Shown here one piece after another: positions 1 to 64,000 of a DNA stretch of 64,000 nt. The position numbers and the translations under genes were made by a program. Below the pieces are notes generated by a model. The model had not been told where the DNA came from. It did not search any database and saw only the letters and a list, made by a program, of their open reading frames with translations. Position 1 is the first letter of the stretch; each line of letters starts with the position of its first letter. Origin of the DNA: Sinomonas mesophila (GTDB lineage Bacteria > Actinomycetota > Actinomycetes > Actinomycetales > Micrococcaceae); assembly GCF_001999765.1 (NCBI RefSeq), contig NZ_KV908328.1, forward strand, positions 22,780-86,779. The letters run 5' to 3'.

Positions 1-746
1 TACTTGCGGCCCTGGTTCTTGACGGCCTCGATCGAGGCCGCGGCGGCCACCGGGTCGAGGTAGGTGCCGCCGGGCTTCAGAGGCTGGAAGTCCTCGTCGA
101 GCTCGTAGACGAGGGGGATGCCCGTGGGGATGTTGAGGGCGGCGATCTCGTCGTCGCTGATGCCGTCGAGGTGCTTCACGAGCGCGCGCAGCGAGTTGCC
201 GTGCGCGGTCACGAGGACCGTCTTGCCGGCCCGGAGGTCGTCCTTGATCTCGCTCTCCCAGTACGGCATGAGGCGCTCGAGGACGTCCTTGAGGCACTCG
301 GTCCGCGGGATGTCGTCGCCGAGGTCCGCGTAGCGGGGGTCGCCTGCCTGCGAGAACTCCGAGTCGTCCGCGAGGGCGGGCGGCGGGGTGTCGTAGGAGC
401 GGCGCCACGTCATGAACTGGTCCTCGCCGAACTCGGCGAGGGTCTGGGCCTTGTCCTTGCCCTGCAGCGCGCCGTAGTGGCGCTCGTTGAGCCGCCAGCT
501 GCGCTTGACGTCGATCCAGCCGCGGTCCGCCGCGTCGAGGGCGATATTCGCGGTGTTGATCGCGCGCTTGAGCCGCGAGGTGTGCAGGATGTCCGGGAGG
601 TAGCCCTCCTCGACCAGCAGCTCGCCGCCGCGCTGGGCCTCCTTGCGGCCCTGGTCGTTGAGGTCCACGTCCACCCAGCCGGTGAACAGGTTCTTGGCGT
701 TCCACTCGCTGTGCCCATGGCGCAGGAGGATGAGCGTGTAGGTCAT
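1..746 (-). CDS. gpmA: 2,3-bisphosphoglycerate-dependent phosphoglycerate mutase
   Basis: Interconverts 3- and 2-phosphoglycerate in glycolysis and gluconeogenesis in the cytoplasm. The 248 codons match the usual length of the dPGM family; only the last base of the stop codon lies outside the window. The N-terminal [10 protein letters not shown] motif carries the phospho-accepting His10, and a second active-site histidine is in TAHGNSLR near residue 184. The ATG lies 10 bp after the stop of the methyltransferase gene, so it is probably the last gene of a run starting with the trans-sulfuration enzyme. Identification is secure from motifs and length. Confidence 0.96.
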
Positions 747-756
747 GGGGACCATG

Positions 757-1608
757 CTATCGGCCGCGCGGGCCCGGCCCGTCCTCCATGACGCCGCCCG
801 GCCTCACCGCCTCCCAGGCGACCGTGAGCTCGCCGAGCCGCCACCTCGAGGGGCCGTGCAGCACGGGCCAGCCCGCTGCCTTCGCGGCCCGGCACGTCGC
901 GATCCAGCGCTGCCGGGTGCCGAAGGGCGCGAGCGGGGCGGCGGCCAGCCACGCGGCGTCGAGCGCGGAGAGGAACGCGTGCACGCGCTCCCCGGGGACG
1001 TTGCGGTGGATGAGCGCCTTCGGCAGGCGCTCCGCGATGTCGGACGGGCGCTCGAACGCGCCGAACCGCACGGCGAGGGACAGCGTGAGCGGCCCCCCGG
1101 CGTCGAGCGCGACCCATGCCGCGCGGCGGCCGATCTCGTCGCACGTCCCCTCGACGAAGAGGCCGTGCGGGGCAAGGCGCGAGCACACGAGCTCCCAGAT
1201 GGCCGCCACGTCCGCCTCCTCGTACTGGCGCAGGACGTTGAACGCGCGCACGAGCGCGGGCGGCTCGGCGACGGGCAGCTCGAAGCCGCCGAGCCGGAAG
1301 TCGAGGCCCTCGCGCTCGAGCGGCTTCGCGGCCTCGACCCGGCCGGGCTCGATCTCGACCCCCGTGAGCCGTACATCCGGCCGGAAGGCCCGCAGCCGCG
1401 TGAAGAGTTCGACGGCGGTGGTCGGCGAGGCGCCGTAGCCGAGGTCGACGGCGAGCGGCGCGGGCGCCAGGGCGCGGATCCGCCGCGCGTGGGTGCCGGT
1501 GATCCAGCGGTCGACGCGGCGCATGCGGTTCGGGTTGGTGGTCCCCCTCGTGACGTTGCCGACGACGCCGCGGTGCCCCGGGCGGACGGGGCTCGCCTTC
1601 TGCACCAC
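757..1608 (-). CDS. class I SAM-dependent methyltransferase
   Basis: Protein of 283 residues with a Rossmann-type SAM-binding signature: [11 protein letters not shown] at about residues 54-64 is motif I, and [10 protein letters not shown] about 25 residues later supplies the acidic residue for the SAM ribose. The following FRLGGFELP and [10 protein letters not shown] stretches fit motifs II-III. The substrate cannot be told from sequence. The start is a GTG. It sits between a DUF2516 membrane protein and gpmA in the same direction with short gaps, so co-transcription is likely but gives no functional clue. Confidence 0.75.
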
Positions 1609-1659
1609 GGGCGGCCGCCTAGGGGCGGGGGGAGACGGCTGCGGGCACGGTGCGGGCGG

Positions 1660-1980
1660 TCACCGGGAGGCGACCGCGGGGCGGACGTCCGCGAGGTAGA
1701 CGCCGGCCGCGGTGACGGCGGCGATGTTGAACAGCCCGTAGCCGCCGAAGCTCAGGAGCAGCCCACTGCCAGGGACAAGGAGGCCCAGGAGGGTGACGAG
1801 GCTCGCCCCGCCCGTGAGGCCGAGCCAGAAGCCCTTGGTCCGCTTGCTGTTGGCCTCGAAGGCCGGACCCTTGCGGACCATGCAGTCCACGAAGGCCCAC
1901 ACGGAGATGGCCGCACAGATGAACCCCGTCACGAAGAACGTGGCGATCTGGATGTAGGAGATCAGGATTGCGCCTTCCAC
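1660..1980 (-). CDS. DUF2516 family membrane protein
   Basis: Small integral membrane protein of 106 residues with a GTG start. Three hydrophobic stretches are visible, roughly residues 5-30, 50-70 and 72-97, joined by a short basic loop (RKGPAFEANSKRTKG). This matches the actinobacterial DUF2516 family, whose function is unknown. It is nine bases from the end of the trans-sulfuration gene and 51 bases before the methyltransferase, so it looks like a middle gene of the same transcript. Nothing in it suggests catalysis or transport specificity. Confidence 0.8.
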   Translation of the reverse strand: MEGAILISYIQIATFFVTGFICAAISVWAFVDCMVRKGPAFEANSKRTKGFWLGLTGGASLVTLLGLLVPGSGLLLSFGGYGLFNIAAVTAAGVYLADVRPAVASR

Positions 1981-1989
1981 CCCCCCAGC

Positions 1990-3165
1990 CTACCGTCCGC
2001 CGTCGAGGGCCTGGCGGAGGTCGTCCCACAGGTCGTCGACGTTCTCGATCCCCACGCTCAGCCGCACAAGCCCCTCGGGCACCGTGAGCGGCTCGGCGAG
2101 GTGCCGGCGCCGCCGCTCGATCGTGGACTCGACGCCGCCGAGCGAGGTCGCCGGGAGCCACAGCGCCAGGCGCGCAACGAACGCGTCCGCGGCCTCGGCG
2201 TCGTCGAGCTCGATGCTCACGACCGAGCCGAAGCCGGTGAACTGCTTGGCCGCGCGCTCGTGGCCTGGGTCCGAGGGCAGGCCGGGGTAACGCACGCGCG
2301 CGACGGCGGGGTGCTCCTCGAGCCGTCGGGCCAGCTCGGCGGCGCTCGCCTGCGAGCGTTCGACGCGCAGCGCGAGGGTCCGCAGGCCGCGCAGCCCGAG
2401 CCACGCCTCGACTGGGCCGGCGATCGCCCCGTGGAGCGTGCGGTGGACGTGCATCCGTGTGCGGAGCTGCTCGGTCGCGGCGATGGCCACGCCAAGGAGC
2501 ACGTCCGAATGCCCCGCGAGGTACTTGGTGGCCGAGTGCACGACGACGTCCGCGCCCACGCCGAGCGGCCGCTGCCCGAGCGGGGTGCTGAAGGTGTTGT
2601 CGACGACGACGAGCACGCCGCGCGCGCGGGCCGCCTCGACGAGGGCGGGCAGGTCCGCGACCTCCATCATGGGGTTGGTGGGGCTCTCGACCCAGAGGAG
2701 GTCCGCGCCGTCGAGCGCCGCGACGGTCTGCTCTGTGTCCGCTATGTCCACCTCGATGAGCCGCAGCTCGCCGCGCTCGGCCTTGCTCTGGGCGAGCCCG
2801 AGTGTCCCGGAGTAGGAATGCCGCGGGACGACGAGGACCCCGCCCACCGGCACGAGGGACATCGCCGCGGCGACCGCGCCCATGCCCGAGCTGAAGAGGA
2901 GCGCGGGGAGCGCCGAGCCCTCGAGCTGGCCCACGGCCGCCTCGAACGGCTCCCACGTCGGGTTCGAGAAGCGGCCGTAGCCGCGGGCGCCCCCGCCGAT
3001 GCCGCCGAGGCCCATGAAGGTCGAGGACAGGACGATCTCCGGGTTCACCGGCGCGTCGGGGCCGCGTTCCGGCCGGCCCGCGGCGACCGTGAGAGTCTCC
3101 GGGCTAAGCTGCGCGAGGGCGTCGGCGTCGAGGTGGGGATACGCATAGTCTCGGTCAGCGGTCAT
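1990..3165 (-). CDS. trans-sulfuration family PLP enzyme (cystathionine gamma-synthase-like)
   Basis: PLP-dependent enzyme of the Cys/Met metabolism family, 391 residues, the usual size. Visible landmarks are YGRFSNPT (63-70), SSGMGA (92-97, phosphate-binding loop), the VVDNTFSTP segment holding Asp189 that pairs with the pyridine nitrogen, and HSATKYLAGHSD with Lys214 as Schiff-base lysine. Family members make or cleave cystathionine or homocysteine; sequence alone does not separate the synthase from the lyase, though the gene is in no methionine cluster. It is divergent from tmk across a 143-bp gap and heads a minus-strand run ending in gpmA. Confidence 0.85.
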   Translation of the reverse strand: MTADRDYAYPHLDADALAQLSPETLTVAAGRPERGPDAPVNPEIVLSSTFMGLGGIGGGARGYGRFSNPTWEPFEAAVGQLEGSALPALLFSSGMGAVAAAMSLVPVGGVLVVPRHSYSGTLGLAQSKAERGELRLIEVDIADTEQTVAALDGADLLWVESPTNPMMEVADLPALVEAARARGVLVVVDNTFSTPLGQRPLGVGADVVVHSATKYLAGHSDVLLGVAIAATEQLRTRMHVHRTLHGAIAGPVEAWLGLRGLRTLALRVERSQASAAELARRLEEHPAVARVRYPGLPSDPGHERAAKQFTGFGSVVSIELDDAEAADAFVARLALWLPATSLGGVESTIERRRRHLAEPLTVPEGLVRLSVGIENVDDLWDDLRQALDGGR

Positions 3166-3308
3166 ACGCCCAATCTATGGCACGGACGGGGCTCGCCCCC
3201 GTCCGGCATCGGTCGGCGGCCGGAGCGCGGCCCGGCCGGCATGGACCGACGGCTGTCCACAGGTGGGCCCGCGCACGGCGGGCGTCCAGCTTCCCCCGGT
3301 ACCCTTGA

Positions 3309-4076
3309 ATGGTGACTCCCTCGCACGCTTCCGTGCCCTCCCGCGGCCCGGCCCAGGCTCAGGCCCCCGGGCTCTTCGTCGCGTTCGAGGGCGGCGACGG
3401 CGCGGGGAAGTCCACCCAGGCGCGGCTCCTGGCCGAGTCCTTGCGCGCGGCCGGGCACGAGGTGCTGCTCACGCGCGAGCCGGGCGGGACGGAGATCGGT
3501 GAGAAGCTGCGCGCCCTCGTCCTCGAGCACGGGCACGGCGAGATCGACCCACGCACCGAGGCCCTCATCTTCGCCGCGGCGCGGGCCGCCCACGTCGCCC
3601 AGGCGATCGGCCCCGCCCTCGCGCGCGGCGCCGTCGTCATCACCGACCGCTACATCGGTTCCTCGGTCGTGTACCAGGGCGTCGGGAGGGCCCTCGGGGA
3701 GGACGCCGTCCGCGCGCTCAACGAGTGGGCAACCGACGGCCTGTGGCCCGACCTGACGGTGCTGCTCGACGTCGACGAGGCCGAGGGCCGGGCGCGGCGC
3801 ACCGCCGGCGAGGCGGCCGAGGACCGTCTCGAGTCCGAGCCGGATGCGTTCCACCGGCAGGTGCGCTCGGCGTTCCTCCAACTCGCCGCCGCGCGCCCGG
3901 ACGCCTCCCTCGTCCTCGACGCAGGCCGCGCGCCGGATGACCTGGCCGGCGAGATCGTCTCGGAGGTCGAAGCGCGGCTCCGGGCGCGGCGCGCGGCGAG
4001 CGCGGGCACGGCGGCTCGCCCGGCCGAGGACACAGCCGCCGGGGACCCTGCCGCCGGGAAGCGGGCCCACGCATGA
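3309..4076 (+). CDS. tmk: thymidylate kinase
   Basis: Phosphorylates dTMP to dTDP with ATP for DNA synthesis. The 255-residue protein has the P-loop GDGAGKST at 29-36, the TREPGGT motif of dTMP binding, and DRYIGSS with the conserved Asp-Arg-Tyr in the middle. An N-terminal extension of about 20 residues and an Ala/Arg-rich C-terminal tail of about 25 residues go beyond the roughly 210-residue core. The last four bases overlap the start of holB (ATGA), showing translational coupling of two DNA-replication genes, an arrangement known from many actinobacteria. Confidence 0.95.
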   Translation: MVTPSHASVPSRGPAQAQAPGLFVAFEGGDGAGKSTQARLLAESLRAAGHEVLLTREPGGTEIGEKLRALVLEHGHGEIDPRTEALIFAAARAAHVAQAIGPALARGAVVITDRYIGSSVVYQGVGRALGEDAVRALNEWATDGLWPDLTVLLDVDEAEGRARRTAGEAAEDRLESEPDAFHRQVRSAFLQLAAARPDASLVLDAGRAPDDLAGEIVSEVEARLRARRAASAGTAARPAEDTAAGDPAAGKRAHA

Positions 4077-5215
4077 GCGTGTGGGCCGACCTGCGCGGCC
4101 AGGCGCACGTCGTCGAGCAGCTGCGCCGTGCTGCCGCGGGCGAGGGCCTGACCCACGCGTGGCTCTTCACGGGGCCTCCCGGTTCCGGGCGCTCGACGGC
4201 GGCGAAGGCCTTCGCGGCGGCGCTCAACTGCGAGGTGGACGACGTCCTGGCCCGCGGCTGCGGCGTGTGCGAGGGCTGCCGCGAGGTGCTCGGCGAGACC
4301 CACCCCGACGTCGTCTTCGTGCGCACCGAGAAGGTCACGATCACGATCGACGAGGCCCGCGAGATGGTGGCCAAGGCCGGCGACCGGCCGCAGGCGGGCC
4401 GCTGGCGGATCATCGTCGTCGAGGACGCGGACCGCATGGCCGAGCGCACGACCAACGTGCTGCTCAAGGCCATCGAGGAGCCGACGCCGCGCACGGTCTG
4501 GATGCTGTGCGCTCCCTCCCCCGCGGACGTGCTGGTCACGATCCGCTCGCGCTGTCGCCCCGTGGGGCTCCGCCTCCCGCCCGTGGAGGACGTCGCCGCG
4601 CTGCTCGTCGAGCGCGACGGCGCCGACCCGCACCTCGCGCTCGAGGCCGCCCGCGCGGCACAGAGCCACATCGGGATCGCGCGCCGGCTCGTGCAGGACG
4701 CTGCGGCCCGGGAGCGGCGGAGCGAGACGGTCCGCCTGCCCCTGAGCCTCAAGACCGTCTCCCAGGCGGTGGCGCTCGCCGAGCAGCTGACGAGGATCGC
4801 CACGGACGAGGCCACGTCGTCGAACGAGGAGCGCGGCGCCGCCGAGCGGGCGCGGCTCCTCGCCACGCTCGGCATCCGGGAGGGCGACAAGCTGCCGCCG
4901 TCGCTGCGCGCCCAGGTCCGCCAGCTCGAGGAGGACCAGAAGCGCCGCGCGAAGCGCAGCGTGACGGACTCGCTCGACCGCACGCTCACCGACCTGCTCT
5001 CGTTCTACCGCGATGTCCTCGTCATCCAGCTCGGCAACGGCGTCGAGCTCGTCAACTCAGGGCTCGCGGCGGAGGTGGCCGAGTTCGCCGCCGGCTCGAC
5101 GCCCGAGAAGACCCTGGCCCGCATGGACGCCATCAACCTGACCCGCCAACGCATCACCACCACGAACGTCGCCCCGCTGCTCGCGGTCGAGGCGATGGCC
5201 GTGGGCCTGATCTGA
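4073..5215 (+). CDS. holB: DNA polymerase III subunit delta'
   Basis: Clamp-loader subunit of 380 residues. The N-terminal AAA+ module shows GPPGSGRST at 34-42, followed by a zinc site formed by Cys53, Cys63, Cys66 and Cys69. The P-loop lysine is replaced by arginine; delta' is known not to hydrolyse ATP in model clamp loaders, so this is expected and not a sign of decay. EDADRMAERTTNVLLKAIEE corresponds to the Walker B/sensor region. The start overlaps tmk by four bases, and a peptidase lipoprotein gene follows 12 bp downstream. Confidence 0.94.
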   Translation: MSVWADLRGQAHVVEQLRRAAAGEGLTHAWLFTGPPGSGRSTAAKAFAAALNCEVDDVLARGCGVCEGCREVLGETHPDVVFVRTEKVTITIDEAREMVAKAGDRPQAGRWRIIVVEDADRMAERTTNVLLKAIEEPTPRTVWMLCAPSPADVLVTIRSRCRPVGLRLPPVEDVAALLVERDGADPHLALEAARAAQSHIGIARRLVQDAAARERRSETVRLPLSLKTVSQAVALAEQLTRIATDEATSSNEERGAAERARLLATLGIREGDKLPPSLRAQVRQLEEDQKRRAKRSVTDSLDRTLTDLLSFYRDVLVIQLGNGVELVNSGLAAEVAEFAAGSTPEKTLARMDAINLTRQRITTTNVAPLLAVEAMAVGLI

Positions 5216-5227
5216 GGAGAGACACCC

Positions 5228-6766
5228 GTGACGTTCCCCGCCCCGCTCGCCGCCCGGGCCCGCGCCGCCGTCCTCGTGCTGGTCGCGGCCGCCCTCGCGC
5301 TCACGGGCTGCGTCCCGGTCAGCGCAGGCTCCGGCCAGCCGTCGACGGACCCCGCCGCGACCGAGGGCGCCCCCGCCGGCCTCGGCCGGTTCTACACGCA
5401 GAGCGTGGACTGGGCGCCGTGCGAGGACAACTACGAGTGCGCCACCGTGACCGTGCCTGTGGACTACGACGCCCCGGACGGGGAGACGATCGACCTCGCG
5501 CTGATCCGGCTCACGGGCCGCCACGCGACGTCGAGCCTCGTGGTCAACCCCGGCGGGCCCGGCGCCTCCGGCGTGGACATGGTCAAGGACTCGGTGCAGT
5601 CGATGTTCACCGAGGACCTGCTCAACGCCTACTCGGTGATCGGCTTCGACCCGCGGGGAGTCAAGCGCTCGGCCCCCGTGACGTGCCTCGACGACGCCGG
5701 CCGGGACCGCATGCGCCAGATGACCGTCGACACGGCCACGGATCCCGGGCTCGAGGCGGCGTTCGCGCTCCAGCGCGAGACCATCGACGCGTGCACGGCG
5801 AACACCGGCCCGGTGCTGGCCCACACCGACACGGAGAGTTCGGCCAGGGACCTCGACATCATCCGCGCCGCGGCGACCCGGCAGTCCCAGCTGAACTACC
5901 TGGGGTACTCCTACGGGACCTTCCTCGGCTCGACCTACGCGGGCCTGTTCCCCGACCGCGTGGGCCGCATGGTGTTCGACGGCGCCATGGACCCCTCGCT
6001 CGACAACCACGCGATCACGCGCGGACAGGCCCGCGCCTTCGAGGCCGCGATCCGCAGCTACGTGCGCGCGTGCCTCGGGCAGAACGGCTGCCCGCTCACG
6101 GGCACCGAGGACGACGCCGTCGCCCAGATCCGGGCGCTCCTCGACCGGGTCAAGGCGAGCCCGCTGCCCACGACCGACGGTCGGACCTTGAACTCGATCG
6201 ACTTCGTCAACGGGTTCATCCTGCCCCTCTACAACGACCGGAACTGGCCGGCCCTGAACCAGGCGCTCTCGGGCGCGTTCCGCGGCGACGGCTCGGGCAT
6301 GCTGCGCCTCGCCGACCTCTCGGCGGACCGGAACCCGAACGGGACGTACAGCTCGAACGGCACGAACGCGTTCATGGCCTATAACTGCCTCGACTACCAG
6401 GTCAATGCGGACCCCGCCTCGATGCGCGCCGAGGCCGCCGAGCTCATTCAGGACTCCCCCACGCTCGGCGAGTTTTTTGCGTACGGGCCCGTGAACTGCC
6501 GCGACTGGCCCGCCAAGCCCGTCCGGACTCCTGCCCCTGCGGAGTACTCGGGCAAGAGCCCGATCCTCGTCGTGGGCACGACCGGCGACCCGGCGACGCC
6601 CGTCGAGTGGGCCGGGGCCCTGCGCGGCCAGCTTGGCAACGCCGCGCTCCTGACCTGGACCGGCGAGGGCCACACGGCCTACGGCCGCGGCTCGCAGTGC
6701 GTGGACGACGCCGTCGACGCCTACCTCGTGGACGGCCGGGCCCCGGCGGACGGCGCGCGCTGCTGA
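5228..6766 (+). CDS. alpha/beta-hydrolase lipoprotein, tripeptidyl aminopeptidase type
   Basis: Secreted, probably membrane-anchored serine peptidase of 512 residues. A signal peptide ends in the lipobox LTGC with Cys28 as lipidation site. VVNPGGPGASG at 105-115 forms the oxyanion region and LGYSYGTFLG holds the nucleophile Ser228; a C-terminal TAP-like domain contains DPATPVEWA and GEGHTAYG, supplying the Asp and His of the triad. This is the architecture of Streptomyces tripeptidyl aminopeptidases and SlpD/E. An RBS-like GAGGAGAG lies just upstream of the GTG start. It follows holB in the same direction and may provide amino acids from external peptides. Confidence 0.88.
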   Translation: MTFPAPLAARARAAVLVLVAAALALTGCVPVSAGSGQPSTDPAATEGAPAGLGRFYTQSVDWAPCEDNYECATVTVPVDYDAPDGETIDLALIRLTGRHATSSLVVNPGGPGASGVDMVKDSVQSMFTEDLLNAYSVIGFDPRGVKRSAPVTCLDDAGRDRMRQMTVDTATDPGLEAAFALQRETIDACTANTGPVLAHTDTESSARDLDIIRAAATRQSQLNYLGYSYGTFLGSTYAGLFPDRVGRMVFDGAMDPSLDNHAITRGQARAFEAAIRSYVRACLGQNGCPLTGTEDDAVAQIRALLDRVKASPLPTTDGRTLNSIDFVNGFILPLYNDRNWPALNQALSGAFRGDGSGMLRLADLSADRNPNGTYSSNGTNAFMAYNCLDYQVNADPASMRAEAAELIQDSPTLGEFFAYGPVNCRDWPAKPVRTPAPAEYSGKSPILVVGTTGDPATPVEWAGALRGQLGNAALLTWTGEGHTAYGRGSQCVDDAVDAYLVDGRAPADGARC

Positions 6767-6770
6767 CCTC

Positions 6771-7451
6771 ATGGGATCGGTGCGTCCATTCAAGCACGGC
6801 TACACCAACCACACCGTTGGAGACGGAGCCGTCGTGAAGAAGACCTACGAGGGGCCCGACGCCGAGTTCAGGCTTGATCGCGAGTACAGGCTGCTGAACC
6901 GGCTCGAGGGACAGTTGCCTGTGCCGCCGCTGCGCGGAGTGGATGATGGGACCCTCACGCTCGGCTTCGTGACAGGCGTTCCTGGCCAGGAACTACTCGA
7001 CGACGGTCACGCTGCGGCGGTATTGGAGACGTGCGGAGGGTTGCTGCGCCGCATCCATGCGATCGACCCCAGCGTGCTGTCCTCGGATGCATCAACGGCG
7101 GACAAGGTGCTGGTGCACGGTGATTTCGGCCCCCAGAATGTGCTGCTCGATCCCGATACTTTCCAGGTCACCGCCGTCGTCGATTGGGAGTTTGCCCATC
7201 TCGGGGACCCCGTCGAGGATCTGGCTTGGTGCGAGTGGATCGTACGGATGCACCATCCGGGGCACCAGGAGGCACTCGGCCATTTCTTCCGCGCGTACGG
7301 CGGAGACGTACCGCCCTGGCTGGTCCGCCAAGGGGCCATGCTGACCAGATGCGAGTCCTTATGGCAGTTCTGCAACCGCTGGGAGCCGAACGGTCCAGGC
7401 GCGAAGCAGTGGCGGGAGCGTGCTGCCGCGACAGCCAGCTGGCAGGAGTAG
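6771..7451 (+). CDS. aminoglycoside phosphotransferase-fold kinase
   Basis: Small kinase of the APH/choline-kinase fold, 226 residues. HGDFGPQN (116-123) is the catalytic Brenner loop and VVDWE (137-140 region) is the metal-binding DFG equivalent, here with Glu at the second position. The small N-lobe starts close to the glycine-rich segment, so the protein is short for the family. It begins four bases after the peptidase stop, without a clear ribosome binding site. Its GC content is visibly lower than that of its neighbours (near 60%), suggesting more recent acquisition. The substrate is unknown; resistance should not be assumed. Confidence 0.75.
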   Translation: MGSVRPFKHGYTNHTVGDGAVVKKTYEGPDAEFRLDREYRLLNRLEGQLPVPPLRGVDDGTLTLGFVTGVPGQELLDDGHAAAVLETCGGLLRRIHAIDPSVLSSDASTADKVLVHGDFGPQNVLLDPDTFQVTAVVDWEFAHLGDPVEDLAWCEWIVRMHHPGHQEALGHFFRAYGGDVPPWLVRQGAMLTRCESLWQFCNRWEPNGPGAKQWRERAAATASWQE

Positions 7452-7489
7452 ACCTGCACCATCTGGCTACGCCAGGAGGGAGAGACGCC

Positions 7490-8200
7490 CTAAGCCGCCC
7501 CGCGGGGCCAGAGGAGCCCCGGCAGGTCGGCGATCGAGGGCACGACGGCGGTCGCCCCCGCCGCGGCCAGCTCGCCGCGGGACTGGGCTCCAGTGAGGAC
7601 GCCGACGGCGGCGCCCACGCCCGAGCGCAGGCCGGAGGCGATGTCCGCGGCCGTGTCGCCGACGACGAGGACGTCGCGGACGTCGTCGACGTCGAGCGCG
7701 AGCACCGCCGTGAGGACCATGTCCGGGTAGGGCCGGCCGCGCCCTGCGTCCTCGGAGCACAGGGACAGGTCGGCGAGCCCCATCCAGCCGAGGGCCTCCA
7801 GGATGCTGTTCTGGGTGTGGCGGCCGAAGCCCGTCGCGAGGCACACGCGGACGCCGTTGCCGCGCAGCTCGTGCACGGTCTCCTCCGCCCCGGGCACGGG
7901 CCGGACCGCGCCTTGGGCGATCATCGCGTCGTACGCGGCAGCGAAGGCGCGCGTCGCCGCCCGGGCGGCGTCGGCGTCGCCCGCGAACACCCCGGCGAAC
8001 AGCTCGGAGCGGTCCAGGCCCGCGCTCCGGCGCGACCGGGCGAGGGCCGCGTCGAGCCGGGCGCCGGCGACCCCACACGAGGCGAGGGCGTGCTCGACGG
8101 CCCGCTCGGCCGCGCCGCCGTCCATCACGGTCGTCCCGTTCATGTCCAGCACGGCGAGGCGCGGGGCGAGCGGTCCGGCGGCCGGCGGGTACAGGGTCAC
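7490..8200 (-). CDS. HAD-superfamily hydrolase, phosphonatase-like
   Basis: Protein of 236 residues starting at a GTG with GAGGAC six to seven bases upstream; an in-frame ATG at 8260 lacks such a site. Motif I reads VLDMNGTTV with nucleophile Asp19 and Asn at the +2 position, unlike the DxD of most HAD phosphatases and closer to the DxA of phosphonoacetaldehyde hydrolase. LATGFGRHTQNS is motif II, Lys appears replaced by Arg in the cap/motif III region (AGRGRPYPDM), and VGDTAADI is motif IV. It resembles the phosphonatase-like family of unproven substrate. It is convergent with the phosphotransferase. Confidence 0.8.
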   Translation of the reverse strand: MTLYPPAAGPLAPRLAVLDMNGTTVMDGGAAERAVEHALASCGVAGARLDAALARSRRSAGLDRSELFAGVFAGDADAARAATRAFAAAYDAMIAQGAVRPVPGAEETVHELRGNGVRVCLATGFGRHTQNSILEALGWMGLADLSLCSEDAGRGRPYPDMVLTAVLALDVDDVRDVLVVGDTAADIASGLRSGVGAAVGVLTGAQSRGELAAAGATAVVPSIADLPGLLWPRGAA

Positions 8201-8354
8201 AGTCGTCCTCGATCCTCTTGGTGGCCCCCGTGGACGGGGGTCATCCGAGGATCGCAGCACGTCCCGTCGCGGCGCTGAACGCGCCGCGTACGCGGGGTGA
8301 ACTCGCCCGGTCCGAGACCGCCGTCGTCCTGCGCACGGTCCGGCACCGCCCGTT

Positions 8355-8384
8355 TTGACCGCGGGTGCTGGGCTCGTCTAGAGT
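8355..8384 (+). promoter_or_regulatory. sigma-70-type promoter of tRNA-Thr
   Basis: TTGACC at 8355-8360 and TAGAGT at 8379-8384 with an 18-bp spacer, 38 bp before the tRNA. This is one of the best housekeeping promoters in the window. Confidence 0.75.
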
Positions 8385-8422
8385 AGTCACTCGGTGGATC
8401 CGCCCCGGCGGTTGCTCCGGTT

Positions 8423-8495
8423 GCCTCCTTAGCTCAGCCGGTAGAGCGTCTCACTCGTAATGAGAAGGTCAGCGGTTCGATCCCGCTAGGAGGCT
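8423..8495 (+). tRNA. tRNA-Thr (anticodon CGT)
   Basis: A 73-nt tRNA. Acceptor GCCTCCT pairs with AGGAGGC, the anticodon stem is TCTCA/TGAGA with loop CTCGTAA (anticodon CGT, reading ACG), and the T arm contains GGTTCGATCC. No CCA is encoded. It has its own promoter and is followed nine bases later by a strong hairpin. Confidence 0.96.
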
Positions 8496-8503
8496 CGAGA
8501 GCC

Positions 8504-8541
8504 AGAGAACCCCTTCCCTCGGGAAGGGGTTCTCTGCATTT
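8504..8541 (+). terminator. intrinsic terminator after tRNA-Thr
   Basis: Near-perfect 15-bp inverted repeat: AGAGAACCCCTTCCC, a two-base centre, then GGGAAGGGGTTCTCT, followed by GCATTT. It ends tRNA-Thr transcription before the amylosucrase gene. Confidence 0.85.
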
Positions 8542-8664
8542 CCGGCACGCCCGCAGCCCGCATCGCCAGTCACTCCTGTCACAGTTCCGCTCCCGACGGC
8601 ACGAAAGTAACGTAGGCCACACGGCCTGCCCCGGGCCGATGCAGACCGGCCCAGGAGGAGTCCC

Positions 8665-10578
8665 ATGGCGGAGACCGCCACCGTCGAGCAGCAGCCGCGC
8701 GAGCATGCCCTCGCGGCCCTCGAGGCCGCCGAGGGGCTCGAGCGCTCGGGGCCGGAGTGGGAGGCCTTCCGCCGCCGCTTCGATGAGCACTTCGCGGACC
8801 TCGCCCGGCTCTTCGAGCAGCTCTACGGCGGGCGCGGCGACTGGCTCGAGCACTTGGGGGCCCTCGTCGTCGAGTGCGCGGCCTCGTGGCAGCGCCGGCC
8901 CGCGGAGCTCAAGGAGCTCGACGCGCGCCGGGACGCGAGCCCGGCCTGGTTCCAGGCCCGCGAGATGCTCGGGGGCGTGTGCTACGTGGACCGCTATGCG
9001 GGAAGCCTCGCGGGCCTCCGGGAGCACATCCCCTACTTCAAGGAGCTCGGGCTCACCTACCTGCACCTCATGCCGCTCTTCCTCGCCCCGGAGCCGAACT
9101 CGGACGGCGGCTACGCCGTCTCGAGCTACCGGGAGGTCAACCCCCGGCTGGGGTCCATGGAGGAGCTCCGGGACGTCGCCGCCGAGCTGCGCGCGCACGG
9201 CATCAGCCTCGTCGCGGACTTCATCTTCAACCACACCTCGAACGAGCACGAGTGGGCCCGGCGCGCGGCCGCAGGGGACCGGGAGTACTCGGACTACTAC
9301 TGGATCTTCCCCGACCGGGCCATGCCGGACGCCTACGAGAGCACCGTCCGCGAGATCTTCCCCGACGACCACCCCGGCTCCTTCGTGCCCCTTCCGGGCG
9401 GGCGCTGGGTATGGGCCACGTTCCACACCTTCCAGTGGGACCTCAACTACTCCAACCCCGCCGTGTTCCGGGCCATGGCCGGCGAGATGCTGTTCCTCGC
9501 CAACCAGGGTGTCGACATCCTGCGGATGGATGCGGTCGCCTTCATCTGGAAGCGTCTCGGCACGAGCTGCGAGAGCCTGCCTGAGGCGCACTGGCTGCTG
9601 CGCGCATTCAACGCCGTCTGCCGGCTCGCGGCACCCTCGCTCCTGTTCAAGTCCGAGGCGATCGTGCACCCCGACGAGGTCGTGACGTACATCGACCCGG
9701 CCGAATGCCAGATCTCCTACAACCCGCTCGAGATGGCCCTCACGTGGGAGGCCCTCGCGACCCGGGACGCGTCGCTGCTCTCCCAGGCGCTCGAGCGGCG
9801 GCACAACCTCCCCGAGGGCACCTCGTGGGTCAACTACGTGCGCAGCCACGACGACATCGGCTGGACGTTCGCGGACGAGGACGCCGCAGAGCTCGGCATC
9901 AACGGCTTCGACCACCGCCGCTTCCTCAACCGCTTCTACGTCAATCGCTACCCCGGGAGCTTCGCCCGCGGCGTGCCCTTCCAGGACAACCCCCGCACGG
10001 GAGACTGCCGCATCTCCGGCACGACGGCGTCGCTGTGCGGCCTCGAGGACGGCACCGAGGAGGCCATCCGCCGGATCCTGCTCGCCCACTCGATCGCGAT
10101 CAGCACGGGAGGCATCCCGCTCATCTACCTCGGCGACGAGGTGGGCCAGCTCAACGACTACCGCTACGCGGAGGAGCCCGGCCACGAGGCGGACAGCCGC
10201 TGGGTCCACCGGCCGCATTACCCCGCCCAGCGCTACGCGCGACGCGACGATCCCTGGAGCCATGAGGGCAGGATCTACGCGGACCTGAAGAAGATGCTCG
10301 CCGTCCGGGCCAGGACCCCGGAGTTCGGGGGCAACCGGCTCGTCGACTTCTTCCCCGGGAACCGGCACGTGCTCGCCTACCAGCGCCCGGGAGAATCTGG
10401 CGCCGTGCTCGTCCTCGCGAACTTCTCCGACAGCCCCCAGCACATCGCCCCGCTGAGGCTCTCGGGCTTCGACCCGGACGCCGAGGATCTCTTCACGGGG
10501 CTGGTCGTGCCCCTCGGCGACGGCATCACGCTGCCCGCGCAGGAGTTCACCTGGCTCCGGGTCCGGCGCGGGGCATAG
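8665..10578 (+). CDS. amylosucrase (GH13 subfamily 4)
   Basis: Transfers glucose from sucrose to make an amylose-like alpha-1,4-glucan, releasing fructose. The 637 residues match the 636 of the characterised Neisseria enzyme. Family landmarks are all present: ADFIFNHTSNEHEWA (184-198), nucleophile Asp289 in DILRMDAVAFIWK, acid/base Glu331 in FKSEAIVHP, and SHDDIGWTFADEDA with His395/Asp396. The N-terminal helical domain typical of amylosucrases covers about residues 1-95. An AGGAGT ribosome site precedes the ATG. There is no signal peptide, so the enzyme is predicted cytoplasmic. It is monocistronic, bounded by hairpins on both sides. Confidence 0.93.
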   Translation: MAETATVEQQPREHALAALEAAEGLERSGPEWEAFRRRFDEHFADLARLFEQLYGGRGDWLEHLGALVVECAASWQRRPAELKELDARRDASPAWFQAREMLGGVCYVDRYAGSLAGLREHIPYFKELGLTYLHLMPLFLAPEPNSDGGYAVSSYREVNPRLGSMEELRDVAAELRAHGISLVADFIFNHTSNEHEWARRAAAGDREYSDYYWIFPDRAMPDAYESTVREIFPDDHPGSFVPLPGGRWVWATFHTFQWDLNYSNPAVFRAMAGEMLFLANQGVDILRMDAVAFIWKRLGTSCESLPEAHWLLRAFNAVCRLAAPSLLFKSEAIVHPDEVVTYIDPAECQISYNPLEMALTWEALATRDASLLSQALERRHNLPEGTSWVNYVRSHDDIGWTFADEDAAELGINGFDHRRFLNRFYVNRYPGSFARGVPFQDNPRTGDCRISGTTASLCGLEDGTEEAIRRILLAHSIAISTGGIPLIYLGDEVGQLNDYRYAEEPGHEADSRWVHRPHYPAQRYARRDDPWSHEGRIYADLKKMLAVRARTPEFGGNRLVDFFPGNRHVLAYQRPGESGAVLVLANFSDSPQHIAPLRLSGFDPDAEDLFTGLVVPLGDGITLPAQEFTWLRVRRGA

Positions 10579-10580
10579 GG

Positions 10581-10607
10581 CGGCCGCGGCGCGTGGCGCC
10601 GCGGCCG
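10581..10607. terminator. bidirectional hairpin between convergent genes
   Basis: Perfect 12-bp stem (CGGCCGCGGCGC / GCGCCGCGGCCG) with a three-base loop between the amylosucrase stop and the end of the SPW-repeat gene. There is no T run, as usual for GC-rich actinobacteria. Confidence 0.65.
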
Positions 10608-10626
10608 GGAGTGGATCACGCAGTGC

Positions 10627-10986
10627 TCAGTGCGAGGGCATCACGCGGTGGTGCCGTGCGTCCATGGCCGGCTTGATCGCGGCGGCCGTCACGCCTGCGG
10701 CGACAAGACCGGCGATCCAGGACGTCCACGACGCGCCCATCTGGGACGTGTACATGCCCATCCAGGGGGACACGAACAGCAGGACGCCGACCGCTGCCTG
10801 CGCGTACTCGAGCCAAGGCGTGCCCGGCATGGCCAGGTTGAGCACACCCGTGACGATCAGCAGGACGCCGAAGACGAGCATGAGGGTCGTCGACGAAGCC
10901 GACTGGACCGTCCACATCACCGAGAGCGCTGTGTAGAGGCCCGCCGCGATGGCGACGTAGTCTTCCCAACGCATCCACTTCTTCAT
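10627..10986 (-). CDS. SPW-repeat membrane protein
   Basis: Integral membrane protein of 119 residues starting at an ATG with GGGAGG seven bases upstream. It contains the SPW signature twice in variant form: a first pair of helices with ALSVMWTV, and a second pair with LFVSPWMGM and GASWTSWIAGL. Four transmembrane segments are expected, with short charged termini. The SPW family has no known biochemical role. The neighbourhood (universal stress protein, DUF6328, Rho_N-like protein, stress sigma factor) suggests an envelope stress function, which is inference only. Confidence 0.85.
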   Translation of the reverse strand: MKKWMRWEDYVAIAAGLYTALSVMWTVQSASSTTLMLVFGVLLIVTGVLNLAMPGTPWLEYAQAAVGVLLFVSPWMGMYTSQMGASWTSWIAGLVAAGVTAAAIKPAMDARHHRVMPSH

Positions 10987-11185
10987 AGGTGCCTCCCATC
11001 TCTCACGTCCCCCGGCCTCCCGGGGGAGCCGGTCAGTGGTGGGTCGGTGCACAGGGCGCCGGCGCCTGAAGCCGCTGGCCGACTCCAGTACACGCCCGGC
11101 TGGCATCGGTGTAAAGGCCCCGTGGCCTAGCGACGCCTCTGTGACGGCGACCGCAGCGGCTTTTGGTGGGGGGCGTGCGCAGGGC
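10987..11185. other. intergenic, no gene seen
   Basis: About 200 bp between two minus-strand genes. It must hold the promoter of the SPW-repeat gene. No tRNA, convincing ORF or strong -35/-10 pair was recognised. Confidence 0.5.
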
Positions 11186-11668
11186 TCACATCGGCGGATC
11201 AGGCACGGCGGTACTCCCCGACCTGCTTCCCCCGGCATGCAGCACGAGCACGGGAACCTCCGCGTGCTCCGCGCAGGCCCGGCTCACGGAGCCGAGGAGC
11301 ATCCCCATGAAGCCGCCGAGGCCGCGCGAGCCGACGATGAGCAGGCGCGCCCCGCGGCTCTCCCCGATGAGGGTCGGGGCGGGACGTCCATGCACGAGAC
11401 GGACTTCGAGGTCCTCCGGCCGCTCGTCGCCGTAGGCCTCGGACAGCGCACTCTCGAGGACCGTGCGGGCGTCCTCCTCGGGGTTCCACTCGATCCCCGC
11501 GGCGTCGATGAACCCGGCATTGGGAACGTGCCACGCGGCGACAGCGATGATCGGCCCACCGAGGATCGGCACGAGGCGTGCTGCCCAGCGGAGGGCATCG
11601 ACGGAAAGAGGCGAGCCGTCCACGCCCACGACGATCCCGCGCCCGCCCCCGGCCTTTTCCTCGGCCAT
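11186..11668 (-). CDS. universal stress protein (UspA family)
   Basis: Single-domain Usp of 160 residues. IVVGVDGSPLSVDALRWA near residues 12-29 is the N-terminal signature with the Asp of ATP-binding members. VHGRPAPTLIGES and the loop VGSRGLGGFMGMLLGSVS (about 111-128) match the G-x2-G-x9-G-S nucleotide-binding motif, so this is probably an ATP-binding Usp. Such proteins accumulate under starvation, hypoxia or oxidative stress. A 20-residue basic/Pro tail follows the domain. It lies between the SPW-repeat gene and DUF6328, all on the minus strand, but the gaps (about 140-200 bp) allow separate promoters. Confidence 0.9.
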   Translation of the reverse strand: MAEEKAGGGRGIVVGVDGSPLSVDALRWAARLVPILGGPIIAVAAWHVPNAGFIDAAGIEWNPEEDARTVLESALSEAYGDERPEDLEVRLVHGRPAPTLIGESRGARLLIVGSRGLGGFMGMLLGSVSRACAEHAEVPVLVLHAGGSRSGSTAVPDPPM

Positions 11669-11807
11669 ACTTTGACGGTAGGCCTCCCGGCGGCGGACGG
11701 CTAGGGCCTTGGGACTCGCGTCCGCGCCACCGGGCCACCGTCGCCGCCGCGGCCTCGGGCAGCGGGGTCGGGGCCACGCCGAGGCACCGCGGTGGCGCGC
11801 GCCCCGC

Positions 11808-12380
11808 TCAGCCGTCCGCCTCGCGCCCCGGCTCGTCGGGCCGCGCGAATCGCTCGCTTCCGACTCCGCGGAGCAAGGAGGCCGGGACCGCGATGAACAT
11901 GACGAGGCACAGGAGCAGGAGGCTCCCGCCTGCGATCCAGGACTCCATGCGGCCCAGCACGGTGTCGAAGATGAACGCCGTCGTCCCGACGATGAGCATG
12001 GCCGCGAGCGCGAGTCCGAGCTTGGCCGCCCACGCGCCGCTGCTTACGAGCCGGTTCTTGACCTGGCGCCGGAAGAGCCAGCGGTGGACGCTCAGGGGCA
12101 TGAGGACGACAGCGAGCGCCGCCGCGGCAGTGAGCACATTGATCAGGTAGAGCCACACGCCGTAGGCGTCGAGGGTCGCGAACCGGGCCTGGAACGGCAG
12201 GGTCAGGAGGAAGCCGGCGATGAGCTGGAGCCCCGTCTGCAGGATGCGCAGCTCCTGCAGGATCTCCGCCCAGTTCCGGTCCAGCTTCTCGGCGTAGGTC
12301 TCGCGGCGCAGGTACTCGTCCGACGGCGCGGCCCCGTTCTTGCGGACGGCCGCGCCGGGGTCAGTGATTCCGGATGGCAT
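11808..12380 (-). CDS. DUF6328 family membrane protein
   Basis: Protein of 190 residues. The N-terminal motif ETYAEKLDRNWAEILQELR followed by LQTGLQLIAGFLLTLPFQ is characteristic of the actinobacterial DUF6328 family. Four transmembrane segments are visible (about 54-70, 78-102, 122-145 and 150-172), separated by basic loops, and a charged tail closes the protein. Function is unknown. The start codon lies inside the last 20 bases of the upstream Rho_N-like gene, so the two are translationally linked. Confidence 0.82.
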   Translation of the reverse strand: MPSGITDPGAAVRKNGAAPSDEYLRRETYAEKLDRNWAEILQELRILQTGLQLIAGFLLTLPFQARFATLDAYGVWLYLINVLTAAAALAVVLMPLSVHRWLFRRQVKNRLVSSGAWAAKLGLALAAMLIVGTTAFIFDTVLGRMESWIAGGSLLLLCLVMFIAVPASLLRGVGSERFARPDEPGREADG

Positions 12381-12630
12381 CGATGAGCTCGGCCTTCTTC
12401 ATCGATGAGTACCCGGTGAGGCCGAGCTCCTTGGCGCGCTTGCGCAGCTCGTCGACGGTGCGGTCCTCATAGTCCTCTGCCTTGCCCCCGCGGCTGCCGA
12501 CCTTCTTCCGGCCCTCCTTCGCGGAGGCGTTGGAGATCCGCGCGGCCTTCTCCTTCGAGTCGCCCTGGTCGCGGAGCTTCTCGTACAGCTCCGGGTCCTT
12601 GATGCTCGGAGGTGTCTTCCTGCCTGGCAT
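12361..12630 (-). CDS. DUF7218/Rho_N-domain small basic protein
   Basis: Protein of 89 residues. The first half (PSIKDPELYEKLRDQGDSKE then KAARISNASAKEG) is the conserved plasmid-stabilisation/DUF7218-like segment of many actinobacterial stress proteins. After a short Gly/Arg-rich linker comes a SAP-like fold of the Rho N-terminal type, VDELRKRAKELGLTGYSSMKKAELIDAIR, a helix-extended-loop-helix that binds nucleic acid in Rho. A role as a small DNA/RNA-binding stress protein is inferred. It overlaps the DUF6328 start by 20 bases. Confidence 0.75.
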   Translation of the reverse strand: MPGRKTPPSIKDPELYEKLRDQGDSKEKAARISNASAKEGRKKVGSRGGKAEDYEDRTVDELRKRAKELGLTGYSSMKKAELIDAIRNH

Positions 12631-12722
12631 GCCCGCCACTCCTTCCGTCCCGTTGTCCGCGTGCGCACTTGGCGCACGTCCGCGTGATGCGGACAGAGGA
12701 CTATTCCCCCGGCGCGGCAACC

Positions 12723-13865
12723 TCACACCCTTCCGTCTCGGGACCGGCACCGGCGCCGTCCACGTAGCCGAGCATCTCGAGCCGCCCGTCGCACCGCGGG
12801 GGTGTGCGGTCGGCCGAGGCCGGAGATCGCCTCGGCGAGCGACGTCGTCGACCGTCCGGGTTCGAGCGGACGATCGGGGTCTGGCCTCCCCAGCGGCGCA
12901 GGAGCGAGGTCTCGGGGTGGTCCTCGGCGCGGTAGTCGCCGCCCTTGGCCCAGACATGGGGCCTGAGCCGGGAGATGGCGCGCTCGGGCGTGTCCTCGTC
13001 GAAGATCTCGACGGCGTCGACGCAGCTCAGGGCCTCGAGGAGTTCGGCGCGGTCGGCCTGGCCCATGACGGGGCGGCCCTCGCCCTTGAGCCGGCGCACC
13101 GAGTCGTCGGAGTTGAGGCACACGATGAGGCAGTCGCCCATCGCACGCGCTGCCTCGAGGAGGCGCACGTGGCCGGCGTGCAGGAGGTCGAAGCAGCCGG
13201 AGACTCCCCCGCTCGCCAGGAACGCGACGGCCGTCGCGACGCTCGACTCCGCCGCGGCCTCGAGGGACTCGCCGCGGGCGAGCGCCGCGGCGAGGGCGGA
13301 CGCGAAGCGGTCCCCCGCGCCGCACGGCGTCGACGCCCTCGAGCGCCGCGAGCATGGTGCCGTCGACGAGCGGCTGGGGCGTGGGCCCGCAGCCCTCGTC
13401 GATCCGGGCCACGCGCTGGCCGTCCGCCGTCACACGCATCTTGACGGGCGTCGGCCCCGGGAGCTCCCCCGCGGCCAGCTCCACGCGGGCGAGCAGGCGC
13501 CGGAGGCGGTGGCCGGCGTCGTCCTCCGACAGCGCCGTGACGAGCCGGACGTCGTGGCCGTCGTCCGCGAGGAGCGTCGCGACGAGCCCCGCGCCGCCGG
13601 GGCGCTCGAGCCGACGGCCGACGTCGACGACGGGCGCCGGCGCGTCGGGGCAGAGCCGAGCGGCGTGCCCGTGCAGGTCGATGTCCAGGAGGGTGTCCCC
13701 CACGACGGCGATCCTCGCCCGCTCGAGCGCGGCGGGCCGGCCGGTGGCGTGGACACGGGCGGCGGACGGGGAAGACCCGCGGGCGGCGGCGGGTCCGGCA
13801 GGAGGGGCGGCGGCGGGTCCGGCAGGAGGGGCGGCCGCGGGGCCAAGCGACGCCGCGGCGCTCAT
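12723..13865 (-). pseudogene. hldE: broken bifunctional heptose kinase/adenylyltransferase (hldE-like)
   Basis: Remnant of the enzyme that phosphorylates heptose-7-phosphate and adenylylates heptose-1-phosphate. From the ATG the kinase N-terminus is intact: VVGDTLLDIDLHG, then LERPGGAGLVA, then [18 protein letters not shown]. Near 13330 the text jumps from ALEGVDAV straight to [10 protein letters not shown] in another frame, losing about 110 family residues (roughly 330 bases). A second, in-frame loss removes the domain linker just before [11 protein letters not shown] at about 13195. The adenylyltransferase follows (VWAKGGDYR) until a further frameshift near 12867, after which [16 protein letters not shown] is read in the first frame. 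The start overlaps the GT4 stop by one base (TGATG). Sequencing error could explain single indels but not the deletion. Confidence 0.82.
13780..13840 (+). repeat. 21-bp tandem repeat inside the hldE remnant
   Basis: Two full copies plus a partial of a 21-bp unit (core GGCGGCGGGTCCGGCAGGA) that encode Ala-Pro-rich heptapeptides in the N-terminal extension, upstream of the kinase fold. Replication slippage is a plausible origin. Confidence 0.7.
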
Positions 13866-15151
13866 CAACGTGCTCCTTCGACACGCCGAAGACGGCTCCT
13901 GGAGGCCTCGACGTCCGCCGCGGGGCGTTCCCAATGGTCCCGCATGGCCCGATACACCCGCTCGGTGTCCGCGGCGACGCGGTCCCAGGTGTAGCGCGAG
14001 CGTGCGCGCTCGACGCCGGCCGCCCCGAGCGAGGCCCGCAGGCCGGCGTCGTCCGCGAGCCGGGCGATCGCCTCGGCGACGCTCCCGGGGTCCCGGGGCG
14101 GGACGTGCAGGCCCGTGACGCCGTCGACCACCGTCTCGCTGAGCCCCCCGACGGCCGCGACGACGAGCGGCACGCCGCTCGCCATGGCCTCGAGCGGGAC
14201 GATCCCGAAAGGCTCGTACCAGGGCGTGCACATGACGGCGTCCATGCTGCGCATGAGGGCCGGCATGTCGTCCCTCGCGACCTGCCCGGCGAAGATGACC
14301 TGGCCCTCGACGCCGAGCGACTCGGCGAGGGCCCGCAGCCGGCGCACCTCGGGGTCGGAGGCGATCCTGTCCTTGGGCAGGGCCCCGCCCGCGACGACGA
14401 GCTCGATGTCCCTGCGCCCCTCGGCGGCAAGCAGGCCGAGGGCCTCGATGACCGTGTCGACGCCCTTGCGCGGCACGAGCCGGCCGATCGCCGCGAGCCG
14501 GAGGCGCGATCCGCGGGGCCGCGCCGGGCCCTCAGGGGTGAACACCGAGGTGTCCACGCCGCACGGGACGATCGAGATGCGCCGTCTGCCCACACCCAGG
14601 CCGCGGAGCTCGAAGGCCTCGTCGGGGCACGTAGCGATGACGCGGTCCACGCTGCGCGCGACCCACGGCTCGAGCGTCTCGCGCTCGGCGGGGCTCGTGT
14701 CCTCGGCGCCCTGATGGCGCCGCTTGACGGTGCCGAGGGCGTGGAACGTCTGCGCGACCGCCGGCAGCGGCAGGCCCATCCTCTGGAGCGTGCCCACGCC
14801 CTCGATGCACGCGATCCCCGACACCCAGAAGTGGCCGTGGACGACGTGCGGCGGGTTCTCGGCCCAGTATCCGGCGATCCTCTCGGCGAACTCGGGGATG
14901 TACGGCAGGAGCCTGTCCTTCGGGACGGCCCGGGCGGGGCCGGCGTCGACGTTGACGAGCGCGACGCCCGTGGGCAGGATCTGCTCCCAGTGCAGCCGCT
15001 CGCTGTCGCGACGGGTGAACACCGTCACCTCGTGGCCGCGCCGGACGAGCGCCGCCGCGAGCTCGGCGACGTGGATGTTCTGCCCGCTCGCCTCGTCTCC
15101 GCCGACCGCCGCCAGGGGACTCGCCTGCTCAGACACCATCGAGATCTTCAT
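13865..15151 (-). CDS. glycosyltransferase family 4
   Basis: GT-B fold glycosyltransferase of 428 residues. The N-terminal domain carries the donor-loop GGDEASGQNIHVAELA and VVHGHFWVSGIA. The C-terminal domain has the GRLVPRKGVDTVIEAL phosphate-contact segment and the retaining-enzyme E-x7-E motif in EPFGIVPLEAMASG, seen in sucrose-phosphate-synthase-like and MshA-like enzymes. All regions are intact, in contrast to its two decayed neighbours, hldE downstream and a GT9 fragment upstream. Heptose or related sugar transfer for a surface glycan is likely from context; donor and acceptor are unknown. Confidence 0.87.
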   Translation of the reverse strand: MKISMVSEQASPLAAVGGDEASGQNIHVAELAAALVRRGHEVTVFTRRDSERLHWEQILPTGVALVNVDAGPARAVPKDRLLPYIPEFAERIAGYWAENPPHVVHGHFWVSGIACIEGVGTLQRMGLPLPAVAQTFHALGTVKRRHQGAEDTSPAERETLEPWVARSVDRVIATCPDEAFELRGLGVGRRRISIVPCGVDTSVFTPEGPARPRGSRLRLAAIGRLVPRKGVDTVIEALGLLAAEGRRDIELVVAGGALPKDRIASDPEVRRLRALAESLGVEGQVIFAGQVARDDMPALMRSMDAVMCTPWYEPFGIVPLEAMASGVPLVVAAVGGLSETVVDGVTGLHVPPRDPGSVAEAIARLADDAGLRASLGAAGVERARSRYTWDRVAADTERVYRAMRDHWERPAADVEASRSRLRRVEGAR

Positions 15152-15396
15152 GTCCTGCTCCTCGTCTCGCTGAGGGCCGGGGCCGGGGCCCGGTCCCTGT
15201 GCTGGTGGGCGATGCGCCGAGGGAGAGGCCGAGGGCGAAGTCGACGGCGAAGACGAGATCCCCCCGGACGAGCGCTACCCAGAAGCGGCGTGTACATGAG
15301 AGGCCAGTTCCCGGCGGTCGATAGACTAAACCATCTCGGTGGGCGCCTCGGTGCCCACCCGGCTCAGGCAGCGGGCTCCCACGGATCGTCTGATGT
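15152..15396. other. intergenic remainder of a decayed glycan locus
   Basis: About 245 bp between the GT4 start and the GT9 fragment. It contains a GGTGGGC/GCCCACC hairpin around 15338-15360 but no readable protein homology. The N-terminal three quarters of the GT9 gene are not found here. Confidence 0.45.
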
Positions 15397-15627
15397 GTGC
15401 TGGAAGCGCACGTCGCGACCGCCTACCGGACGCCGTCGGTCGTGCTCTTCGGGCCCGCCGCGCCGCAGCAGTGGGGGCCGCCTGTGGACGGCCCCCATCT
15501 GGTGCTCACGGATGCCACACAGCGCGTCGGCGAGCTCTTCGCCGAGAGGCCGGACCCCGCGCTCCTGGCCGTGTACCCCGGCCACGTGCTCGACGCCGTC
15601 GGCCGGCTCGGCCTCGAGATCTCCTGA
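15397..15627 (+). pseudogene. C-terminal stump of a GT9 heptosyltransferase
   Basis: An open frame of 76 codons whose translation fits only the last fifth of glycosyltransferase family 9 (ADP-heptose:LPS heptosyltransferase type). HVATAYRTPSVVLFGPAAP is the conserved nucleotide-sugar loop that in intact enzymes follows a VSGDTG-like stretch, and QQWGPP and the FAERPDPALLAV tail fit the C-terminus. The roughly 260 residues of N-terminal and linker sequence are absent, and no ribosome site precedes the GTG. It should be non-functional. Together with the broken hldE on the other side of GT4 it marks loss of a heptose-glycan pathway. Confidence 0.72.
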
Positions 15628-15645
15628 GCCGGCGAATCGGTGCCG

Positions 15646-16431
15646 CTAGGCGGCCATGCGACGCCTGAGGCGGACGAGCAGGCGCTTGAGCAGGCGTGAC
15701 ACCTGCATCTGGCTGACCCCGAGCGTCTCGGCGATCTCGTCCTGCGTCATCTCGCGGACGAACCTCAGGTAGAGGAGCCGCCGATCGTCGTAGGAGGCGT
15801 CCTCGAGGGCGCTCGAGAGCGACTGCAGGGTGTCGACGCGATCGTAGCCCGTGTCGATCTCGCAGGGCACGAACGAGGTCCGCCGCTCTTCCGGATCCTC
15901 GGCGCCGTCGCCGTGCTCGATGCGCTGGATCACGAGGGAGGAATCGGCGATCTGGGCCTCTGCCACGTCCGCGGCGGGCACACCCGTCGTCGCGCTCAGC
16001 TCGGCCGTCGTGGGCTCGTGTCCGAGCTCCTGGGTCAGCCGCGGCCGGAGTGCGTTGATCTTGAGCCGGAGCTCCTGGACCGAGCGCGGTGGGCGGACCA
16101 TCCAGGACTGGTCCCGCAGGTAGCGCTTGAGCTCGCCCGCGATCGTTGGCACGGCGTACGGGACGAATCCATGCCCGAGCGCGGCGCGGTAGCGCCGGGC
16201 CGCCTTCATGAGCCCGAGCCGCGCGACTTGGCGCAGATCCTCGGCGTCGTGCCCCGGGCAGCGGAAGCGCCGGGCGAGCGCATCGGCGACGCCGAGGTAT
16301 TCGATGGCGAGATCAGCGGCCGCGCCCGTCTCGGGCTCGCCGACGTCTGGCGCCGGATCGTCTGGCGCCGGATCGTCTGGTGCCGGATCGACGGCCTGGG
16401 GTTCCGCCGGGCGGGTGCGGATGGTCTTCAT
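15646..16431 (-). CDS. SigB/SigF-family RNA polymerase sigma factor
   Basis: Group 3 sigma factor of 261 residues. Region 2 is seen in DAEDLRQVARLGLMKAARRY and the PYAVPTIAGELKRYLRDQSW segment, region 3 in LTQELGHEPTTAELSATTG, and the region 4 helix-turn-helix in MTQDEIAETLGVSQMQVSR. The wording is that of the SigB/SigF/SigG general-stress family. The N-terminus carries a DPAPD repeat. No anti-sigma (RsbW) or antagonist (RsbV) gene is adjacent, unlike most sigB loci, so control must lie elsewhere. Three nearby genes have GTTT/GTTG-N-GGGTA promoters fitting this sigma class. Confidence 0.9.
   Translation of the reverse strand: MKTIRTRPAEPQAVDPAPDDPAPDDPAPDVGEPETGAAADLAIEYLGVADALARRFRCPGHDAEDLRQVARLGLMKAARRYRAALGHGFVPYAVPTIAGELKRYLRDQSWMVRPPRSVQELRLKINALRPRLTQELGHEPTTAELSATTGVPAADVAEAQIADSSLVIQRIEHGDGAEDPEERRTSFVPCEIDTGYDRVDTLQSLSSALEDASYDDRRLLYLRFVREMTQDEIAETLGVSQMQVSRLLKRLLVRLRRRMAA
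16340..16390 (+). repeat. short tandem repeat in the sigma-factor N-terminus
   Basis: A 15-bp unit (GGATCGTCTGGCGCC, last copy diverged) repeated about three times, encoding the DPAPD repeat before region 2. The unit length is a multiple of three, so copy-number change would keep frame. Confidence 0.7.
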
Positions 16432-16464
16432 GAGGGACTCCTTGCTGGGGTAGGAGCGGGCCCG

Positions 16465-17154
16465 TCATCGAACCTGTGCTAGGCGCGCGTCCTGAAGATC
16501 GCGCGAGACGCCGAGGATCGAACCGGTGACGCGGCAGGACTCCTGTGAGGCCAGGTACACGAAGACGTCGAGTTCCTCATCGTCGTCCACGGGTGCTCCC
16601 AGAAGATAGGGGCCGGCCTGGCTCGTGGCTGTGCTATTCCGGGTCGGTGCCGCCGCCACGGCGTTGACCCGGATTCCCCGCCGGGCCAGGACCTCTGCCC
16701 AGCCCTGCGTCGTGTCCAGCACGGCCCCGGCGAGCGCTTCGAGCGCCGACTCAGTGCCGCGGGAGGGAGACGAATAGAGGACGGTATTGATGATGCTCGC
16801 TCCGGGCCCCATGGCGGGAAGTGCCGCCTCGGTGCTTGTCACGAGGAGGGACATGGACTCAGCAAGTGCTCTTTCCACGTCCTGAGGCGCCGAGGGGCTG
16901 ACTCCCCGCGGAAGGTCCGCGGGCCCCGTGTTGATGAGGACGTCGATCCCGCCGAGCTCGGCCAAGGCCTCCTCGGGGGTCGCTGCGCCGCCCTCGGCCG
17001 TCGGCCGCCCACCGTGGACCGTGGCCTCGGAGAGGGTATGGACCTTCACAACGGCCCCGGCCCTGCCCAAGACCGCCCTCAACCTGAGAGCCAGGCTGGC
17101 GTCTTCTCCCGCGATGAGCACCTTGCGGCGCTCGAGACGGGCCGGTCCGGACAT
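16465..17154 (-). CDS. degenerate SDR-fold protein lacking catalytic residues
   Basis: Protein of 229 residues with the shape of a short-chain dehydrogenase: an N-terminal Rossmann start (KVLIAGEDASLALRLRAVLG), IDVLINTGPAD in place of the NNAG loop, GASIINTV at strand 5, and RRGIRVNAVAAAPTR with the usual RVN-V-P pattern. The glycine-rich TGxxxGIG is lost, and where Tyr-x3-Lys should be the sequence reads ESALEALAGAVL, so both catalytic residues are missing. It may be a non-enzymatic or binding SDR relative. The frame is intact and codon use matches neighbours. It is next to the stress sigma factor, convergent with nothing and without an obvious partner. Confidence 0.7.
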   Translation of the reverse strand: MSGPARLERRKVLIAGEDASLALRLRAVLGRAGAVVKVHTLSEATVHGGRPTAEGGAATPEEALAELGGIDVLINTGPADLPRGVSPSAPQDVERALAESMSLLVTSTEAALPAMGPGASIINTVLYSSPSRGTESALEALAGAVLDTTQGWAEVLARRGIRVNAVAAAPTRNSTATSQAGPYLLGAPVDDDEELDVFVYLASQESCRVTGSILGVSRDLQDARLAQVR

Positions 17155-17525
17155 AAGGATGGCTCCTACAGTCGGTGGAACGTCTCGACGCCGGCGTACG
17201 GTCGCACCCGTGCGTTCCGGCGTCCTCGTACGTGCTGCCTCCTCCTTCTTCCTCCTGCGCCTAGTTCACCGTAGGCACACCGGAAACGGGGTAACAAGGC
17301 TTCGAGAAACAGGTTCCCTGATGCTAGACAAACCCAGAACACTGAAAGTCTCGGACTGCTTGCCAGCCTGCACCCAGCCCCCTGAGCGGCGAGTTCCAGC
17401 GGCGTGTTTGCCCACTTCATCGGCCGGGTAAGGGTGCGCAGAACGCCTCCCCCGAGGCACCGATGTCAGCCGATGTCAGAGTGCCGGCCGCTCGCCGTCC
17501 GGCGCCGAGCAACCCAGGAGGATCG
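17155..17525. other. intergenic region of a divergent gene pair
   Basis: About 370 bp, less GC-rich than its surroundings, between the divergent SDR-like gene and the disordered-protein gene. The only recognised element is a SigB/SigF-type promoter for the plus-strand gene. No RNA gene or further ORF was convincing. Confidence 0.5.
17405..17430 (+). promoter_or_regulatory. SigB/SigF-type promoter
   Basis: GTTT at 17405-17408, 16-bp spacer, GGGTAA at 17425-17430. This fits the GTTT-N14-16-GGGTAT/A consensus of actinobacterial SigB/SigF factors and lies 95 bp before the ATG of the disordered protein. Confidence 0.6.
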
Positions 17526-17936
17526 ATGAGCGCCACACACGCCCACCCCGAGCACGAGCCGGAGCGCGAGGCGGCACGACGCGGGCCGCGGGAAGAGCCG
17601 GAGGCCTACGAGGACCGGACCGGTGCCCAGGAGCAGGGCCCCGAGCCCGGGAAGCCCATCCCCCGCAACGCGGAGGACGACGACGCGCCGGGCCGTGCGG
17701 ATGTGACCCCCGCCTCCCAGGGACTCGGGGCCATGTACGGCGACGCCGGGCGGACGCCGCATCCCGGGCCCGTTCGTCCCCCGGGCCCGGTCGACCAGGC
17801 CGCCATGGACGCGGTGGCCGAGGAGTACGAGGTGGGGAGCACCGACGACGGCGAGCGCTACCTGACCCCGCGCGACGAGGACACTGAAGCGCCCCGCACG
17901 ACGGACGATTTCCCCGACCGGTCGCCGGGGGCCTAG
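17526..17936 (+). CDS. hypothetical acidic, disordered protein
   Basis: Protein of 136 residues starting at an ATG with GGAGG four bases upstream; a longer in-frame start at 17463 lacks a site. It is rich in Glu, Asp, Pro, Arg and Gly, has no hydrophobic core or cysteines, and is predicted to be disordered. The C-terminal half has a recognisable block (QAAMDAVAEEYEVGSTDDGE) that may be the conserved part. Its putative SigB-type promoter and hydrophilic make-up are what is seen in desiccation-protective proteins, but no family was recognised. Confidence 0.65.
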   Translation: MSATHAHPEHEPEREAARRGPREEPEAYEDRTGAQEQGPEPGKPIPRNAEDDDAPGRADVTPASQGLGAMYGDAGRTPHPGPVRPPGPVDQAAMDAVAEEYEVGSTDDGERYLTPRDEDTEAPRTTDDFPDRSPGA

Positions 17937-18883
17937 CCGTCTCGGAGCAGTCGCGTCACGGCACGCTCGGAGCGGCTGGCGGGCGGGACCGCCCTTCCCG
18001 CCCTGTAGGCCGTCAGGAGCGCCGGGTCGACGTACGAGGACCGCGCGACCGCGGGGGTGTTGTGGAGCCACGCGGCGGCCTTCCCGACGGCGGCCCGCCA
18101 GGCCACGTCGGGGCCCGCGCCCGCCTCGAGGCTCCGGGCGAGCGCGCGGGCCGCGAGGACGGTGGCCCGCCACGTCCGGAGATCCTTCGCGCTCACGCCC
18201 ATTCCCGCGCACTCGCGGAGGTAGGAGTTGAGGGCCGAGGCGCCGACCGTGCTGAAGCCCTGCTCGTCGTCGTACCCGAGGGCGTGGCCCGTGGGGGCGC
18301 CCTGGGGCAGGGACCGGAGGTACCGCGCGAGGTCCGCGTCGGTCAGTTCGAGGGACCACCGCAGGCCTGACTTGCCAGGGAAGTCGAAGGTGATGCGGTC
18401 GCCGTCGAGCGTCAGGTGCCTTCGCTGGAGCGTCGTCACTCCGAACGTCCCGTACTGGCGCGCGTACCGGCGCCCGCCCACGCGCATCCCCAGCCGGTCC
18501 ACGAGGCGCACGCCCGCCGCGAGGGCCTGCAGCCGGGGGCCGCGTGCCCCACGGAGATCGGCGGTGACCCTGCGGCGGACCGTTGCGAGGCGGTCGGCGA
18601 GTTCGAGCGCCCTCCGGAACTTCCGCGCGTCCTGCCGCTGGCGCCAGGCGGCGTGGTAGATGTACTGCGTCCGTCCGGCCACGTCGACGCCGCGGGCCTG
18701 GATGCGGGACCTCGGCGAGGCGGCGATGCGCACGTTGCGCCACGCGGGCGGGATGACGAGCGCCCGGATCCGCTCGAGATCCTCCTCCGAGGAGATGCGC
18801 CGCCCGTCGGCATCCCGGTAGGTGAATCCGCGGCCGGCGCGGCGGCGGATCCAGACGCTGCGCGGGGAGGATGCACGGACCAC
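17933..18883 (-). CDS. DNA topoisomerase IB
   Basis: Poxvirus/Deinococcus-type topoisomerase IB of 316 residues, which relaxes supercoils by a transient 3'-phosphotyrosine. The N-terminal domain has GFTYRDADGRRI and LVIPPAWRNVRI, the catalytic domain GMRVGGRRYARQYGTFGVTT, VSAKDLRTWRAT with the active-site Arg/Lys, and NTPAVARSSYVDPAL with nucleophile Tyr284. The likely start is a GTG at 18883. The 3' end overlaps the convergent disordered-protein gene by four bases. A SigF-like promoter only 11 bases from the start would give an almost leaderless mRNA. In bacteria this enzyme is often a stress-related accessory. Confidence 0.9.
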   Translation of the reverse strand: MVRASSPRSVWIRRRAGRGFTYRDADGRRISSEEDLERIRALVIPPAWRNVRIAASPRSRIQARGVDVAGRTQYIYHAAWRQRQDARKFRRALELADRLATVRRRVTADLRGARGPRLQALAAGVRLVDRLGMRVGGRRYARQYGTFGVTTLQRRHLTLDGDRITFDFPGKSGLRWSLELTDADLARYLRSLPQGAPTGHALGYDDEQGFSTVGASALNSYLRECAGMGVSAKDLRTWRATVLAARALARSLEAGAGPDVAWRAAVGKAAAWLHNTPAVARSSYVDPALLTAYRAGRAVPPASRSERAVTRLLRDG

Positions 18884-18893
18884 GCGCCTGTTC

Positions 18894-18918
18894 GTACCCT
18901 GCCGGGAGCAGCATCAAC
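18894..18918 (-). promoter_or_regulatory. possible SigB/SigF-type promoter of topoisomerase IB
   Basis: On the minus strand, GTTG (18918-18915), 15-bp spacer, GGGTAC (18899-18894). The -10 hexamer is good, the -35 has G for T. Start of translation is 11 bases further on. Confidence 0.45.
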
Positions 18919-19028
18919 CATCTTCGCCCAACCCGGCGGACCCCCTTTCGCCGAGGCCCGGGGTCGCCCTACCGTGGCCATGGGTCAAGCAGCGGCCCTT
19001 CCCGCGTGACGACCGAGCGGAGTCTGCC

Positions 19029-19931
19029 ATGGACAAAACCGATTCCCCCGACAGCACGGCACCCGATGACCCCCGTGCAGCCCATCCGACAGGCGGCCGG
19101 CCGCGCCAGGAGCAGGAACCGCCGGGCACTACCGGCGAGACGACTCCACGCCCCGATCACGGGGAGAACACCTACGAGGGCCACAGCCGCCTCGCTGGGC
19201 GCGCCGCGCTCATCACGGGCGGCGACTCCGGTATCGGCCGCGCCGTGGCCATCGCCTTCGCCCGCGAGGGCGCCGACGTCGCCTTGACACACCTGCCGGA
19301 GGAGGCGGAGGACGCCGCCGAGACCGAGCGCCAGATCGTCGCCGCCGGGCGGCGCGCCGTCGTGCTCGAGGGCGACCTGCGCGACGAGACGGTGAGCTCC
19401 TCGCTCCCCGAGCGCGTCCTGCACGCACTCGGCCGCCTCGACATCCTGGTGCTCAACGCGGCATACCAGCGGGCCCGCGACGGCGTCGACTCAGTGCCGA
19501 CGGAGGAGTTCGACCGCGTGCTGCGCACCAACCTGTACAGCCAGTTCTGGACCCTGCGGGCCGCGCTCCCCCACCTCGCGCCCGGCGCGTCGATCATCAT
19601 CACGAGCTCGATCCAAGCCGTGCAGCCGTCCGCCGGCCTGTTCGACTACGCCATGACGAAGGCGGCGCAGGTGGCGCTCGTGAAGGCCCTCGCGCCCGAA
19701 CTGGGGCCCAAGGGCATCCGCATCAACGCCGTGGCGCCCGGGCCGATCTGGACGCCGCTCATCCCATCGACGGGATGGCCGGACCACATCTCGGACTTCG
19801 GGCAGGACACGCCGCTCGGCAGGCCGGGCCAGCCCGCCGAGCTCGCCGCGGCCTACGTGCTCCTCGCCTCGGACGAGGGAGGGTACATCTCCGGGGCCGT
19901 GCTGCCCGTGACGGGCGGCAAGCCGTTCTGA
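19029..19931 (+). CDS. SDR family oxidoreductase with extended N-terminus
   Basis: NAD(P)-dependent short-chain dehydrogenase of 300 residues. After a disordered 50-residue Pro/Thr/Glu-rich head with HGENTYEGHSRLAGR, the cofactor loop TGGDSGIG (63-70) begins the fold; NAAYQ replaces NNAG, IIITSS supplies the catalytic Ser, and YAMTK gives Tyr207 and Lys211. The DxGE...Y-G-SxLxG-K head and the length are those of the YghA/YhdF-like stress SDR group. All catalytic residues are intact, in contrast to the SDR-like gene at 16.5 kb. It ends at a hairpin shared with the next, convergent gene. Confidence 0.88.
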   Translation: MDKTDSPDSTAPDDPRAAHPTGGRPRQEQEPPGTTGETTPRPDHGENTYEGHSRLAGRAALITGGDSGIGRAVAIAFAREGADVALTHLPEEAEDAAETERQIVAAGRRAVVLEGDLRDETVSSSLPERVLHALGRLDILVLNAAYQRARDGVDSVPTEEFDRVLRTNLYSQFWTLRAALPHLAPGASIIITSSIQAVQPSAGLFDYAMTKAAQVALVKALAPELGPKGIRINAVAPGPIWTPLIPSTGWPDHISDFGQDTPLGRPGQPAELAAAYVLLASDEGGYISGAVLPVTGGKPF

Positions 19932-19950
19932 GGGCAGGGGCGCTGAGGGC

Positions 19951-19978
19951 AGGTACGCGCCCTAACGGGCACGTACCT
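19951..19978. terminator. hairpin between convergent genes
   Basis: AGGTACGCGCCC, loop TAAC, GGGCACGTACCT: 12-bp stem with one mismatch, between the SDR stop and the end of the repeat-tailed protein gene. It can serve both directions. Confidence 0.6.
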
Positions 19979-19986
19979 GGGGCGCG

Positions 19987-20505
19987 TCAGATGGGCCGCT
20001 CGCGGGGATCCGTGTGCCGGTGGCCGGCGTCGTCCCGCTTCGGCTCGGTCATGCCCCTGCCGGCCTCGTCCGTCCTCGGCTCGGTCATGCCCCTGCCGGC
20101 CTCGTCCCGCTTCGGCTCGGTCATGCCCCTGCCGGCCTCGTTCGCACTCGGCTCGGCCGCGCCTCGGTCGGCGTCCACGCGGGGATCCATCTCGTCCGCC
20201 CGGCGGCGCTGCTCGGCGATCTCCTCGCGTTCCTCGCGGAGATTGGCCGAGCCGTCGGTCGCCTGGCGGCGCAGCCGTTCCGCCTCGACCTCGGCCTGCT
20301 CGGCATGCGCGCGGTCCTCCATGCTCTTGGCCTCGCGCTCGCGCACGGAGAGCTCCTTCTCCGCGGCCTCGTCGCGCAAGGTCTCAGCCCGGTTGTGCCT
20401 GCGCTCCTCGAGCTTGGCGCGCCCCTTCCGGGACATGAGCGCAAGGATCACGAGAGCCGCGAGGGCGATCACGATGATGATGATCCATGTCGTCAGGGCG
20501 TCCAT
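19987..20505 (-). CDS. membrane-anchored coiled-coil protein with 14-residue C-terminal repeats
   Basis: Protein of 172 residues starting at an ATG preceded by GAGGAGG. One N-terminal transmembrane helix (about residues 6-26) is followed by a highly charged Arg/Glu/Ala coiled-coil region to about residue 115, then three 14-residue repeats built on EAGRGMTEPKRD and a short tail with HRHTDPRERP. No family was recognised. A single-pass anchor plus coiled coil suggests a structural role at the membrane. Its SigF-like promoter links it to the stress genes around it. The repeat region is a likely site of length variation. Confidence 0.65.
   Translation of the reverse strand: MDALTTWIIIIVIALAALVILALMSRKGRAKLEERRHNRAETLRDEAAEKELSVREREAKSMEDRAHAEQAEVEAERLRRQATDGSANLREEREEIAEQRRRADEMDPRVDADRGAAEPSANEAGRGMTEPKRDEAGRGMTEPRTDEAGRGMTEPKRDDAGHRHTDPRERPI
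20020..20150 (+). repeat. 42-bp tandem repeats in the coiled-coil protein gene
   Basis: About three copies of a 42-bp unit containing CTCGGTCATGCCCCTGCC, each encoding the 14-residue EAGRGMTEP repeat. Copies are nearly identical at the DNA level, which points to recent duplication. Confidence 0.75.
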
Positions 20506-20539
20506 GGGTCCACCTCCTCGATGTGGTTGCGCTTGAGAA

Positions 20540-20563
20540 CTACCCGCCGGGCGCGGACCCAAC
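20540..20563 (-). promoter_or_regulatory. possible SigB/SigF-type promoter
   Basis: On the minus strand, GTTG (20563-20560), 14-bp spacer, GGGTAG (20545-20540), about 35 bp before the ATG of the coiled-coil protein. Confidence 0.45.
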
Positions 20564-20674
20564 CATGGCCCGCCGGAAGCGCACGGGCGAAGCGCACGGG
20601 CGAACCGCACGGCGCGCCGCACACCGCCGTGCACACCGTCGTCGTACGCCTGCGCGCCTTGGTAGGGTGCGGGC

Positions 20675-22462
20675 ATGTCGCGGATCGAAGACTACGCGCT
20701 CCTCGGCGACCTCCAGACGGCCGCGCTCGTGGGGCGGGACGGCTCGATCGACTGGCTGTGCCTGCCGCACTTCGACTCGCCCTCGTGCTTCGCCGCGCTG
20801 CTCGGGACGCCCGAGCACGGCCGGTGGCGGATCGCCCCTGTCGGGGCGGGCGAGTGCACGTCGCGCCGCTACCTCCCGGAAACGCTCGTGCTCGAGACGA
20901 CGTGGCGCACGGACACCGGCGAGGCGCGCGTCCTGGACTTCATGCCGCCGCGTGACCGCGTCGTCGACCTCGTCCGGATCGTCGAGGGCGTCAGCGGCGC
21001 CGTGGACATGGAGGGCGACCTCGCGCTGCGCTTCGACTACGGCCACATCGTCCCGTGGGTGCGCCGCCGCGACAGCGTCCTGCACGCCGTCGCCGGCCCC
21101 GACGCGGCCTACCTGAACACGACGGCGCCGCTCGCCGGACGCGGGCTGCGCACGGCGTCGTCGTTCAGCGTGCGCGCGGGCGAGCGCGTCCCGTTCGTGC
21201 TCACGTGGCGCCCGAGCCACGAGGACTACACGCCGCGGCCCGACGCCGACGCTTCCCTCGAGCGGACACTCGCGTTCTGGCGCGACTGGTCCGGGCGGTG
21301 CCTCATGGGCGGGCCGTGGAAGGAGGCCGTACACCGCTCGCTCATCACCCTCAAGGCGCTCACGTTCGAGCCGACGGGGGCGATCGTGGCCGCCGCGACG
21401 TCGTCACTGCCCGAGTGGCCCGGTGGGGAGCGGAACTGGGACTACCGGCTCTGCTGGCTCCGCGACGCGACCCTGACTCTCCAGCCGCTCCTCGCCGCGG
21501 GCTACACGGACGAGGCCTCCGCGTGGCGCAGCTGGCTCCTGCGCGCCGTGGCCGGGGACCCGGCGGACCTGCAGATCGTGTACTCCATCACGGGCAAGCG
21601 CCGCCTTCCAGAGGCGACGCTCGGCTGGCTCCCGGGCTACGAGGGCGCCACGCCGGTGCGCACGGGCAACGCCGCGGCCGAGCAGCTCCAGCTCGACGTG
21701 TGGGGCGAGGTGCTCGACGTCCTGGCGCTCACGCGCAACGCGCTCGGCGCGAGCAGGGACGCGTGGGACCTCCAGAGCGCGCTCATGCGCCACCTCGAGA
21801 AGACCTGGCGCGAGCCGGACAACAGTCTGTGGGAGATGCGCGGTCCCCGGCGCCACTTCACGCACTCGAAGGTCATGGCATGGGTCGCCGCGGACCGCAT
21901 GGTCAAGGGCGTCGAGGCGGGGCTGCCCGGGCCGCTCGAGCGGTGGCGGGCCGTGCGCGAGGAGATCCGCGGGGACGTCCTCGCCAACGCCCTCGACCCG
22001 TCTGGGAGCCACTTCGTGCAGTCCTACGGATCGACCGAGCTCGACGCGGCGCTCCTGCTCATCCCGCGCGTGGGCTTCCTGCCGCATGCCGACCCACGGG
22101 TCGTCGCGACCGTCGAGGCCGTGCAGCGCGAGCTCAGCGTCGACGGTTTCATCCGGCGGTACCGCACCGAGTCCCCCGTCGACGGGCTCCCGCCCGGGGA
22201 GGGCGTATTCCTTGCGTGCTCGTTCTGGCTCGTCGCCGCGCTCGTCGGGATCGGCCGGGCGGGCGAGGCGCGGGAGCTGTTCGAGCGGCTCCTCGCCCTG
22301 CAGAACGACGTCGGGCTCCTGAGCGAGGAGTACGATCCCCGCACGGGCCGCCAGCTCGGGAACACACCGCAGGCCTTCAGCCACTTCGGCCTCATCAACG
22401 CGGCGCACGCGCTCGAGCACGGCTGCCCGTCGAGTGACGAGCACCCCTCAGCGACCCGCTGA
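20675..22462 (+). CDS. glycoside hydrolase family 15 enzyme (glucoamylase/trehalase type)
   Basis: Protein of 595 residues with the two-part structure of bacterial GH15: an N-terminal beta-domain starting IEDYALLGDLQTAALVGRDG, typical of actinobacterial trehalase/glucoamylase-like proteins, and an (alpha/alpha)6 barrel. ERNWDYRLCWLRDA at about 252-265 is the substrate-binding landmark, and LLSEEYDP near residue 549 supplies the catalytic base region with GNTPQAFSHFGLINAA after it. No signal peptide is seen, so a cytoplasmic role on trehalose or a glucan is expected. Mycobacterial relatives are trehalases, which would fit the stress context. Its stop overlaps the convergent vsr gene by 15 bases. 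Confidence 0.88.
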   Translation: MSRIEDYALLGDLQTAALVGRDGSIDWLCLPHFDSPSCFAALLGTPEHGRWRIAPVGAGECTSRRYLPETLVLETTWRTDTGEARVLDFMPPRDRVVDLVRIVEGVSGAVDMEGDLALRFDYGHIVPWVRRRDSVLHAVAGPDAAYLNTTAPLAGRGLRTASSFSVRAGERVPFVLTWRPSHEDYTPRPDADASLERTLAFWRDWSGRCLMGGPWKEAVHRSLITLKALTFEPTGAIVAAATSSLPEWPGGERNWDYRLCWLRDATLTLQPLLAAGYTDEASAWRSWLLRAVAGDPADLQIVYSITGKRRLPEATLGWLPGYEGATPVRTGNAAAEQLQLDVWGEVLDVLALTRNALGASRDAWDLQSALMRHLEKTWREPDNSLWEMRGPRRHFTHSKVMAWVAADRMVKGVEAGLPGPLERWRAVREEIRGDVLANALDPSGSHFVQSYGSTELDAALLLIPRVGFLPHADPRVVATVEAVQRELSVDGFIRRYRTESPVDGLPPGEGVFLACSFWLVAALVGIGRAGEARELFERLLALQNDVGLLSEEYDPRTGRQLGNTPQAFSHFGLINAAHALEHGCPSSDEHPSATR

Positions 22463-22969
22463 CGGGGCGCGCACGGCCGCGGCGATCTGCCGGGCGACCT
22501 CGTGCGGGTCCTCGTGGCTCCAGAAGCGCAGCACACGCCAGCCCGCCTCGCCGAGCGCCGCGCTCGTCTCAGCGTCGCGCTCGCGGTTGCGGGCGATCTT
22601 GGGCCGCCAGTAGTCCACGTTCCGGGCCGGTTCGATGTAGTGCTCGGGGCAGCCGTGCCAGTAGCAGCCGTCGATGAAAACGGCGACGCGCGCCCGCGTG
22701 AAGACGAGGTCCGCGGTGCGCCGCAGCCTCGGCTCGGGCCGGTAGGCGACCCGGTAGCGCAGCCCCATGGCGTGCACCGCGCGCCGCACCGCAAGCTCGG
22801 GCGCCGTGTCCCGCGAGCGGTTCCCCAGCATGGTCTTGCGGATCGCCGGCGTCGAGGCCCACGAGGCGGTGCCGGGCGCTGCCCTGGTGCGTGCCGCGCC
22901 TGGCGGGACGGACGACGACGGCGAGTCGCCGCCGTCGTCCGCCCCGCCGTGACGCCTGGCCTGGCTCAT
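22448..22969 (-). CDS. vsr: very short patch repair (Vsr) endonuclease
   Basis: Nicks DNA 5' of T in T:G mismatches that arise by deamination of 5-methylcytosine. The core has RKTMLGNRSRDTAPELAVRR, TADLVFTRARVAVFIDGCYWHGCPEH (Asp and the active-site His are in this block, positions about 88-113) and WRPKIARNRERD, all of the Vsr family. An Ala/Gly/Ser-rich N-terminus of about 40 residues precedes it. The ATG at 22969 was chosen over a TTG 15 bases upstream. No C5-cytosine methyltransferase, its usual partner, lies anywhere in the window. Confidence 0.88.
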   Translation of the reverse strand: MSQARRHGGADDGGDSPSSSVPPGAARTRAAPGTASWASTPAIRKTMLGNRSRDTAPELAVRRAVHAMGLRYRVAYRPEPRLRRTADLVFTRARVAVFIDGCYWHGCPEHYIEPARNVDYWRPKIARNRERDAETSAALGEAGWRVLRFWSHEDPHEVARQIAAAVRAPSAGR

Positions 22970-22988
22970 GCGGCCAGCGTACAAGGCC

Positions 22989-23015
22989 AGGGGCCACCTC
23001 CTGGAGATGGCCCCT
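22989..23015 (-). terminator. hairpin downstream of the aldo/keto reductase
   Basis: AGGGGCCA and TGGCCCCT form a perfect 8-bp stem around an 11-base loop, 30 bp after the reductase stop on the minus strand and before the vsr start. Confidence 0.55.
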
Positions 23016-23045
23016 GAGGGATGGGATGCGGATGGGTGCGACCCC

Positions 23046-23900
23046 TCAGCCGTGGTCGGCCGTCGCCGGATCGGGACCGATGCGGCCGGCCGCGCCCTTG
23101 TCGAGGGCCTCGATCGCGGCGAGGTCCTCGGCGTCGAGGGTGACGCCGAGCGAGGCCCAGTTCTGCGCGATGCGCTCGGGCGTGACGGACTTCGGGATCA
23201 CGATGTTGCCGAGGGCGAGGTGCCACGCGATGACGGCCTGCGCGACGCTCACGCCGTGCTTGTCCGCGATCGCGGCCAGAGCCGGGTCGCCGAGCAGGTC
23301 CTTGCCCTGGCCGAGCGGGGACCAGGACTCGTGCAGGATCCCCTTCGCCGCCTCGACGGTGCGCAGCTGCGCCTGCTGGAAGTACGGGTGCGTCTCCACC
23401 TGGTTGATCACCGGCACGACGCCGGTCGCGCGCTCGATCTCCTCGAGGGCCTCTACCGTGAAGTTGGAGACCCCGATCGAGCGGACCCGGCCAGACTCCT
23501 TGAGCTTGATGAGCTCCTCCCATGTCTCGAGGTAGAGGCCGCGCTGGGGCAGGAGCCAGTGGATGAGGTACAGGTCCACGTACTCGAGGCCGAGCTTCTC
23601 GAGCGAGTCCTCGAAGGCGGGGGCCACCCTGCCGCGGCCCTGGTCGGCGTTCCAGAGCTTGGTCGTGATGTAGAGGTCCTCGCGGGCCAGGCCCGAGGAC
23701 GCGATGGCGCGGCCGACGCCTGCCTCGTTGCCGTAGGCCGCGGCGGTGTCGATGTGGCGGTAGCCGACGCCGAAGGCCTCGCCGACCACACGCTCGGCGA
23801 CGGCGTCCTCGACCTGCCACACGCCATAGCCGAGCTGGGGAATGGTGGTGCCATCGTTGAGCGCGAGCACGGGGGACGTCAGGGTTTCAGCGGAAGTCAT
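23046..23900 (-). CDS. aldo/keto reductase
   Basis: NADPH-dependent (alpha/beta)8 reductase of 284 residues, of the 2,5-diketo-gluconate reductase type. GYRHIDTAAAYGNEAGVGRA holds the catalytic Asp and Tyr, ITTKLW the Lys, LYLIHWLLP the His, and GVSNF and IPKSVTPERI bind the nucleotide. ATG at 23900 was chosen over ATG 23909 because AAAGG then lies nine bases away rather than directly adjoining. Such enzymes detoxify aldehydes and methylglyoxal. It stands alone between hairpins. Confidence 0.92.
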   Translation of the reverse strand: MTSAETLTSPVLALNDGTTIPQLGYGVWQVEDAVAERVVGEAFGVGYRHIDTAAAYGNEAGVGRAIASSGLAREDLYITTKLWNADQGRGRVAPAFEDSLEKLGLEYVDLYLIHWLLPQRGLYLETWEELIKLKESGRVRSIGVSNFTVEALEEIERATGVVPVINQVETHPYFQQAQLRTVEAAKGILHESWSPLGQGKDLLGDPALAAIADKHGVSVAQAVIAWHLALGNIVIPKSVTPERIAQNWASLGVTLDAEDLAAIEALDKGAAGRIGPDPATADHG

Positions 23901-24000
23901 GGGCCCCATCCTTTCCGCCGCGAAGCGCGGAGGGAAGGGGCAGAGACCGATTTCTTCAGCATCTTCGCCGACCGCGAAACCCCCCGACGGCGGGAATAAA

Positions 24001-24441
24001 TCAGCGGGCCACGAGGCGTTCGGCGAGCTCGACCTGCTCGAGCACGGCCGCCGCGCGGCGCTGGACCGAGAGCGCGCCCACGGGCACGGGCCCGACAGCG
24101 AGCCGCAGCATGGCCGCGGCCTCGGCCGTGGTCGCGAGGGCGTTGCCGGCCTTGGAGAGGGCGCGGTGGACGTCGGCGAGCTCGCCCGGGACGTCGAGGC
24201 CGTCGCTCGGGGCGCCCTCCTGCGCCGCGGCGCACACGGCGCGCACGCGCGGAAGGAGCCCCGCGAGCGCGTCCGCGATGACGACGAGCTCGGCGTAGAG
24301 CGACTCGTCCTCGATGCCCTCGAGGACCTGGTGGTAGCGGTCGAGGCCACGCTTGAAGCGGTCGTGGGCCCGCCGCCAGAGGCCCTTGCCGAGCTCGGCG
24401 TCGTCGCGCCGGCTTTGGAACGCCGTGCTGAAGAGTCCCAC
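24001..24441 (-). CDS. conserved hypothetical helical protein
   Basis: Soluble, all-helical protein of 146 residues beginning at a GTG (GLFSTAFQSRRDDAELG). No cysteines, signal peptide or membrane helix are visible. A middle segment (LYAELVVIADALAGLLPRVR) and several Ala/Leu heptads suggest a helical bundle. It ends nine bases from the Bpa-family gene upstream of it, both on the minus strand, so it may be co-transcribed with bpa. No family function was recognised; it may be actinobacteria-specific. Confidence 0.6.
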   Translation of the reverse strand: MGLFSTAFQSRRDDAELGKGLWRRAHDRFKRGLDRYHQVLEGIEDESLYAELVVIADALAGLLPRVRAVCAAAQEGAPSDGLDVPGELADVHRALSKAGNALATTAEAAAMLRLAVGPVPVGALSVQRRAAAVLEQVELAERLVAR

Positions 24442-24449
24442 GGGTGCGC

Positions 24450-25139
24450 TCAGAGGTACTGCCCGGGGCCGTGGTCCGGTTCCTGGCGTTCGCCACGCGG
24501 GCCGAGGCGGCCCAGGCCGGGGGCGCGCTGCGGCTCGCCGTTCTCGCCGATCACGACGCCGGGGGCGATCATCGTCCCCGGTGGGAGCTGGCGCAGCTGG
24601 ACCTGGGCGGCCGCGAGCTGATGGGCCGCCTGCTGCGCCGCGATGGCGGTCTGGATGCCGTGGAAGAGGCCCTCGAGCCAGCCGACGAGCTGGGCCTGGG
24701 CCACGCGGAGCTCCGACTCGGACGGGATGGCCGCGTCGGTGAACGGGAGGGAGATGCGGTGGAGCTCATCGACGAGCTCGGGGGCGAGCCCGTCCTCGAG
24801 CTCGGCGATCGAGCGCTCGTGGATCGCCGCGAGGCGGTTCCGGGCGGCCTCGTCCAGCGGTGCGCCCTTCACCTCCTCGAGGAGCTGCCGGATCATCGTG
24901 CCGATGCGCATGACCTTGGCGGGCTCGTCGACGAGCTCCTGGAGGCTCGCACGCTTGCCGCGCCGCCCTGCCGCGGCGGCATCGCCGTCGGGCGGGGTGC
25001 CGGCGTCGTCCAGCATCGTCCCCTCGACGGGGACCTCGGTGGCCTCCTGGACCAGCTGCTCGGCAGGAGGCTCAGTGGGCCCTCCCCCGGGCCGCTCCGA
25101 TCTCGTCTCCGTGTGCTCGTTCCCCTGGCGGTCACTCAT
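24450..25139 (-). CDS. bpa: bacterial proteasome activator
   Basis: ATP-independent ring-shaped activator that opens the 20S proteasome. The protein has 229 residues: a disordered head, then KRASLQELVDEPAKVMRIG, LDEAARNRLAAIHERSIAEL and the four-helix bundle with LVGWLEGLFHGIQTAIAAQQ of DUF2587, and the extreme C-terminus GQYL, the gate-opening tail known from the M. tuberculosis homologue. Presence implies that a proteasome is encoded elsewhere in the genome. The ATG at 25139 was taken because the conserved family N-terminus does not extend further. Confidence 0.93.
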   Translation of the reverse strand: MSDRQGNEHTETRSERPGGGPTEPPAEQLVQEATEVPVEGTMLDDAGTPPDGDAAAAGRRGKRASLQELVDEPAKVMRIGTMIRQLLEEVKGAPLDEAARNRLAAIHERSIAELEDGLAPELVDELHRISLPFTDAAIPSESELRVAQAQLVGWLEGLFHGIQTAIAAQQAAHQLAAAQVQLRQLPPGTMIAPGVVIGENGEPQRAPGLGRLGPRGERQEPDHGPGQYL

Positions 25140-25174
25140 GTGGTCATCCTCCCACACCCCAGCTCAGCGCCACT

Positions 25175-25426
25175 TCAGCAGCAGCGGCCCTGCGGATCGG
25201 TGTCCTGTCGGTCCGTGCGGTCCCGCCAGAACTCCCTCTCGGTCAGCGGCGGCGCCGCGCAGCGGCCCGCGGCCTCCTCCGCACGGTGGTGCTCGAGATA
25301 CCTCTCGTACGCGTCCGCGCCCATGACCCCGCGCAGATACGCCCGCACGGCGGCGAGGGCCGAGCGGACGCCGGCAAGCGCCGTCGTCCGCCCGCCCCCG
25401 TCAGGGCCGCCCGAGGTGAGGCTCAT
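25175..25426 (-). CDS. YbdD/YjiX family small protein
   Basis: Protein of 83 residues that overlaps cstA by one base (TGATG). It carries the PF04328-type block YLRGVMGADAYERYLEHHR with PLTEREFWRDRTDRQ after it. Members of this family are almost always encoded directly after CstA/BtsT-type peptide or pyruvate transporters and are thought to assist them; no catalytic role is known. The C-terminus ends in paired cysteines (GRCC), which is unusual and could bind metal. Confidence 0.88.
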   Translation of the reverse strand: MSLTSGGPDGGGRTTALAGVRSALAAVRAYLRGVMGADAYERYLEHHRAEEAAGRCAAPPLTEREFWRDRTDRQDTDPQGRCC

Positions 25427-27702
25427 CAGTGGTGCGCCGCCGGGACCGTGCTGATGCCCGCGGCCTTCCACTCGTCGAGGACAGCACGCTCCGTCGCGGT
25501 CGGGACAGGGCCCGACGGCGCGTACACGCGGGACGGGACGGCCGGATCCTCGGTGCTGTCCCCGCCGCCGGCCCGGAACGCCCTCATGGTCGCGATGAGC
25601 GCCGTGATGATCACGATGATCGCCAGGACGACGAACACGACGCTCAGGACGCCTTGGACCATCGTGTTGCGCACGACGGCCTCCATCGCTGCCACGCTCC
25701 GGGCCGTGCCGAAGGACGTCTTGCCGTCGGCGAGGGCCTGCGAGAAGGCGGCGTTCTGCGCGAAGTAGCCCACGGCCGGGACCAGCGAGAAGATCTTGTA
25801 CGCGCTCGCCGTGATGGTCACGACGGCCGCGAACGCGAGCGGCAGCGCGACGATCCACAGGTGTCGGAACGTCCCGCGCTTGGCCGCGATCGCGAGGCAC
25901 ACGGCGAGGGCGATCGCCGCGAGGAGCTGGTTCGCGATGCCGAACAGCGGGAAGAACGTGTTGATGCCGCCGAGCGGGTCGGTCACGCCGAGGATCAGGA
26001 TGTAGCCCCATCCGGCGACCATGATGGCGGTGCAGAGCCACGCGCCGGGGCGCCACGAGGTGTCCTTGAACTTGGGGATGACGTTCCCGATCGAGTCCTG
26101 GAGCATGAAGCGCGCCACCCGCGTGCCGGCGTCGACCGCGGTGAGGATGAACAGCGCCTCGAACATGATCGCGAAGTGGTACCAGAAGGCCGCCAGCCCG
26201 GCCCCGCCGATGAACTGCTGCATGATGTGGCTCAGGCCGACGGCGAGGGTCGGGGCGCCGCCCGTGCGCGAGACGATCGACGGCTCGCCGACGCTCTGCG
26301 CCGTCCCCGCGAGGAACTCGGGCGTCACGTTGACCCCGGCGAGGCCGAGGCCGTTGACCCAGGCCGCCGCTGTCTCGACGGTCCCGCCGGTGAGCGAGGC
26401 CGGGGAGTTCATGACGAAGTACAGGCCGCGGTCGATCGACACGGCGGCGACGAGCGCCATGATCGCGACGAAGGACTCCATGAGCATGCCGCCGTAGCCG
26501 ATGAAACGGGTCTGGCGTTCCTTCTCGACGAGCTTGGGCGTCGTTCCGGAAGAGATGAGCGCGTGGAAGCCGGAGAGCGCACCGCACGCGATCGTGACGA
26601 AGAGGAACGGGAACAGGCCGCCCGCGAACACGGGGCCGTTGTCCTTGAATGCGTACTCACTGAAGGCCGGGACGCTGACCTCAGGGCGGACGACCACGAT
26701 CGCGATCGCGAGGAGCACGATCACGCCGATCTTCATGAAGGTCGAAAGGTAGTCGCGCGGGGCGAGCAGGAGCCACACGGGCAGGACGGCGGCGATGAAG
26801 CCGTAGACGATGATGCCCCACGCGATCGGGACCCGGTCGAGGTGGAACAGAGCCTGGCCCCAGCCGGTGTTGGCCACGGCACCGCCGCCAATGATCGCCG
26901 CCAGGAGGAGCACGAAGCCGATGATCGAGACCTCCATGACCTTGCCCGGGCGGAGGAACCGAAGGTACACGCCCATGAAGAGCGCGATCGGGATCGTCAT
27001 GGCCACGGAGAACACGCCCCACGGGCTCTCGCCGAGGGCGTTGACGACGACGAGGGCGAGGATGGCGACGATGATGATCATGATGAGCAGCGTCGCGAGC
27101 AGGGCGGCCGTGCCCCCGACGACGCCGAGCTCCTCCCGGGCCATCTGGCCGAGCGAGCGTCCGCCGCGGCGCATGGAGAAGAACATCACGAGGTAGTCCT
27201 GCACGGCGCCCGCGAGGACGACGCCGACGATGATCCACATCGTGCCGGGCAGGTAGCCCATCTGGGCGGCGAGGACCGGGCCGACGAGCGGGCCCGCGCC
27301 GGCGATCGCGGCGAAGTGGTGGCCGAAGAGCACGTTGCGGTCGGTGCGCACGTAGTCCTTGCCGTCCGCCTTGTACTCGGCCGGGGTCGCGCGGACGTCG
27401 TTGGGCTTGAGCAGCTGCTTCTCGATGTACTTCGAGTAGAAGCGATAGGCGATGAGGTAGGTGCAGACGGCGGCGAACACGAACCAGATCGCATTCACCG
27501 TCTCGCCGCGGACCAGCGCGAGCATGACCCAGGCCAGCCCGCCAACGAGGGCGAGGGCCACCCACACGGCGATCTTGGCCGGGGTCCAGCGCCGGTCCTC
27601 GGCCTCCAGGACGGACTCGTCGACGGCGACCGGCGGCAGTGCCGGGTCCTGGACGAGTGTGGTCTCTGACGCTCCCCCAGCGCCGCGTGAGACGGGGCTC
27701 AT
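25426..27702 (-). CDS. cstA: carbon starvation protein CstA (peptide/pyruvate transporter)
   Basis: Inner-membrane transporter of 758 residues with about 16 to 18 predicted transmembrane helices. The N-terminal half has the CstA signature: LIAYRFYSKYIEKQLLKPN, then HHFAAIAGAGPLVGPVLAAQ and YLPGTMWIIVG. GCALSGFHALISSGTTPK and GYGGMLMESFVAIMAL are further family blocks. The GGAGGAG-preceded ATG at 27702 was chosen over an ATG 30 bases upstream. In enteric bacteria such carriers bring in peptides or pyruvate during carbon starvation. It is co-translated with the small YbdD-like protein. Confidence 0.95.
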   Translation of the reverse strand: MSPVSRGAGGASETTLVQDPALPPVAVDESVLEAEDRRWTPAKIAVWVALALVGGLAWVMLALVRGETVNAIWFVFAAVCTYLIAYRFYSKYIEKQLLKPNDVRATPAEYKADGKDYVRTDRNVLFGHHFAAIAGAGPLVGPVLAAQMGYLPGTMWIIVGVVLAGAVQDYLVMFFSMRRGGRSLGQMAREELGVVGGTAALLATLLIMIIIVAILALVVVNALGESPWGVFSVAMTIPIALFMGVYLRFLRPGKVMEVSIIGFVLLLAAIIGGGAVANTGWGQALFHLDRVPIAWGIIVYGFIAAVLPVWLLLAPRDYLSTFMKIGVIVLLAIAIVVVRPEVSVPAFSEYAFKDNGPVFAGGLFPFLFVTIACGALSGFHALISSGTTPKLVEKERQTRFIGYGGMLMESFVAIMALVAAVSIDRGLYFVMNSPASLTGGTVETAAAWVNGLGLAGVNVTPEFLAGTAQSVGEPSIVSRTGGAPTLAVGLSHIMQQFIGGAGLAAFWYHFAIMFEALFILTAVDAGTRVARFMLQDSIGNVIPKFKDTSWRPGAWLCTAIMVAGWGYILILGVTDPLGGINTFFPLFGIANQLLAAIALAVCLAIAAKRGTFRHLWIVALPLAFAAVVTITASAYKIFSLVPAVGYFAQNAAFSQALADGKTSFGTARSVAAMEAVVRNTMVQGVLSVVFVVLAIIVIITALIATMRAFRAGGGDSTEDPAVPSRVYAPSGPVPTATERAVLDEWKAAGISTVPAAHH

Positions 27703-27897
27703 TGACTCCTCCTCGAGTGGATCAGGCTCCAAGGTGATGGAACGCTGACGAGCCTAGCCCCGGAGTGCGACAGAACACACGCCTCTGGGAGCGCCCCCGG
27801 GGGCGGATGCGCCGAAGCGGGGCGTGCGTGCGGCGAGCGGTCGCGCGCGCGGCACGCGACGCCGTCGTGCGCCGAGTCCCTGGACCGTGCGCCGCGC
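27703..27897 (-). other. leader and promoter region of cstA
   Basis: About 195 bp between the quinone oxidoreductase and cstA on the minus strand. A -10-like TAGGCT lies near 27755, but no clear -35 or CRP site was found. The region otherwise holds nothing recognisable. Confidence 0.35.
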
Positions 27898-28881
27898 CTA
27901 GACGGTGAGCAGGACCTTGCCCACGTGCTCGCCCGAGTCGAAGTGGGCGTGGGCCGCCTGCACCTCCTCGAGCGGGAACGTGCGGTCGACGAGCGGCTTG
28001 ATCCGGCCGTCCTCGATGAGCGGCCACACGTGCTCGCGCACGGCCGCCATGATTGCGGCCTTCTCCTCGACGGGCCGCGGCCGCAGGGCCGTGCCGATGA
28101 CAGCGGCCCGCTTGCTCAGGAGGGTGCCGAGGTTGAGCTCGGCCTTCGCCCCGCCCTGGAGGCCGATGACGACGAGCCGGCCGTACGGGGCCAGCGCCTC
28201 GACGTTGCGCTCGAGGTACTTCGCGCCGACGACGTCGAGGATCACGTCCGCGCCCCGCCCGCCGCTCGCGCTGCGCACCGCCTCGACGAAGTCCTCGTCG
28301 CGGTAGTTGATCGCGAGGTCCACGCCGAGGAACGCCCGGGCCGTGCTGACCTTCTCCTCGGTGCCGGCCGTCGCCGCGACGCGCGCGCCGAAGGCCTTGG
28401 CCATCTGGACGGCCATGGTACCGATCCCGCCCGTCGCGCCGTGGATGAGCAGCAGCTCGCCCGGGCCCAGCTGCGCCGTCATGAACAGGTTCGAGTACAC
28501 CGTCGCGGCCGTCTCCGGCAGGCCCGCGGCCGTGACGAGGTCGACGCCCTCGGGCACGCGCAGCACCTGGCCCGCGGGCACGGCGACCTGCTCGGCGTAG
28601 CCGCCGCCGGCCAGGAGCGCGACCACCCGGTCGCCCACGGCGAAGGGCCGCGTCACCTCGGGGCCGAAGCCCGCGATGCGGCCCGAGACCTCGAGCCCTG
28701 GGATCTCGGAGGCGCCCGGCGGGGGCGGGTAGAAGCCTCGCCGCTGCTGCACGTCCGCGCGATTGATGCCGGCAGCGGCGACGTCGATGAGGACCTCCCC
28801 CGGCCCGGGGACGGGGGCCTCGATGTCGCGCAGTTCGAGAACCTCAGGCCCCCCGGCCTCGGCGATGAACACAGCCTTCAT
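27898..28881 (-). CDS. zeta-crystallin-type NAD(P)H:quinone oxidoreductase
   Basis: Medium-chain reductase without zinc ligands, 327 residues. RRGFYPPPPGASEIPGLEVSG is typical of the PIG3/QOR subgroup. The nucleotide-binding fold starts with LLLIHGATGGIGTMAVQMAK (about 140-159); the Cys/His zinc residues of alcohol dehydrogenases are absent. AAGLPETAATVYSN is the substrate-side family signature. AAGGAG precedes the ATG. It reduces quinones or enones with NADPH, protecting against electrophiles. It is divergent from tRNA-Ser. Confidence 0.92.
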   Translation of the reverse strand: MKAVFIAEAGGPEVLELRDIEAPVPGPGEVLIDVAAAGINRADVQQRRGFYPPPPGASEIPGLEVSGRIAGFGPEVTRPFAVGDRVVALLAGGGYAEQVAVPAGQVLRVPEGVDLVTAAGLPETAATVYSNLFMTAQLGPGELLLIHGATGGIGTMAVQMAKAFGARVAATAGTEEKVSTARAFLGVDLAINYRDEDFVEAVRSASGGRGADVILDVVGAKYLERNVEALAPYGRLVVIGLQGGAKAELNLGTLLSKRAAVIGTALRPRPVEEKAAIMAAVREHVWPLIEDGRIKPLVDRTFPLEEVQAAHAHFDSGEHVGKVLLTV

Positions 28882-28955
28882 CGTGGACGCTCCTTAAGCC
28901 CCGCAGGGCGTCGGTTTCTCGAGCTCACCTGCCTGTGAAACACTACTAGGCACGA

Positions 28956-29043
28956 GGAAGGTTGTCCGAGCGGCCTATGGAGCTGGTCTTGAAAACCAGT
29001 GTGCGGTCACCCCGTACCAAGGGTTCAAATCCCTTACCTTCCG
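28956..29043 (+). tRNA. tRNA-Ser (anticodon TGA)
   Basis: An 88-nt class II tRNA with long variable arm. Acceptor GGAAGGT/ACCTTCC, anticodon stem CTGGT/ACCAG with loop CTTGAAA (anticodon TGA, reading TCA), variable arm TGCGGTCACCCCGTA, T arm GGGTTCAAATCCC. CCA is not encoded. Confidence 0.95.
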
Positions 29044-29053
29044 CGCTCACGTG

Positions 29054-29084
29054 AGGCGGCGTCCCAGTCCGGGGCGCCGCCTTT
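29054..29084 (+). terminator. intrinsic terminator after tRNA-Ser(TGA)
   Basis: AGGCGGCGTCCC and GGGGCGCCGCCT form an 11-12-bp stem with one mismatch, followed by TTT. Confidence 0.75.
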
Positions 29085-29176
29085 CGCGCTGTCATCCTTG
29101 AAAACTGTCGGAGGACCCGCATAGCGTCGTGGGCGTTAGGCGAGACACCTGAGATCCACCGACTGAAGGAGTCACC

Positions 29177-29971
29177 ATGCCCACGCCCGAGATCACGCCC
29201 GGAGCCCCCTGCTGGGCCGACCTGACCACGAGCGACCTCGAGAACGCCAAGGAGTTCTATGCCGAGATCTTCGGCTGGACGTACGAGACGGGGGACGAGG
29301 AGAAGTACGGCGGATACACCACCGCCTCCAAGGACGGGGCGCCGGTCGCGGGCCTCATGCGGAAGACCGAGGACCAGGCCGCCATGCCGGACGTCTGGAG
29401 CGTCTTCCTCGCGTCGGCGGACATCAACGCGACGGCGGACGCCGTGGCGGAGGCGGGCGGGAACGTGTTCATGCCGCCCATGGAGGTGCCCGAGCAGGGG
29501 CACATGGCGATGTTCTCCGACGCGGGCGGGGCAGTCTTCGGCGCCTGGCAGCCCGGACCGATGCCAGGGTTCAGCAAGGTGGCGGAGCCCGGCTCGCCCG
29601 TATGGTTCGAGCTGCACACCCGCGCCTACGAGGCGAGCGTGGACTTCTACCGCAAGGCCCTCGGCTGGGAGACCGACGTGATGAGCGACACCCCCGAGAT
29701 GCGGTACACGACGCTCGGGGCCGGCAGGGACGCCAGGGCGGGGATCTTCGACGCGACGTCGGCCCTCCCCGACGGCATGCCCAACAACTGGCAGATCTAC
29801 TGGGGTGTCGACGACGCCGACGAGGCCATCGCCAAGGCCACCGTGCGCGGCGCGACCGTCCTCCAGGGCCCCGAGGACACGCCGTTCGGGCGGCTCGCGA
29901 CCCTCACGGACCCCACCGGGGCGGTCTTCAAGATCATGCAGGACCTCCGGCAGGGAGGCCAGGCCGAGTAG
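29177..29971 (+). CDS. VOC superfamily protein with two glyoxalase-like domains
   Basis: Protein of 264 residues built from two tandem vicinal-oxygen-chelate domains (about 1-125 and 130-258). Each starts with an aromatic/acidic pattern: CWADLTTSDLENAKEFYAEI then FGW in the first, and VWFELHTRAYEASVDFYRKA then LGW in the second, and each ends with a short SDAGGAVF or TDPTGAVF strand. Such tandem VOC proteins include hydroxylases and antibiotic-binding proteins; no substrate can be given. AAGGAG lies before the ATG. The gene converges on the FAD-protein gene across a repeat-filled gap. Confidence 0.88.
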   Translation: MPTPEITPGAPCWADLTTSDLENAKEFYAEIFGWTYETGDEEKYGGYTTASKDGAPVAGLMRKTEDQAAMPDVWSVFLASADINATADAVAEAGGNVFMPPMEVPEQGHMAMFSDAGGAVFGAWQPGPMPGFSKVAEPGSPVWFELHTRAYEASVDFYRKALGWETDVMSDTPEMRYTTLGAGRDARAGIFDATSALPDGMPNNWQIYWGVDDADEAIAKATVRGATVLQGPEDTPFGRLATLTDPTGAVFKIMQDLRQGGQAE

Positions 29972-30397
29972 GCCCCCAGCGGGGAACGCAGGGCGACACG
30001 CCGAGGCCTCTCGGGTACATATCTCGAGCCACACCCCCATTCCGGGTACGTATCTCGACGCCGATCCGGGGTTGGGGGTACACGAGTCGGACAACGATGA
30101 CGGCCGGCGGCTTCCACGGGAGGCCGCCGGCCGCCGTTGTGCCTGAACGCTGACCAGCAACGGCATGCCGCAGGACCGAAGAGACACCCATGTCTCAGGA
30201 CATCGTGGACAGTGCGTCTCACGAGACCGTGGACAGTTCAGTCCGAAAGCGCAATGGCAGCCGAGATCCGCATCTGTCGCACCGGGCCCGCCTCCACTCA
30301 GGACGCGCCGACGTGTCCACGATGTCGTGAGACATCGACGGGGCTCGAGGTGCGTACCCGGAAGAGGGATTCCGCGACGAGATACGTACCCGAAAGC
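29972..30397. repeat. cluster of nested inverted repeats (possible MITE or IS remnant)
   Basis: Intergenic block between two convergent genes. The motif GGGTACRTATCTCG occurs at 30013-30026 and 30044-30057 and, inverted, at 30378-30391, so it brackets about 380 bp. Inside, a 22-bp element starting TGTCCACGATGTC is present inverted at 30190-30211, diverged at 30213-30234, and forward at 30314-30335; first and last copies match at 21 of 22 positions. The interior has no ORF of transposase type. A short non-autonomous element or the end remnants of an IS481-like insertion are possible; the family assignment is not proven. Confidence 0.6.
30089..30138. terminator. GC-rich hairpin at the VOC-gene end
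   Basis: GACGGCCGGCGGCTTCC and GGAGGCCGCCGGCCG form a 15-bp stem with one mismatch. It lies in a convergent gap and can end transcripts from the VOC gene and perhaps from the other side. Confidence 0.55.
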
Positions 30398-32362
30398 CTA
30401 GGGGCGGAGGATGTCGCGGGCGATGGCGTCGGCGTCCCGGAGGGTTCGCTGCGCGCTCGGGTAGGGTGCGCCGTCGTGCGCCTCGCCGGGCTCGCCAAAC
30501 GGGTGGGCCTCGGCGGCGATCGCCGTACCCCATTGGACGGCCGAGAGCTGGAGCCCCAGGACATAGAGGCCGGCGACCGGATGCCCGTTGACATCGAGGG
30601 ACCGGTAGGGCGGCGGGGTGACATCGAGCCCGCTCGAGGGCTGCGGAGCCCCGTCGGCCCCCGCGAGGAAGCGCGGGCGCGCCAGCCCATCGGCCAGCAG
30701 GCCGGCGAGGAGCGGCGAGTCGGCCTGCGCTACCCAGTTGGCTGGGGCGAGGGCCTCGACGAGATACCGGGCCCGGACCCGAGGCCCCCCGACCCACGGC
30801 GAGGCGGCGGTGAAGGACGGCCCGGCCTCCCCGGCACGCTCGGCTCCGAAGCGCGGCTCCGGCCCCACCGTGCCCACGACGCCGGCGCGCATGAGGGCGG
30901 CGAGCTGGCGGATTCTCAGCGACGGCGGCCCGCTCGCGAGGCCCTCGACGAGGCCTTCGAACCACCCGCGCAGACCCGAGGCCCAGGACTCCTCGGTGAT
31001 GCCGCCGTCCGCGACGGCCTCCTTGAGCACGGCCCTGCCGCGGTGAAGGGCGGCAATGGCCATCTTGACGGGGTCGTCCTCGCCGCGCGAGGAGCCGGCC
31101 GCGTCCTCGTCGAGGTGGGCGAGCACCCGGGCGTCGAGCTGGGCCCTGTCCCGCGCGTGCCACCCGGCCAGCGGCGCGCCGAGCGCCCGGAGGTCCAGAC
31201 GCCGGGCCGGGGACACGCCGTCGTGCGCGGCCTGCGACGCCGCGTGTTCCCACCCGGGACCCTCGATGGCCAGCGCGGCGGCGAGCTTGTCGAGGAACCC
31301 GGCGTCCACGGACTCGGCCTCGACGCGCACGAGCGTCGAATAGTAGGCCCACAGGGCGTCCCGATGCAGGAGCGGCCAGAGGTCCTGGTCGAAGGAGGGC
31401 TCGATGCCGGCCCGGCGCGGCGCGAGCGCGGCCTCCCGGGTGAACCAGCGCAGGGTGACCGAGGGCGCGTAGTACGCCCCGAGGTCGGCCTTGCCGCGGT
31501 ACGGCACGCCCCGGCGCGAGGCCGCGACGATCCGCGGCTCCCGCCCGCTCGGCGTGTAGGCGAGCCGTCCGTGGGCGGCCTCGGCGAAGCGCCCGCCGCG
31601 GCCCTGCGTGAGTTGGACCAGGGCGTCGAAGAAATTCAGGCCCATCCCGCGCACGAGCACGGTCTCGCCCGCCGGGAGCACGTCCCAGTCGACGTCGGCG
31701 GGCGCCGCGGGAGGGAAGTAGTGCAGCCCGAGCCGGGCCGCGGCGTCGGCCAGGGCTCGCTGCTCGCGGCCCAGCTGCGTCGGCACATGGCCGAGCGCGA
31801 GGACGACGGCGTCCGCCTCCCTCGCTCGCCCGCTCGCGAGGGTCAGTGCGAACCCGCGCGGAGTGCGGCCCACGCGCACGACCTCCTGGGCGACGTGCCG
31901 GACCGCCGTCCCGGCGGGGGCGGCCTCGGTCACGGCCTGCCAGGTCCGGGCGAGGTAGCGGCCGTACAGCGCGCGGGGCGCGAAGTCGCGGGACTCGAGG
32001 GCCAGCAGCTCGGCCTGCTCCTGCGGGGCCAGGTCGCTGCGACCGGCCTTGGCCGCGGCGCGCTCGGCGGCCCGCCACTCGTCGAAGCTCCCGCCGGCGA
32101 GGGGCGGCGCGAGGCCGGGCTCGCTGGGGATGAGCGTCGGGTAGAAGGCCTGCGTGTTCATGAGGAACAGCCGGGGCTGCCCGGTCCGCCACACGCGGCC
32201 GGGGCCTGGCTCGAAGGGATCGTAGACGGTGATCTCTAGGCCCGGAGAGAGGCTCCCGGAGTCCGCGCGCTGGGCGGCGTTGGCGAGGAGGCGCTCGACG
32301 GCGGAGGCGCCGCGGGGGCCGCCGCCAACCACCGCAACGCGCAGCATCCCGCCCCGAACCAT
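30398..32362 (-). CDS. FAD/NAD(P)-binding protein (PF13454 type)
   Basis: Large flavoprotein-like protein of 654 residues. The N-terminus RVAVVGGGPRGASAVERLLA is a dinucleotide-binding fold with the PRG variant of the PF13454 FAD-NAD(P)-binding family, and ITVYDPFEPGPGRVWRTGQP with FLMNTQ follows. EADAVVLALGHVPTQLG is the second ATG-like motif. The C-terminal half has no clear catalytic motif. Two ATGs at 32362 and 32347 are possible. Relatives are often found in siderophore or peptide biosynthesis but the function is unproven. It is divergent from the prolyl oligopeptidase with only 38 bp between starts, so their promoters overlap. Confidence 0.8.
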   Translation of the reverse strand: MVRGGMLRVAVVGGGPRGASAVERLLANAAQRADSGSLSPGLEITVYDPFEPGPGRVWRTGQPRLFLMNTQAFYPTLIPSEPGLAPPLAGGSFDEWRAAERAAAKAGRSDLAPQEQAELLALESRDFAPRALYGRYLARTWQAVTEAAPAGTAVRHVAQEVVRVGRTPRGFALTLASGRAREADAVVLALGHVPTQLGREQRALADAAARLGLHYFPPAAPADVDWDVLPAGETVLVRGMGLNFFDALVQLTQGRGGRFAEAAHGRLAYTPSGREPRIVAASRRGVPYRGKADLGAYYAPSVTLRWFTREAALAPRRAGIEPSFDQDLWPLLHRDALWAYYSTLVRVEAESVDAGFLDKLAAALAIEGPGWEHAASQAAHDGVSPARRLDLRALGAPLAGWHARDRAQLDARVLAHLDEDAAGSSRGEDDPVKMAIAALHRGRAVLKEAVADGGITEESWASGLRGWFEGLVEGLASGPPSLRIRQLAALMRAGVVGTVGPEPRFGAERAGEAGPSFTAASPWVGGPRVRARYLVEALAPANWVAQADSPLLAGLLADGLARPRFLAGADGAPQPSSGLDVTPPPYRSLDVNGHPVAGLYVLGLQLSAVQWGTAIAAEAHPFGEPGEAHDGAPYPSAQRTLRDADAIARDILRP

Positions 32363-32400
32363 AGGGTTGAGCTTAATGCGTGCCGTGCAAGGATGGCCTC

Positions 32401-34518
32401 ATGAGTGCCGACCCCGCGCAGACGCTGGCCCACGCACCGGGCGAGCCCGTCGACGAGAACCTGTGGCTCGAGGACATCCATGGCGAGGACCAGCTGGCCT
32501 GGGTCCGCGAGCAGAACGCGCGCACCGAGGAGCTCCTCGAGTCCGGCCATTACCCTGAGCTCGAGGCACGGATCCTCGAGGTCATGGACTCCTCGGAGCG
32601 GATCCCCATGGTGGCCAAGCGCGGCCCCTGGTACTACAACTTCTGGCGCGACGCCGAGCACCCCAAGGGCCTGTGGCGGCGCACGCGCTGGGACAGCTAC
32701 GTCACCGAGGCGCCCGAGTGGCAGACCGTCCTCGACCTCGACGCGCTCGCGGCCACCGAGGGCGCCGAGTGGGTGTGGGGCGGCGCCAGCTTCCTGCGGC
32801 CCGAGGACGGCGTATCGTGGCGCCGCTGCATGGTCCGGCTCTCCCCTGACGGCGGAGATGCGGCCGCGCTGCGAGAGTACGACGTCGAGGACCGAGCCTT
32901 CATCGACCCCGCGGCGGGCGGCTTCTCCCTTCCGGCGGCCAAGGGCGGGGTGGACTGGCTCGACGCCGACACCCTCCTCGTCTCCTCGACCCTCGGCGAG
33001 GACGCCGTGACGACGTCCTCCTACCCGCGAATCGTGCGCCGCCTTCCGCGCGGCGGCTCGCTCGAGGACGCCGAGGTCATCTTCGAGGTCCCGGCCGAGC
33101 ACATGATGGCCGGCGCCGGCTTCGACGACACCCCCGGCTTCGAGCGCATCATCGCGAGCGACAGGATCAGCTTCTTCGACGTCCAGCACTCGGTGTGGAG
33201 GGACGGCGCGTGGGCCCGGATCCCGGTTCCGACCGACGTCGATGTGGACCTCCATCGCGAGTGGATCCTCTTCCGCCCGCAGCGGGACTGGGAGCTCGAG
33301 GGAAACCTCTTCGCCGCCGGCTCGCTGCTCGCCGCGGACTTCGAGGCCTTCATGGCCGGCTCACGAGAGCTCACCCTCCTGTTCGCGCCGGACGAGCACA
33401 CCTCCCTCCAGTCGTGGTCCTGGACCCGGAGCCGGCTCATGCTCAACCTCCTGCGCGACGTCTCGTCCGAGATCCGTGTGCTCGCCCCCGCGCACGACGG
33501 CGCGTGGCCGGCCGAGGCGCTCGACGCGTGCCCCCCGCTGCACCTCGTCGAGAGCTACGCGGTGGACGACGAGGACCCCGAGGCCGGAGACGACTACTGG
33601 CTCATTGCCACCGGCTTCCTCACCCCGACGACGCTCCTGCGCGGCACCCTCGGCGAGGATAGCGCGCCGGTCAAGCGGGCGCCGTCGTTCTTCGACGAGT
33701 CCCGGTGCACCGTCGAGCAGCACTTTGCGACCTCCGCCGACGGCACGCGCGTGCCGTACTTCCAGATCTCCCCGCGCGGCCTCGAGCTCGACGGGACTGC
33801 GCCGACGCAGCTGAGCGGCTACGGCGGGTTCGAGATCGCCCGGACCCCGGCCTACAGCGGGACCGTGGGGCGCGCGTGGCTGGAGCGCGGCGGCGTGTAC
33901 GTCGTGGCGAACATCCGCGGCGGCGGCGAGTACGGGCCCTCGTGGCACCAGGCCGCGCTCAAGGGGAACCGCCACCGGGCCTACGAGGACTTCGCCGCCG
34001 TGGCGCAGGACCTCGTTCGCCGCGAGGTCACCTCGCCCGAGCACCTCGGCTGCTCCGGCGGGTCCAACGGCGGGCTGCTCGTGGGCAACATGCTCGTCTC
34101 CTATCCCGGGCTCTTCGGCGCGATCTCGTGCGGCGTGCCGCTGTTGGACATGCGCCGGTACACGAAGCTCTCCGCCGGGTACTCGTGGATCGCGGAATAC
34201 GGCGATCCCGAGGTCCCCGAGGAGTGGGACTGGCTCAGGACGTTCTCGCCGTACCACCTCCTGCGGGACGGCGTGGAGTACCCGGACACGTTCATCTGGA
34301 CCGCGACCTCCGACGACCGGGTCGGCCCGGTCCAGGCGCGGAAGATGGCCGCGCGGATGCTGGCCATGGGCATCCCGAACGTGTGGTTCCACGAGGCCCT
34401 CGAGGGCGGCCACGCCGGGGCCTCGGACAACCGGCAGGCGGCCTCCCTCCAGGCACGCAGCCAGAGCTTCCTCTGGCGTGCCCTCACCGGCACGCTGCAC
34501 ACGCTCGACGGCGCGTGA
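32401..34518 (+). CDS. prolyl oligopeptidase family serine peptidase (S9A)
   Basis: Cytoplasmic peptidase of 705 residues. The N-terminal half is a seven-bladed propeller; the C-terminal hydrolase domain has IRGGGEYGPSWHQAALKGNR, the nucleophile Ser555 in GCSGGSNGGLLVG, Asp in TATSDDRVGPVQARK and His in EGGHAGA. VENLWLEDIHG-like wording near residue 18 is the family start. AAGGA precedes the ATG at 32401; an upstream ATG at 32380 has no site. It cuts short proline-containing peptides, which fits with the secreted tripeptidyl peptidase and CstA in this window. Confidence 0.93.
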   Translation: MSADPAQTLAHAPGEPVDENLWLEDIHGEDQLAWVREQNARTEELLESGHYPELEARILEVMDSSERIPMVAKRGPWYYNFWRDAEHPKGLWRRTRWDSYVTEAPEWQTVLDLDALAATEGAEWVWGGASFLRPEDGVSWRRCMVRLSPDGGDAAALREYDVEDRAFIDPAAGGFSLPAAKGGVDWLDADTLLVSSTLGEDAVTTSSYPRIVRRLPRGGSLEDAEVIFEVPAEHMMAGAGFDDTPGFERIIASDRISFFDVQHSVWRDGAWARIPVPTDVDVDLHREWILFRPQRDWELEGNLFAAGSLLAADFEAFMAGSRELTLLFAPDEHTSLQSWSWTRSRLMLNLLRDVSSEIRVLAPAHDGAWPAEALDACPPLHLVESYAVDDEDPEAGDDYWLIATGFLTPTTLLRGTLGEDSAPVKRAPSFFDESRCTVEQHFATSADGTRVPYFQISPRGLELDGTAPTQLSGYGGFEIARTPAYSGTVGRAWLERGGVYVVANIRGGGEYGPSWHQAALKGNRHRAYEDFAAVAQDLVRREVTSPEHLGCSGGSNGGLLVGNMLVSYPGLFGAISCGVPLLDMRRYTKLSAGYSWIAEYGDPEVPEEWDWLRTFSPYHLLRDGVEYPDTFIWTATSDDRVGPVQARKMAARMLAMGIPNVWFHEALEGGHAGASDNRQAASLQARSQSFLWRALTGTLHTLDGA

Positions 34519-34527
34519 GGGGCGCTT

Positions 34528-34557
34528 TTGCGTCTCCCCCGGTCATCTGGGTAACCT
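34528..34557 (+). promoter_or_regulatory. sigma-70-type promoter of tRNA-Ser(GCT)
   Basis: TTGCGT at 34528-34533, 18-bp spacer, TAACCT at 34552-34557, 20 bp before the tRNA. Confidence 0.6.
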
Positions 34558-34577
34558 TGGGGAGCTAGCGATAGCAA

Positions 34578-34666
34578 GGAGACGTGCCAGAGCGGCCGAA
34601 TGGACTTCACTGCTAATGAAGGGTCCGGGGAAACTTGGACCGGGGGTTCAAATCCCCCCGTCTCCG
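34578..34666 (+). tRNA. tRNA-Ser (anticodon GCT)
   Basis: An 89-nt class II tRNA. Acceptor GGAGACG/CGTCTCC, anticodon stem CTTCA/TGAAG with loop CTGCTAA (anticodon GCT, reading AGC/AGT), long variable arm GGTCCGGGGAAACTTGGACC, T arm GGGGTTCAAATCCCC. CCA is not encoded. Confidence 0.95.
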
Positions 34667-34683
34667 CGGCGTGAGAAGAAGAG

Positions 34684-34715
34684 GCACCCCCAGTTGCGAC
34701 TGGGGGTGCTTTCTT
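34684..34715 (+). terminator. intrinsic terminator after tRNA-Ser(GCT)
   Basis: GCACCCCCAGT, loop TGCG, ACTGGGGGTGC, then TTTCTT: an 11-bp perfect stem with T tail. Confidence 0.88.
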
Positions 34716-34761
34716 GCTCTCGGGGCAGGACGCCCGCCGGCACGGCGCCGGTCCGGCGGGC

Positions 34762-35757
34762 TCAGTGCCGGGTCTTGGACCAGAAGAAGACGCCGCCGGC
34801 CACGACGAGCGAGATCATGATCCCCCACGCGAGCGGACCGGGGGCCGCGACGCCGGTCTGCGAGGACGGTTCGGCGGACGTCCGCGGCGGGGTGGCATCG
34901 GAGGTCGGCACGACGGTGGGGGCGGCGGACGACGGCGCGGCGGCGCCCGGCGCAGCCGTCTCCGTCGGCGGGGGCACGGTCCCGGGCTGGGGCTCCGGGG
35001 CGATCGAAGCCGGCGTCACGGGGCCGACCGCGGGCGGCGCCGTCGCGGGGCACGGCTCGGAGATGAACGCGTGCACCCAGCGAGAGGGGCCATTGAGCGC
35101 GTAGCCCGGCCGCGCCGATGCCTCGACGGTCACGTGCCCGTGCGCGGCGTTCGCGCCGGGTGCGAGCTCGGCCTCCCCCACGCGGTAGTCGACGCCGATG
35201 ATGAGCGGCACGACGACGGCGTCGCGCTCGGCCCCGCACTGGTCGTCGAAGTGGGGGGCATCCGCGGCGACGGCGACGGGGCAGGGCTCCCGCAGGTCCG
35301 CCGAGGCGGAACTCGCGAGGGACCCGCCGTCTGCACCCTCGCTCACGTGGGCGGTGTAGGTGTGGCCGGCCGTCACCGGGAGGGCGGCGTCGAGGGATCC
35401 GGTGAAGGTGCCCGACGCCGCGACCCGTCCGGCCTCGTCGGCGATGCGGTAGGCGAGCGTGCGGCCCGCTTCGGTCCGTGCCGACAGCTGCACGGTGTCG
35501 CAGGCCGAGCGGACGAGGCTCGCCTCGGCATAGCCGGGCGTCGGGGACGGTGCGGGCGACGCCGTGTCCGTCGGCTGCGGCTCGGGCGTGGTGGACGCGT
35601 TCACCGCCGGATCCGCCCCGCCCTGGGTTGCCGCGGCCGGCGCCGCGCCCGCCAGCCCCACCGCCGTCAGGGCACCGAGGGCGCACACTGCCGTGATGGC
35701 GAGCAGGAGGGCACGGAGGGCCCACCGGTGAACGCTCGGCGGGGCGGGATACGTCAC
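34762..35757 (-). CDS. cell-surface protein with C-terminal membrane anchor
   Basis: Secreted protein of 331 residues starting at a GTG with AGGAG nine bases upstream. A signal peptide spans about residues 8-45 (ALRALLLAITAVCALG then an Ala-rich cleavage site). A Pro/Thr/Ser linker, a central region with paired cysteines (SACDTV, EPCPVAV, DQCGAE, EPCPAT) likely forming disulfides, and a second Pro-rich linker follow. The C-terminus is a hydrophobic helix ending in FFWSKTRH, the layout of a sortase substrate but without an LPXTG box. It probably stays membrane- or wall-bound. No family was recognised. Confidence 0.7.
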   Translation of the reverse strand: MTYPAPPSVHRWALRALLLAITAVCALGALTAVGLAGAAPAAATQGGADPAVNASTTPEPQPTDTASPAPSPTPGYAEASLVRSACDTVQLSARTEAGRTLAYRIADEAGRVAASGTFTGSLDAALPVTAGHTYTAHVSEGADGGSLASSASADLREPCPVAVAADAPHFDDQCGAERDAVVVPLIIGVDYRVGEAELAPGANAAHGHVTVEASARPGYALNGPSRWVHAFISEPCPATAPPAVGPVTPASIAPEPQPGTVPPPTETAAPGAAAPSSAAPTVVPTSDATPPRTSAEPSSQTGVAAPGPLAWGIMISLVVAGGVFFWSKTRH

Positions 35758-35900
35758 GTCAGGGTTCTCCTGGGCAGGGATTGCGATCGTTCCTAGCCTA
35801 CTCACTCGAGACCATTTCGTGATCATTGCGTGACCTGCGCCACACCAAGTGTTGCGCGCGCCGCCGGTCAGCCCCCGACGGTGGGAGGCGCCGGACGGTG

Positions 35901-38135
35901 TCAGCCGGCCTGGGCGAGCGCGAGAGGCAGGACGGCCCCGGCCCCCGCACGGCGCAGGAGGCGCCCCGCGACGGTCAAGGTCCACCGGCTGTCGACGAGG
36001 TCGTCGACGAGCAGGACCGGCCGGCCGGCGAGCCCCGCGAGCGCCTCCCGCAGCTCGGGCCCGACGTCGAAGGCCTCCCAGACCCCCGCGAGCCGGAACG
36101 CGCTGTTCCCGCCGGACTGGCCCGGGCGGGCCGACGGCGTGCGCTCGAGCGCCCCGAGGTAGGGCAGGCGCCCGACCTCGGCGATGCCGCGGGCGAGCGA
36201 GTCGACGAGATGCGGCCGGGTCGCCGAGGGCACGCTCACGACGGCGCCCGGGCGGCCCGCGCCGCTCCACGGCCCAGCCGGTGAATCGCCGCGCGCCCAC
36301 GATGACAGGAGCTCGACGCACGCCGAGCGCAGCCCGACGGGGACCTCGCCGTCCGGGGCCCCGGCGGCGAAGAGGTCCCGCAGGGGCCCGCCGTAGCCGA
36401 GGTCCGTCAACCGGGCGAGCGCGCGTCCCTCGGCGAGCTGCTCCTCGGCCGGGATCCTGCCCTTGGCGCCCACCCCGAGCTTGTCCATCCCGCTCGGCCA
36501 CTGCGCCCGCGGCTCGATCGGGACGCCCGGATGCCGCAGCTGCTTCCCCGCCGTCTCGAGCACGGACGTGTCCACGTCCCCGGGGAACCAGCGCCCCGCG
36601 CAGTTGTCGCAGCGCCCGCACGGGGCGGCCGTCTCGTCGTCGAGGACACTCGTGATGTATTCCATCCGGCACCCCGAGGTCTCCTCGTACACGATCATCG
36701 AGTCCTGCTCGGCGACCCGGGCCTCGGCGATGCGCGCGTACCGCTCGCCGTCGTACTCCCAGAGCAGCCCCGTGGCCTGCCAGCCGCCGCCCACGCGCTC
36801 GACCGCGCCGTCGACCGCGAGCACCTTGAGCAGGAGCTCGAGCTGCGTGCGGCGCAGCTCGACGAGCGACTCAAGGGCGACGGTCGAGAGAGGCCTCCCG
36901 GCCTCCGCGAGCGCCGCGACGACGGCGTGTGCCTTGCGCTCGTCCGGCATCGACGCCGTGGCGAAGTAGCGCCAGATGTCCCGGTCCTCGGGGCCGGGCA
37001 GGAGCAGGACGTCGGCGTTCGCCGCGCCGCGGCCCGCCCGGCCGACCTGCTGGTAGTACGCGACGGGGCTCGACGGCGCGCCGAGGTGGACCACGAAGCC
37101 GAGGTCCGGCTTGTCGAAGCCCATCCCGAGGGCCGAGGTGGCCACGAGCGCCTTGACCTGGTTGTCCTTGAGCAGCTGCTCGGCCTGCTCGCGCTCGGCC
37201 GTGTCCGTCTTGCCCGTGTAGGCGAGGACCCGAAGGCCGGCGCCAGAGAGGATGCGGGCCGTGTCCTCCGCCGCCGAGACGGTGAGCGTGTAGATGATCC
37301 CGCTCCCGGGCAGCCCGTCGAGGTGGGACAGGAGCCACGCGAGGCGGTGCCCGGCGTCGGGCAGGCGCAGGACGCCGAGGCGCAGCGACTCGCGCCCGAG
37401 CGCGCCGCGCAGGGTCAGCACGCCCTCGCCGAGCTGCTCCTCGATGTCGTGCACGACGCGCGCGTTGGCCGTCGCCGTCGTCGCGAGCACGGGCACCGTG
37501 CCCGGGAGATCGTCGATGAGCGCGGCGATCCGCCGGTAGTCGGGGCGGAAGTCGTGGCCCCAGTCCGAGATGCAGTGCGCCTCGTCCACGACGAGCAGGC
37601 CCGTCCGGGCGAGGAGCTCGGGGAGGTGCTGCTCGCGGAACCCGGGATTGGTGAGCCGCTCGGGGGAGATGAGCACGACGTCGGCCGCATCCGCCTCGAG
37701 CGCCGCGTGCACCTCGTCCCACTCGAGCCGGTTCGCCGAGTTGATCGCGACGGCGCGCACCCCGGCCCGCGCCGCGGCGGCGACCTGGTCCCGCATGAGC
37801 GCCAGCAGCGGGGAGACGATGAGCGTGGGCCCGGCGCCCCGGGCGCGCAGGAGCAGCGAGGCCACGAAGTACACGGCGGACTTGCCCCAGCCCGTGCGCT
37901 GGACGACGAGCGTGCGGCGGCCGTGCGCGACGAGCGCCTCGATGGCCTCGAACTGCCCGGGGTGGAAGTCGGCGTCGGGGCGTCCCACGAGCTTCGCGAG
38001 GACGCCGCGGGCCTCCTCACGCAGGCCGTCGGAGGGCGCGCCGGGTCCCCCCGCCAGGGTGGCAGAAGGGGCGTCCGGCTGGCTCGTTCTGGGATTCGGG
38101 ACCATGCCCTCAAGTATGGGCGTGACGTCTGACAC
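35901..38135 (-). CDS. RecQ-family ATP-dependent DNA helicase fused to a phosphoribosyltransferase-like domain
   Basis: Protein of 744 residues. Helicase motifs: [20 protein letters not shown] with TGWGKSA as motif I (about 84), [20 protein letters not shown] as II, ATTATAN as [29 protein letters not shown] as V, and QQVGRAGR as VI. A RecQ zinc site is seen in GRCDNC and nearby cysteines. After about residue 600 the helicase part ends and a PRTase-like fold follows, with [20 protein letters not shown] (about 706-725) as the PRPP loop. Actinobacteria have such fused RecQ-like enzymes. The GTG start at 38135 has GGAG upstream. Confidence 0.9.
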
Positions 38136-38209
38136 TTCTCGCTCCGCGGGCGCCCCGCCCCCGTTACGGTGGATGAAATCTCAGTGCCAAAGAGAAGGAT
38201 GACACTCCC

Positions 38210-39943
38210 ATGACGGCAACGGCGCCGCTCCTGTCCGATTCCAGCCTGCCTGCAGACTCCAGCCTGCCCGCAAACGGCACGGCCGAGCTGGCCGCCCCGG
38301 AGGCGGCCCCCACGACGAAGTCCGCGGGACATGTGATCGTCGATTCGCTCATCGCGCACGGTGTCACCCGGACCTACGTCGTCCCCGGCGAGTCGTTCCT
38401 CGATGTGCTCGACGGGCTGCACGAGTCCGAGGTCGAGACGGTCGTGTGCCGGCACGAGGGCGGCGCGGCGTACATGGCCGAGGCCGACGGGAAGATGAAC
38501 CAGGTCCCCGGCATCGCGATGGTCACCCGCGGCCCGGGCGCCGCGAACGCGCACGTGGGCCTGCACACCGCCTGGCAGGACTCGACGCCGATGGTCCTGT
38601 TCGTGGGCCTCATCCCGTTCGCGCACCGCGACCGCGAGGCCTTCCAGGAGTTCGACATCAAGTCCTGGTTCGACACCGGGGCCAAGCGCGTCATGGTCCT
38701 GGATCACGCCGAGCGCGCCTCGGAGCTCGTGGCCGAGGCCATGTTCGCCGCGATGAGCGGCCGTCCCGGCCCGGTCGTCGTCGGCCTCCCCGAGGACGTC
38801 ATCCAGCAGCAGATCGACCCGGCCATCCACCCGGCCATCCCGGTCGCGAACGGCGGCATGACCGTCACCGACTGGAAGACGCTCAAGTCCGCCCTGTCCG
38901 AGGCCGAGAAGCCGCTCTTCGTCGTCGGCGGCAACGACTGGACCCAGGAGGGCGCGACCGCCCTGACGAACTGGCTCGAGGACCACAACATCCCGGCCGC
39001 CGCGGAGTGGCGCTGCGAGGGCACCATCCCGTTCGACTCGCCGTCCTACGTCGGACCGATCGGCTACGGCCGGCCCAAGCCGACCTACAACCTGTTCGAG
39101 GAGACGGACCTGCTCGTCTTCGTCGGCACCGTTCCCGGCGACGTCATCACCGACGGCTTCGTCTGCCGGCAGGACTGGGGCAAGAAGAACTTCCTCGTCA
39201 CGATCGACCCGTCCCTGCGCGGCCGCTCCGGCCCGGTCTCCTACCAGATCGTGGCCAAGCCGGACGTGTTCGTGCGCGACCTCGTCATGATGAACCTGCC
39301 CGTCCGCGAGGAATGGAAGGCCTGGACCGAGCGGATGCGCATCGAGCAGGAGAAGTTCTCCGCCCTCCCGCCGGCCGAGCCCACCGACGGTCCGGCCCGC
39401 ATGGACACCCTCATGGCCAACCTCTGCGAAGACCTGCCCGAGGACGCCATGGTCACCCTCGGCGCGGGCGAGCACACCAACTGGGCCCACCGCTACTTCC
39501 CGACCCAGCGCTACGCGTCCATGATCTCGGCCCGCAACGGCTCGATGGGCTACTCCGTGCCGTCCGCGATCGCGGCCTCGCTCGCCCACCCGGGCCGCCG
39601 CGTCGTGACCATCGCGGGCGACGGGGAGTTCCTCATGAACGGCCAGGAGCTCGCCACAGCGGCCCAGTACGGGGCGACCCCACTCGTGGTCGTCATGGAC
39701 AACCAGGAGTACGGCACGATCCGCACCCACCAGGAACGGCACTACCCCGAGCGCATCTCCGGGACCCAGCTGAAGAACCCGGACTTCGCGCTCATGGCCC
39801 AGGCCTTCGGCGGCTTCGGCGTCCGGGTCGAGAAGGACGCTGACGTCCCGGCCGCCCTCGAGGCCGCGCTCAAGGCGATCGACGAGGACGGCGTGTTCGC
39901 CCTCATCCACCTCGTGGTCGAGCAGCGCGTCAAGGCGTACTGA
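38210..39943 (+). CDS. thiamine-pyrophosphate enzyme, acetolactate synthase-like
   Basis: TPP-dependent enzyme of 577 residues, with a low-complexity head of about 40 residues repeating DSSLPA. The PYR domain has RTYVVPGESFLDVLDG and the activating Glu in VVCRHEGGAAYMAEADGK. VTRGPGAANAHVGLHTAWQD is the substrate-side loop. The PP domain has IAGDGEFLMNGQELATAAQY with the Mg-binding GDG...N-type motif. Lack of a small regulatory subunit gene (ilvN) next door argues against the anabolic acetolactate synthase. It could be a decarboxylase or carboligase of unknown substrate. The gene ends at a long hairpin. Confidence 0.85.
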   Translation: MTATAPLLSDSSLPADSSLPANGTAELAAPEAAPTTKSAGHVIVDSLIAHGVTRTYVVPGESFLDVLDGLHESEVETVVCRHEGGAAYMAEADGKMNQVPGIAMVTRGPGAANAHVGLHTAWQDSTPMVLFVGLIPFAHRDREAFQEFDIKSWFDTGAKRVMVLDHAERASELVAEAMFAAMSGRPGPVVVGLPEDVIQQQIDPAIHPAIPVANGGMTVTDWKTLKSALSEAEKPLFVVGGNDWTQEGATALTNWLEDHNIPAAAEWRCEGTIPFDSPSYVGPIGYGRPKPTYNLFEETDLLVFVGTVPGDVITDGFVCRQDWGKKNFLVTIDPSLRGRSGPVSYQIVAKPDVFVRDLVMMNLPVREEWKAWTERMRIEQEKFSALPPAEPTDGPARMDTLMANLCEDLPEDAMVTLGAGEHTNWAHRYFPTQRYASMISARNGSMGYSVPSAIAASLAHPGRRVVTIAGDGEFLMNGQELATAAQYGATPLVVVMDNQEYGTIRTHQERHYPERISGTQLKNPDFALMAQAFGGFGVRVEKDADVPAALEAALKAIDEDGVFALIHLVVEQRVKAY

Positions 39944-39977
39944 CCCTTCCCGTCCGCAGCCGCGGATCCCGCAGCAG

Positions 39978-40027
39978 CGCGCGACGGCGCGTCCCCGGCC
40001 CAGGCCCCGGGGACGCGCCGTCGCGCG
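39978..40027. terminator. long bidirectional terminator hairpin
   Basis: An about 21-bp perfect inverted repeat (arm CGCGCGACGGCGCGTCCCC and its complement) between the convergent TPP-enzyme and heme-oxygenase genes, ending at the stop codon of the latter. Confidence 0.75.
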
Positions 40028-40687
40028 TCAGTGCGCGGCGCTCCCGACCCGCGCGGCGGACAGGTCGAGGAACACCTGCCGGTTGAGCTCGAACGATTCG
40101 ACGGCATAGGCGAGGATCTCGTCCTTCTCCCCGCGGCTGAACGCGGCCGCGTCGAGCTTGGCGCGATACGCGTCCTTGTAGGGCTTCGGCTTCGGGACGC
40201 CGGAGAAGGCGTAGAACGCCAGTCCCTCGGAGGGCACGCCGTAGTGGCGCTGGACGATGCTCGCGATGATCTGGCCGCCGGACAGGTCGCCGAGGTAGCG
40301 CACGTAGTGGTTCGCCAGGAGGAACGTCGCCGATGCCGGGCCGAGCGCCTCGATCCGCCCGGCATAGGCCAGCGCACCGGGGGTTGAGGGGACGTCCCCG
40401 GCCTCGAGGCGGCCCGCCCACTCCGGACCGAAGTGGTACCTCATGTCCGACTCCAGCGCCGGAACCCGCTCAAGGGCGGGATCCGTGAAGGGGGCGAGCC
40501 GGGGGTCGCGGTTGGCCGCGAGCGCCGCCTCGAGCGCCCGGTAGATGGCGAGGTTCTGGGCGAGCATGACGGCCACCTGCGCGGCGTCCAGCCGGCCCGC
40601 CAGCAGGTCGGAGACGAAGGCCGCCTCCTCCGCGTGCCGGTGGGCGGCCTCCGTGTGGCTCTTGAGTTCCTCGGCGAAGGCGGTCAT
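40028..40687 (-). CDS. biliverdin-producing heme oxygenase
   Basis: Opens heme to biliverdin, CO and ferrous iron, using reducing equivalents. The 219 residues match the HmuO-type enzymes. The proximal histidine is in KSHTEAAHRHAEEAAF near residue 16-18; the distal helix has YVRYLGDLSGGQIIASIVQR, whose glycine-rich kink gives the oxygen pocket. YAFSGVPKPKPYKDAYRAKL is a family block. No heme transporter or DtxR site was seen nearby, so the iron-acquisition context is elsewhere. It is divergent from phosphomannomutase. Confidence 0.95.
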   Translation of the reverse strand: MTAFAEELKSHTEAAHRHAEEAAFVSDLLAGRLDAAQVAVMLAQNLAIYRALEAALAANRDPRLAPFTDPALERVPALESDMRYHFGPEWAGRLEAGDVPSTPGALAYAGRIEALGPASATFLLANHYVRYLGDLSGGQIIASIVQRHYGVPSEGLAFYAFSGVPKPKPYKDAYRAKLDAAAFSRGEKDEILAYAVESFELNRQVFLDLSAARVGSAAH

Positions 40688-40820
40688 GGGGACTCCTGTG
40701 GTGACCGGACGGGGCGCGGCCGCGCTCTTGACGACACAGTGTCACAACCACGGCCGCCGCGGAAGGGCTGAACGGCCGCCACGGATCGCCGGCCTCGGCC
40801 GCGCCAGTAGAATCGAGGCC

Positions 40821-42266
40821 GTGACCAACGTGAGCAGCCCCCTCAACGCGCCCGCAGGCAAGGCGCCCGTGACCGACCTCTCCGCGTCCTTCAAGGCCTA
40901 CGACGTGCGCGGGATCGTGGGCGAGACCATCGACGCGACCGTCGTCGAGGCTGTCGGCGCGGCCTTCGTGGACGTCCTGGGCCTCGCGGGGCAGACGGTC
41001 CTCGTCGGCGGGGACATGCGCCCCTCCTCCCCCGAGTTCATCTCAGCCTTCGCGAGGGGCGCCGCCGCCCGCGGGGGCCGCGTCGAGACCATCGGCCTCA
41101 TCTCCACCGACGAGCTCTACTACGCGTGCGGCGCCGTCGGCGCGGCGGGCGCGACCTTCACCGCGAGCCACAACCCGGCCGCCTACAACGGCATCAAGAT
41201 GGCCAAGGCCGGCGCGCTGCCCGTCTCCTCCGAGACCGGCCTGGCCGAGATCCGGGCCGCCGCGGAGGCCTACCTCACCGCCGGCGTGATCGAGCCCGTC
41301 GACGAGCCCGGCCCGATCGCGGTGCGGGACGTGCTCGCCGACTACGCCGCGTACCTGCGCGGCCTCGTCGACCTCTCCGGCATCCGCCCGCTCACGGTCG
41401 TCGTCGACGCGGGCAACGGCATGGCGGGCCTCACGACCCCCGCCGTGCTCGGCGACCAGCTCCTCTCCGGCCTGCCGCTGGAGATCGTCCCGCTGTACTT
41501 CGAGCTCGACGGCACGTTCCCCAACCACCCGGCCAACCCGCTCGAGCCGGAGAACCTGCGCGACCTTCAGGCCGCCGTCGTGCGCCACGGCGCGGATATC
41601 GGCCTCGCGTTCGACGGCGACGCCGACCGCTGCTTCGTCATCGACGAGAAGGGCGAGCCCGTCTCGCCGTCGGCCATCACGGCCCTCGTCGCGCGCCGCG
41701 AGATCGCCCGGGCGAAGGCCGCGGGCGAGGCCGAGCCCGTCGTCATCCACAACCTCATCACCTCCCGCGCCGTGCCCGAGCTCGTCCAGCACGACGGCGG
41801 CCGGCCAGTCCGCACGCGCGTGGGCCATTCCTTCATCAAGGCGGTCATGGCCGAGGAGGGCGCGGTGTTCGGCGGCGAGCATTCGGCGCACTACTACTTC
41901 CGCGACTTCTGGAACGCGGACACGGGCATGCTCGCGGCGATGCACGTTCTCGCGGCCCTCGGCGGCCAGGAGCTGCCGCTCTCCGAGCTCGGCGCCGAGT
42001 ACGAGCCGTACGTCTCCTCGGGCGAGATCAACTCCGAGATCGAGGACAAGGCGGCCGCCGTCGCGCGCGTGCGCGAGGCGTACGCGGGCGAGGACGTCGC
42101 GATCGACGACCTCGACGGGACGACCTTCTCGGCCGCGGACGGCTCGTGGTGGTTCAACCTGCGCCCGTCGAACACCGAGCCGTACCTGCGGTTCAACGGC
42201 GAGGCCAAGGACCGCGAGACGCTCGAGTCGCTGCGCGACAACGTCCTCGAGATCGTGCGCGCATGA
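40821..42266 (+). CDS. manB: phosphomannomutase/phosphoglucomutase
   Basis: Interconverts hexose-6-phosphate and hexose-1-phosphate for GDP-mannose and polysaccharide synthesis. About 481 residues. ATFTASHNPAAYNG holds the phospho-Ser116, FDGDADRCFV the Mg ligands from Asp265, HSAHYYFRDFWNADTG the sugar loop, and NTEPYLRFNGEA the phosphate-binding domain 4. The start is uncertain: GTG at 40821 gives a short head before the conserved SFKAYDVRGIVGE; GTG 40830 is possible. It overlaps the following gene by four bases (ATGA). Confidence 0.93.
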   Translation: MTNVSSPLNAPAGKAPVTDLSASFKAYDVRGIVGETIDATVVEAVGAAFVDVLGLAGQTVLVGGDMRPSSPEFISAFARGAAARGGRVETIGLISTDELYYACGAVGAAGATFTASHNPAAYNGIKMAKAGALPVSSETGLAEIRAAAEAYLTAGVIEPVDEPGPIAVRDVLADYAAYLRGLVDLSGIRPLTVVVDAGNGMAGLTTPAVLGDQLLSGLPLEIVPLYFELDGTFPNHPANPLEPENLRDLQAAVVRHGADIGLAFDGDADRCFVIDEKGEPVSPSAITALVARREIARAKAAGEAEPVVIHNLITSRAVPELVQHDGGRPVRTRVGHSFIKAVMAEEGAVFGGEHSAHYYFRDFWNADTGMLAAMHVLAALGGQELPLSELGAEYEPYVSSGEINSEIEDKAAAVARVREAYAGEDVAIDDLDGTTFSAADGSWWFNLRPSNTEPYLRFNGEAKDRETLESLRDNVLEIVRA

Positions 42267-42712
42267 GCGACCAGCAGGGCCAGGCCAAGGACCAGTCCGC
42301 ACAGCTGCGCGAGGTCCTCGGCACCGCCCTCGGCATCGCGCAGGAGCACCTTGAGCAGAACGGCGGCTTCCTCCCGTTCGGCGTGACCCTGGCGGACGAC
42401 GGCGAGCTGCGGCTCGTGCTCGTCACCCCGCCCGAGCCGGACGCGGAGGGCGGCCTCGACGCCGAGTCGATGATGGAGGACGTCCTCGAGCTCCTGCGGC
42501 AGGGCCGCGACGGGTACCAGGCCGTCGCCTTCGCCTCCGACGTCTCCCTTCCCGAGCACGGCGCTGGTGGTTCTGACGGCATCCACGCCGCTGCCGAGCA
42601 CCGGGACGGCGGGCTCATGGCGGCGGTCGTCCCGTACACGCTGACCGCGGAGGGCTATGTCTTCAGCCCGCTCGAGCCCGACGGCCACGAGCCGGCGGTC
42701 TTCACCGCCTGA
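42263..42712 (+). CDS. conserved hypothetical protein coupled to manB
   Basis: Acidic soluble protein of 149 residues, co-translated with phosphomannomutase by an ATGA overlap. An N-terminal helical stretch (LREVLGTALGIAQEHLEQNG) leads into beta-strand-rich text with GGFLPFGVTLADDGELRLVL and VVPYTLTAEGYVFSPLEPDG. No signal, membrane helix or catalytic motif is visible. Its tight linkage to manB is widespread in Micrococcaceae as far as can be judged by its wording, but this would need a homology search. Function is unknown. Confidence 0.7.
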   Translation: MSDQQGQAKDQSAQLREVLGTALGIAQEHLEQNGGFLPFGVTLADDGELRLVLVTPPEPDAEGGLDAESMMEDVLELLRQGRDGYQAVAFASDVSLPEHGAGGSDGIHAAAEHRDGGLMAAVVPYTLTAEGYVFSPLEPDGHEPAVFTA

Positions 42713-42723
42713 GCCCCGGGCCG

Positions 42724-42835
42724 GGTCACCCCCGCGCGGCCACCTCGCGGGCGCCGCTCCCTGCGGCCTCCGCGGGGTGACCCGCTGCGGCCCCCGCGGG
42801 GTGACCCGCTGCGGCCCCCGCGGGGTGACCCGCGG
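42724..42835 (+). repeat. 24-bp tandem repeats at the 3' end of the EamA gene
   Basis: Three copies (42761-42784, 42785-42808, 42809-42832) of a unit containing CGCGGGGTGACCCG, plus a single GGGTCACCC at the stop codon itself. The core matches the GGTGACCC(C)GC arrays at 45.4 and 46.6 kb, so a dispersed repeat has entered the reading frame and added a repeated tail to the permease. Confidence 0.75.
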
Positions 42836-43703
42836 CCGGGAGGGGGCGCCGGCGCGGCCTGATCAGGGTCGTCGCGACGCCGGCGAGGAGCAGGGCCCCG
42901 CCCACGATCTCGAGTGCCTCGGGGACCTCGCCGAAGGCGAGCCATGCGGCGAGCATGCCCACGGGCGGCACGAGGAGCGTGTAGGGCGCGACGGCGGCGG
43001 AGGGGTACCGTCCGAGCAGCGTGTTCCATGCCGAGTAGCCGACCAGGGATGCGAGCACGACGGTGAAGAGCGTCGCGGCCCACGCCTGCCACGACAGGTG
43101 CGCCAGCGAACCGAGCGCCACGGCCGGGCCGTCGACGACGGCGGCGAGCCCAAGCATCGGGACCGGCACCACCAGGGCGGACCACACGACGATCCCGAGC
43201 CCCGACGCCCCCTTCGCGGCCCGGGCCACCGTGTTGCCGACCCCCCACGACAGTCCGGCGAGGACGACGAGGAGCACGGGACCGAGCGGGGCCACCGCAC
43301 CGCGGCCGAGCCCCACGACGACGAGCCCCGCCACGCCCGCGCCCACCCCGGCGAGCTGCGCCGCCGTCGGACGCTCGCGCAGCACCGCCGCTGCGAGCAG
43401 GATCGTGAAGACCATCTGGCTCTGCAGCACGAGCGGGGCCAGCCCCGCGGGCATCCCGAGATGCAGCGCGACGTACACGAGCCCGAATTGGCCGGCGCTC
43501 ATGAAGGCCCCGATCCCGACGAGGACGCGCCACGGCACCTGGGGGCGCGGCACGAAGAAGACGGCGGGCACGGCGACGAGCCCGAAGCGCAGGGCCACAA
43601 ACACGAGCGGCGGGACGTCCCGGAGCCCGAGCTCGATCGCGACGAAGTTGACGCCCCAGAGGACGGCGACGAGGACGGCGAGGGCAGTGTGCTTCGGCTT
43701 CAC
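42726..43703 (-). CDS. EamA-type (drug/metabolite family) permease
   Basis: Inner-membrane permease of 325 residues with two EamA repeats and ten predicted transmembrane helices; VLWGVNFVAIELGLRDVPPL is the start of the first and SWGVGNTVARAAKGASG of the second. It resembles the RhaT/YdcZ-like amino-acid or metabolite exporters. The GTG at 43703 fits the usual ten-residue lead to helix 1. The tail, after helix 10 (RPRRRPLPAAG), is unusual: three copies of an eight-residue GHPAGAAA repeat produced by a 24-bp DNA repeat. It is divergent from a LysR gene that may control it. Confidence 0.88.
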   Translation of the reverse strand: MKPKHTALAVLVAVLWGVNFVAIELGLRDVPPLVFVALRFGLVAVPAVFFVPRPQVPWRVLVGIGAFMSAGQFGLVYVALHLGMPAGLAPLVLQSQMVFTILLAAAVLRERPTAAQLAGVGAGVAGLVVVGLGRGAVAPLGPVLLVVLAGLSWGVGNTVARAAKGASGLGIVVWSALVVPVPMLGLAAVVDGPAVALGSLAHLSWQAWAATLFTVVLASLVGYSAWNTLLGRYPSAAVAPYTLLVPPVGMLAAWLAFGEVPEALEIVGGALLLAGVATTLIRPRRRPLPAAGHPAGAAAGHPAGAAAGHPAEAAGSGAREVAARG

Positions 43704-43775
43704 CCCTCCATGCTCTATCCCCGGACCATGAAGCACCAGCACGCATTTCTGCATAGGACCATCTACAATCTCTTC

Positions 43776-44693
43776 ATGATCGATCTCCAGGCCCTGCGCT
43801 CCCTCGTCGCCGTCGAGCGCCACGGCTCGGTCGTCGCCGCCGCAGAGTCCCTCGGCTTCAGCGCGAGCGCTGTGTCGCAGCAGATCAAGAAGCTCGAGCG
43901 GCAGTCCCGCGCGGCCCTTCTCGAGCGCGCCGGCCGCGGCGTGGTGCTGACCGAGCGGGGCCGCGCCCTTGTCGAGCGCGGCGTCCGGCTCCTCGCCGAC
44001 CTCGAGCGGGTCGAGGCGATGCTCGCCGCAGACGATTCGCCCCAGGGGACGCTCGCGGTCGTGTCCTTCTCGACGGCGACCCGCGCCCTCTTCGGCACCG
44101 TCGTCCGGCGGGCCGCCGAGGAGGCCCCCGGCCTACGGCTCGAGGTCACGAGCGTGGAACCAGCCGACGCCGTCCGGCTCGTCGCGCACGGGGACGCGGA
44201 CATCGCCGTCGTGCACACCTGGAACTCGGTGCCGCTCGAGATCCCCGCGCACGTCGCGCTCGAGCCGCTGTGCGAGGACGAGGCCGACGTCGTGCTCCCC
44301 GCCGGCCATCGGCTCGCGGCGCGCCGCGAGCTCGAGCGCCGCGACCTCCTCGACGAGACCTGGTGCTCGACCCCGCGCGGTGCGATCTGCCACGAGGCCC
44401 TCATGCGGCTCTTCAGCGCCGAGGGCGCGCTCCCCCGGATCGGCTTCACGGACCCGGACTTCGCGACGCACGTCGCCCTCGCGGACGACGGCGCGGCGCT
44501 CGCCCTCGTGCCCCGGCTCGGCCGGCCCGAGCTGCCCTCGGGCGTCGTCGCGAGGCCGCTCGCGGGCGAGCGCCCGCGCCGGCTCGTCTCGGCCGCCTAC
44601 CGGCGGACGATGTCGGCGAGCCCCGGAGTCCAGCTCGTCGTGCGGCTCCTGCACGAGGCGGCCGCGGGATCCTCCCCCTCCGCGGCGGCGTAA
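43776..44693 (+). CDS. LysR-family transcriptional regulator
   Basis: Protein of 305 residues. The N-terminal winged helix-turn-helix is LRSLVAVERHGSVVAAAESL then GFSASAVSQQIKKLERQ (about 5-42), and a periplasmic-binding-like effector domain follows (VVSFSTATRALFG to the end). It is transcribed divergently from the EamA permease gene with about 70 bp between starts, the standard arrangement for a LysR regulator of a transporter gene. The inducer is unknown. An Rrf2 gene follows 17 bp downstream. Confidence 0.92.
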   Translation: MIDLQALRSLVAVERHGSVVAAAESLGFSASAVSQQIKKLERQSRAALLERAGRGVVLTERGRALVERGVRLLADLERVEAMLAADDSPQGTLAVVSFSTATRALFGTVVRRAAEEAPGLRLEVTSVEPADAVRLVAHGDADIAVVHTWNSVPLEIPAHVALEPLCEDEADVVLPAGHRLAARRELERRDLLDETWCSTPRGAICHEALMRLFSAEGALPRIGFTDPDFATHVALADDGAALALVPRLGRPELPSGVVARPLAGERPRRLVSAAYRRTMSASPGVQLVVRLLHEAAAGSSPSAAA

Positions 44694-44710
44694 GCGCGTA
44701 CACTTTCGCC

Positions 44711-45160
44711 ATGCGCATGACCGCCTTCGAGGACGTGAGCCTCCGCGCCCTCCTGCTGCTGGGCGCCCTCGATCACAGCCAGCCGCTCGCAACCCGCGCG
44801 ATCGCGGACGGGATCGGGACCCCGTACAACCACGTGAGCAAGGCTGTGCTCCGCCTCAGGGAGCTCGGTTTCCTCGAGGCGACCCGCGGCCGCTCCGGCG
44901 GGGTCCGGCTCAGCGCCGCCGGGCGCCAGGCGACGGTCGGCGGCGTCCTGCGCGCGCTCGATACCCGTGAGGACCTCGTGGAGTGCGAGTCGCCCAGCGG
45001 CCACTGTCCGCTCAACACCGAATGCGGCCTCCGCAGCGCCCTGCGCCGCGCCCGCGAGTCCTTCTACACGGCGCTCGACGACGTCGTCATCAGCGCGCTC
45101 CCCCACGAGCGCCAGATGCGCCCCGTCCTCCTCCAGATCGGCCTGCGCCCGCCCGCCTGA
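44711..45160 (+). CDS. Rrf2-family regulator, NsrR-like
   Basis: Protein of 149 residues with a winged helix starting FEDVSLRALLLLGALDHSQP, recognition helix in IGTPYNHVSKAVLRLRELG and three cysteines in CESPSGHCPLNTEC (about residues 95-108). Cys-x6-Cys-x5-Cys spacing is that of Fe-S-binding Rrf2 proteins such as NsrR, which sense nitric oxide. Streptomyces NsrR has a comparable arrangement. Its usual target hmp is not in the window. It follows the LysR gene by 17 bp. Confidence 0.88.
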   Translation: MRMTAFEDVSLRALLLLGALDHSQPLATRAIADGIGTPYNHVSKAVLRLRELGFLEATRGRSGGVRLSAAGRQATVGGVLRALDTREDLVECESPSGHCPLNTECGLRSALRRARESFYTALDDVVISALPHERQMRPVLLQIGLRPPA

Positions 45161-45350
45161 GACAGCTCGCTCGGTTTGCCTTTTTCTACGCTGGGCAGAA
45201 GACTGGGGTCCAATTCAGCACTACAGATGCTGGAAAAGCGGCCCGGTTCGGGGGCGGATACCGCGCGTCCGCCGGGGCAGGACAGATGCGAGAAGGGGCC
45301 GCCCCCGGGGCCATGTATGGGGGGTCCCGGAGGCGGCCCCGTCGATCGCC
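45161..45350. terminator. GC-rich hairpin region after the Rrf2 gene
   Basis: Intergenic stretch containing a hairpin with arms GGGGCCGCC and GGCGGCCCC (about 45294-45340). It may terminate the LysR-Rrf2 transcript and, from the other side, the NmrA-like gene. The remaining bases hold no recognisable gene. Confidence 0.5.
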
Positions 45351-45423
45351 GTTGCGGGTCACCTCCCTGCGTTGCGGGTCACCTCCCTGCGTTGCGGGGT
45401 CACCTCCCTGTGTTGCGGGGTCA
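45351..45423 (-). repeat. 20-21-bp direct-repeat array at the NmrA-like gene end
   Basis: Three copies and a partial copy of GTTGCGGGTCACCTCCCTG (45351-45370, 45371-45390, 45391-45411, 45412-45423). The partial copy contains the stop codon of the minus-strand reductase. On the minus strand this reads GGAGGTGACCCGCAAC, so it is inverted relative to the array at 46.55 kb. Confidence 0.85.
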
Positions 45424-46026
45424 GTTGGCGGCGGTGAACCACGCCCCACGGAACTGCGGCCGCTCCAGCTCGTCGAGGGCCGCGACCGCGTAGTCCTGGC
45501 TCGAGATCGAGTGCCCGGCGGCGGGGACACCGACGGCGGTCGTATAGGCGCCCGTGCGCTCGCCCGGGGCGATGACGGCGGCCGGAGCCTGGACGGTGAC
45601 ATCGACTCCCGCGTCGCGGAGGGCAGCGTAGGCCGCGTACACGGCGTCGGACTCGCCCTTGTACTCGGCCGGGAAGCCCGGGGCGTCCTTGATCTGGACA
45701 CCCTCGGCGTTCTTGAGACCGCCGAAGCCGCCCACCATGTAGAGTCGCGCCTCGCTGGGGACCTGGGCGATCGCCCGGTGCGCCTCGACGAACGGCTCGC
45801 GCGAACCGCCGGTGCGGTCCGGCACCGTCGCGAGCACGACGACGTCGTGCGCGTGCGCGATCGAGCGGTACGCCTCGAGGTCGGCGAGGTCGGCGGCGCG
45901 GGCCGCAGCCCCCTCGACGGCGCCGCCGCTCCTGCTCAAGGCGGTCACCTCATGGCCGCGGCGGACGGCCTCGGCCGCGATCTGGCTGCCGATCATGCCG
46001 GTGGCTCCGTAGACGGCGATCTTCAT
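45421..46026 (-). CDS. NAD(P)-binding NmrA-like oxidoreductase
   Basis: Protein of 201 residues: atypical SDR of the NmrA/YwnB type. KIAVYGATGMIGSQIAAEAV (residues 2-21) is the nucleotide-binding loop, followed by the RGHEVTALSR adenine/2'-phosphate region and YMVGGFGGLKNAEG. The classic Tyr-x3-Lys is absent, as in other members of this subfamily. It is divergent from an HxlR regulator gene, which very probably controls it, through a shared 111-bp region with an inverted repeat. The substrate is unknown; several HxlR-linked relatives respond to quinones. Confidence 0.88.
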   Translation of the reverse strand: MKIAVYGATGMIGSQIAAEAVRRGHEVTALSRSGGAVEGAAARAADLADLEAYRSIAHAHDVVVLATVPDRTGGSREPFVEAHRAIAQVPSEARLYMVGGFGGLKNAEGVQIKDAPGFPAEYKGESDAVYAAYAALRDAGVDVTVQAPAAVIAPGERTGAYTTAVGVPAAGHSISSQDYAVAALDELERPQFRGAWFTAAN

Positions 46027-46070
46027 GCGCGCTCCTTAGGTTGAAGGGTCAAGCAGTTGAGCGCCTACAG

Positions 46071-46107
46071 TATCCAATTGATACCAAGTACTTCAACGTT
46101 CTATAGT
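46071..46107. promoter_or_regulatory. divergent promoter region with HxlR-type operator
   Basis: GTATC-CAATT-GATAC, a perfect inverted repeat at about 46070-46084, lies between the two starts. On the plus strand TTGATA (46078-46083) and TATAGT (46102-46107) with an 18-bp spacer form a good promoter for the HxlR gene. On the minus strand TTGAAG and TACTGT flank the same palindrome. HxlR proteins bind GTA-N-TAC palindromes, so autoregulation and control of the reductase are likely. Confidence 0.65.
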
Positions 46108-46113
46108 TACCAC

Positions 46114-46482
46114 GTGGAAACCAGGCCTTTCGACGTCATGAGCGCGGACTGTCCCTCGCGCGTCGTCCTGCAGCGCATCGGGGACAAGTGGACCCCGCTC
46201 ATCGTCCAGGCGCTCAAGGACGGCCCGCGCCGCTTCTCCGCCGTCCGCGCCGCCGTCGAGGGCGTGACGCCCAAGGTCCTCACGCAGTCGCTGCGCTCCC
46301 TCGAGCGCGACGGGATCGTGGCCCGGTCCGTCTACGCCGAGGTCCCCGTCCGTGTCGAGTACCGCCTGACCCCGCTCGGGGAGAGCCTCCTCGTGCCCCT
46401 CGATGCGGTCCGCGCGTGGGCCGAGTCCCACGCCGGGCGCATCCTCGAGGCCCGCGAGGCATTCGACGCCGTCGCGGACTGA
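46114..46482 (+). CDS. HxlR-family transcriptional regulator
   Basis: Protein of about 122 residues. A single cysteine near the N-terminus (SADCPSRVVLQRIG), the winged helix with DKWTPLIVQALKDGPRRFSA and the recognition segment VTPKVLTQSLRSLERDGIV are diagnostic. The Cys is the redox or quinone sensor in well-studied relatives. The GTG at 46114 is right at the predicted transcript start, so the mRNA may be leaderless; ATG at 46138 is an alternative. It is divergent from the NmrA-like gene. Confidence 0.88.
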   Translation: METRPFDVMSADCPSRVVLQRIGDKWTPLIVQALKDGPRRFSAVRAAVEGVTPKVLTQSLRSLERDGIVARSVYAEVPVRVEYRLTPLGESLLVPLDAVRAWAESHAGRILEAREAFDAVAD

Positions 46483-46504
46483 CCCTTCGCACCGCACCTC
46501 GGGT

Positions 46505-46610
46505 GGCGGGTCACCTCGCGCGGCGAGGGACTGACCTCGCATCCTTGGAAGGTGACCCCGCAACGTTGGAAGGTGACCCCGCAACGTTGAGAGGTGACCC
46601 CGCATCCTGG
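46505..46610 (+). repeat. 21-bp direct-repeat array at the poxB-like gene end
   Basis: GGAAGGTGACCCCGCAACGTT at 46547-46567 and 46568-46588 and a diverged copy to 46609; a degenerate copy containing GCGGGTCACCTCGC starts near 46506. It lies between the HxlR and PoxB-type genes, which converge. Orientation is opposite to that of the array at 45.35 kb, so the two arrays bracket the NmrA/HxlR pair as inverted repeats. Confidence 0.85.
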
Positions 46611-46611
46611 G

Positions 46612-48348
46612 CTAGAAGAGCTGGCGCCAGTTCGTCTTCGCGAGGTTGAGCAGCTCGTCGCCGCGCCCCGACAGGACCGTCCGAAGGGCATAGAGCGTGA
46701 AGCCCTTGGCCTGCTCGAGCGTGATCGCGGGCGGGATGGCAAGCTCCTGCCGCGCGGTCACGACGTCGACGAGCGCCGGGCCGTCGTGCGCGAGGGCCTC
46801 CTTGAGCCCGGCTTCGAGCGCGGACGAGTCGTCGATCCGCACGCCCCTGATCCCGATGGCCTCCGCGAGCGCCGCGAAATTGGGATTGGCCAGGTCGGTC
46901 GCGTAGTTGACGAACCCGGCGGACTTCATCTCGAGCTCGACGAAGTTCAGCGACGAGTTGTTGAAGACGACGACCTTGACCGGGAGCCGGTTCTGCGTGA
47001 GCGTGAGCAGCTCCCCGAGGAGCATCGCGAGGCCGCCGTCGCCCGAGAGCGAGACGACCTGCCGGCCGGGGAACGCGGCCTGCGCGCCGATGCCGTGCGG
47101 GAGCGCGTTCGCCATGGTCCCGTGGTTGAACGATCCGATGAGCCGGCGGCGCCCGTTCATCGTCAGGTAGCGCGCGGCCCACACGACCGGGGAGCCGACG
47201 TCGGCCGTGAACACCGCGTCCTCGGCGGCGAGCGCGTCGAGGACCCGGGAGACGTATTGCGGGTGCAGCGGCTCCCCCGCCGTCGTCGGGGTCGCGAGGT
47301 CGTCGAGCTTGGCGCGCGCCTTGGCGTAGTGCTTGACCGCCGACTCGAGGTGCGAGCGGCGGCGCTTGCGCTCCACGAGCGGCAGCAGCGCGGCCGCCGT
47401 CGTGCGCACGTCGCCGACAAGGCCGAGGTCGAGGGACACGCGCCGGCCGAGCTGCTCGCCGCGCACGTCGACTTGGACGATCTTCGCCTTCTCCGGATAG
47501 AACTGCCGGTAGGGGTAGTCCGTGCCGAGCATGAGCAGGGCGTCGCACGCCTCCATCGCGCGGTAGCCCGAGCTGAAGCCGAGCAGGCCGGTCATGCCCA
47601 CGTCGAAGGGGTTGTCGTACTCGAGGTGCTCCTTGCCGCGGAGCGCATGCACGATCGGCGCGCCGAGCGCGTCGGCGAGGGCCACGACCTCGGCGTGGGC
47701 GCCCTCGGTGCCGGCGCCCGCGAGGATCGTCACCTTGGAGGCGCCGTTGAGGATCGCGGCGGCCTCAGCGAGCTCGGCGCCGTCGGGCACGATGCGCGGC
47801 CGCGCGCGGCGCACGACGGCGACGCCGCGCTTCTCGAGCGGCCGTGCCGCCGGAGCGAGCGCGACGTCGCCCGGTAGCACGACGACGGCGACGCCCCGCC
47901 GCTCGACGGCGGTCCGGAGGGCGATCTCGAGGATGCGCGGCATCTGCTCGGGGTCGCTGACATGCTCGGCGTAGACGCTGCACTCGCGGAACACCTCCTG
48001 CGGGTGCGTCTCCTGGAAGTAGGTGGAGCCGATCTCGGCGCTCGGGATGTGCGCCGCGAGCGCGAGGACGGGCACGCGCGAGCGGTTCGCGTCGTAGAGG
48101 CCGTTGATGAGGTGCAGGTTGCCGGGGCCGCACGAGCCCACGCACACCGCGAGCTCGCCCGTGAGGGCGGCCTCGGCGGAGGCGGCGAAGGCCGCGGCCT
48201 CCTCGTGGCGGACGTGGACCCAGTCGATGCTCGGCGTCTCGCGGAGGGCCTCGGTGACGCCGTTGAGCGAGTCGCCCGGGATGCCGTAGACACGCTGGAT
48301 CCCGTTGGCGGCGAGGGTTTCGACGATGTTCTGCGCTATGGTCGTCAT
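46612..48348 (-). CDS. poxB: pyruvate oxidase/pyruvate:quinone dehydrogenase
   Basis: TPP- and FAD-dependent enzyme of 578 residues that decarboxylates pyruvate to acetate, passing electrons to quinone. IQRVYGIPGDSLNGVTEAL and VHVRHEEAAAFAASAEAALT (catalytic Glu) form the PYR domain. IPSAEIGSTYFQETHPQEVF is a PoxB landmark, LAGAGTEGAHAEVVALADAL the FAD domain, and LSGDGGLAMLLGELLTLTQN the TPP/Mg motif. The C-terminus lacks the long amphipathic E. coli helix but ends in NWRQLF, which may contact the membrane. A GntR regulator is transcribed divergently. Confidence 0.92.
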   Translation of the reverse strand: MTTIAQNIVETLAANGIQRVYGIPGDSLNGVTEALRETPSIDWVHVRHEEAAAFAASAEAALTGELAVCVGSCGPGNLHLINGLYDANRSRVPVLALAAHIPSAEIGSTYFQETHPQEVFRECSVYAEHVSDPEQMPRILEIALRTAVERRGVAVVVLPGDVALAPAARPLEKRGVAVVRRARPRIVPDGAELAEAAAILNGASKVTILAGAGTEGAHAEVVALADALGAPIVHALRGKEHLEYDNPFDVGMTGLLGFSSGYRAMEACDALLMLGTDYPYRQFYPEKAKIVQVDVRGEQLGRRVSLDLGLVGDVRTTAAALLPLVERKRRRSHLESAVKHYAKARAKLDDLATPTTAGEPLHPQYVSRVLDALAAEDAVFTADVGSPVVWAARYLTMNGRRRLIGSFNHGTMANALPHGIGAQAAFPGRQVVSLSGDGGLAMLLGELLTLTQNRLPVKVVVFNNSSLNFVELEMKSAGFVNYATDLANPNFAALAEAIGIRGVRIDDSSALEAGLKEALAHDGPALVDVVTARQELAIPPAITLEQAKGFTLYALRTVLSGRGDELLNLAKTNWRQLF

Positions 48349-48457
48349 GCGGCCACGCTAGCGGCGCGGGCCCGAGGCGGGTACCCCTCGGGCCGCACGT
48401 CACGAGGCCGTCTTTCCTGTCCCGAGTACGATGGGCAACGATCCTCGGGAGGAGCCC

Positions 48458-49132
48458 ATGGCACAGGAGAGCACCGACACCGCGCGCGCGGGCCGCTCTC
48501 TCGCGTCCGGGGTATACGAGTGGCTCCGCGAGCGGATTATCGACGGGACACTGGCGCCGGGCGAGAGGATCCGCGAGCGCGAGGTTGCCGAAGACCTCCG
48601 GGTCTCGCGCATCCCCGTGAGGGAGGCGCTCCCCCAGCTCGAGAGCGAGGGCTACATCGTGACCCTCCCGCGCCGCGGCGCCGTCGTGACCCACATGACG
48701 GTCCGGGACGTCACGGAGCTCTTCGACGTCCGCTCGAGCCTCGAGGTGCTCGCAGCGCGCCTGGCCTCGGAGGCCTGCACCGCCGGGAGCTCCCCTGCCG
48801 CCCTCGAAGCCACGCTCGAGGAGGCCGCCCGGGCGGTGGCCGCGAAGGACGCCGCGCACATCGCCGACGTCAACGCGCGGCTCCACGAGGAGATCCTCGC
48901 CCTCTCGGGCAACCGCCTGCTCGACAAGCTCATGGCACCCGTGAGCGGCCACGTGCGCAGGCTCTTCCACATCGCCAGCGACCGCGACCAGGATGTGCTC
49001 CACGCCGAGCACGTGGCCCTCGTGCAGGCCATCGTCGCGGGCCACGCCGACCTGGCCGCCGCGCTCGCCTTCGCCCATGTGGAGCACAGCCGGAACGAGT
49101 GCCTTCCGATCGTGGAGGGCCTCCTCCCCTGA
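48458..49132 (+). CDS. GntR-family (FadR subfamily) regulator
   Basis: Protein of 224 residues starting at an ATG with GGGAGGAG five bases away. The DNA-binding domain has GVYEWLRERIIDGTLAPGER and REREVAEDLRVSRIPVREAL (about 15-60). An all-helical FCD-type effector domain follows with VRSSLEVLAARLASE and HEEILALSGNRLL and the metal-ligand HAEHVALVQAI. It is divergent from poxB (110 bp between starts) and is the best candidate regulator of it. The ligand is unknown, but a small carboxylic acid is typical of FCD domains. Confidence 0.9.
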   Translation: MAQESTDTARAGRSLASGVYEWLRERIIDGTLAPGERIREREVAEDLRVSRIPVREALPQLESEGYIVTLPRRGAVVTHMTVRDVTELFDVRSSLEVLAARLASEACTAGSSPAALEATLEEAARAVAAKDAAHIADVNARLHEEILALSGNRLLDKLMAPVSGHVRRLFHIASDRDQDVLHAEHVALVQAIVAGHADLAAALAFAHVEHSRNECLPIVEGLLP

Positions 49133-49184
49133 TCACCGGACTCCCCTGCGGAGAACAGCGCCGGGCAGGCACCGGCACCAGCCT

Positions 49185-49784
49185 TCACTCCCGCGTGAGC
49201 AGCGGCAGCACCACGTCGTCGACGACGCCCTCGAGGAATTCGGCGTCGAGCAGGCCCGGGCCGAGGAGGAAGCGCTGCCGCATCAGGGCCGGCCCAGCCT
49301 CGAGCCGCCGCTCCGTGAGGGCCGACGCCGGGCACTCGCCGCGGGCGGCGGCACGCTCGGCGATCGTGCGCATCATGGCGAGCGCGCTGCCGCGGCTCAC
49401 GGCCGCAAGCCGGTCCGCGGCCGGGTCACGCAGCGCGTCACCGAGGAGGCCCCTGAGGGCGACGCCGACCGGGCCGCGCAGCTGCTCGGCCGCGAGGGTG
49501 AGGACGGCGAGGGCGTCTCCGCGCAGGCTGCCCGTGTCGGGGAGCCGCCCGGGATGCGGCATCGCGTCCCGCACGGCGTCGAGCACGAGCGCGGGCAGGC
49601 CATCCCAGCGGCGGTACAGGCTCGCCTTCCCGGTCCCGGCCCGGGCCGCGACGCGCTCCATGCTCAGGCCCGCGTAGCCTTCCTCGGCAACGATCCCGAG
49701 GACGGCGTCGAAGATCGCCCGGTGCAGCGCGGCCCCGCGGCGCCGGGGGAGGGTCCGGTGATCGGCCGGCGCGTCCGGACTCAC
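49185..49784 (-). CDS. TetR-family transcriptional repressor
   Basis: Protein of 199 residues. The helix-turn-helix is IFDAVLGIVAEEGYAGLSME then RVAARAGTGKASLYRRWDG (about 22-60). The C-terminal ligand domain has ELRGPVGVALRGLL and the tail MRQRFLLGPGLLDAEFLEG. The GTG at 49784 overlaps the stop of the dikinase gene by four bases (GTGA), so it is co-translated as the last gene of the MFS-dikinase-TetR operon. It probably represses the promoter upstream of the MFS gene, where an inverted repeat fits a TetR operator. Confidence 0.92.
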   Translation of the reverse strand: MSPDAPADHRTLPRRRGAALHRAIFDAVLGIVAEEGYAGLSMERVAARAGTGKASLYRRWDGLPALVLDAVRDAMPHPGRLPDTGSLRGDALAVLTLAAEQLRGPVGVALRGLLGDALRDPAADRLAAVSRGSALAMMRTIAERAAARGECPASALTERRLEAGPALMRQRFLLGPGLLDAEFLEGVVDDVVLPLLTRE

Positions 49785-52330
49785 CGTTCCCCGTCCGGGA
49801 ATACGGCGCCTGCCGAGCCGTCGACCACGACGCGCTGCCCGTCGCTCAGCACCGCTGTCCCCCGGCCGGTGCCCATGACGGCCGGGATCCCATACTCGCG
49901 GGCGACGATGGCCGCGTGTGAGCCGAGCCCGCCCGTGTCGACGACGACGGCCGCCGCTCGCTGGAACAGCGGCGTCCACGAGGGGTTCGTGTAGGGGCAC
50001 ACGAGGATGTCCCCCGCGCCGAGGCTCCCGAACTCCTCAGGCCCCCGGACGACGCGTACGGGCCCGGACGCCCGGCCCCGGCTCGCCGCCGTCCCGGACA
50101 CGAGGGCGCCCTCGGCCGTGCGCCGGTCGGCGAACAGGAGCTCGGGGTCGAGCAGCGGGAACGGCTCGAGGCTGCGTCGCTTCTCGGCCCGTGCCGCCAC
50201 GAGCGGGCGGTACGCCTCGCGCACCCAGGCCGGCAGCGCGCCGCCGACGGCGGTATCGCCGTCGTCTGTAACAGCGGCGAGCTCGCCGAACGTGAGGTGC
50301 CAGACGTCGTCGCGCGTGTCGAGGACGCCCGCCTCGGCGAGGCGCCGGCCGAGTTCGAGGAGGGCGCGGCGCAGGGGCGGGAGCACCGCGGTCGCGTAGA
50401 AGTGGGAGTCCTCGCGGAAGGCCATGCCCGCGCGGGCGCGCTCGACGGCGTCGAGCAGCGCGCGCCGCAGCGGCGGGAGCGCGCGCACGAGCGGGTGCCG
50501 GCGCAGCTCGGCGAGCGCCTCGGCCGTCTGGCCGGCCGGCACGGCGGGTGCGTCCCCCATGAGCGTGCGCACGATCCCGAGCACGGTTTCGGGGGTGTCG
50601 CGCCACGTGGGCGCGCTCGAGACGACGACGCTCACGGTCTCGCGGTGGCCGAACTCGGCCAGGAAGGCCTCGAGCTCGGCCCGGAACGCGGCGAAGCGGG
50701 GCTCGGTGCGCACGCGCGCCAGGACGGACGACGGCGGGTCGGCCGCGAGGATGCGGGACAGCTCGGCGTCCGCGGCGGCTCGCCGGGCGAGGGCCGCCAG
50801 AGCCTCGTTGGCGGCGCTCGTGCGCGTCGGGGCGCCGGCGACGAGGGCCGGCCCCAGGCGCCGCAGGCCCAGCGCGGCGAGGGCGAGCCGGAGCGGGGCC
50901 TGCGGGAGGAACGAGCTCGGGAGGTACGCGACACGGAGGTCGGCGACGAGGGACATCGCAGCGAGGGCGTCCTCGGCCACACCCACCACCGCGCGCCACG
51001 GGAGCGCGGCGAGGTCCGCGGCCTCGAGCCGGCGGATCTCGGCGAGGAACGCGGCGAGGCGCGGGTCCTCTCTCCAGTGCCGCGCGTCGTAGCGGCGCAT
51101 GCGCGCGAGGACGGAGGCCGGGGCGGCGAGGGTACGCAGCGTGGGCCGCGGCAGCGGGGGCACGAGCTGGACGACGACGCCGTCCTCCTCGCGCAGGAGC
51201 TGCCCTACGTCGGGGAAGACGACGCCGACGCTGCCGGCCATGCGGTGCAGCATGTCCACGATCCCGTGGCGCAGCCACCCCGTGACGTCGAGCGGGTACG
51301 GCCGCACCTGGAACATCTCGAGGAAGAACGGGCCGACGATGCGCTGGAAGCGGTCCAGGCGCGGCGGCTGCGGCGGCAGGCCCGTGAGCGGGCGGGACTG
51401 GACGAGCATCACGCGGCCGTCCGCGAGGGCCCACTCCATATCCTGCGGCCTTCCGAAGTGCTCCTCGGCGCGCCGCGCCAGCCGCGCGAGCTCGGCGAGC
51501 TGGGCCGGGGTGAGGAGCGGCCTGGGCGCCAGCCCGTGCCCGTTCGAGGGAGCGCGTTCGACGACGGTGCCCCCGGACGCGGCCGCCCGGACCGCCGCGT
51601 CGCGGCCGCCAGGGGCGTGGTCAAGGACCTCGCCCTCCGGCCCCAGGACCCAGTGCTCGGGCGTGACGAGTCCCGAGACGACGGCCTCGCCGAGCCCGGC
51701 GGCCGCGTCCACGACCGTCTGGCCCCGCTCCCCCGTCACCGGGTTCGCGCTGAACAGCACGCCCGCAACGTCGGCGTCGACGAGCCGCTGGACGACGACG
51801 GCGATGCCCACCCCCGCGTGGTCGACCCCGGCCCGCGCGCGGTACGCGACCGCCCGGTCCGTCCAGAGCGACGCCCAGCAGCGGAGCACGGCGTCGAGCA
51901 CGGCGTCGGGGCCCACGACATTGAGGAACGTGTCCTGCTGGCCCGCGAACGCCGCGCCGCCGAGGTCCTCGGCGGTCGCGCTCGAGCGCACGGCGACGGG
52001 CCCGCCGCCGAGCTCTGCGTAGGCGAGCGAGACCGCCCGGCGCACGTCCTCGGGAACCCGCGCGGCCCGGACGGTGTCGCGGAGCCGGGCGGCGGCGCCC
52101 TGTCCGGCCGCAGCCTGTCCCGTCCGCCCCGCGCCGAGGGCCTCCTCGACGAGCGCACCGAGCCCCGCGTCGTCGGCCATCCGGGCGTACGCGGCCGTCG
52201 TGACGACGAACCCGGGCGGGACGGGGAACCCCGCGCGCACGAGCTCCCCGAGGTTGGCGCCCTTGCCCCCGGCGAGGGCGAGGTCCCCGGCACCGAAGGA
52301 TGCGAGGGGGCGGACGATCGGCTCAGGCAT
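49781..52330 (-). CDS. PEP-utilising dikinase with rifampin-phosphotransferase-like architecture
   Basis: Protein of 849 residues. An N-terminal ATP-grasp domain (about 1-320) shows GGKGANLGELVRAGFPVPPG, VRSSATAEDLGGAAFAGQQD, FSANPVTGERGQT and AAAGLGEAVVSGLV. A middle domain of about 430 residues has no PEP-synthase TIM barrel. The swivelling phosphohistidine domain is at the extreme C-terminus: TGGLGSHAAIVAREYGIPAV, with His805, 44 residues from the end. PEP synthase has this domain in the middle; rifampin phosphotransferases (about 860 residues, His about 42 from the end) have it last. An AGGAGG ribosome site precedes the ATG. The substrate may be an antibiotic or another small molecule. 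Confidence 0.85.
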   Translation of the reverse strand: MPEPIVRPLASFGAGDLALAGGKGANLGELVRAGFPVPPGFVVTTAAYARMADDAGLGALVEEALGAGRTGQAAAGQGAAARLRDTVRAARVPEDVRRAVSLAYAELGGGPVAVRSSATAEDLGGAAFAGQQDTFLNVVGPDAVLDAVLRCWASLWTDRAVAYRARAGVDHAGVGIAVVVQRLVDADVAGVLFSANPVTGERGQTVVDAAAGLGEAVVSGLVTPEHWVLGPEGEVLDHAPGGRDAAVRAAASGGTVVERAPSNGHGLAPRPLLTPAQLAELARLARRAEEHFGRPQDMEWALADGRVMLVQSRPLTGLPPQPPRLDRFQRIVGPFFLEMFQVRPYPLDVTGWLRHGIVDMLHRMAGSVGVVFPDVGQLLREEDGVVVQLVPPLPRPTLRTLAAPASVLARMRRYDARHWREDPRLAAFLAEIRRLEAADLAALPWRAVVGVAEDALAAMSLVADLRVAYLPSSFLPQAPLRLALAALGLRRLGPALVAGAPTRTSAANEALAALARRAAADAELSRILAADPPSSVLARVRTEPRFAAFRAELEAFLAEFGHRETVSVVVSSAPTWRDTPETVLGIVRTLMGDAPAVPAGQTAEALAELRRHPLVRALPPLRRALLDAVERARAGMAFREDSHFYATAVLPPLRRALLELGRRLAEAGVLDTRDDVWHLTFGELAAVTDDGDTAVGGALPAWVREAYRPLVAARAEKRRSLEPFPLLDPELLFADRRTAEGALVSGTAASRGRASGPVRVVRGPEEFGSLGAGDILVCPYTNPSWTPLFQRAAAVVVDTGGLGSHAAIVAREYGIPAVMGTGRGTAVLSDGQRVVVDGSAGAVFPDGER

Positions 52331-53681
52331 GGCGGCCTCCTGGGGTCTGGCCGCGGCCTTCGGCGAAGGCCTCGGTTCGCAGTTCGCGCTCGGGAAGGAA
52401 CAGGGTCAGGACGAACGCGACCGCGAGAACGGCGGCGGACGCGGCGGCCACGGGCGGAAGGGCGGCGCCGAACGCAGCGGAGACGTCCCCCGCGATCCCC
52501 GGGGGCAGGGTCGCGAGCGATTCCGGGTCGAGGGAGCCGGCGCGGTCGCCGAGCACCCTGATGGCCTCCTCGGGCAGGCGCGCCACGAAACCTGCCGTGA
52601 GGATCGCGCCGAGGCCCACGACGCCGGCCGCGGCCCCCGCCTGGCGCACGAGCGCGACGGCTGACGTCGCGGCGCCGAGGGTCTCGCGGGTCGCGGCGTT
52701 CTGAGCCACGGCGACCATGATCTGCATTGTGAGCCCCACGCCGAGGCCGGTCAGCGCCACGGATGCGGCCGCGGCGGGCAGCCCACCGGCCGGACCCAGG
52801 AGCGCGAGGGTCCCCTGACCCGCCGCGGCGAGCGCCATCCCCGCGACGGGGAAGGCCCGGTAGCGCCCCGTGCGGCTCACGACGGCCCCGGAGGCGATGG
52901 CGGCGGTCAGGAGCGCGACCATGAGGAGCAGGAGCACGGCGCCGGAGGCCGTCGCGGAGGCTCCGAGCGCGATCTGCAGGTAGGCGGGCAGATAGGCGAT
53001 GGAGGAGAACATCGCGAAGCCGACGAGGAAGCTCACGGCCACCGCGAGCACGAATGCGGGGTCCCGCCAGAGGGCCCGGGGCATGCTCGGACCGGCGTGG
53101 CGCGTGGGCGGCGTGAGGCGGATGCCGCGGACGATCGCGTACGCGGCCCCCGCGGCCAGCGGGACGTAGCCGAGGAAGATCCACCGCCACGAGGCAAGGT
53201 CCACGACGGCGCCGCCCACGAGAGGACCGATGACTGCCGCCGCCATGAAGGCGATGCCGAGCAGGCCTAGATAGCGCCCTCGTTCCCGCGGGCTCACAAG
53301 CTCGCCGAGCGTGGCCTGCGCGCCGATCATGAGCGTCCCGCCTCCGAGGCCCTGGAGGGTGCGGTACGCGACGAGCTGCGGCACACCAGCGGCGGAGGCG
53401 CACAGCGACGCTCCGAGGACGAAGACGGCGAGCCCGCCGAGGAGGACCCTGCGGTGGCCCGCCCGGTCGCCGAGGAACCCCGCGGCGGGCATGGCCGCCG
53501 TCGCGGCGACGAAGTAGGCGGCCACGATGAGCGGCATGTGCTCCGGGCCCCCGAGGTCCCCGGCGACGCTCGGAAGGGCCGAGGCCATCGCCGTCTGGTC
53601 CACCGTCGCGAGGAACATGACGAGCATGAGCCCCGGAAACGCCCTGCGCACCCGCTCGGGAATCCGGTCCCTGCGCTCCAT
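52323..53681 (-). CDS. MFS multidrug exporter (DHA-type)
   Basis: Proton-coupled exporter of 452 residues with 12-14 predicted membrane helices. Helix 1 has LMLVMFLATVDQTAMASALP (the VDQT/ALP pattern of DHA2 exporters), then GFLGDRAGHRRVLLGGLAVF is motif A of the 2-3 loop, and GIAFMAAAVIGPLVGGAVVD is motif C of antiporters. The later half is looser. The ATG at 53681 was selected by hydropathy over an upstream start. Its stop overlaps the dikinase start by eight bases. Co-transcription with a drug-phosphotransferase-like dikinase and TetR suggests drug defence. Confidence 0.92.
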   Translation of the reverse strand: MERRDRIPERVRRAFPGLMLVMFLATVDQTAMASALPSVAGDLGGPEHMPLIVAAYFVAATAAMPAAGFLGDRAGHRRVLLGGLAVFVLGASLCASAAGVPQLVAYRTLQGLGGGTLMIGAQATLGELVSPRERGRYLGLLGIAFMAAAVIGPLVGGAVVDLASWRWIFLGYVPLAAGAAYAIVRGIRLTPPTRHAGPSMPRALWRDPAFVLAVAVSFLVGFAMFSSIAYLPAYLQIALGASATASGAVLLLLMVALLTAAIASGAVVSRTGRYRAFPVAGMALAAAGQGTLALLGPAGGLPAAAASVALTGLGVGLTMQIMVAVAQNAATRETLGAATSAVALVRQAGAAAGVVGLGAILTAGFVARLPEEAIRVLGDRAGSLDPESLATLPPGIAGDVSAAFGAALPPVAAASAAVLAVAFVLTLFLPERELRTEAFAEGRGQTPGGRHA

Positions 53682-53690
53682 GCGCCCACG

Positions 53691-53740
53691 GTACGCCCGA
53701 ACGTTAGAGAACGCAACGTCCTCTATTGGCTTCTTGGCCG
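53691..53740 (-). promoter_or_regulatory. promoter and TetR-type operator of the exporter operon
   Basis: TAGAGAACG and CGTCCTCTA form an inverted repeat separated by CAA at 53705-53725 (one mismatch). On the minus strand a TTGCGT (-35) overlaps it, and TACCGT (-10) lies 17 bases further on, close to the MFS start. Overlap of the -35 with a palindrome is the usual layout of TetR repression. Not one of the known RAE elements of rifamycin-inducible genes. Confidence 0.6.
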
Positions 53741-53767
53741 CGTCCACAGGGTCACGCGCAGCGGTGC

Positions 53768-53819
53768 GCACACGACGACGGCGGCGCCCCACGCGAGGTG
53801 GGACGCCGCCGTCGTGCGC
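53768..53819 (-). terminator. terminator hairpin of pckG
   Basis: GCACACGACGACGGCGGCG and the near-complement ending ACGCCGCCGTCGTGCG form a long stem with a GC-rich loop, 13 bp after the pckG stop. Confidence 0.65.
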
Positions 53820-53831
53820 GTCAGTCCTGGA

Positions 53832-55655
53832 CTACGAAAGGCGCGACTTGAGGCCCTCGAGCTCGGCCGTGATGCTGTCCGGGAGCGAGCCGCCGAAGCG
53901 GTCGAACCACTCCTGCAGGCCGGCGAGCTCGGTCACCCACTCGTCGCGGTCGAAGCGGACGGCCTCCTGGACCTCGGCGGGTGTCATGTCGAGGCCGGTC
54001 AGGTCGAGGCTCTCCGGGGTCGGCACGAAGCCGATCGGGGTCTCGACGGCGTCCGCGGCGCCCTCGATGCGCTCGATGGCCCACTTGAGGACGCGGGAGT
54101 TGTCACCGAAGCCCGGCCACGCGAAGCCGCCCTCGCGGGTGCGGCGGAACCAGTTGACGAGGAAGATCTTCGGCAGCCGCGCCGGATTCGCCTTGGCGGA
54201 GACGTTGACCCAGTGGTTGAGGTAGTCGCCCGCGTCGTAGCCGATGAACGGCAGCATCGCCATCGGGTCGCGGCGCACGACGCCGACGGCGCCCGCGGCC
54301 GCGGCGGTCGTCTCCGAGGAGAGCGTGGCGCCCATGAAGATGCCGTTCGCCCAGTCGCGGGACTGCGTCACGAGCGGGACCGTCGTCTTGCGGCGGCCGC
54401 CGAACAGGATCGCCGAGATCTCGACGCCCTCCGGGGCGAAGTACTCGGGGGCGAGCATGTCGATCTGGTCGATCGGCGTGCAGAAGCGCGAGTTCGGGTG
54501 GGCGGCGGGGCGGCCGGACTCGGGGGTCCAGTCGTTGCCCTGCCAGTCGGTGAGGTGGGCCGGGACCTCGTCGGTCATGCCCTCCCACCACACGCCGCCG
54601 TCGTCCGTGAGCGCGACGTTAGTGAAGATGCTGTTGCCCTTGGCGATGGCGCGCATCGCGTTCGGGTTGGTGCCCCAGCCGGTGCCGGGGGCCACGCCGA
54701 ACAGGCCCGCCTCGGGGTTGATCGCGCGGAGCTCGCCCTCCTTGCCGAAGCGCATCCAGGTGATGTCGTCGCCGAGGGTCTCGACCTTCCAGCCCTCGAT
54801 CGTCGGGTCGAGCAGCGCGAGGTTGGTCTTGCCGCACGCGGATGGGAAGGCCGCGGCGACGTTGTAGACCTTGTTCTCGGGGCTCGTGAGCTTGAGGATG
54901 AGCATGTGCTCGGCGAGCCAGCCCTCGTCGCGGGCCATGACCGAGGCGATGCGCAGCGCGTAGCACTTCTTGCCGAGCAGGGCGTTGCCGCCGTAGCCGG
55001 AGCCGAAGGACCAGATCGAGCGCTCCTCGGGGAAGTGCACGATCCACTTCTCGGGGTTGCACGGCCACGCCACGTCCTCCTGGCCCGGCTCGAGCGGGGC
55101 GCCCACGGAGTGCAGAGCCGGGACGAAGAACGCCTCGGTGGCCTCGATCGTGTTCAGCACGTCCGTGCCGATGCGGGCCATGACGCGCATCGAGGCGACG
55201 ACGTAGGCCGAGTCGGTGATCTCGACGCCGAACTTCGGCTCCTCGGCGTCAAGGTGGCCCATGACGAAGGGGATGACGTACATCGTCCGGCCGCGCATGG
55301 AGCCGTCGAAGAGGCCACGCAGCTTCTCCTTCATGGTGGACGGGTCCATCCAGTTGTTGGTGAAGCCAGCGTCGCGCTCGTCCTCGGAGCAGATGAAGGT
55401 CTGCTCCTCGACGCGGGCCACGTCCGCGGGGTCGGAGAAGGCCGCGAAAGAGTTCGGGAACAGCTCCTGGTTCAGGGGCGTGAGGGTCCCGGCGGCGACG
55501 AGCTCGTCCGTCAGCTGGCGGTACTCCGCCTCGGAGCCGTCGACCCAGTGGATGCTCTCGGGCTTGGTCAGCTCGGCAACTTCCTCGACCCAGGAGAGCA
55601 GCGGCTCGTACGTGGTGGGGGCTTCCGCGAGCAGCGGCAGACGAGTTTCGCCCAT
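53832..55655 (-). CDS. pckG: phosphoenolpyruvate carboxykinase (GTP)
   Basis: Converts oxaloacetate and GTP to PEP for gluconeogenesis. Size 607 residues, standard for the GTP enzyme. [15 protein letters not shown] (about 283-297) is the kinase P-loop with the mobile Cys; [17 protein letters not shown] binds GTP; PHAGGRR-like metal and lid loops are in the SYGGNALLG...[12 protein letters not shown] block. AAGGAG lies nine bases before the ATG. It is monocistronic, with a hairpin after it and tRNA-Arg divergent upstream. Confidence 0.97.
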
Positions 55656-55875
55656 AGTCTTACTCCTTTGATCGGGTCGGCGTGTCCTTCCACTGTAGGG
55701 AAGGTGGTCTGTACCACCCGCCCACCAAGGTTTCTGAAATGAGAGCGAAACATCTGAAACCCCGGGATTTCGGGGATAAGAGGCTCCAACGGCTGGATTT
55801 AAGTGATGAAGGTCACGTAGACCGGTCTAGTTGGGGCGCGTCATCTTGGGGTGTCGGGCGCCATGCTCGCTCGAT
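55656..55875 (-). promoter_or_regulatory. pckG upstream region with palindromes
   Basis: Contains the 16-bp palindrome GGTGGT-CTGT-ACCACC at 55703-55718 and TAGACCGGTCTA at 55818-55829. The first lies about 50 bp before the start and could bind a GntR- or Lac-type regulator of gluconeogenesis. No confident -35/-10 pair was found. Confidence 0.45.
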
Positions 55876-55904
55876 TTGGAACTGCGGACGAGTTCGCGTA
55901 AAGT
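55876..55904 (+). promoter_or_regulatory. sigma-70-type promoter of tRNA-Arg
   Basis: TTGGAA at 55876-55881, 17-bp spacer, TAAAGT at 55899-55904, 44 bp before the tRNA. Confidence 0.7.
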
Positions 55905-55948
55905 TGTTCGAGGCCGAGCGGGGCGGGAACGCTCCGAACGGCAGGTAA

Positions 55949-56022
<74 letters not shown>

Positions 56023-56030
56023 CAGTGACG

Positions 56031-56068
56031 GAAATCCCCCGGTCTGCCGACCGGGGGATTTCTGCGTT
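56031..56068 (+). terminator. intrinsic terminator after tRNA-Arg
   Basis: GAAATCCCCCGGT, six-base loop, ACCGGGGGATTTC: a perfect 13-bp stem with a TGCGTTAT tail. Confidence 0.88.
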
Positions 56069-56191
56069 ATAAGCCGGGCCGAGGCCGGAACGTGGCCGAC
56101 CGCGGCCCGGCCCCGGGGTGCGCCGCGCCGGCGCGCGGTGACCGCTTTTCGGGACCCGGGCGATCCCGAGGGGTGGCGTACGATCGACGCC

Positions 56192-57607
56192 GTGGACTAC
56201 GACTACGACGTCATCGTGATCGGGGGCGGGGCCGCAGGCGAGAACGCCGCGGCGCGCGCGGTGAAGGGCGGCCTGAGCGCGGCGATCGTCGAAGCCGATC
56301 TTGTGGGCGGCTCGTGCTCCTACTGGGCCTGCCAGCCGTCGAAGGCCCTCCTGCGGCCAGGAGCAGCCCTTAAGGCCGCCCGCTCGGTGGCGGGCGCCCG
56401 CGAGGCCGTGACCGGCTCGCTCGACGTCCCTTCCGTCCTCGGCCGCCGCGACGCCGCCGCCAACTCCTGGGAGGACTCAGCCCAGGTCGAGTGGGCCGCC
56501 GAGGCCGGCATCGCGATCCTGCGCGGCAGGGCCCGCCTGTCCGGCGCCCGCCGACTCAGCGTCACCGACGCCCGCGGCGACCGCCTCATGCTCACCGCGC
56601 GGCACGCCGTCGTGCTCGCGACCGGATCCGCGCCCTCCATCCCCCGCATCCCGGGGCTCCACGACGCCCCCTTCTGGACGACCAAGGACGCCACGAGCGC
56701 ACGCGAGGTGCCCGAGAGCCTCGTCGTCGTGGGCGGCGGCGTCGCGGGCGCCGAGCTCGCCCAGGGGTTCGCGCGGCTCGGTGCGGGCGTGACCGTCGTG
56801 GCCCGCGGACCGTTCCTGGCTGGCTTCCCGGTCGACGCCCGCGAGCTCGTGGCCGCCGGCCTGAGGGCCGACGGCGTCGACATCCTGGAGAACGCGTCCC
56901 TGGAGCTCGTGGAGCGGGCGGACGACGGCGTGCGGACCACGCTTACGGACGGCCGCGCTCTCGAGGCGGCGAGGCTGCTCGTCGCGACGGGGCGGCGTCC
57001 AGCGCTCGATGGCCTCGGCCTCCCGGCCTTCGGGATCGAGCCCGTCTCGATGCGCGTGGACGAGACGGGCCGCGTCCAGGGGCTCTCGTGGCTCTATGCC
57101 GTGGGGGACTGTGCCGGCGGACCCAAGCTCACCCACCAGGGCAAGTACCAGGCGCGCATCACCGGGGATGCGATCGCCGCCCGCGCCCGGGGGGAACTGG
57201 AAGCCGGCGCCACAGCCGAGCCGTGGAGCGCCTGGGCCCGCACGGCAGACAGGCTCGCCGTGCCGCAGGTCGTGTTCACCGACCCGCAGGTCGGCATCGT
57301 GGGGCTCAGCGAGGAGGAGGCGTGGGAGGCGGGCCTGCGGGTGCGCCCCGTGGCCCTGCCGATCAACGTCACCGGCGCCTCCCTGCGCGCGGAGGACTAC
57401 GAGGGCTGGGCGCAGATCCTCGTCGACGAGGACCTGCGCACGATCGTGGGCGCGTGCTTCGCCGGGCCGGACGTCGCCGAGCTCGTCCAGGCCGCGACGA
57501 TCGCGATCGTCGGCGAGGTTCCGCTCGAACGTCTCTGGCACGCCGTGCCGGCCTTCCCGACCCTCTCCGAGGTCTGGCTGCGCCTCCTCGAGGCGTACGG
57601 GCTCTGA
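56192..57607 (+). CDS. FAD-dependent pyridine nucleotide-disulfide oxidoreductase
   Basis: Flavoprotein of about 471 residues related to dihydrolipoamide and mercuric reductases. YDVIVIGGGAAGENAAARAV is the FAD-binding fold, and GGSCSYWACQPSK holds the redox-active Cys-x4-Cys pair. VVVGGGVAGAELAQGFARLG is the NAD(P) loop, and HAVPAFPTLSEVW the C-terminal His-Glu dimer motif. No MerA or Lpd partner is near, so the disulfide substrate is unknown. The GTG at 56192 places the first strand in the usual position; an in-frame GTG at 56138 is possible. Confidence 0.85.
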   Translation: MDYDYDVIVIGGGAAGENAAARAVKGGLSAAIVEADLVGGSCSYWACQPSKALLRPGAALKAARSVAGAREAVTGSLDVPSVLGRRDAAANSWEDSAQVEWAAEAGIAILRGRARLSGARRLSVTDARGDRLMLTARHAVVLATGSAPSIPRIPGLHDAPFWTTKDATSAREVPESLVVVGGGVAGAELAQGFARLGAGVTVVARGPFLAGFPVDARELVAAGLRADGVDILENASLELVERADDGVRTTLTDGRALEAARLLVATGRRPALDGLGLPAFGIEPVSMRVDETGRVQGLSWLYAVGDCAGGPKLTHQGKYQARITGDAIAARARGELEAGATAEPWSAWARTADRLAVPQVVFTDPQVGIVGLSEEEAWEAGLRVRPVALPINVTGASLRAEDYEGWAQILVDEDLRTIVGACFAGPDVAELVQAATIAIVGEVPLERLWHAVPAFPTLSEVWLRLLEAYGL

Positions 57608-57723
57608 CTCCCGAGCGCTGCCGGCGCATGCGGTGAGGCCTCCCGACGGCGGGGCGAGGGGCTCTTGACGGCGTGTGAGCGCGCCGCCCGAGAAACGTCG
57701 GGGGGTGCTGCCAGAATGGGGGC

Positions 57724-58314
57724 ATGGCCGCCCCGCACCCGCGTTTCCAGCCCCTGCGCCCGAGCGCCCGGGCGACCCTCTGGTCTGCGGGGGCGGCGGC
57801 GGCATCGGCCTTTGTCACGGCCCTGACCCTCGACGGCGGCGCGGCCTCGCTCACCCTCACGGCACTCGGCGCCTTCGTCGCGTGCGCGCTCTACGCGATC
57901 CTCGGCATGTCCCGCTACGCCGTGGCCGCGGTCGCGGCCGTCGGCGCGGCCATCGCGATCGGTGCGGGGCTGGCCTTCCTGCGGCTCATCGGGCTCGCCT
58001 GGGACCAGGACCCGGATGCCGTCTCGACGATCTCGAGCAGGGACGCCGACCCGTTCTTCCTCGGCGCGATGCTGGCCGCCGCCGGGACGCTCGCGGTCCT
58101 GTTCGTGGGCGCCGTGTGGCCGCAGCCGCGGCGCCGGGCCCGTGCCTCCCGGATGGCCCAGCGCCGCCCGTCCCTGCGCCGCCCGTCCGCGGCTCCCCGG
58201 CGTCCGCAGTCGGCGTCGGCCGCGCCCCGTTCCGCCCAGCGGGCTGCAGCGGGAGCCACGGCGCGGCGGCCCGTCGTCAGTGCCCCGCAGCGCGCGGTAC
58301 AGCGAAGTCGGTGA
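57724..58314 (+). CDS. hypothetical membrane protein
   Basis: Protein of 196 residues with four predicted membrane helices (about 18-38, 42-62, 66-92 and 112-132), joined by short loops, and an Arg/Pro/Ala-rich cytoplasmic tail of about 60 residues (RRRARASRMAQRRPSLRRP and similar). No family motif was recognised. The 3' end overlaps the convergent SixA-like gene by 38 bases, within the repetitive tail. Confidence 0.65.
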   Translation: MAAPHPRFQPLRPSARATLWSAGAAAASAFVTALTLDGGAASLTLTALGAFVACALYAILGMSRYAVAAVAAVGAAIAIGAGLAFLRLIGLAWDQDPDAVSTISSRDADPFFLGAMLAAAGTLAVLFVGAVWPQPRRRARASRMAQRRPSLRRPSAAPRRPQSASAAPRSAQRAAAGATARRPVVSAPQRAVQRSR

Positions 58315-58810
58315 GCCGGGCGTCCTGCCCGTCGAGCTCCGCCCACGGCCCCTCGACCTCGAAGACCGCAAGGCCTGTGGTCGGGAAGTGGCTCGCAGCG
58401 TCCATGTAGGCCTCGTGGTCCGAGTCCCGCGAGGCGAGGCGAAGGACAAGGTCCTGGACCCCGGGCATGTGCGCGATGAGCAGGAGGGTGCGCACGGTCT
58501 CGGGCACGTGGTTGACGACGGCGAGCATCCGCGCCGCGCCCGCGGCGTACAGGCCCGACTCGAGCTTGGGCGTCGGGGCGAGGTCGCCCAGCTGATCGCA
58601 CACCCACGTGCAGGTCTGCCGCGTGCGCAGCGCGATCGAGCACAGGATGAAGTCGGGGACCACCTCGTGCGCCAGGAGCCACTTGCCGGCCTCGGGGGCG
58701 TCGGCATGGCCGCGCTTCGCCAGCGGCCGCTCGACGTCCGGCACTCCGTCCGGCCAGGCCGCCTTCGCGTGGCGCAGGACCACGAGCCGCTTGAGGTGGT
58801 GGTTGCTCAT
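58277..58810 (-). CDS. SixA-like histidine phosphatase
   Basis: Histidine phosphatase of 177 residues. VVLRHAKAAWPDG (Arg13-His14) is the catalytic motif, where RHxK replaces RHG, as in SixA, followed by PLAKRGHADAPEAGKWL. LCSIALRTRQTCTWVCDQLG and the second histidine in LLLIAHMPGVQDLVLRLAS complete the site. SixA relatives remove phosphate from phosphohistidine proteins. It is convergent with the small membrane protein. Confidence 0.9.
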   Translation of the reverse strand: MSNHHLKRLVVLRHAKAAWPDGVPDVERPLAKRGHADAPEAGKWLLAHEVVPDFILCSIALRTRQTCTWVCDQLGDLAPTPKLESGLYAAGAARMLAVVNHVPETVRTLLLIAHMPGVQDLVLRLASRDSDHEAYMDAASHFPTTGLAVFEVEGPWAELDGQDARLTDFAVPRAAGH

Positions 58811-58856
58811 GCGCCAAGCCTAGGCCCGCTGGGGGCTCCCCCGGGGTGGAGCCGGG

Positions 58857-59699
58857 TCAGATGGAGTACTCGGGCGCAGCCCAGACGATGACCTCGGGGT
58901 GCTCGTAGAAGCGGTATCCCTGGCCACGAACGGTGCGGACCGTGTTCGCGAGCCTGCCGAGCTTGGACCGCAGGCGGCGGATGTGCACGTCGATCGTGCG
59001 CTCGTTGGGCACCTCCTCGGCGTTCTTCCACAGGCCGTCGAGGAGCTCGTCGCGGCTGACCGTGCGGGTGCCGTTCTCCACGAGGAAATTCAGGAGCTCG
59101 AACTCCTTGAACGTGAGATTGACGGTCTCGCCGTCCAGATGGACCTCGCGGCGGGCCAGATCGATGAGCACTCCGGACGGGCGGGCATCCTGCTGGGGCG
59201 CCTGGCGGGGCTCGGGACGCTGCTGGCGGGAGGCGATCGTCGGGTCGCCGAAGGTCGAGCGGACGACGTCCAGCGAGGACCCGGGTGCGCTTGCGGGCGC
59301 CACCGCGACGGCGGCATAGCTCTCGACGCCGGCGACGAGATTCTGGGCATAGGCCCGGATCTCCTGGGCGATGCGGGCGATCGAGGTGCCTGCTGCGGCG
59401 GCCTCCTGCTCGGAGAGGCCGACATAGAGGACGAAGCCGTGCGCGACGTTGTCGGCGGCGACGGCGCGGACGGGCTCGGCCGACGGCGCGATGACCGGGG
59501 TCGGGGCGGTCATCGGGGCGTAGTCGTCGGCGATGGGCCGCACCGGCTGCTGCTGCGGGCGGACAGGGTGCGTGTAGCCGGGGACATGCGGATCGGCCTG
59601 GCCCGGGCCGCGGGTGCCGAACGGCTGGCGCTGGCTTCCCTGCTGGGCCTTCTGGGCGTTGCGGACGGAGATGTGGACGTAGCCGGATGCAACAGACAT
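58857..59699 (-). CDS. winged-helix (OmpR/PhoB-type) DNA-binding protein without receiver domain
   Basis: Protein of 280 residues. The N-terminal two thirds are Gln/Pro-rich then alpha/beta, with VAHGFVLYVGLSEQEAAAAG and a helical stretch ending QNLVAGVESY; no phospho-accepting Asp is seen. The C-terminus is an OmpR-type winged helix: LIDLARREVHLDGETVNLTF, KEFELLNFLVENGTRTVSRD, then RTIDVHIRRLRSKLG and VRTVRGQGYRFYEH. It is not a normal two-component regulator. The long AT-richer region upstream probably holds its control signals. Confidence 0.85.
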   Translation of the reverse strand: MSVASGYVHISVRNAQKAQQGSQRQPFGTRGPGQADPHVPGYTHPVRPQQQPVRPIADDYAPMTAPTPVIAPSAEPVRAVAADNVAHGFVLYVGLSEQEAAAAGTSIARIAQEIRAYAQNLVAGVESYAAVAVAPASAPGSSLDVVRSTFGDPTIASRQQRPEPRQAPQQDARPSGVLIDLARREVHLDGETVNLTFKEFELLNFLVENGTRTVSRDELLDGLWKNAEEVPNERTIDVHIRRLRSKLGRLANTVRTVRGQGYRFYEHPEVIVWAAPEYSI

Positions 59700-60284
59700 A
59701 GTGCGCTGACCTCGTTGGTGACTAGCCGCGGTTGCGGCATCGAATGCGGAGCGTTGACGCCCGCGTGGCGGAGGATGCCCGACGCTGGGCTGTGGACGTG
59801 CTAGTTGCTGGGGTGGTGCAGTCAGCTCGACATTCGACAGCAGCACATTGCCCGGATGGCGGGTGAGCTTCCGGCGCGGTCGGCGGCGACAGGTGCTGCT
59901 GAGTCCTTGTTCACATTGACGAGTGTGTCTCGTAACAATGCCTACAAGCAAGTAACAATGCCGGATTTGTCTCACATTGTGAGATATGGGCGGGCGATGT
60001 GACGATCATCACGATTCGGCAGAAGGGCCTTGCGCTCTGCATTTTTCGACGCTAGGGCCTTTTTTGACTCATCGGTCGAAGATTATTCGATTGCGCTTGG
60101 CGGGACAGGCGGACGACTGCGGGGTCCCATTCAGTCTCACCATGTGGACGTGACTGGACGACCGCCTGTTCAATGCTGGCCGGCTGGACGCGGCCCCAAG
60201 GATTGATGTATCAGAAACGGCGCTCGAGCGAATCCGCTGTTATCCAAATGTGACTTGCCGTGATCAATCCGTTACCGTTGACGG
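59700..60284. other. long AT-richer intergenic region with palindrome
   Basis: About 590 bp between the divergent winged-helix gene and the riboswitch, noticeably lower in GC than the rest. A palindrome TCTCACA-T-TGTGAGA is at 59970-59984 and the words GTAACAATGCC occur twice nearby. No gene of coding character was found, despite short open frames. It probably holds the promoters of both genes and a regulator site. Confidence 0.55.
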
Positions 60285-60492
60285 GTGCCCGCGCCACGGC
60301 GGGCTCCCCCGGGTACCGTCCGCCGAGCTCTGCCAACGGCCCGAGAGGACAGATCAGGCAGAGACGGAGGACCCAGGTCCGGCCGCGCGCCCCGCCCCCC
60401 AGGGATGCGTCGTGGCCTCGGGGTGAAGCCCATGCCGACGGCTGGGCCGGATGACTCTCATCCGAACCCGACAGCTAACTTCGCAGGCGCCA
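60285..60492 (+). promoter_or_regulatory. c-di-AMP riboswitch (ydaO/yuaA type)
   Basis: Matches the actinobacterial consensus at several conserved positions: TCCGCCGAGCTCTGCC at 60319-60334, GGAGGACCCAGG near 60366-60377, GGGGTGAAGCC at 60420-60430 and CCGAACCCGACAGCTAACT at 60462-60480. These are the signature stretches also known from the Streptomyces rpfA leader. It ends 18 bases before the start codon. Binding of c-di-AMP turns such genes off. An ORF that begins inside this region is not real. Confidence 0.88.
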
Positions 60493-60509
60493 ACGAGAGG
60501 CCCATTCGC

Positions 60510-61298
60510 TTGAGCAAGTCCCCCTTCCGCGCTGCCGCGCGCCCTCAGGGCCGCCGCAGCGCCACGCGAAGCACGCACACCCAGACGTCCCTTTCCCGCA
60601 TCGCCGCATCCGCCGGCGCCACCCCGGGCAGCCCCGTCGAGCGACTCGGCCACCGCAGCGCCGCCGTCGCCCTCTCCCTGGGGCTCATCGCCCTGGCAGG
60701 GGGCGGCGCGGTGGCGACGACGGCCGGCCCCGACCTCGAGTCGACGTCCATGGTCGAGGCAGCCGCCGAGGGCACGGGCACCGCACATGCCGCACTCACC
60801 ACCGACGCCCAGGCCCGGGTGAAGGCCGAGGAGGTCCGTTCCGAGGCCGCCGCAGCGGCGGCCGCCGCGGAGGCCGCGCGCCAGGCCGCCGCGGCCCGTG
60901 CCGCCGAGGAGGCGCGCAAGGCGGAGGAGCTCCGCGCCGCGGAGGAGGCACGGAAGGCCGAGGAGGCCAAGGCGGCCGCGCAGCCGGTCGACGATCCGAC
61001 CGCCGCCAAGGCCTACGCAGCGTCCCGGCTCGCTGCCTATGGCTGGAGCCAGGATCAGATGAGCGCCCTCGAGATCCTCTGGACCAAGGAATCGGGCTGG
61101 CGCACGACCGCTACCAACCCCACGAGCGGCGCGTACGGCATCGTCCAGTCCCTGCCGGCGACCAAGATGTCCTCCGTCGGTGCGGACTGGCAGACCAACT
61201 TCCGCACGCAGATCGAGTGGGGACTGGACTACATCAAGGAGCGGTACGGCTCGCCGTCGAACGCCCTCGGGTTCCACTACGCCAACAACTGGTACTGA
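60510..61298 (+). CDS. secreted transglycosylase-like (SLT/Rpf-type) protein
   Basis: Protein of 262 residues starting at a TTG with AGAGG nine bases upstream, directly after the riboswitch. A basic head and a hydrophobic signal segment (AVALSLGLIALAGGGAV, about 54-70) lead into an Ala/Glu coiled coil to about residue 165. The C-terminal domain, SQDQMSALEILWTKESGWRT then NPTSGAYGIVQSLPA, has the Glu and GAYGIVQ pattern of SLT lytic transglycosylases found in actinobacteria. It is likely to cleave peptidoglycan during growth or resuscitation, with expression set by c-di-AMP. Confidence 0.87.
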   Translation: MSKSPFRAAARPQGRRSATRSTHTQTSLSRIAASAGATPGSPVERLGHRSAAVALSLGLIALAGGGAVATTAGPDLESTSMVEAAAEGTGTAHAALTTDAQARVKAEEVRSEAAAAAAAAEAARQAAAARAAEEARKAEELRAAEEARKAEEAKAAAQPVDDPTAAKAYAASRLAAYGWSQDQMSALEILWTKESGWRTTATNPTSGAYGIVQSLPATKMSSVGADWQTNFRTQIEWGLDYIKERYGSPSNALGFHYANNWY

Positions 61299-61475
61299 GC
61301 CCCCTTCTTCCCCCCTTCCCCCCCCCCCGCCGTCGCGGCACGCCCTGCGGACACCCGTCCCATGGCGTGCCGCGACGCAGCGTTTAATCCGGGCGCCCGC
61401 ACTAGGCTTTGCCTGCACAGCTCGTTCACAGCTGCGGCTCAGGCTCGGACCACGACTGCACGGGAGGCTGGATCC

Positions 61476-62216
61476 ATGGCAACCCCCTACTCCACGAACA
61501 ACCTGCCCGCCCTGACCCACCCGGACGGGACGCCGATCCGGGCCCTCGTGGCCGACGACGAGCCGAGCCTCGCCGAACTCATGAGCATGGGCCTCCGCAT
61601 GGCGGGCTGGAGCGTCCTCGTGGCGGGCGACGGCCCCTCGGCGGTCAAGGCCGCACGCGACTTCCGCCCCGACGTGCTGGTGCTCGACATCATGATGCCG
61701 GGGTTCGACGGCGTCGAGGTCCTCACCCGCGTCCGCCAGTTCCTTCCGGAGGTCCCCGCGCTGTTCCTCACCGCGAAGGACGCCGTCGAGGACCGGATCA
61801 CGGGACTCGCCGCGGGGGGCGACGACTACGTCGCGAAGCCGTTCAGCATGGAGGAGGTCATGCTCCGGCTCCATCGCCTCGTCCAGCGCTCGGGCGTCGC
61901 TGCGCAGGACGACGCCGAGCTCGTCGTCGGCGACCTCGTGCTCAACACCGACACGCGCGGGGTCACGCGGGGCGGCGAGGACATCCAGCTCACGGCGACC
62001 CAGTTCGAGCTCCTGCGCTATCTCATGGAGAACCCGCGCCGCGTGGTCAGCAAGGCCCAGATCCTCGACCGTGTGTGGCAGTACGACTTCGGCGGGCAAG
62101 CCAACATCGTCGAGCTGTACATCTCCTACCTGCGCAAGAAGATCGACGTCGACCGCGCGCCCATGATCCACACGGTGCGCGGCGCCGGCTACGTCATCAA
62201 GCCCGCGGAGGGGTGA
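61476..62216 (+). CDS. OmpR-family response regulator
   Basis: Protein of 246 residues. The receiver domain has VADDEPSLAELM, phosphorylation site Asp71 in LVLDIMMPGFDG, the Thr in LFLTAKD and Lys121 in DDYVAKPF. The winged helix shows VGDLVLNTDTRGVTRGGEDI and TQFELLRYLMENPRRVVSKA, with VRGAGYVIKP at the end. An added 20-residue head precedes the fold. GGGAGG is eight bases from the ATG. It overlaps or abuts the kinase gene downstream (GTGA). Confidence 0.95.
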   Translation: MATPYSTNNLPALTHPDGTPIRALVADDEPSLAELMSMGLRMAGWSVLVAGDGPSAVKAARDFRPDVLVLDIMMPGFDGVEVLTRVRQFLPEVPALFLTAKDAVEDRITGLAAGGDDYVAKPFSMEEVMLRLHRLVQRSGVAAQDDAELVVGDLVLNTDTRGVTRGGEDIQLTATQFELLRYLMENPRRVVSKAQILDRVWQYDFGGQANIVELYISYLRKKIDVDRAPMIHTVRGAGYVIKPAEG

Positions 62217-62224
62217 GCGCGCGC

Positions 62225-63730
62225 ATGGGCACGCTGTCCGCCGCCGAGCGCCGCACCGGCAGCTCGTGGTGGAACCCCGACACGTGGCACCTGCGCACCA
62301 AGCTCCTGCTCGCGACCATGTTCCTGCTCGTGGGCGTATGCACGGTCGTGGGAGCGCTCCTGTACGCCTTCATGGAGGGGCAGCTCACGCGACAGCTCGA
62401 CGCCCAGCTCGCCCAGGCCAGCCGCCGGGCCGCGGAGTTCGGCGCCCCGCCCGGGCTGACCGGGAAGCGTCCGGACCCGCTCGAGGCGCGGGGCCAGGGT
62501 GCCGGCACGCTCAACGCGCGGCTCAGCGGGGGCAGCGTCGAGGTCAGCGGCGTCCTCACCGCCGAGGGCAAGCGCATACCCCTCCGCCCATCGGACACCG
62601 CCGTCCTCGCGCGCCTTCCCGTTGCCGAGGAGGTGGCGGCGCAGGGCCGGGGCGCCGACGGCCTCGAAGCAGTGAACCGCTCGCTGAGCACCGGCGACTA
62701 CCGCCTCGTCGCCGTCGAGACCTCCTACGGCGACGTCGTCGTCACCGGTCTGCCGCTGTCGCAGAAGCAGGCCACGCTCGGCGCGCTCGTCGTCACGACG
62801 GGGCTCGTCTCAGCGGCCGGGCTCGTGCTCGCCGGCCTCCTCGGGGGCTGGATCATACGGCGCACGATGGCCCCGCTCGAGCAGCTCTCGGCGGTCGCCG
62901 GTCAGGTTGCCCGACTGCGGCTCGACTCCGGCGAGGTCGCCCTCGCCGTCCGCGTCCCGGCGTCGGCCGCCCACCCCACCACCGAAGTGGGGCAGGTCGG
63001 CCAGGCGCTCAACCGCATGCTCGACAACGTCGCCGGCGCGCTCCAGGCCCGCCAGGCCTCGGAGACGAAGGTCCGGCAGTTCGTCGCGGACGCCTCGCAC
63101 GAGCTCCGCACGCCGCTCACGGCGATCCGCGGCTACACCGACATGCTGCGGCTCACCGAACCGCTCACGGCGCAGGGCTCCGAGTCCTTGGGGCGCGTCG
63201 AGAGCCAATCGCTGCGGATGAGCCGCCTCGTCGAGGACCTCCTCCTGCTCGCGCGGCTCGACGAGGGCCAGCCGCTCACGCTCGGTGCCGTGGACCTCAC
63301 GCAGCTGCTCGTCGAGACCGTCACCGATCAGAAGGTCATCGCTCCGGACCACGTGTGGAGGCTCGAGCTGCCCGACGAGCCCATCGACGTCCGCGCCGAC
63401 GGCGCGAAGCTCCACCAAGTCCTCGTCAACCTGCTCTCCAACGCGCGCAAGCACACGCCCGCCGGGACCACGGTGACCGCGGCCGTCGCGCGCTCGGGCC
63501 GGGGCGACGCCGTCATCACCGTCACTGACGACGGACCCGGGATCCCTCCCGAGCTCCAGGAGCGCGCCTTCGCGCGGTTCGCCCGGGCGGACATGGCGCG
63601 CTCGGGGCACGAGGGATCGACGGGGCTCGGGCTCGCGATCGTCCAGGCGATTGTCGAGGCCCACGGCGGCACGGTCGAGCTCATGTCGCGGCCCGGGCGG
63701 ACCGAGTTCGCCGTCCGCCTTCCGGCGTAG
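62225..63730 (+). CDS. sensor histidine kinase
   Basis: Membrane kinase of about 501 residues. Transmembrane helices at about 25-45 and 180-205 enclose a 130-residue extracytoplasmic sensor domain. After a HAMP linker (RTMAPLEQLSAVAGQVARL) comes the HisKA box FVADASHELRTPLTAIRGYT with His292. HATPase boxes are N: LVNLLSNARKHT, G1: VTDDGPGIPPE, F: FARFARADMARS, G2: STGLGLAIVQAI. The GAGGGG site favours ATG 62225 over a GTG at 62213 that would overlap the regulator stop. It pairs with the response regulator upstream. The signal is not known. Confidence 0.93.
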   Translation: MGTLSAAERRTGSSWWNPDTWHLRTKLLLATMFLLVGVCTVVGALLYAFMEGQLTRQLDAQLAQASRRAAEFGAPPGLTGKRPDPLEARGQGAGTLNARLSGGSVEVSGVLTAEGKRIPLRPSDTAVLARLPVAEEVAAQGRGADGLEAVNRSLSTGDYRLVAVETSYGDVVVTGLPLSQKQATLGALVVTTGLVSAAGLVLAGLLGGWIIRRTMAPLEQLSAVAGQVARLRLDSGEVALAVRVPASAAHPTTEVGQVGQALNRMLDNVAGALQARQASETKVRQFVADASHELRTPLTAIRGYTDMLRLTEPLTAQGSESLGRVESQSLRMSRLVEDLLLLARLDEGQPLTLGAVDLTQLLVETVTDQKVIAPDHVWRLELPDEPIDVRADGAKLHQVLVNLLSNARKHTPAGTTVTAAVARSGRGDAVITVTDDGPGIPPELQERAFARFARADMARSGHEGSTGLGLAIVQAIVEAHGGTVELMSRPGRTEFAVRLPA

Positions 63731-64000
63731 GGCCGCCGTCCCGCCCGCTCGGCCGCGTCGCGAGGAACGTCCCGGCGAGCACGAGGACCGCCCCTGCCCC
63801 GATGAGCAGGGTGAGCGGGTCGCCGTGCAGCGCGACCCCCAGGGCGAGGGCGACGACGGGGTTCACGTACGCGATCGCCGTCGCCCGGGAGGGGCCCGCC
63901 GCGGCGATGAGCCGGAAGAACAGCAGGAAGGCGAGCGCCGTGCACAGCAGCCCGAGGAGCGCGAGGGAGCCCAGAGCCGTCACGCTCGGAACCTCGGCGG
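63681..64000 (-). CDS. EamA-type permease, C-terminal part
   Basis: Partial gene: the frame runs open to the window edge, so the N-terminus is outside. The visible 106 residues hold the last three to four helices of an EamA permease (LGLLCTALAFLLFFRLIAAA, ATAIAYVNPVVALALGVALH, LLIGAGAVLVLAGTFLATRP) and a basic tail. The stop lies 50 bases inside the convergent kinase gene. It is a second permease of this family, not a copy of the one at 42.7 kb. Confidence 0.8.
   Translation of the reverse strand, partial: AEVPSVTALGSLALLGLLCTALAFLLFFRLIAAAGPSRATAIAYVNPVVALALGVALHGDPLTLLIGAGAVLVLAGTFLATRPSGRDGGPTPEGGRRTRSARAAT

Follow-up and report, generated by a model that had tools for sequence, protein, structure and literature searches.

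In Sinomonas mesophila, a c-di-AMP riboswitch of the ydaO/yuaA class precedes a TTG-started gene for a protein with a lysozyme-like domain, and one strand of the riboswitch pseudoknot is at the same time the Shine-Dalgarno (SD) sequence of that gene. From our point of view, the arrangement is best explained by an ordinary c-di-AMP riboswitch of this class whose most likely point of action is translation, a reading in which we place good confidence. The analysis thereby offers a comparative case, with a precisely placed short helix, on the question whether actinobacterial c-di-AMP switches act on translation or on transcription, and it places an AggPromo-type enzyme among the wall hydrolases under c-di-AMP switch control. 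The known picture is left unchanged. The arrangement has been conserved among relatives and is for the most part ordinary, and published work on Actinobacteria has already connected c-di-AMP with wall hydrolases (excerpts of PMC9960051, PMC10117811 and PMC8079986).

Aptamer, leader and start of the target gene

Within the stretch of 64,000 nucleotides that was analysed (the window), the covariance model RF00379 matches positions 60314-60504 of the forward strand over its full length (model positions 1-134 of 134) with 52.0 bits, above the curated gathering score of 38 bits (E = 3.5e-9, window-wide on both strands). The element thus belongs to the ydaO/yuaA class, as the original prediction had proposed together with the TTG-started gene behind it. 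One outcome that would have counted against that prediction, an insignificant covariance score, did not occur. The loop strand CTCTC (60455-60459, +) is complementary to GAGAG at 60495-60499, which gives the loop-to-3'-tail pseudoknot of RF00379 with five pairs in the window, and loop and tail covary in relatives on one side of the helix centre. Its 3' strand lies within GAGAGG (60495-60500, +), a match to the anti-SD sequence, so that pseudoknot strand and SD are united in one element; the AGAGG named originally was right, the conserved element being GAGAGG. The TTG at 60510-60512 begins 9 nt after it, and the leader hence has the layout of a ribosome binding site (RBS)-occluding switch, in which the SD is an aptamer helix strand properly spaced from the start codon.

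The gene most likely begins at this TTG and extends to 61298 on the stop side (60510-61298, +), encoding a protein of 262 amino acids with a hydrophobic segment, an Ala/Glu/Arg-rich stretch and a C-terminal AggPromo (lysozyme-like) domain. The TTG start, already part of the original prediction, is supported because homologues share its position: an in-frame TTG, GTG or ATG is found at a comparable place, 14-23 nt past the aptamer core, in 77 of 79 core-bearing relatives, L193 and L224 being the two exceptions. The earlier range had to be shortened, as its first position, 60285, is the GTG of a mechanical open reading frame (ORF) that opens ahead of the aptamer and runs across it, and the gene more likely starts at 60510.

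Folding of 60290-60530 as a single sequence gave an unexceptional stability (z -0.87; 47 of 200 shuffles were equally or more stable), and the minimum-energy structure obtained in this way differs from the aptamer. A terminator scan of 59900-61500 returned a single site; it precedes the aptamer, and the interval from aptamer to gene is free of terminator-like sites. Just 3' of the gene and before two-component system genes, positions 61332-61376 hold a perfect inverted repeat of 13 bp whose loop measures 19 nt; it is possibly a terminator, the loop exceeding the limit of the scan.

Comparative evidence for pairing over the ribosome site

The comparison drew on 5 loci of the S. mesophila genome and 28 others of the genus (33 of the 38 genus matches), on the 30 family and 28 phylum-search best matches, and on a further 60 family and 20 phylum-search regions that were hand-picked among the matches listed, with weak aptamers under-sampled; L088 was left out, its core motif being misplaced. 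After duplicates had been merged, 104 distinct loci were available from the own genome (5), the genus (15) and the family (84), and the counts given for them stem from relatives that are not independent of each other. The start codon lies 3-14 nt after the SD in 101 of these loci, with a median of 8 in each group, and pseudoknot and SD overlap by at least 3 nt in 99. Control windows placed within 120 nt before the core contained a start codon opening an ORF of 70 or more amino acids in 76 of 1248 cases, each being 9 nt wide as compared to the 12 positions of the tested start range. Beyond the family, such a start was present in 4/4 loci of the order sample (overlap in 3/4) and 16/18 of the class sample (overlap in 12/18), and in just 8 of the 23 loci of the phylum sample outside the class.

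When loops were paired with their own tails, the mean helix score was 5.67, compared to 4.85 for swapped tails (sd 0.08, maximum 5.11 of 500; 104 loci). Broken down by group, the result was less clear for the small groups, as the swaps reached the own mean in 10/300 cases for the own genome, 4/300 for the genus and 13/300 for the order, and in 0/300 for family, class and phylum alike. This test, in which the pairing was re-optimised at every swap, is fairer than a position-wise permutation, for which the register had been chosen in favour of pairing and which consequently gives counts that are too kind.

The position-wise analysis covered 101 distinct loci, 100 of them anchored (all but L093). 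To one side of the central CTC/GAG, three successive positions use all four Watson-Crick pair types and are Watson-Crick paired in 91, 70 and 57 of the 100 anchored loci; a fourth position on this side pairs inconsistently. Pairing on the other side is not conserved, with 22-23 of 100 loci showing Watson-Crick pairs at each of three positions, two of which pair no better than shuffled. The pseudoknot helix is thus short, because pairing is conserved on only one side of the centre. Taken over these loci, selection probably acts on the pairing over the ribosome site.

The riboswitch in genome, genus and family

The S. mesophila genome (4.0 Mb, 47 contigs) holds five RF00379 copies, which precede the target gene, three M23 peptidase genes and one NlpC/P60 gene (assigned by Pfam, the target by NCBIfam), and one DAC (diadenylate cyclase) domain was detected in it. 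Since the four further copies all stand before M23 or NlpC/P60 genes, it is probable that the five switches tune a small set of wall hydrolases together. On contig 14, two of the c-di-AMP riboswitches (L004 and L001) are separated by about 1 kb; an M23 gene follows one and the NlpC/P60 gene the other, and close pairs of this kind occur in at least 10 family genomes.

All 15 genus genomes searched contain RF00379, with 38 matches in total, and in each of them one copy precedes the target orthologue (L002 and 14 others, among the 33 matches examined). The model was further found in 97 of 120 family genomes and in 28 of the 149 genomes of the phylum sample. The targets at 90 family loci were M23 (40) and NlpC (38) proteins and, in six cases, proteins with the AggPromo domain; four were unassigned and two loci had no ORF. 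An orthologue survey that kept 80 loci out of 383 relatives found, and that overlaps the genus genome set, placed the aptamer core upstream of the target orthologue in 79 of 80 relatives, and Rfam confirmed RF00379 at 19 of the 20 loci submitted. In the exception, Arthrobacter horti (L234), the gene is kept without the aptamer, no RF00379 match being obtained there even at E<=1. In the records examined of Sinomonas, Arthrobacter, Pseudarthrobacter and Paenarthrobacter, the AggPromo-type enzyme and its switch are conserved together. At four loci outside the class (L074, L079, L155 and L158), the switch stands before an ORF of 91-94 amino acids that is alike among the four.

Target protein

The C-terminal residues 183-262 (61056-61295, +) match the NCBIfam family NF052397, AggPromo_Cterm, the C-terminal domain of aggregation-promoting factors, with 115.4 bits against a curated cut-off of 40 (E = 1.2e-33), and the domain is accordingly a member of this family. 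The search for Pfam-A families in the target gave none at E<=1, Rpf and SLT families included, and a PDB search by sequence gave no meaningful solved structure. An SLT/Rpf-type domain, as proposed before, was hence not recovered by Pfam, and what stood of that claim is the NF052397 match together with a predicted fold that is modestly lytic-transglycosylase-like; on the same two grounds, the description of the target as transglycosylase-like and distinct from classical Rpf holds.

The AlphaFold2 model of residues 150-262, built from 25 aligned rows, reached a pLDDT of 91.1 and a pTM of 0.83. In the Foldseek comparison, rows 1-26 are lytic transglycosylases, including Cj0843, Slt70, MltE, MltF and Slt, with a chitinase, a lysozyme, a phage core protein and a cellulase among the lower-ranked ones; the best match has an E-value of 0.027 at a probability of 1.00, with no row at E <= 0.001. 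VIA-align gave Z-scores of up to 7.8, where values under 8 may, according to the tool, mean merely a common arrangement, and its rows also include lysozymes and alpha-lactalbumins. Glu194 (61089-61091, +), the candidate catalytic acid, is invariant in 20 close and 25 diverse rows, the latter reaching down to 23% identity. It corresponds to model residue 45 in the last turn of helix 32-46, a predicted position that would fit a lysozyme-type catalytic acid.

As the hydrophobic segment around residues 50-70 would be in keeping with secretion, we infer from predicted fold and conservation that the product is a secreted lysozyme- or lytic-transglycosylase-like peptidoglycan enzyme. One could also imagine that the domain is lysozyme-like but non-catalytic and belongs to a wall-binding or aggregation protein, in which case the switch would control adhesion and not wall cutting. 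The family name, aggregation-promoting factor, speaks for this, as do the missing Pfam family and the lack of a meaningful solved structure by sequence search; however, the invariance of Glu194 in the 25 diverse rows (lowest identity 23%), its place at the end of a helix in the model and the 26 lytic transglycosylases at the head of the structural matches argue against it, and we regard it as unlikely. The same genome encodes, on contig 9 (L283), another AggPromo-domain protein, which has a long N-terminal part, and no RF00379 match was found within 3.2 kb around its gene.

Mode of action

Ligand binding stabilises the fold of ydaO-class aptamers. Since the SD is the 3' strand of the pseudoknot, binding of c-di-AMP would hide it, and translational OFF control is therefore the simplest reading. 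At high levels, c-di-AMP, presumably supplied by the one DAC-domain protein detected in the genome, would bind and stabilise aptamer and pseudoknot; the pseudoknot would then cover the ribosome site and leave the TTG gene untranslated. At low levels the ribosome site would open.

One of the closest known systems is the nlpC switch of Corynebacterium glutamicum, an OFF switch assigned by its authors to the level of translation, for which they suggest, as a hypothesis in their discussion, a pseudoknot of CTCC with GGAG that covers the ribosome site (PMC9960051). Both switches are of the same class, control a wall hydrolase and have no canonical terminator, whereas the C. glutamicum target is an NlpC/P60 protein and the pairing, hypothetical there, is backed by covariation in the related family considered here. 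The C. glutamicum riboswitch also lowered the transcript irrespective of the c-di-AMP level (excerpt of PMC9960051). In Streptomyces, the same class likewise precedes wall hydrolase genes (PMC10117811; PMC8079986, both in excerpt); a gene annotated as 'Transglycosylase' is among the ydaO-type leader targets of S. lividans (PMC8079986), and the same article cites a proposal of RBS blocking in S. coelicolor. The S. coelicolor rpfA gene, however, encodes a resuscitation-promoting factor, unlike the target described here (PMC10117811; PMC8079986). The underlying leader studies (St-Onge 2015/2017, Haiser 2009, Block 2010) are those cited in PMC10117811 and PMC8079986. Outside the Actinobacteria, the B. 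subtilis ydaO switch acts by transcription termination (excerpt of PMC9960051). A review counts ydaO among the docking switches, a group whose translational members occlude the RBS (excerpt of PMC10907184). The ydaO crystal construct of RNA-Puzzle 12, which is not an actinobacterial leader, contains by our own reading of the printed sequence a loop-to-tail complement, CUCCUUCG...CGAAGGAG, and one group modelled its pseudoknot with five or six pairs (excerpt of PMC5393176).

Two other accounts of the locus have to be considered. The switch might act mainly on transcription, with ligand binding leading to a Rho-dependent or otherwise non-canonical polymerase stop in the leader or early gene. An untranslated message would also be open to Rho, which favours such a mechanism. 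Further support comes from rpfA of S. coelicolor, for which premature transcription termination or attenuation is described (PMC9960051; PMC10117811, in excerpt). However, merely 9 nt separate SD and start codon, the interval between aptamer and gene holds no terminator-like site, SD and pseudoknot overlap in 99 of the 104 distinct loci, and the C. glutamicum reporter transcript was equal in strains with low and high c-di-AMP (excerpt of PMC9960051), so that a mainly transcriptional switch appears distinctly unlikely to us. By analogy to the S. coelicolor rpfA and C. glutamicum reports, a transcriptional effect alongside the translational one is possible.

The second account would see in the aptamer a relic, or a sensor of another ligand, and in the spacing of GAGAGG that of an ordinary SD. 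GAGAGG is indeed a good SD by itself, and the pseudoknot has just five pairs in the window. Nevertheless, 79 of 80 orthologues have the conserved core upstream, covariation links the loop to bases next to the SD, which would be needless for an SD alone, and the genome does contain a DAC domain; we consider a relic or a different ligand very improbable. Translational OFF control by an ordinary c-di-AMP riboswitch hence remains our preferred reading.

With regard to earlier work on such switches in this family, a literature search combining c-di-AMP, riboswitch and Arthrobacter found none among the papers covered, and the match for Sinomonas and riboswitch concerns ANTAR RNAs, as judged from its listing. 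Among the matches listed, none was by its title about a c-di-AMP riboswitch in Micrococcaceae, which is no proof of absence.

Short open reading frames behind a Sinomonas switch

In six of the 15 genus genomes (L015, L016, L026, L027, L028 and L032), one switch stands before an ORF that measures 73-98 codons and has no catalytic part, whereas in the remaining nine the same switch precedes an intact NlpC/P60 gene. The short ORFs keep the first and last codons of the NlpC/P60 gene, and their frame runs to the shared end; in the one of the six that was analysed with Pfam (L015), no family was found. The next gene begins 97-103 nt past the stop codon of the short ORF in all six cases, and the one scanned, again that of L015, matches NlpC/P60 (E = 2.6e-12). 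The genus search gave no RF00379 match before this next gene. With dN/dS values of 0.47-1.42 (15 pairs), amino-acid change in the short ORFs is near neutral. The short ORF may be a decaying remnant, or it may be a leader ORF whose translation would be gated by c-di-AMP and affect the next gene.

Going one step further, we tentatively suggest, with considerable reservation, that the family possesses a switch without a separable expression platform, in which the SD would be the pseudoknot strand and c-di-AMP and ribosome binding would be mutually exclusive across the wall-hydrolase set, and that in one Sinomonas group this switch would gate a short non-catalytic leader ORF before an intact hydrolase gene.

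Repeats upstream of the aptamers

GTAAC-type repeats are present upstream of the aptamer in L005 (GTAACGAATTTGTAAC) and also in L003 and L004, and are possibly a regulator box. The two-box form, which we take to be MtrA-like, was rejected as a common element, as it is rare (1/5 own, 0/27 genus, 1/90 family and 0/47 other distinct regions); in shuffled sequences it occurred in 6 of 8450. GTAAC half-sites are commoner upstream than in the coding control (73 vs 21, family), two sets that also differ in composition.
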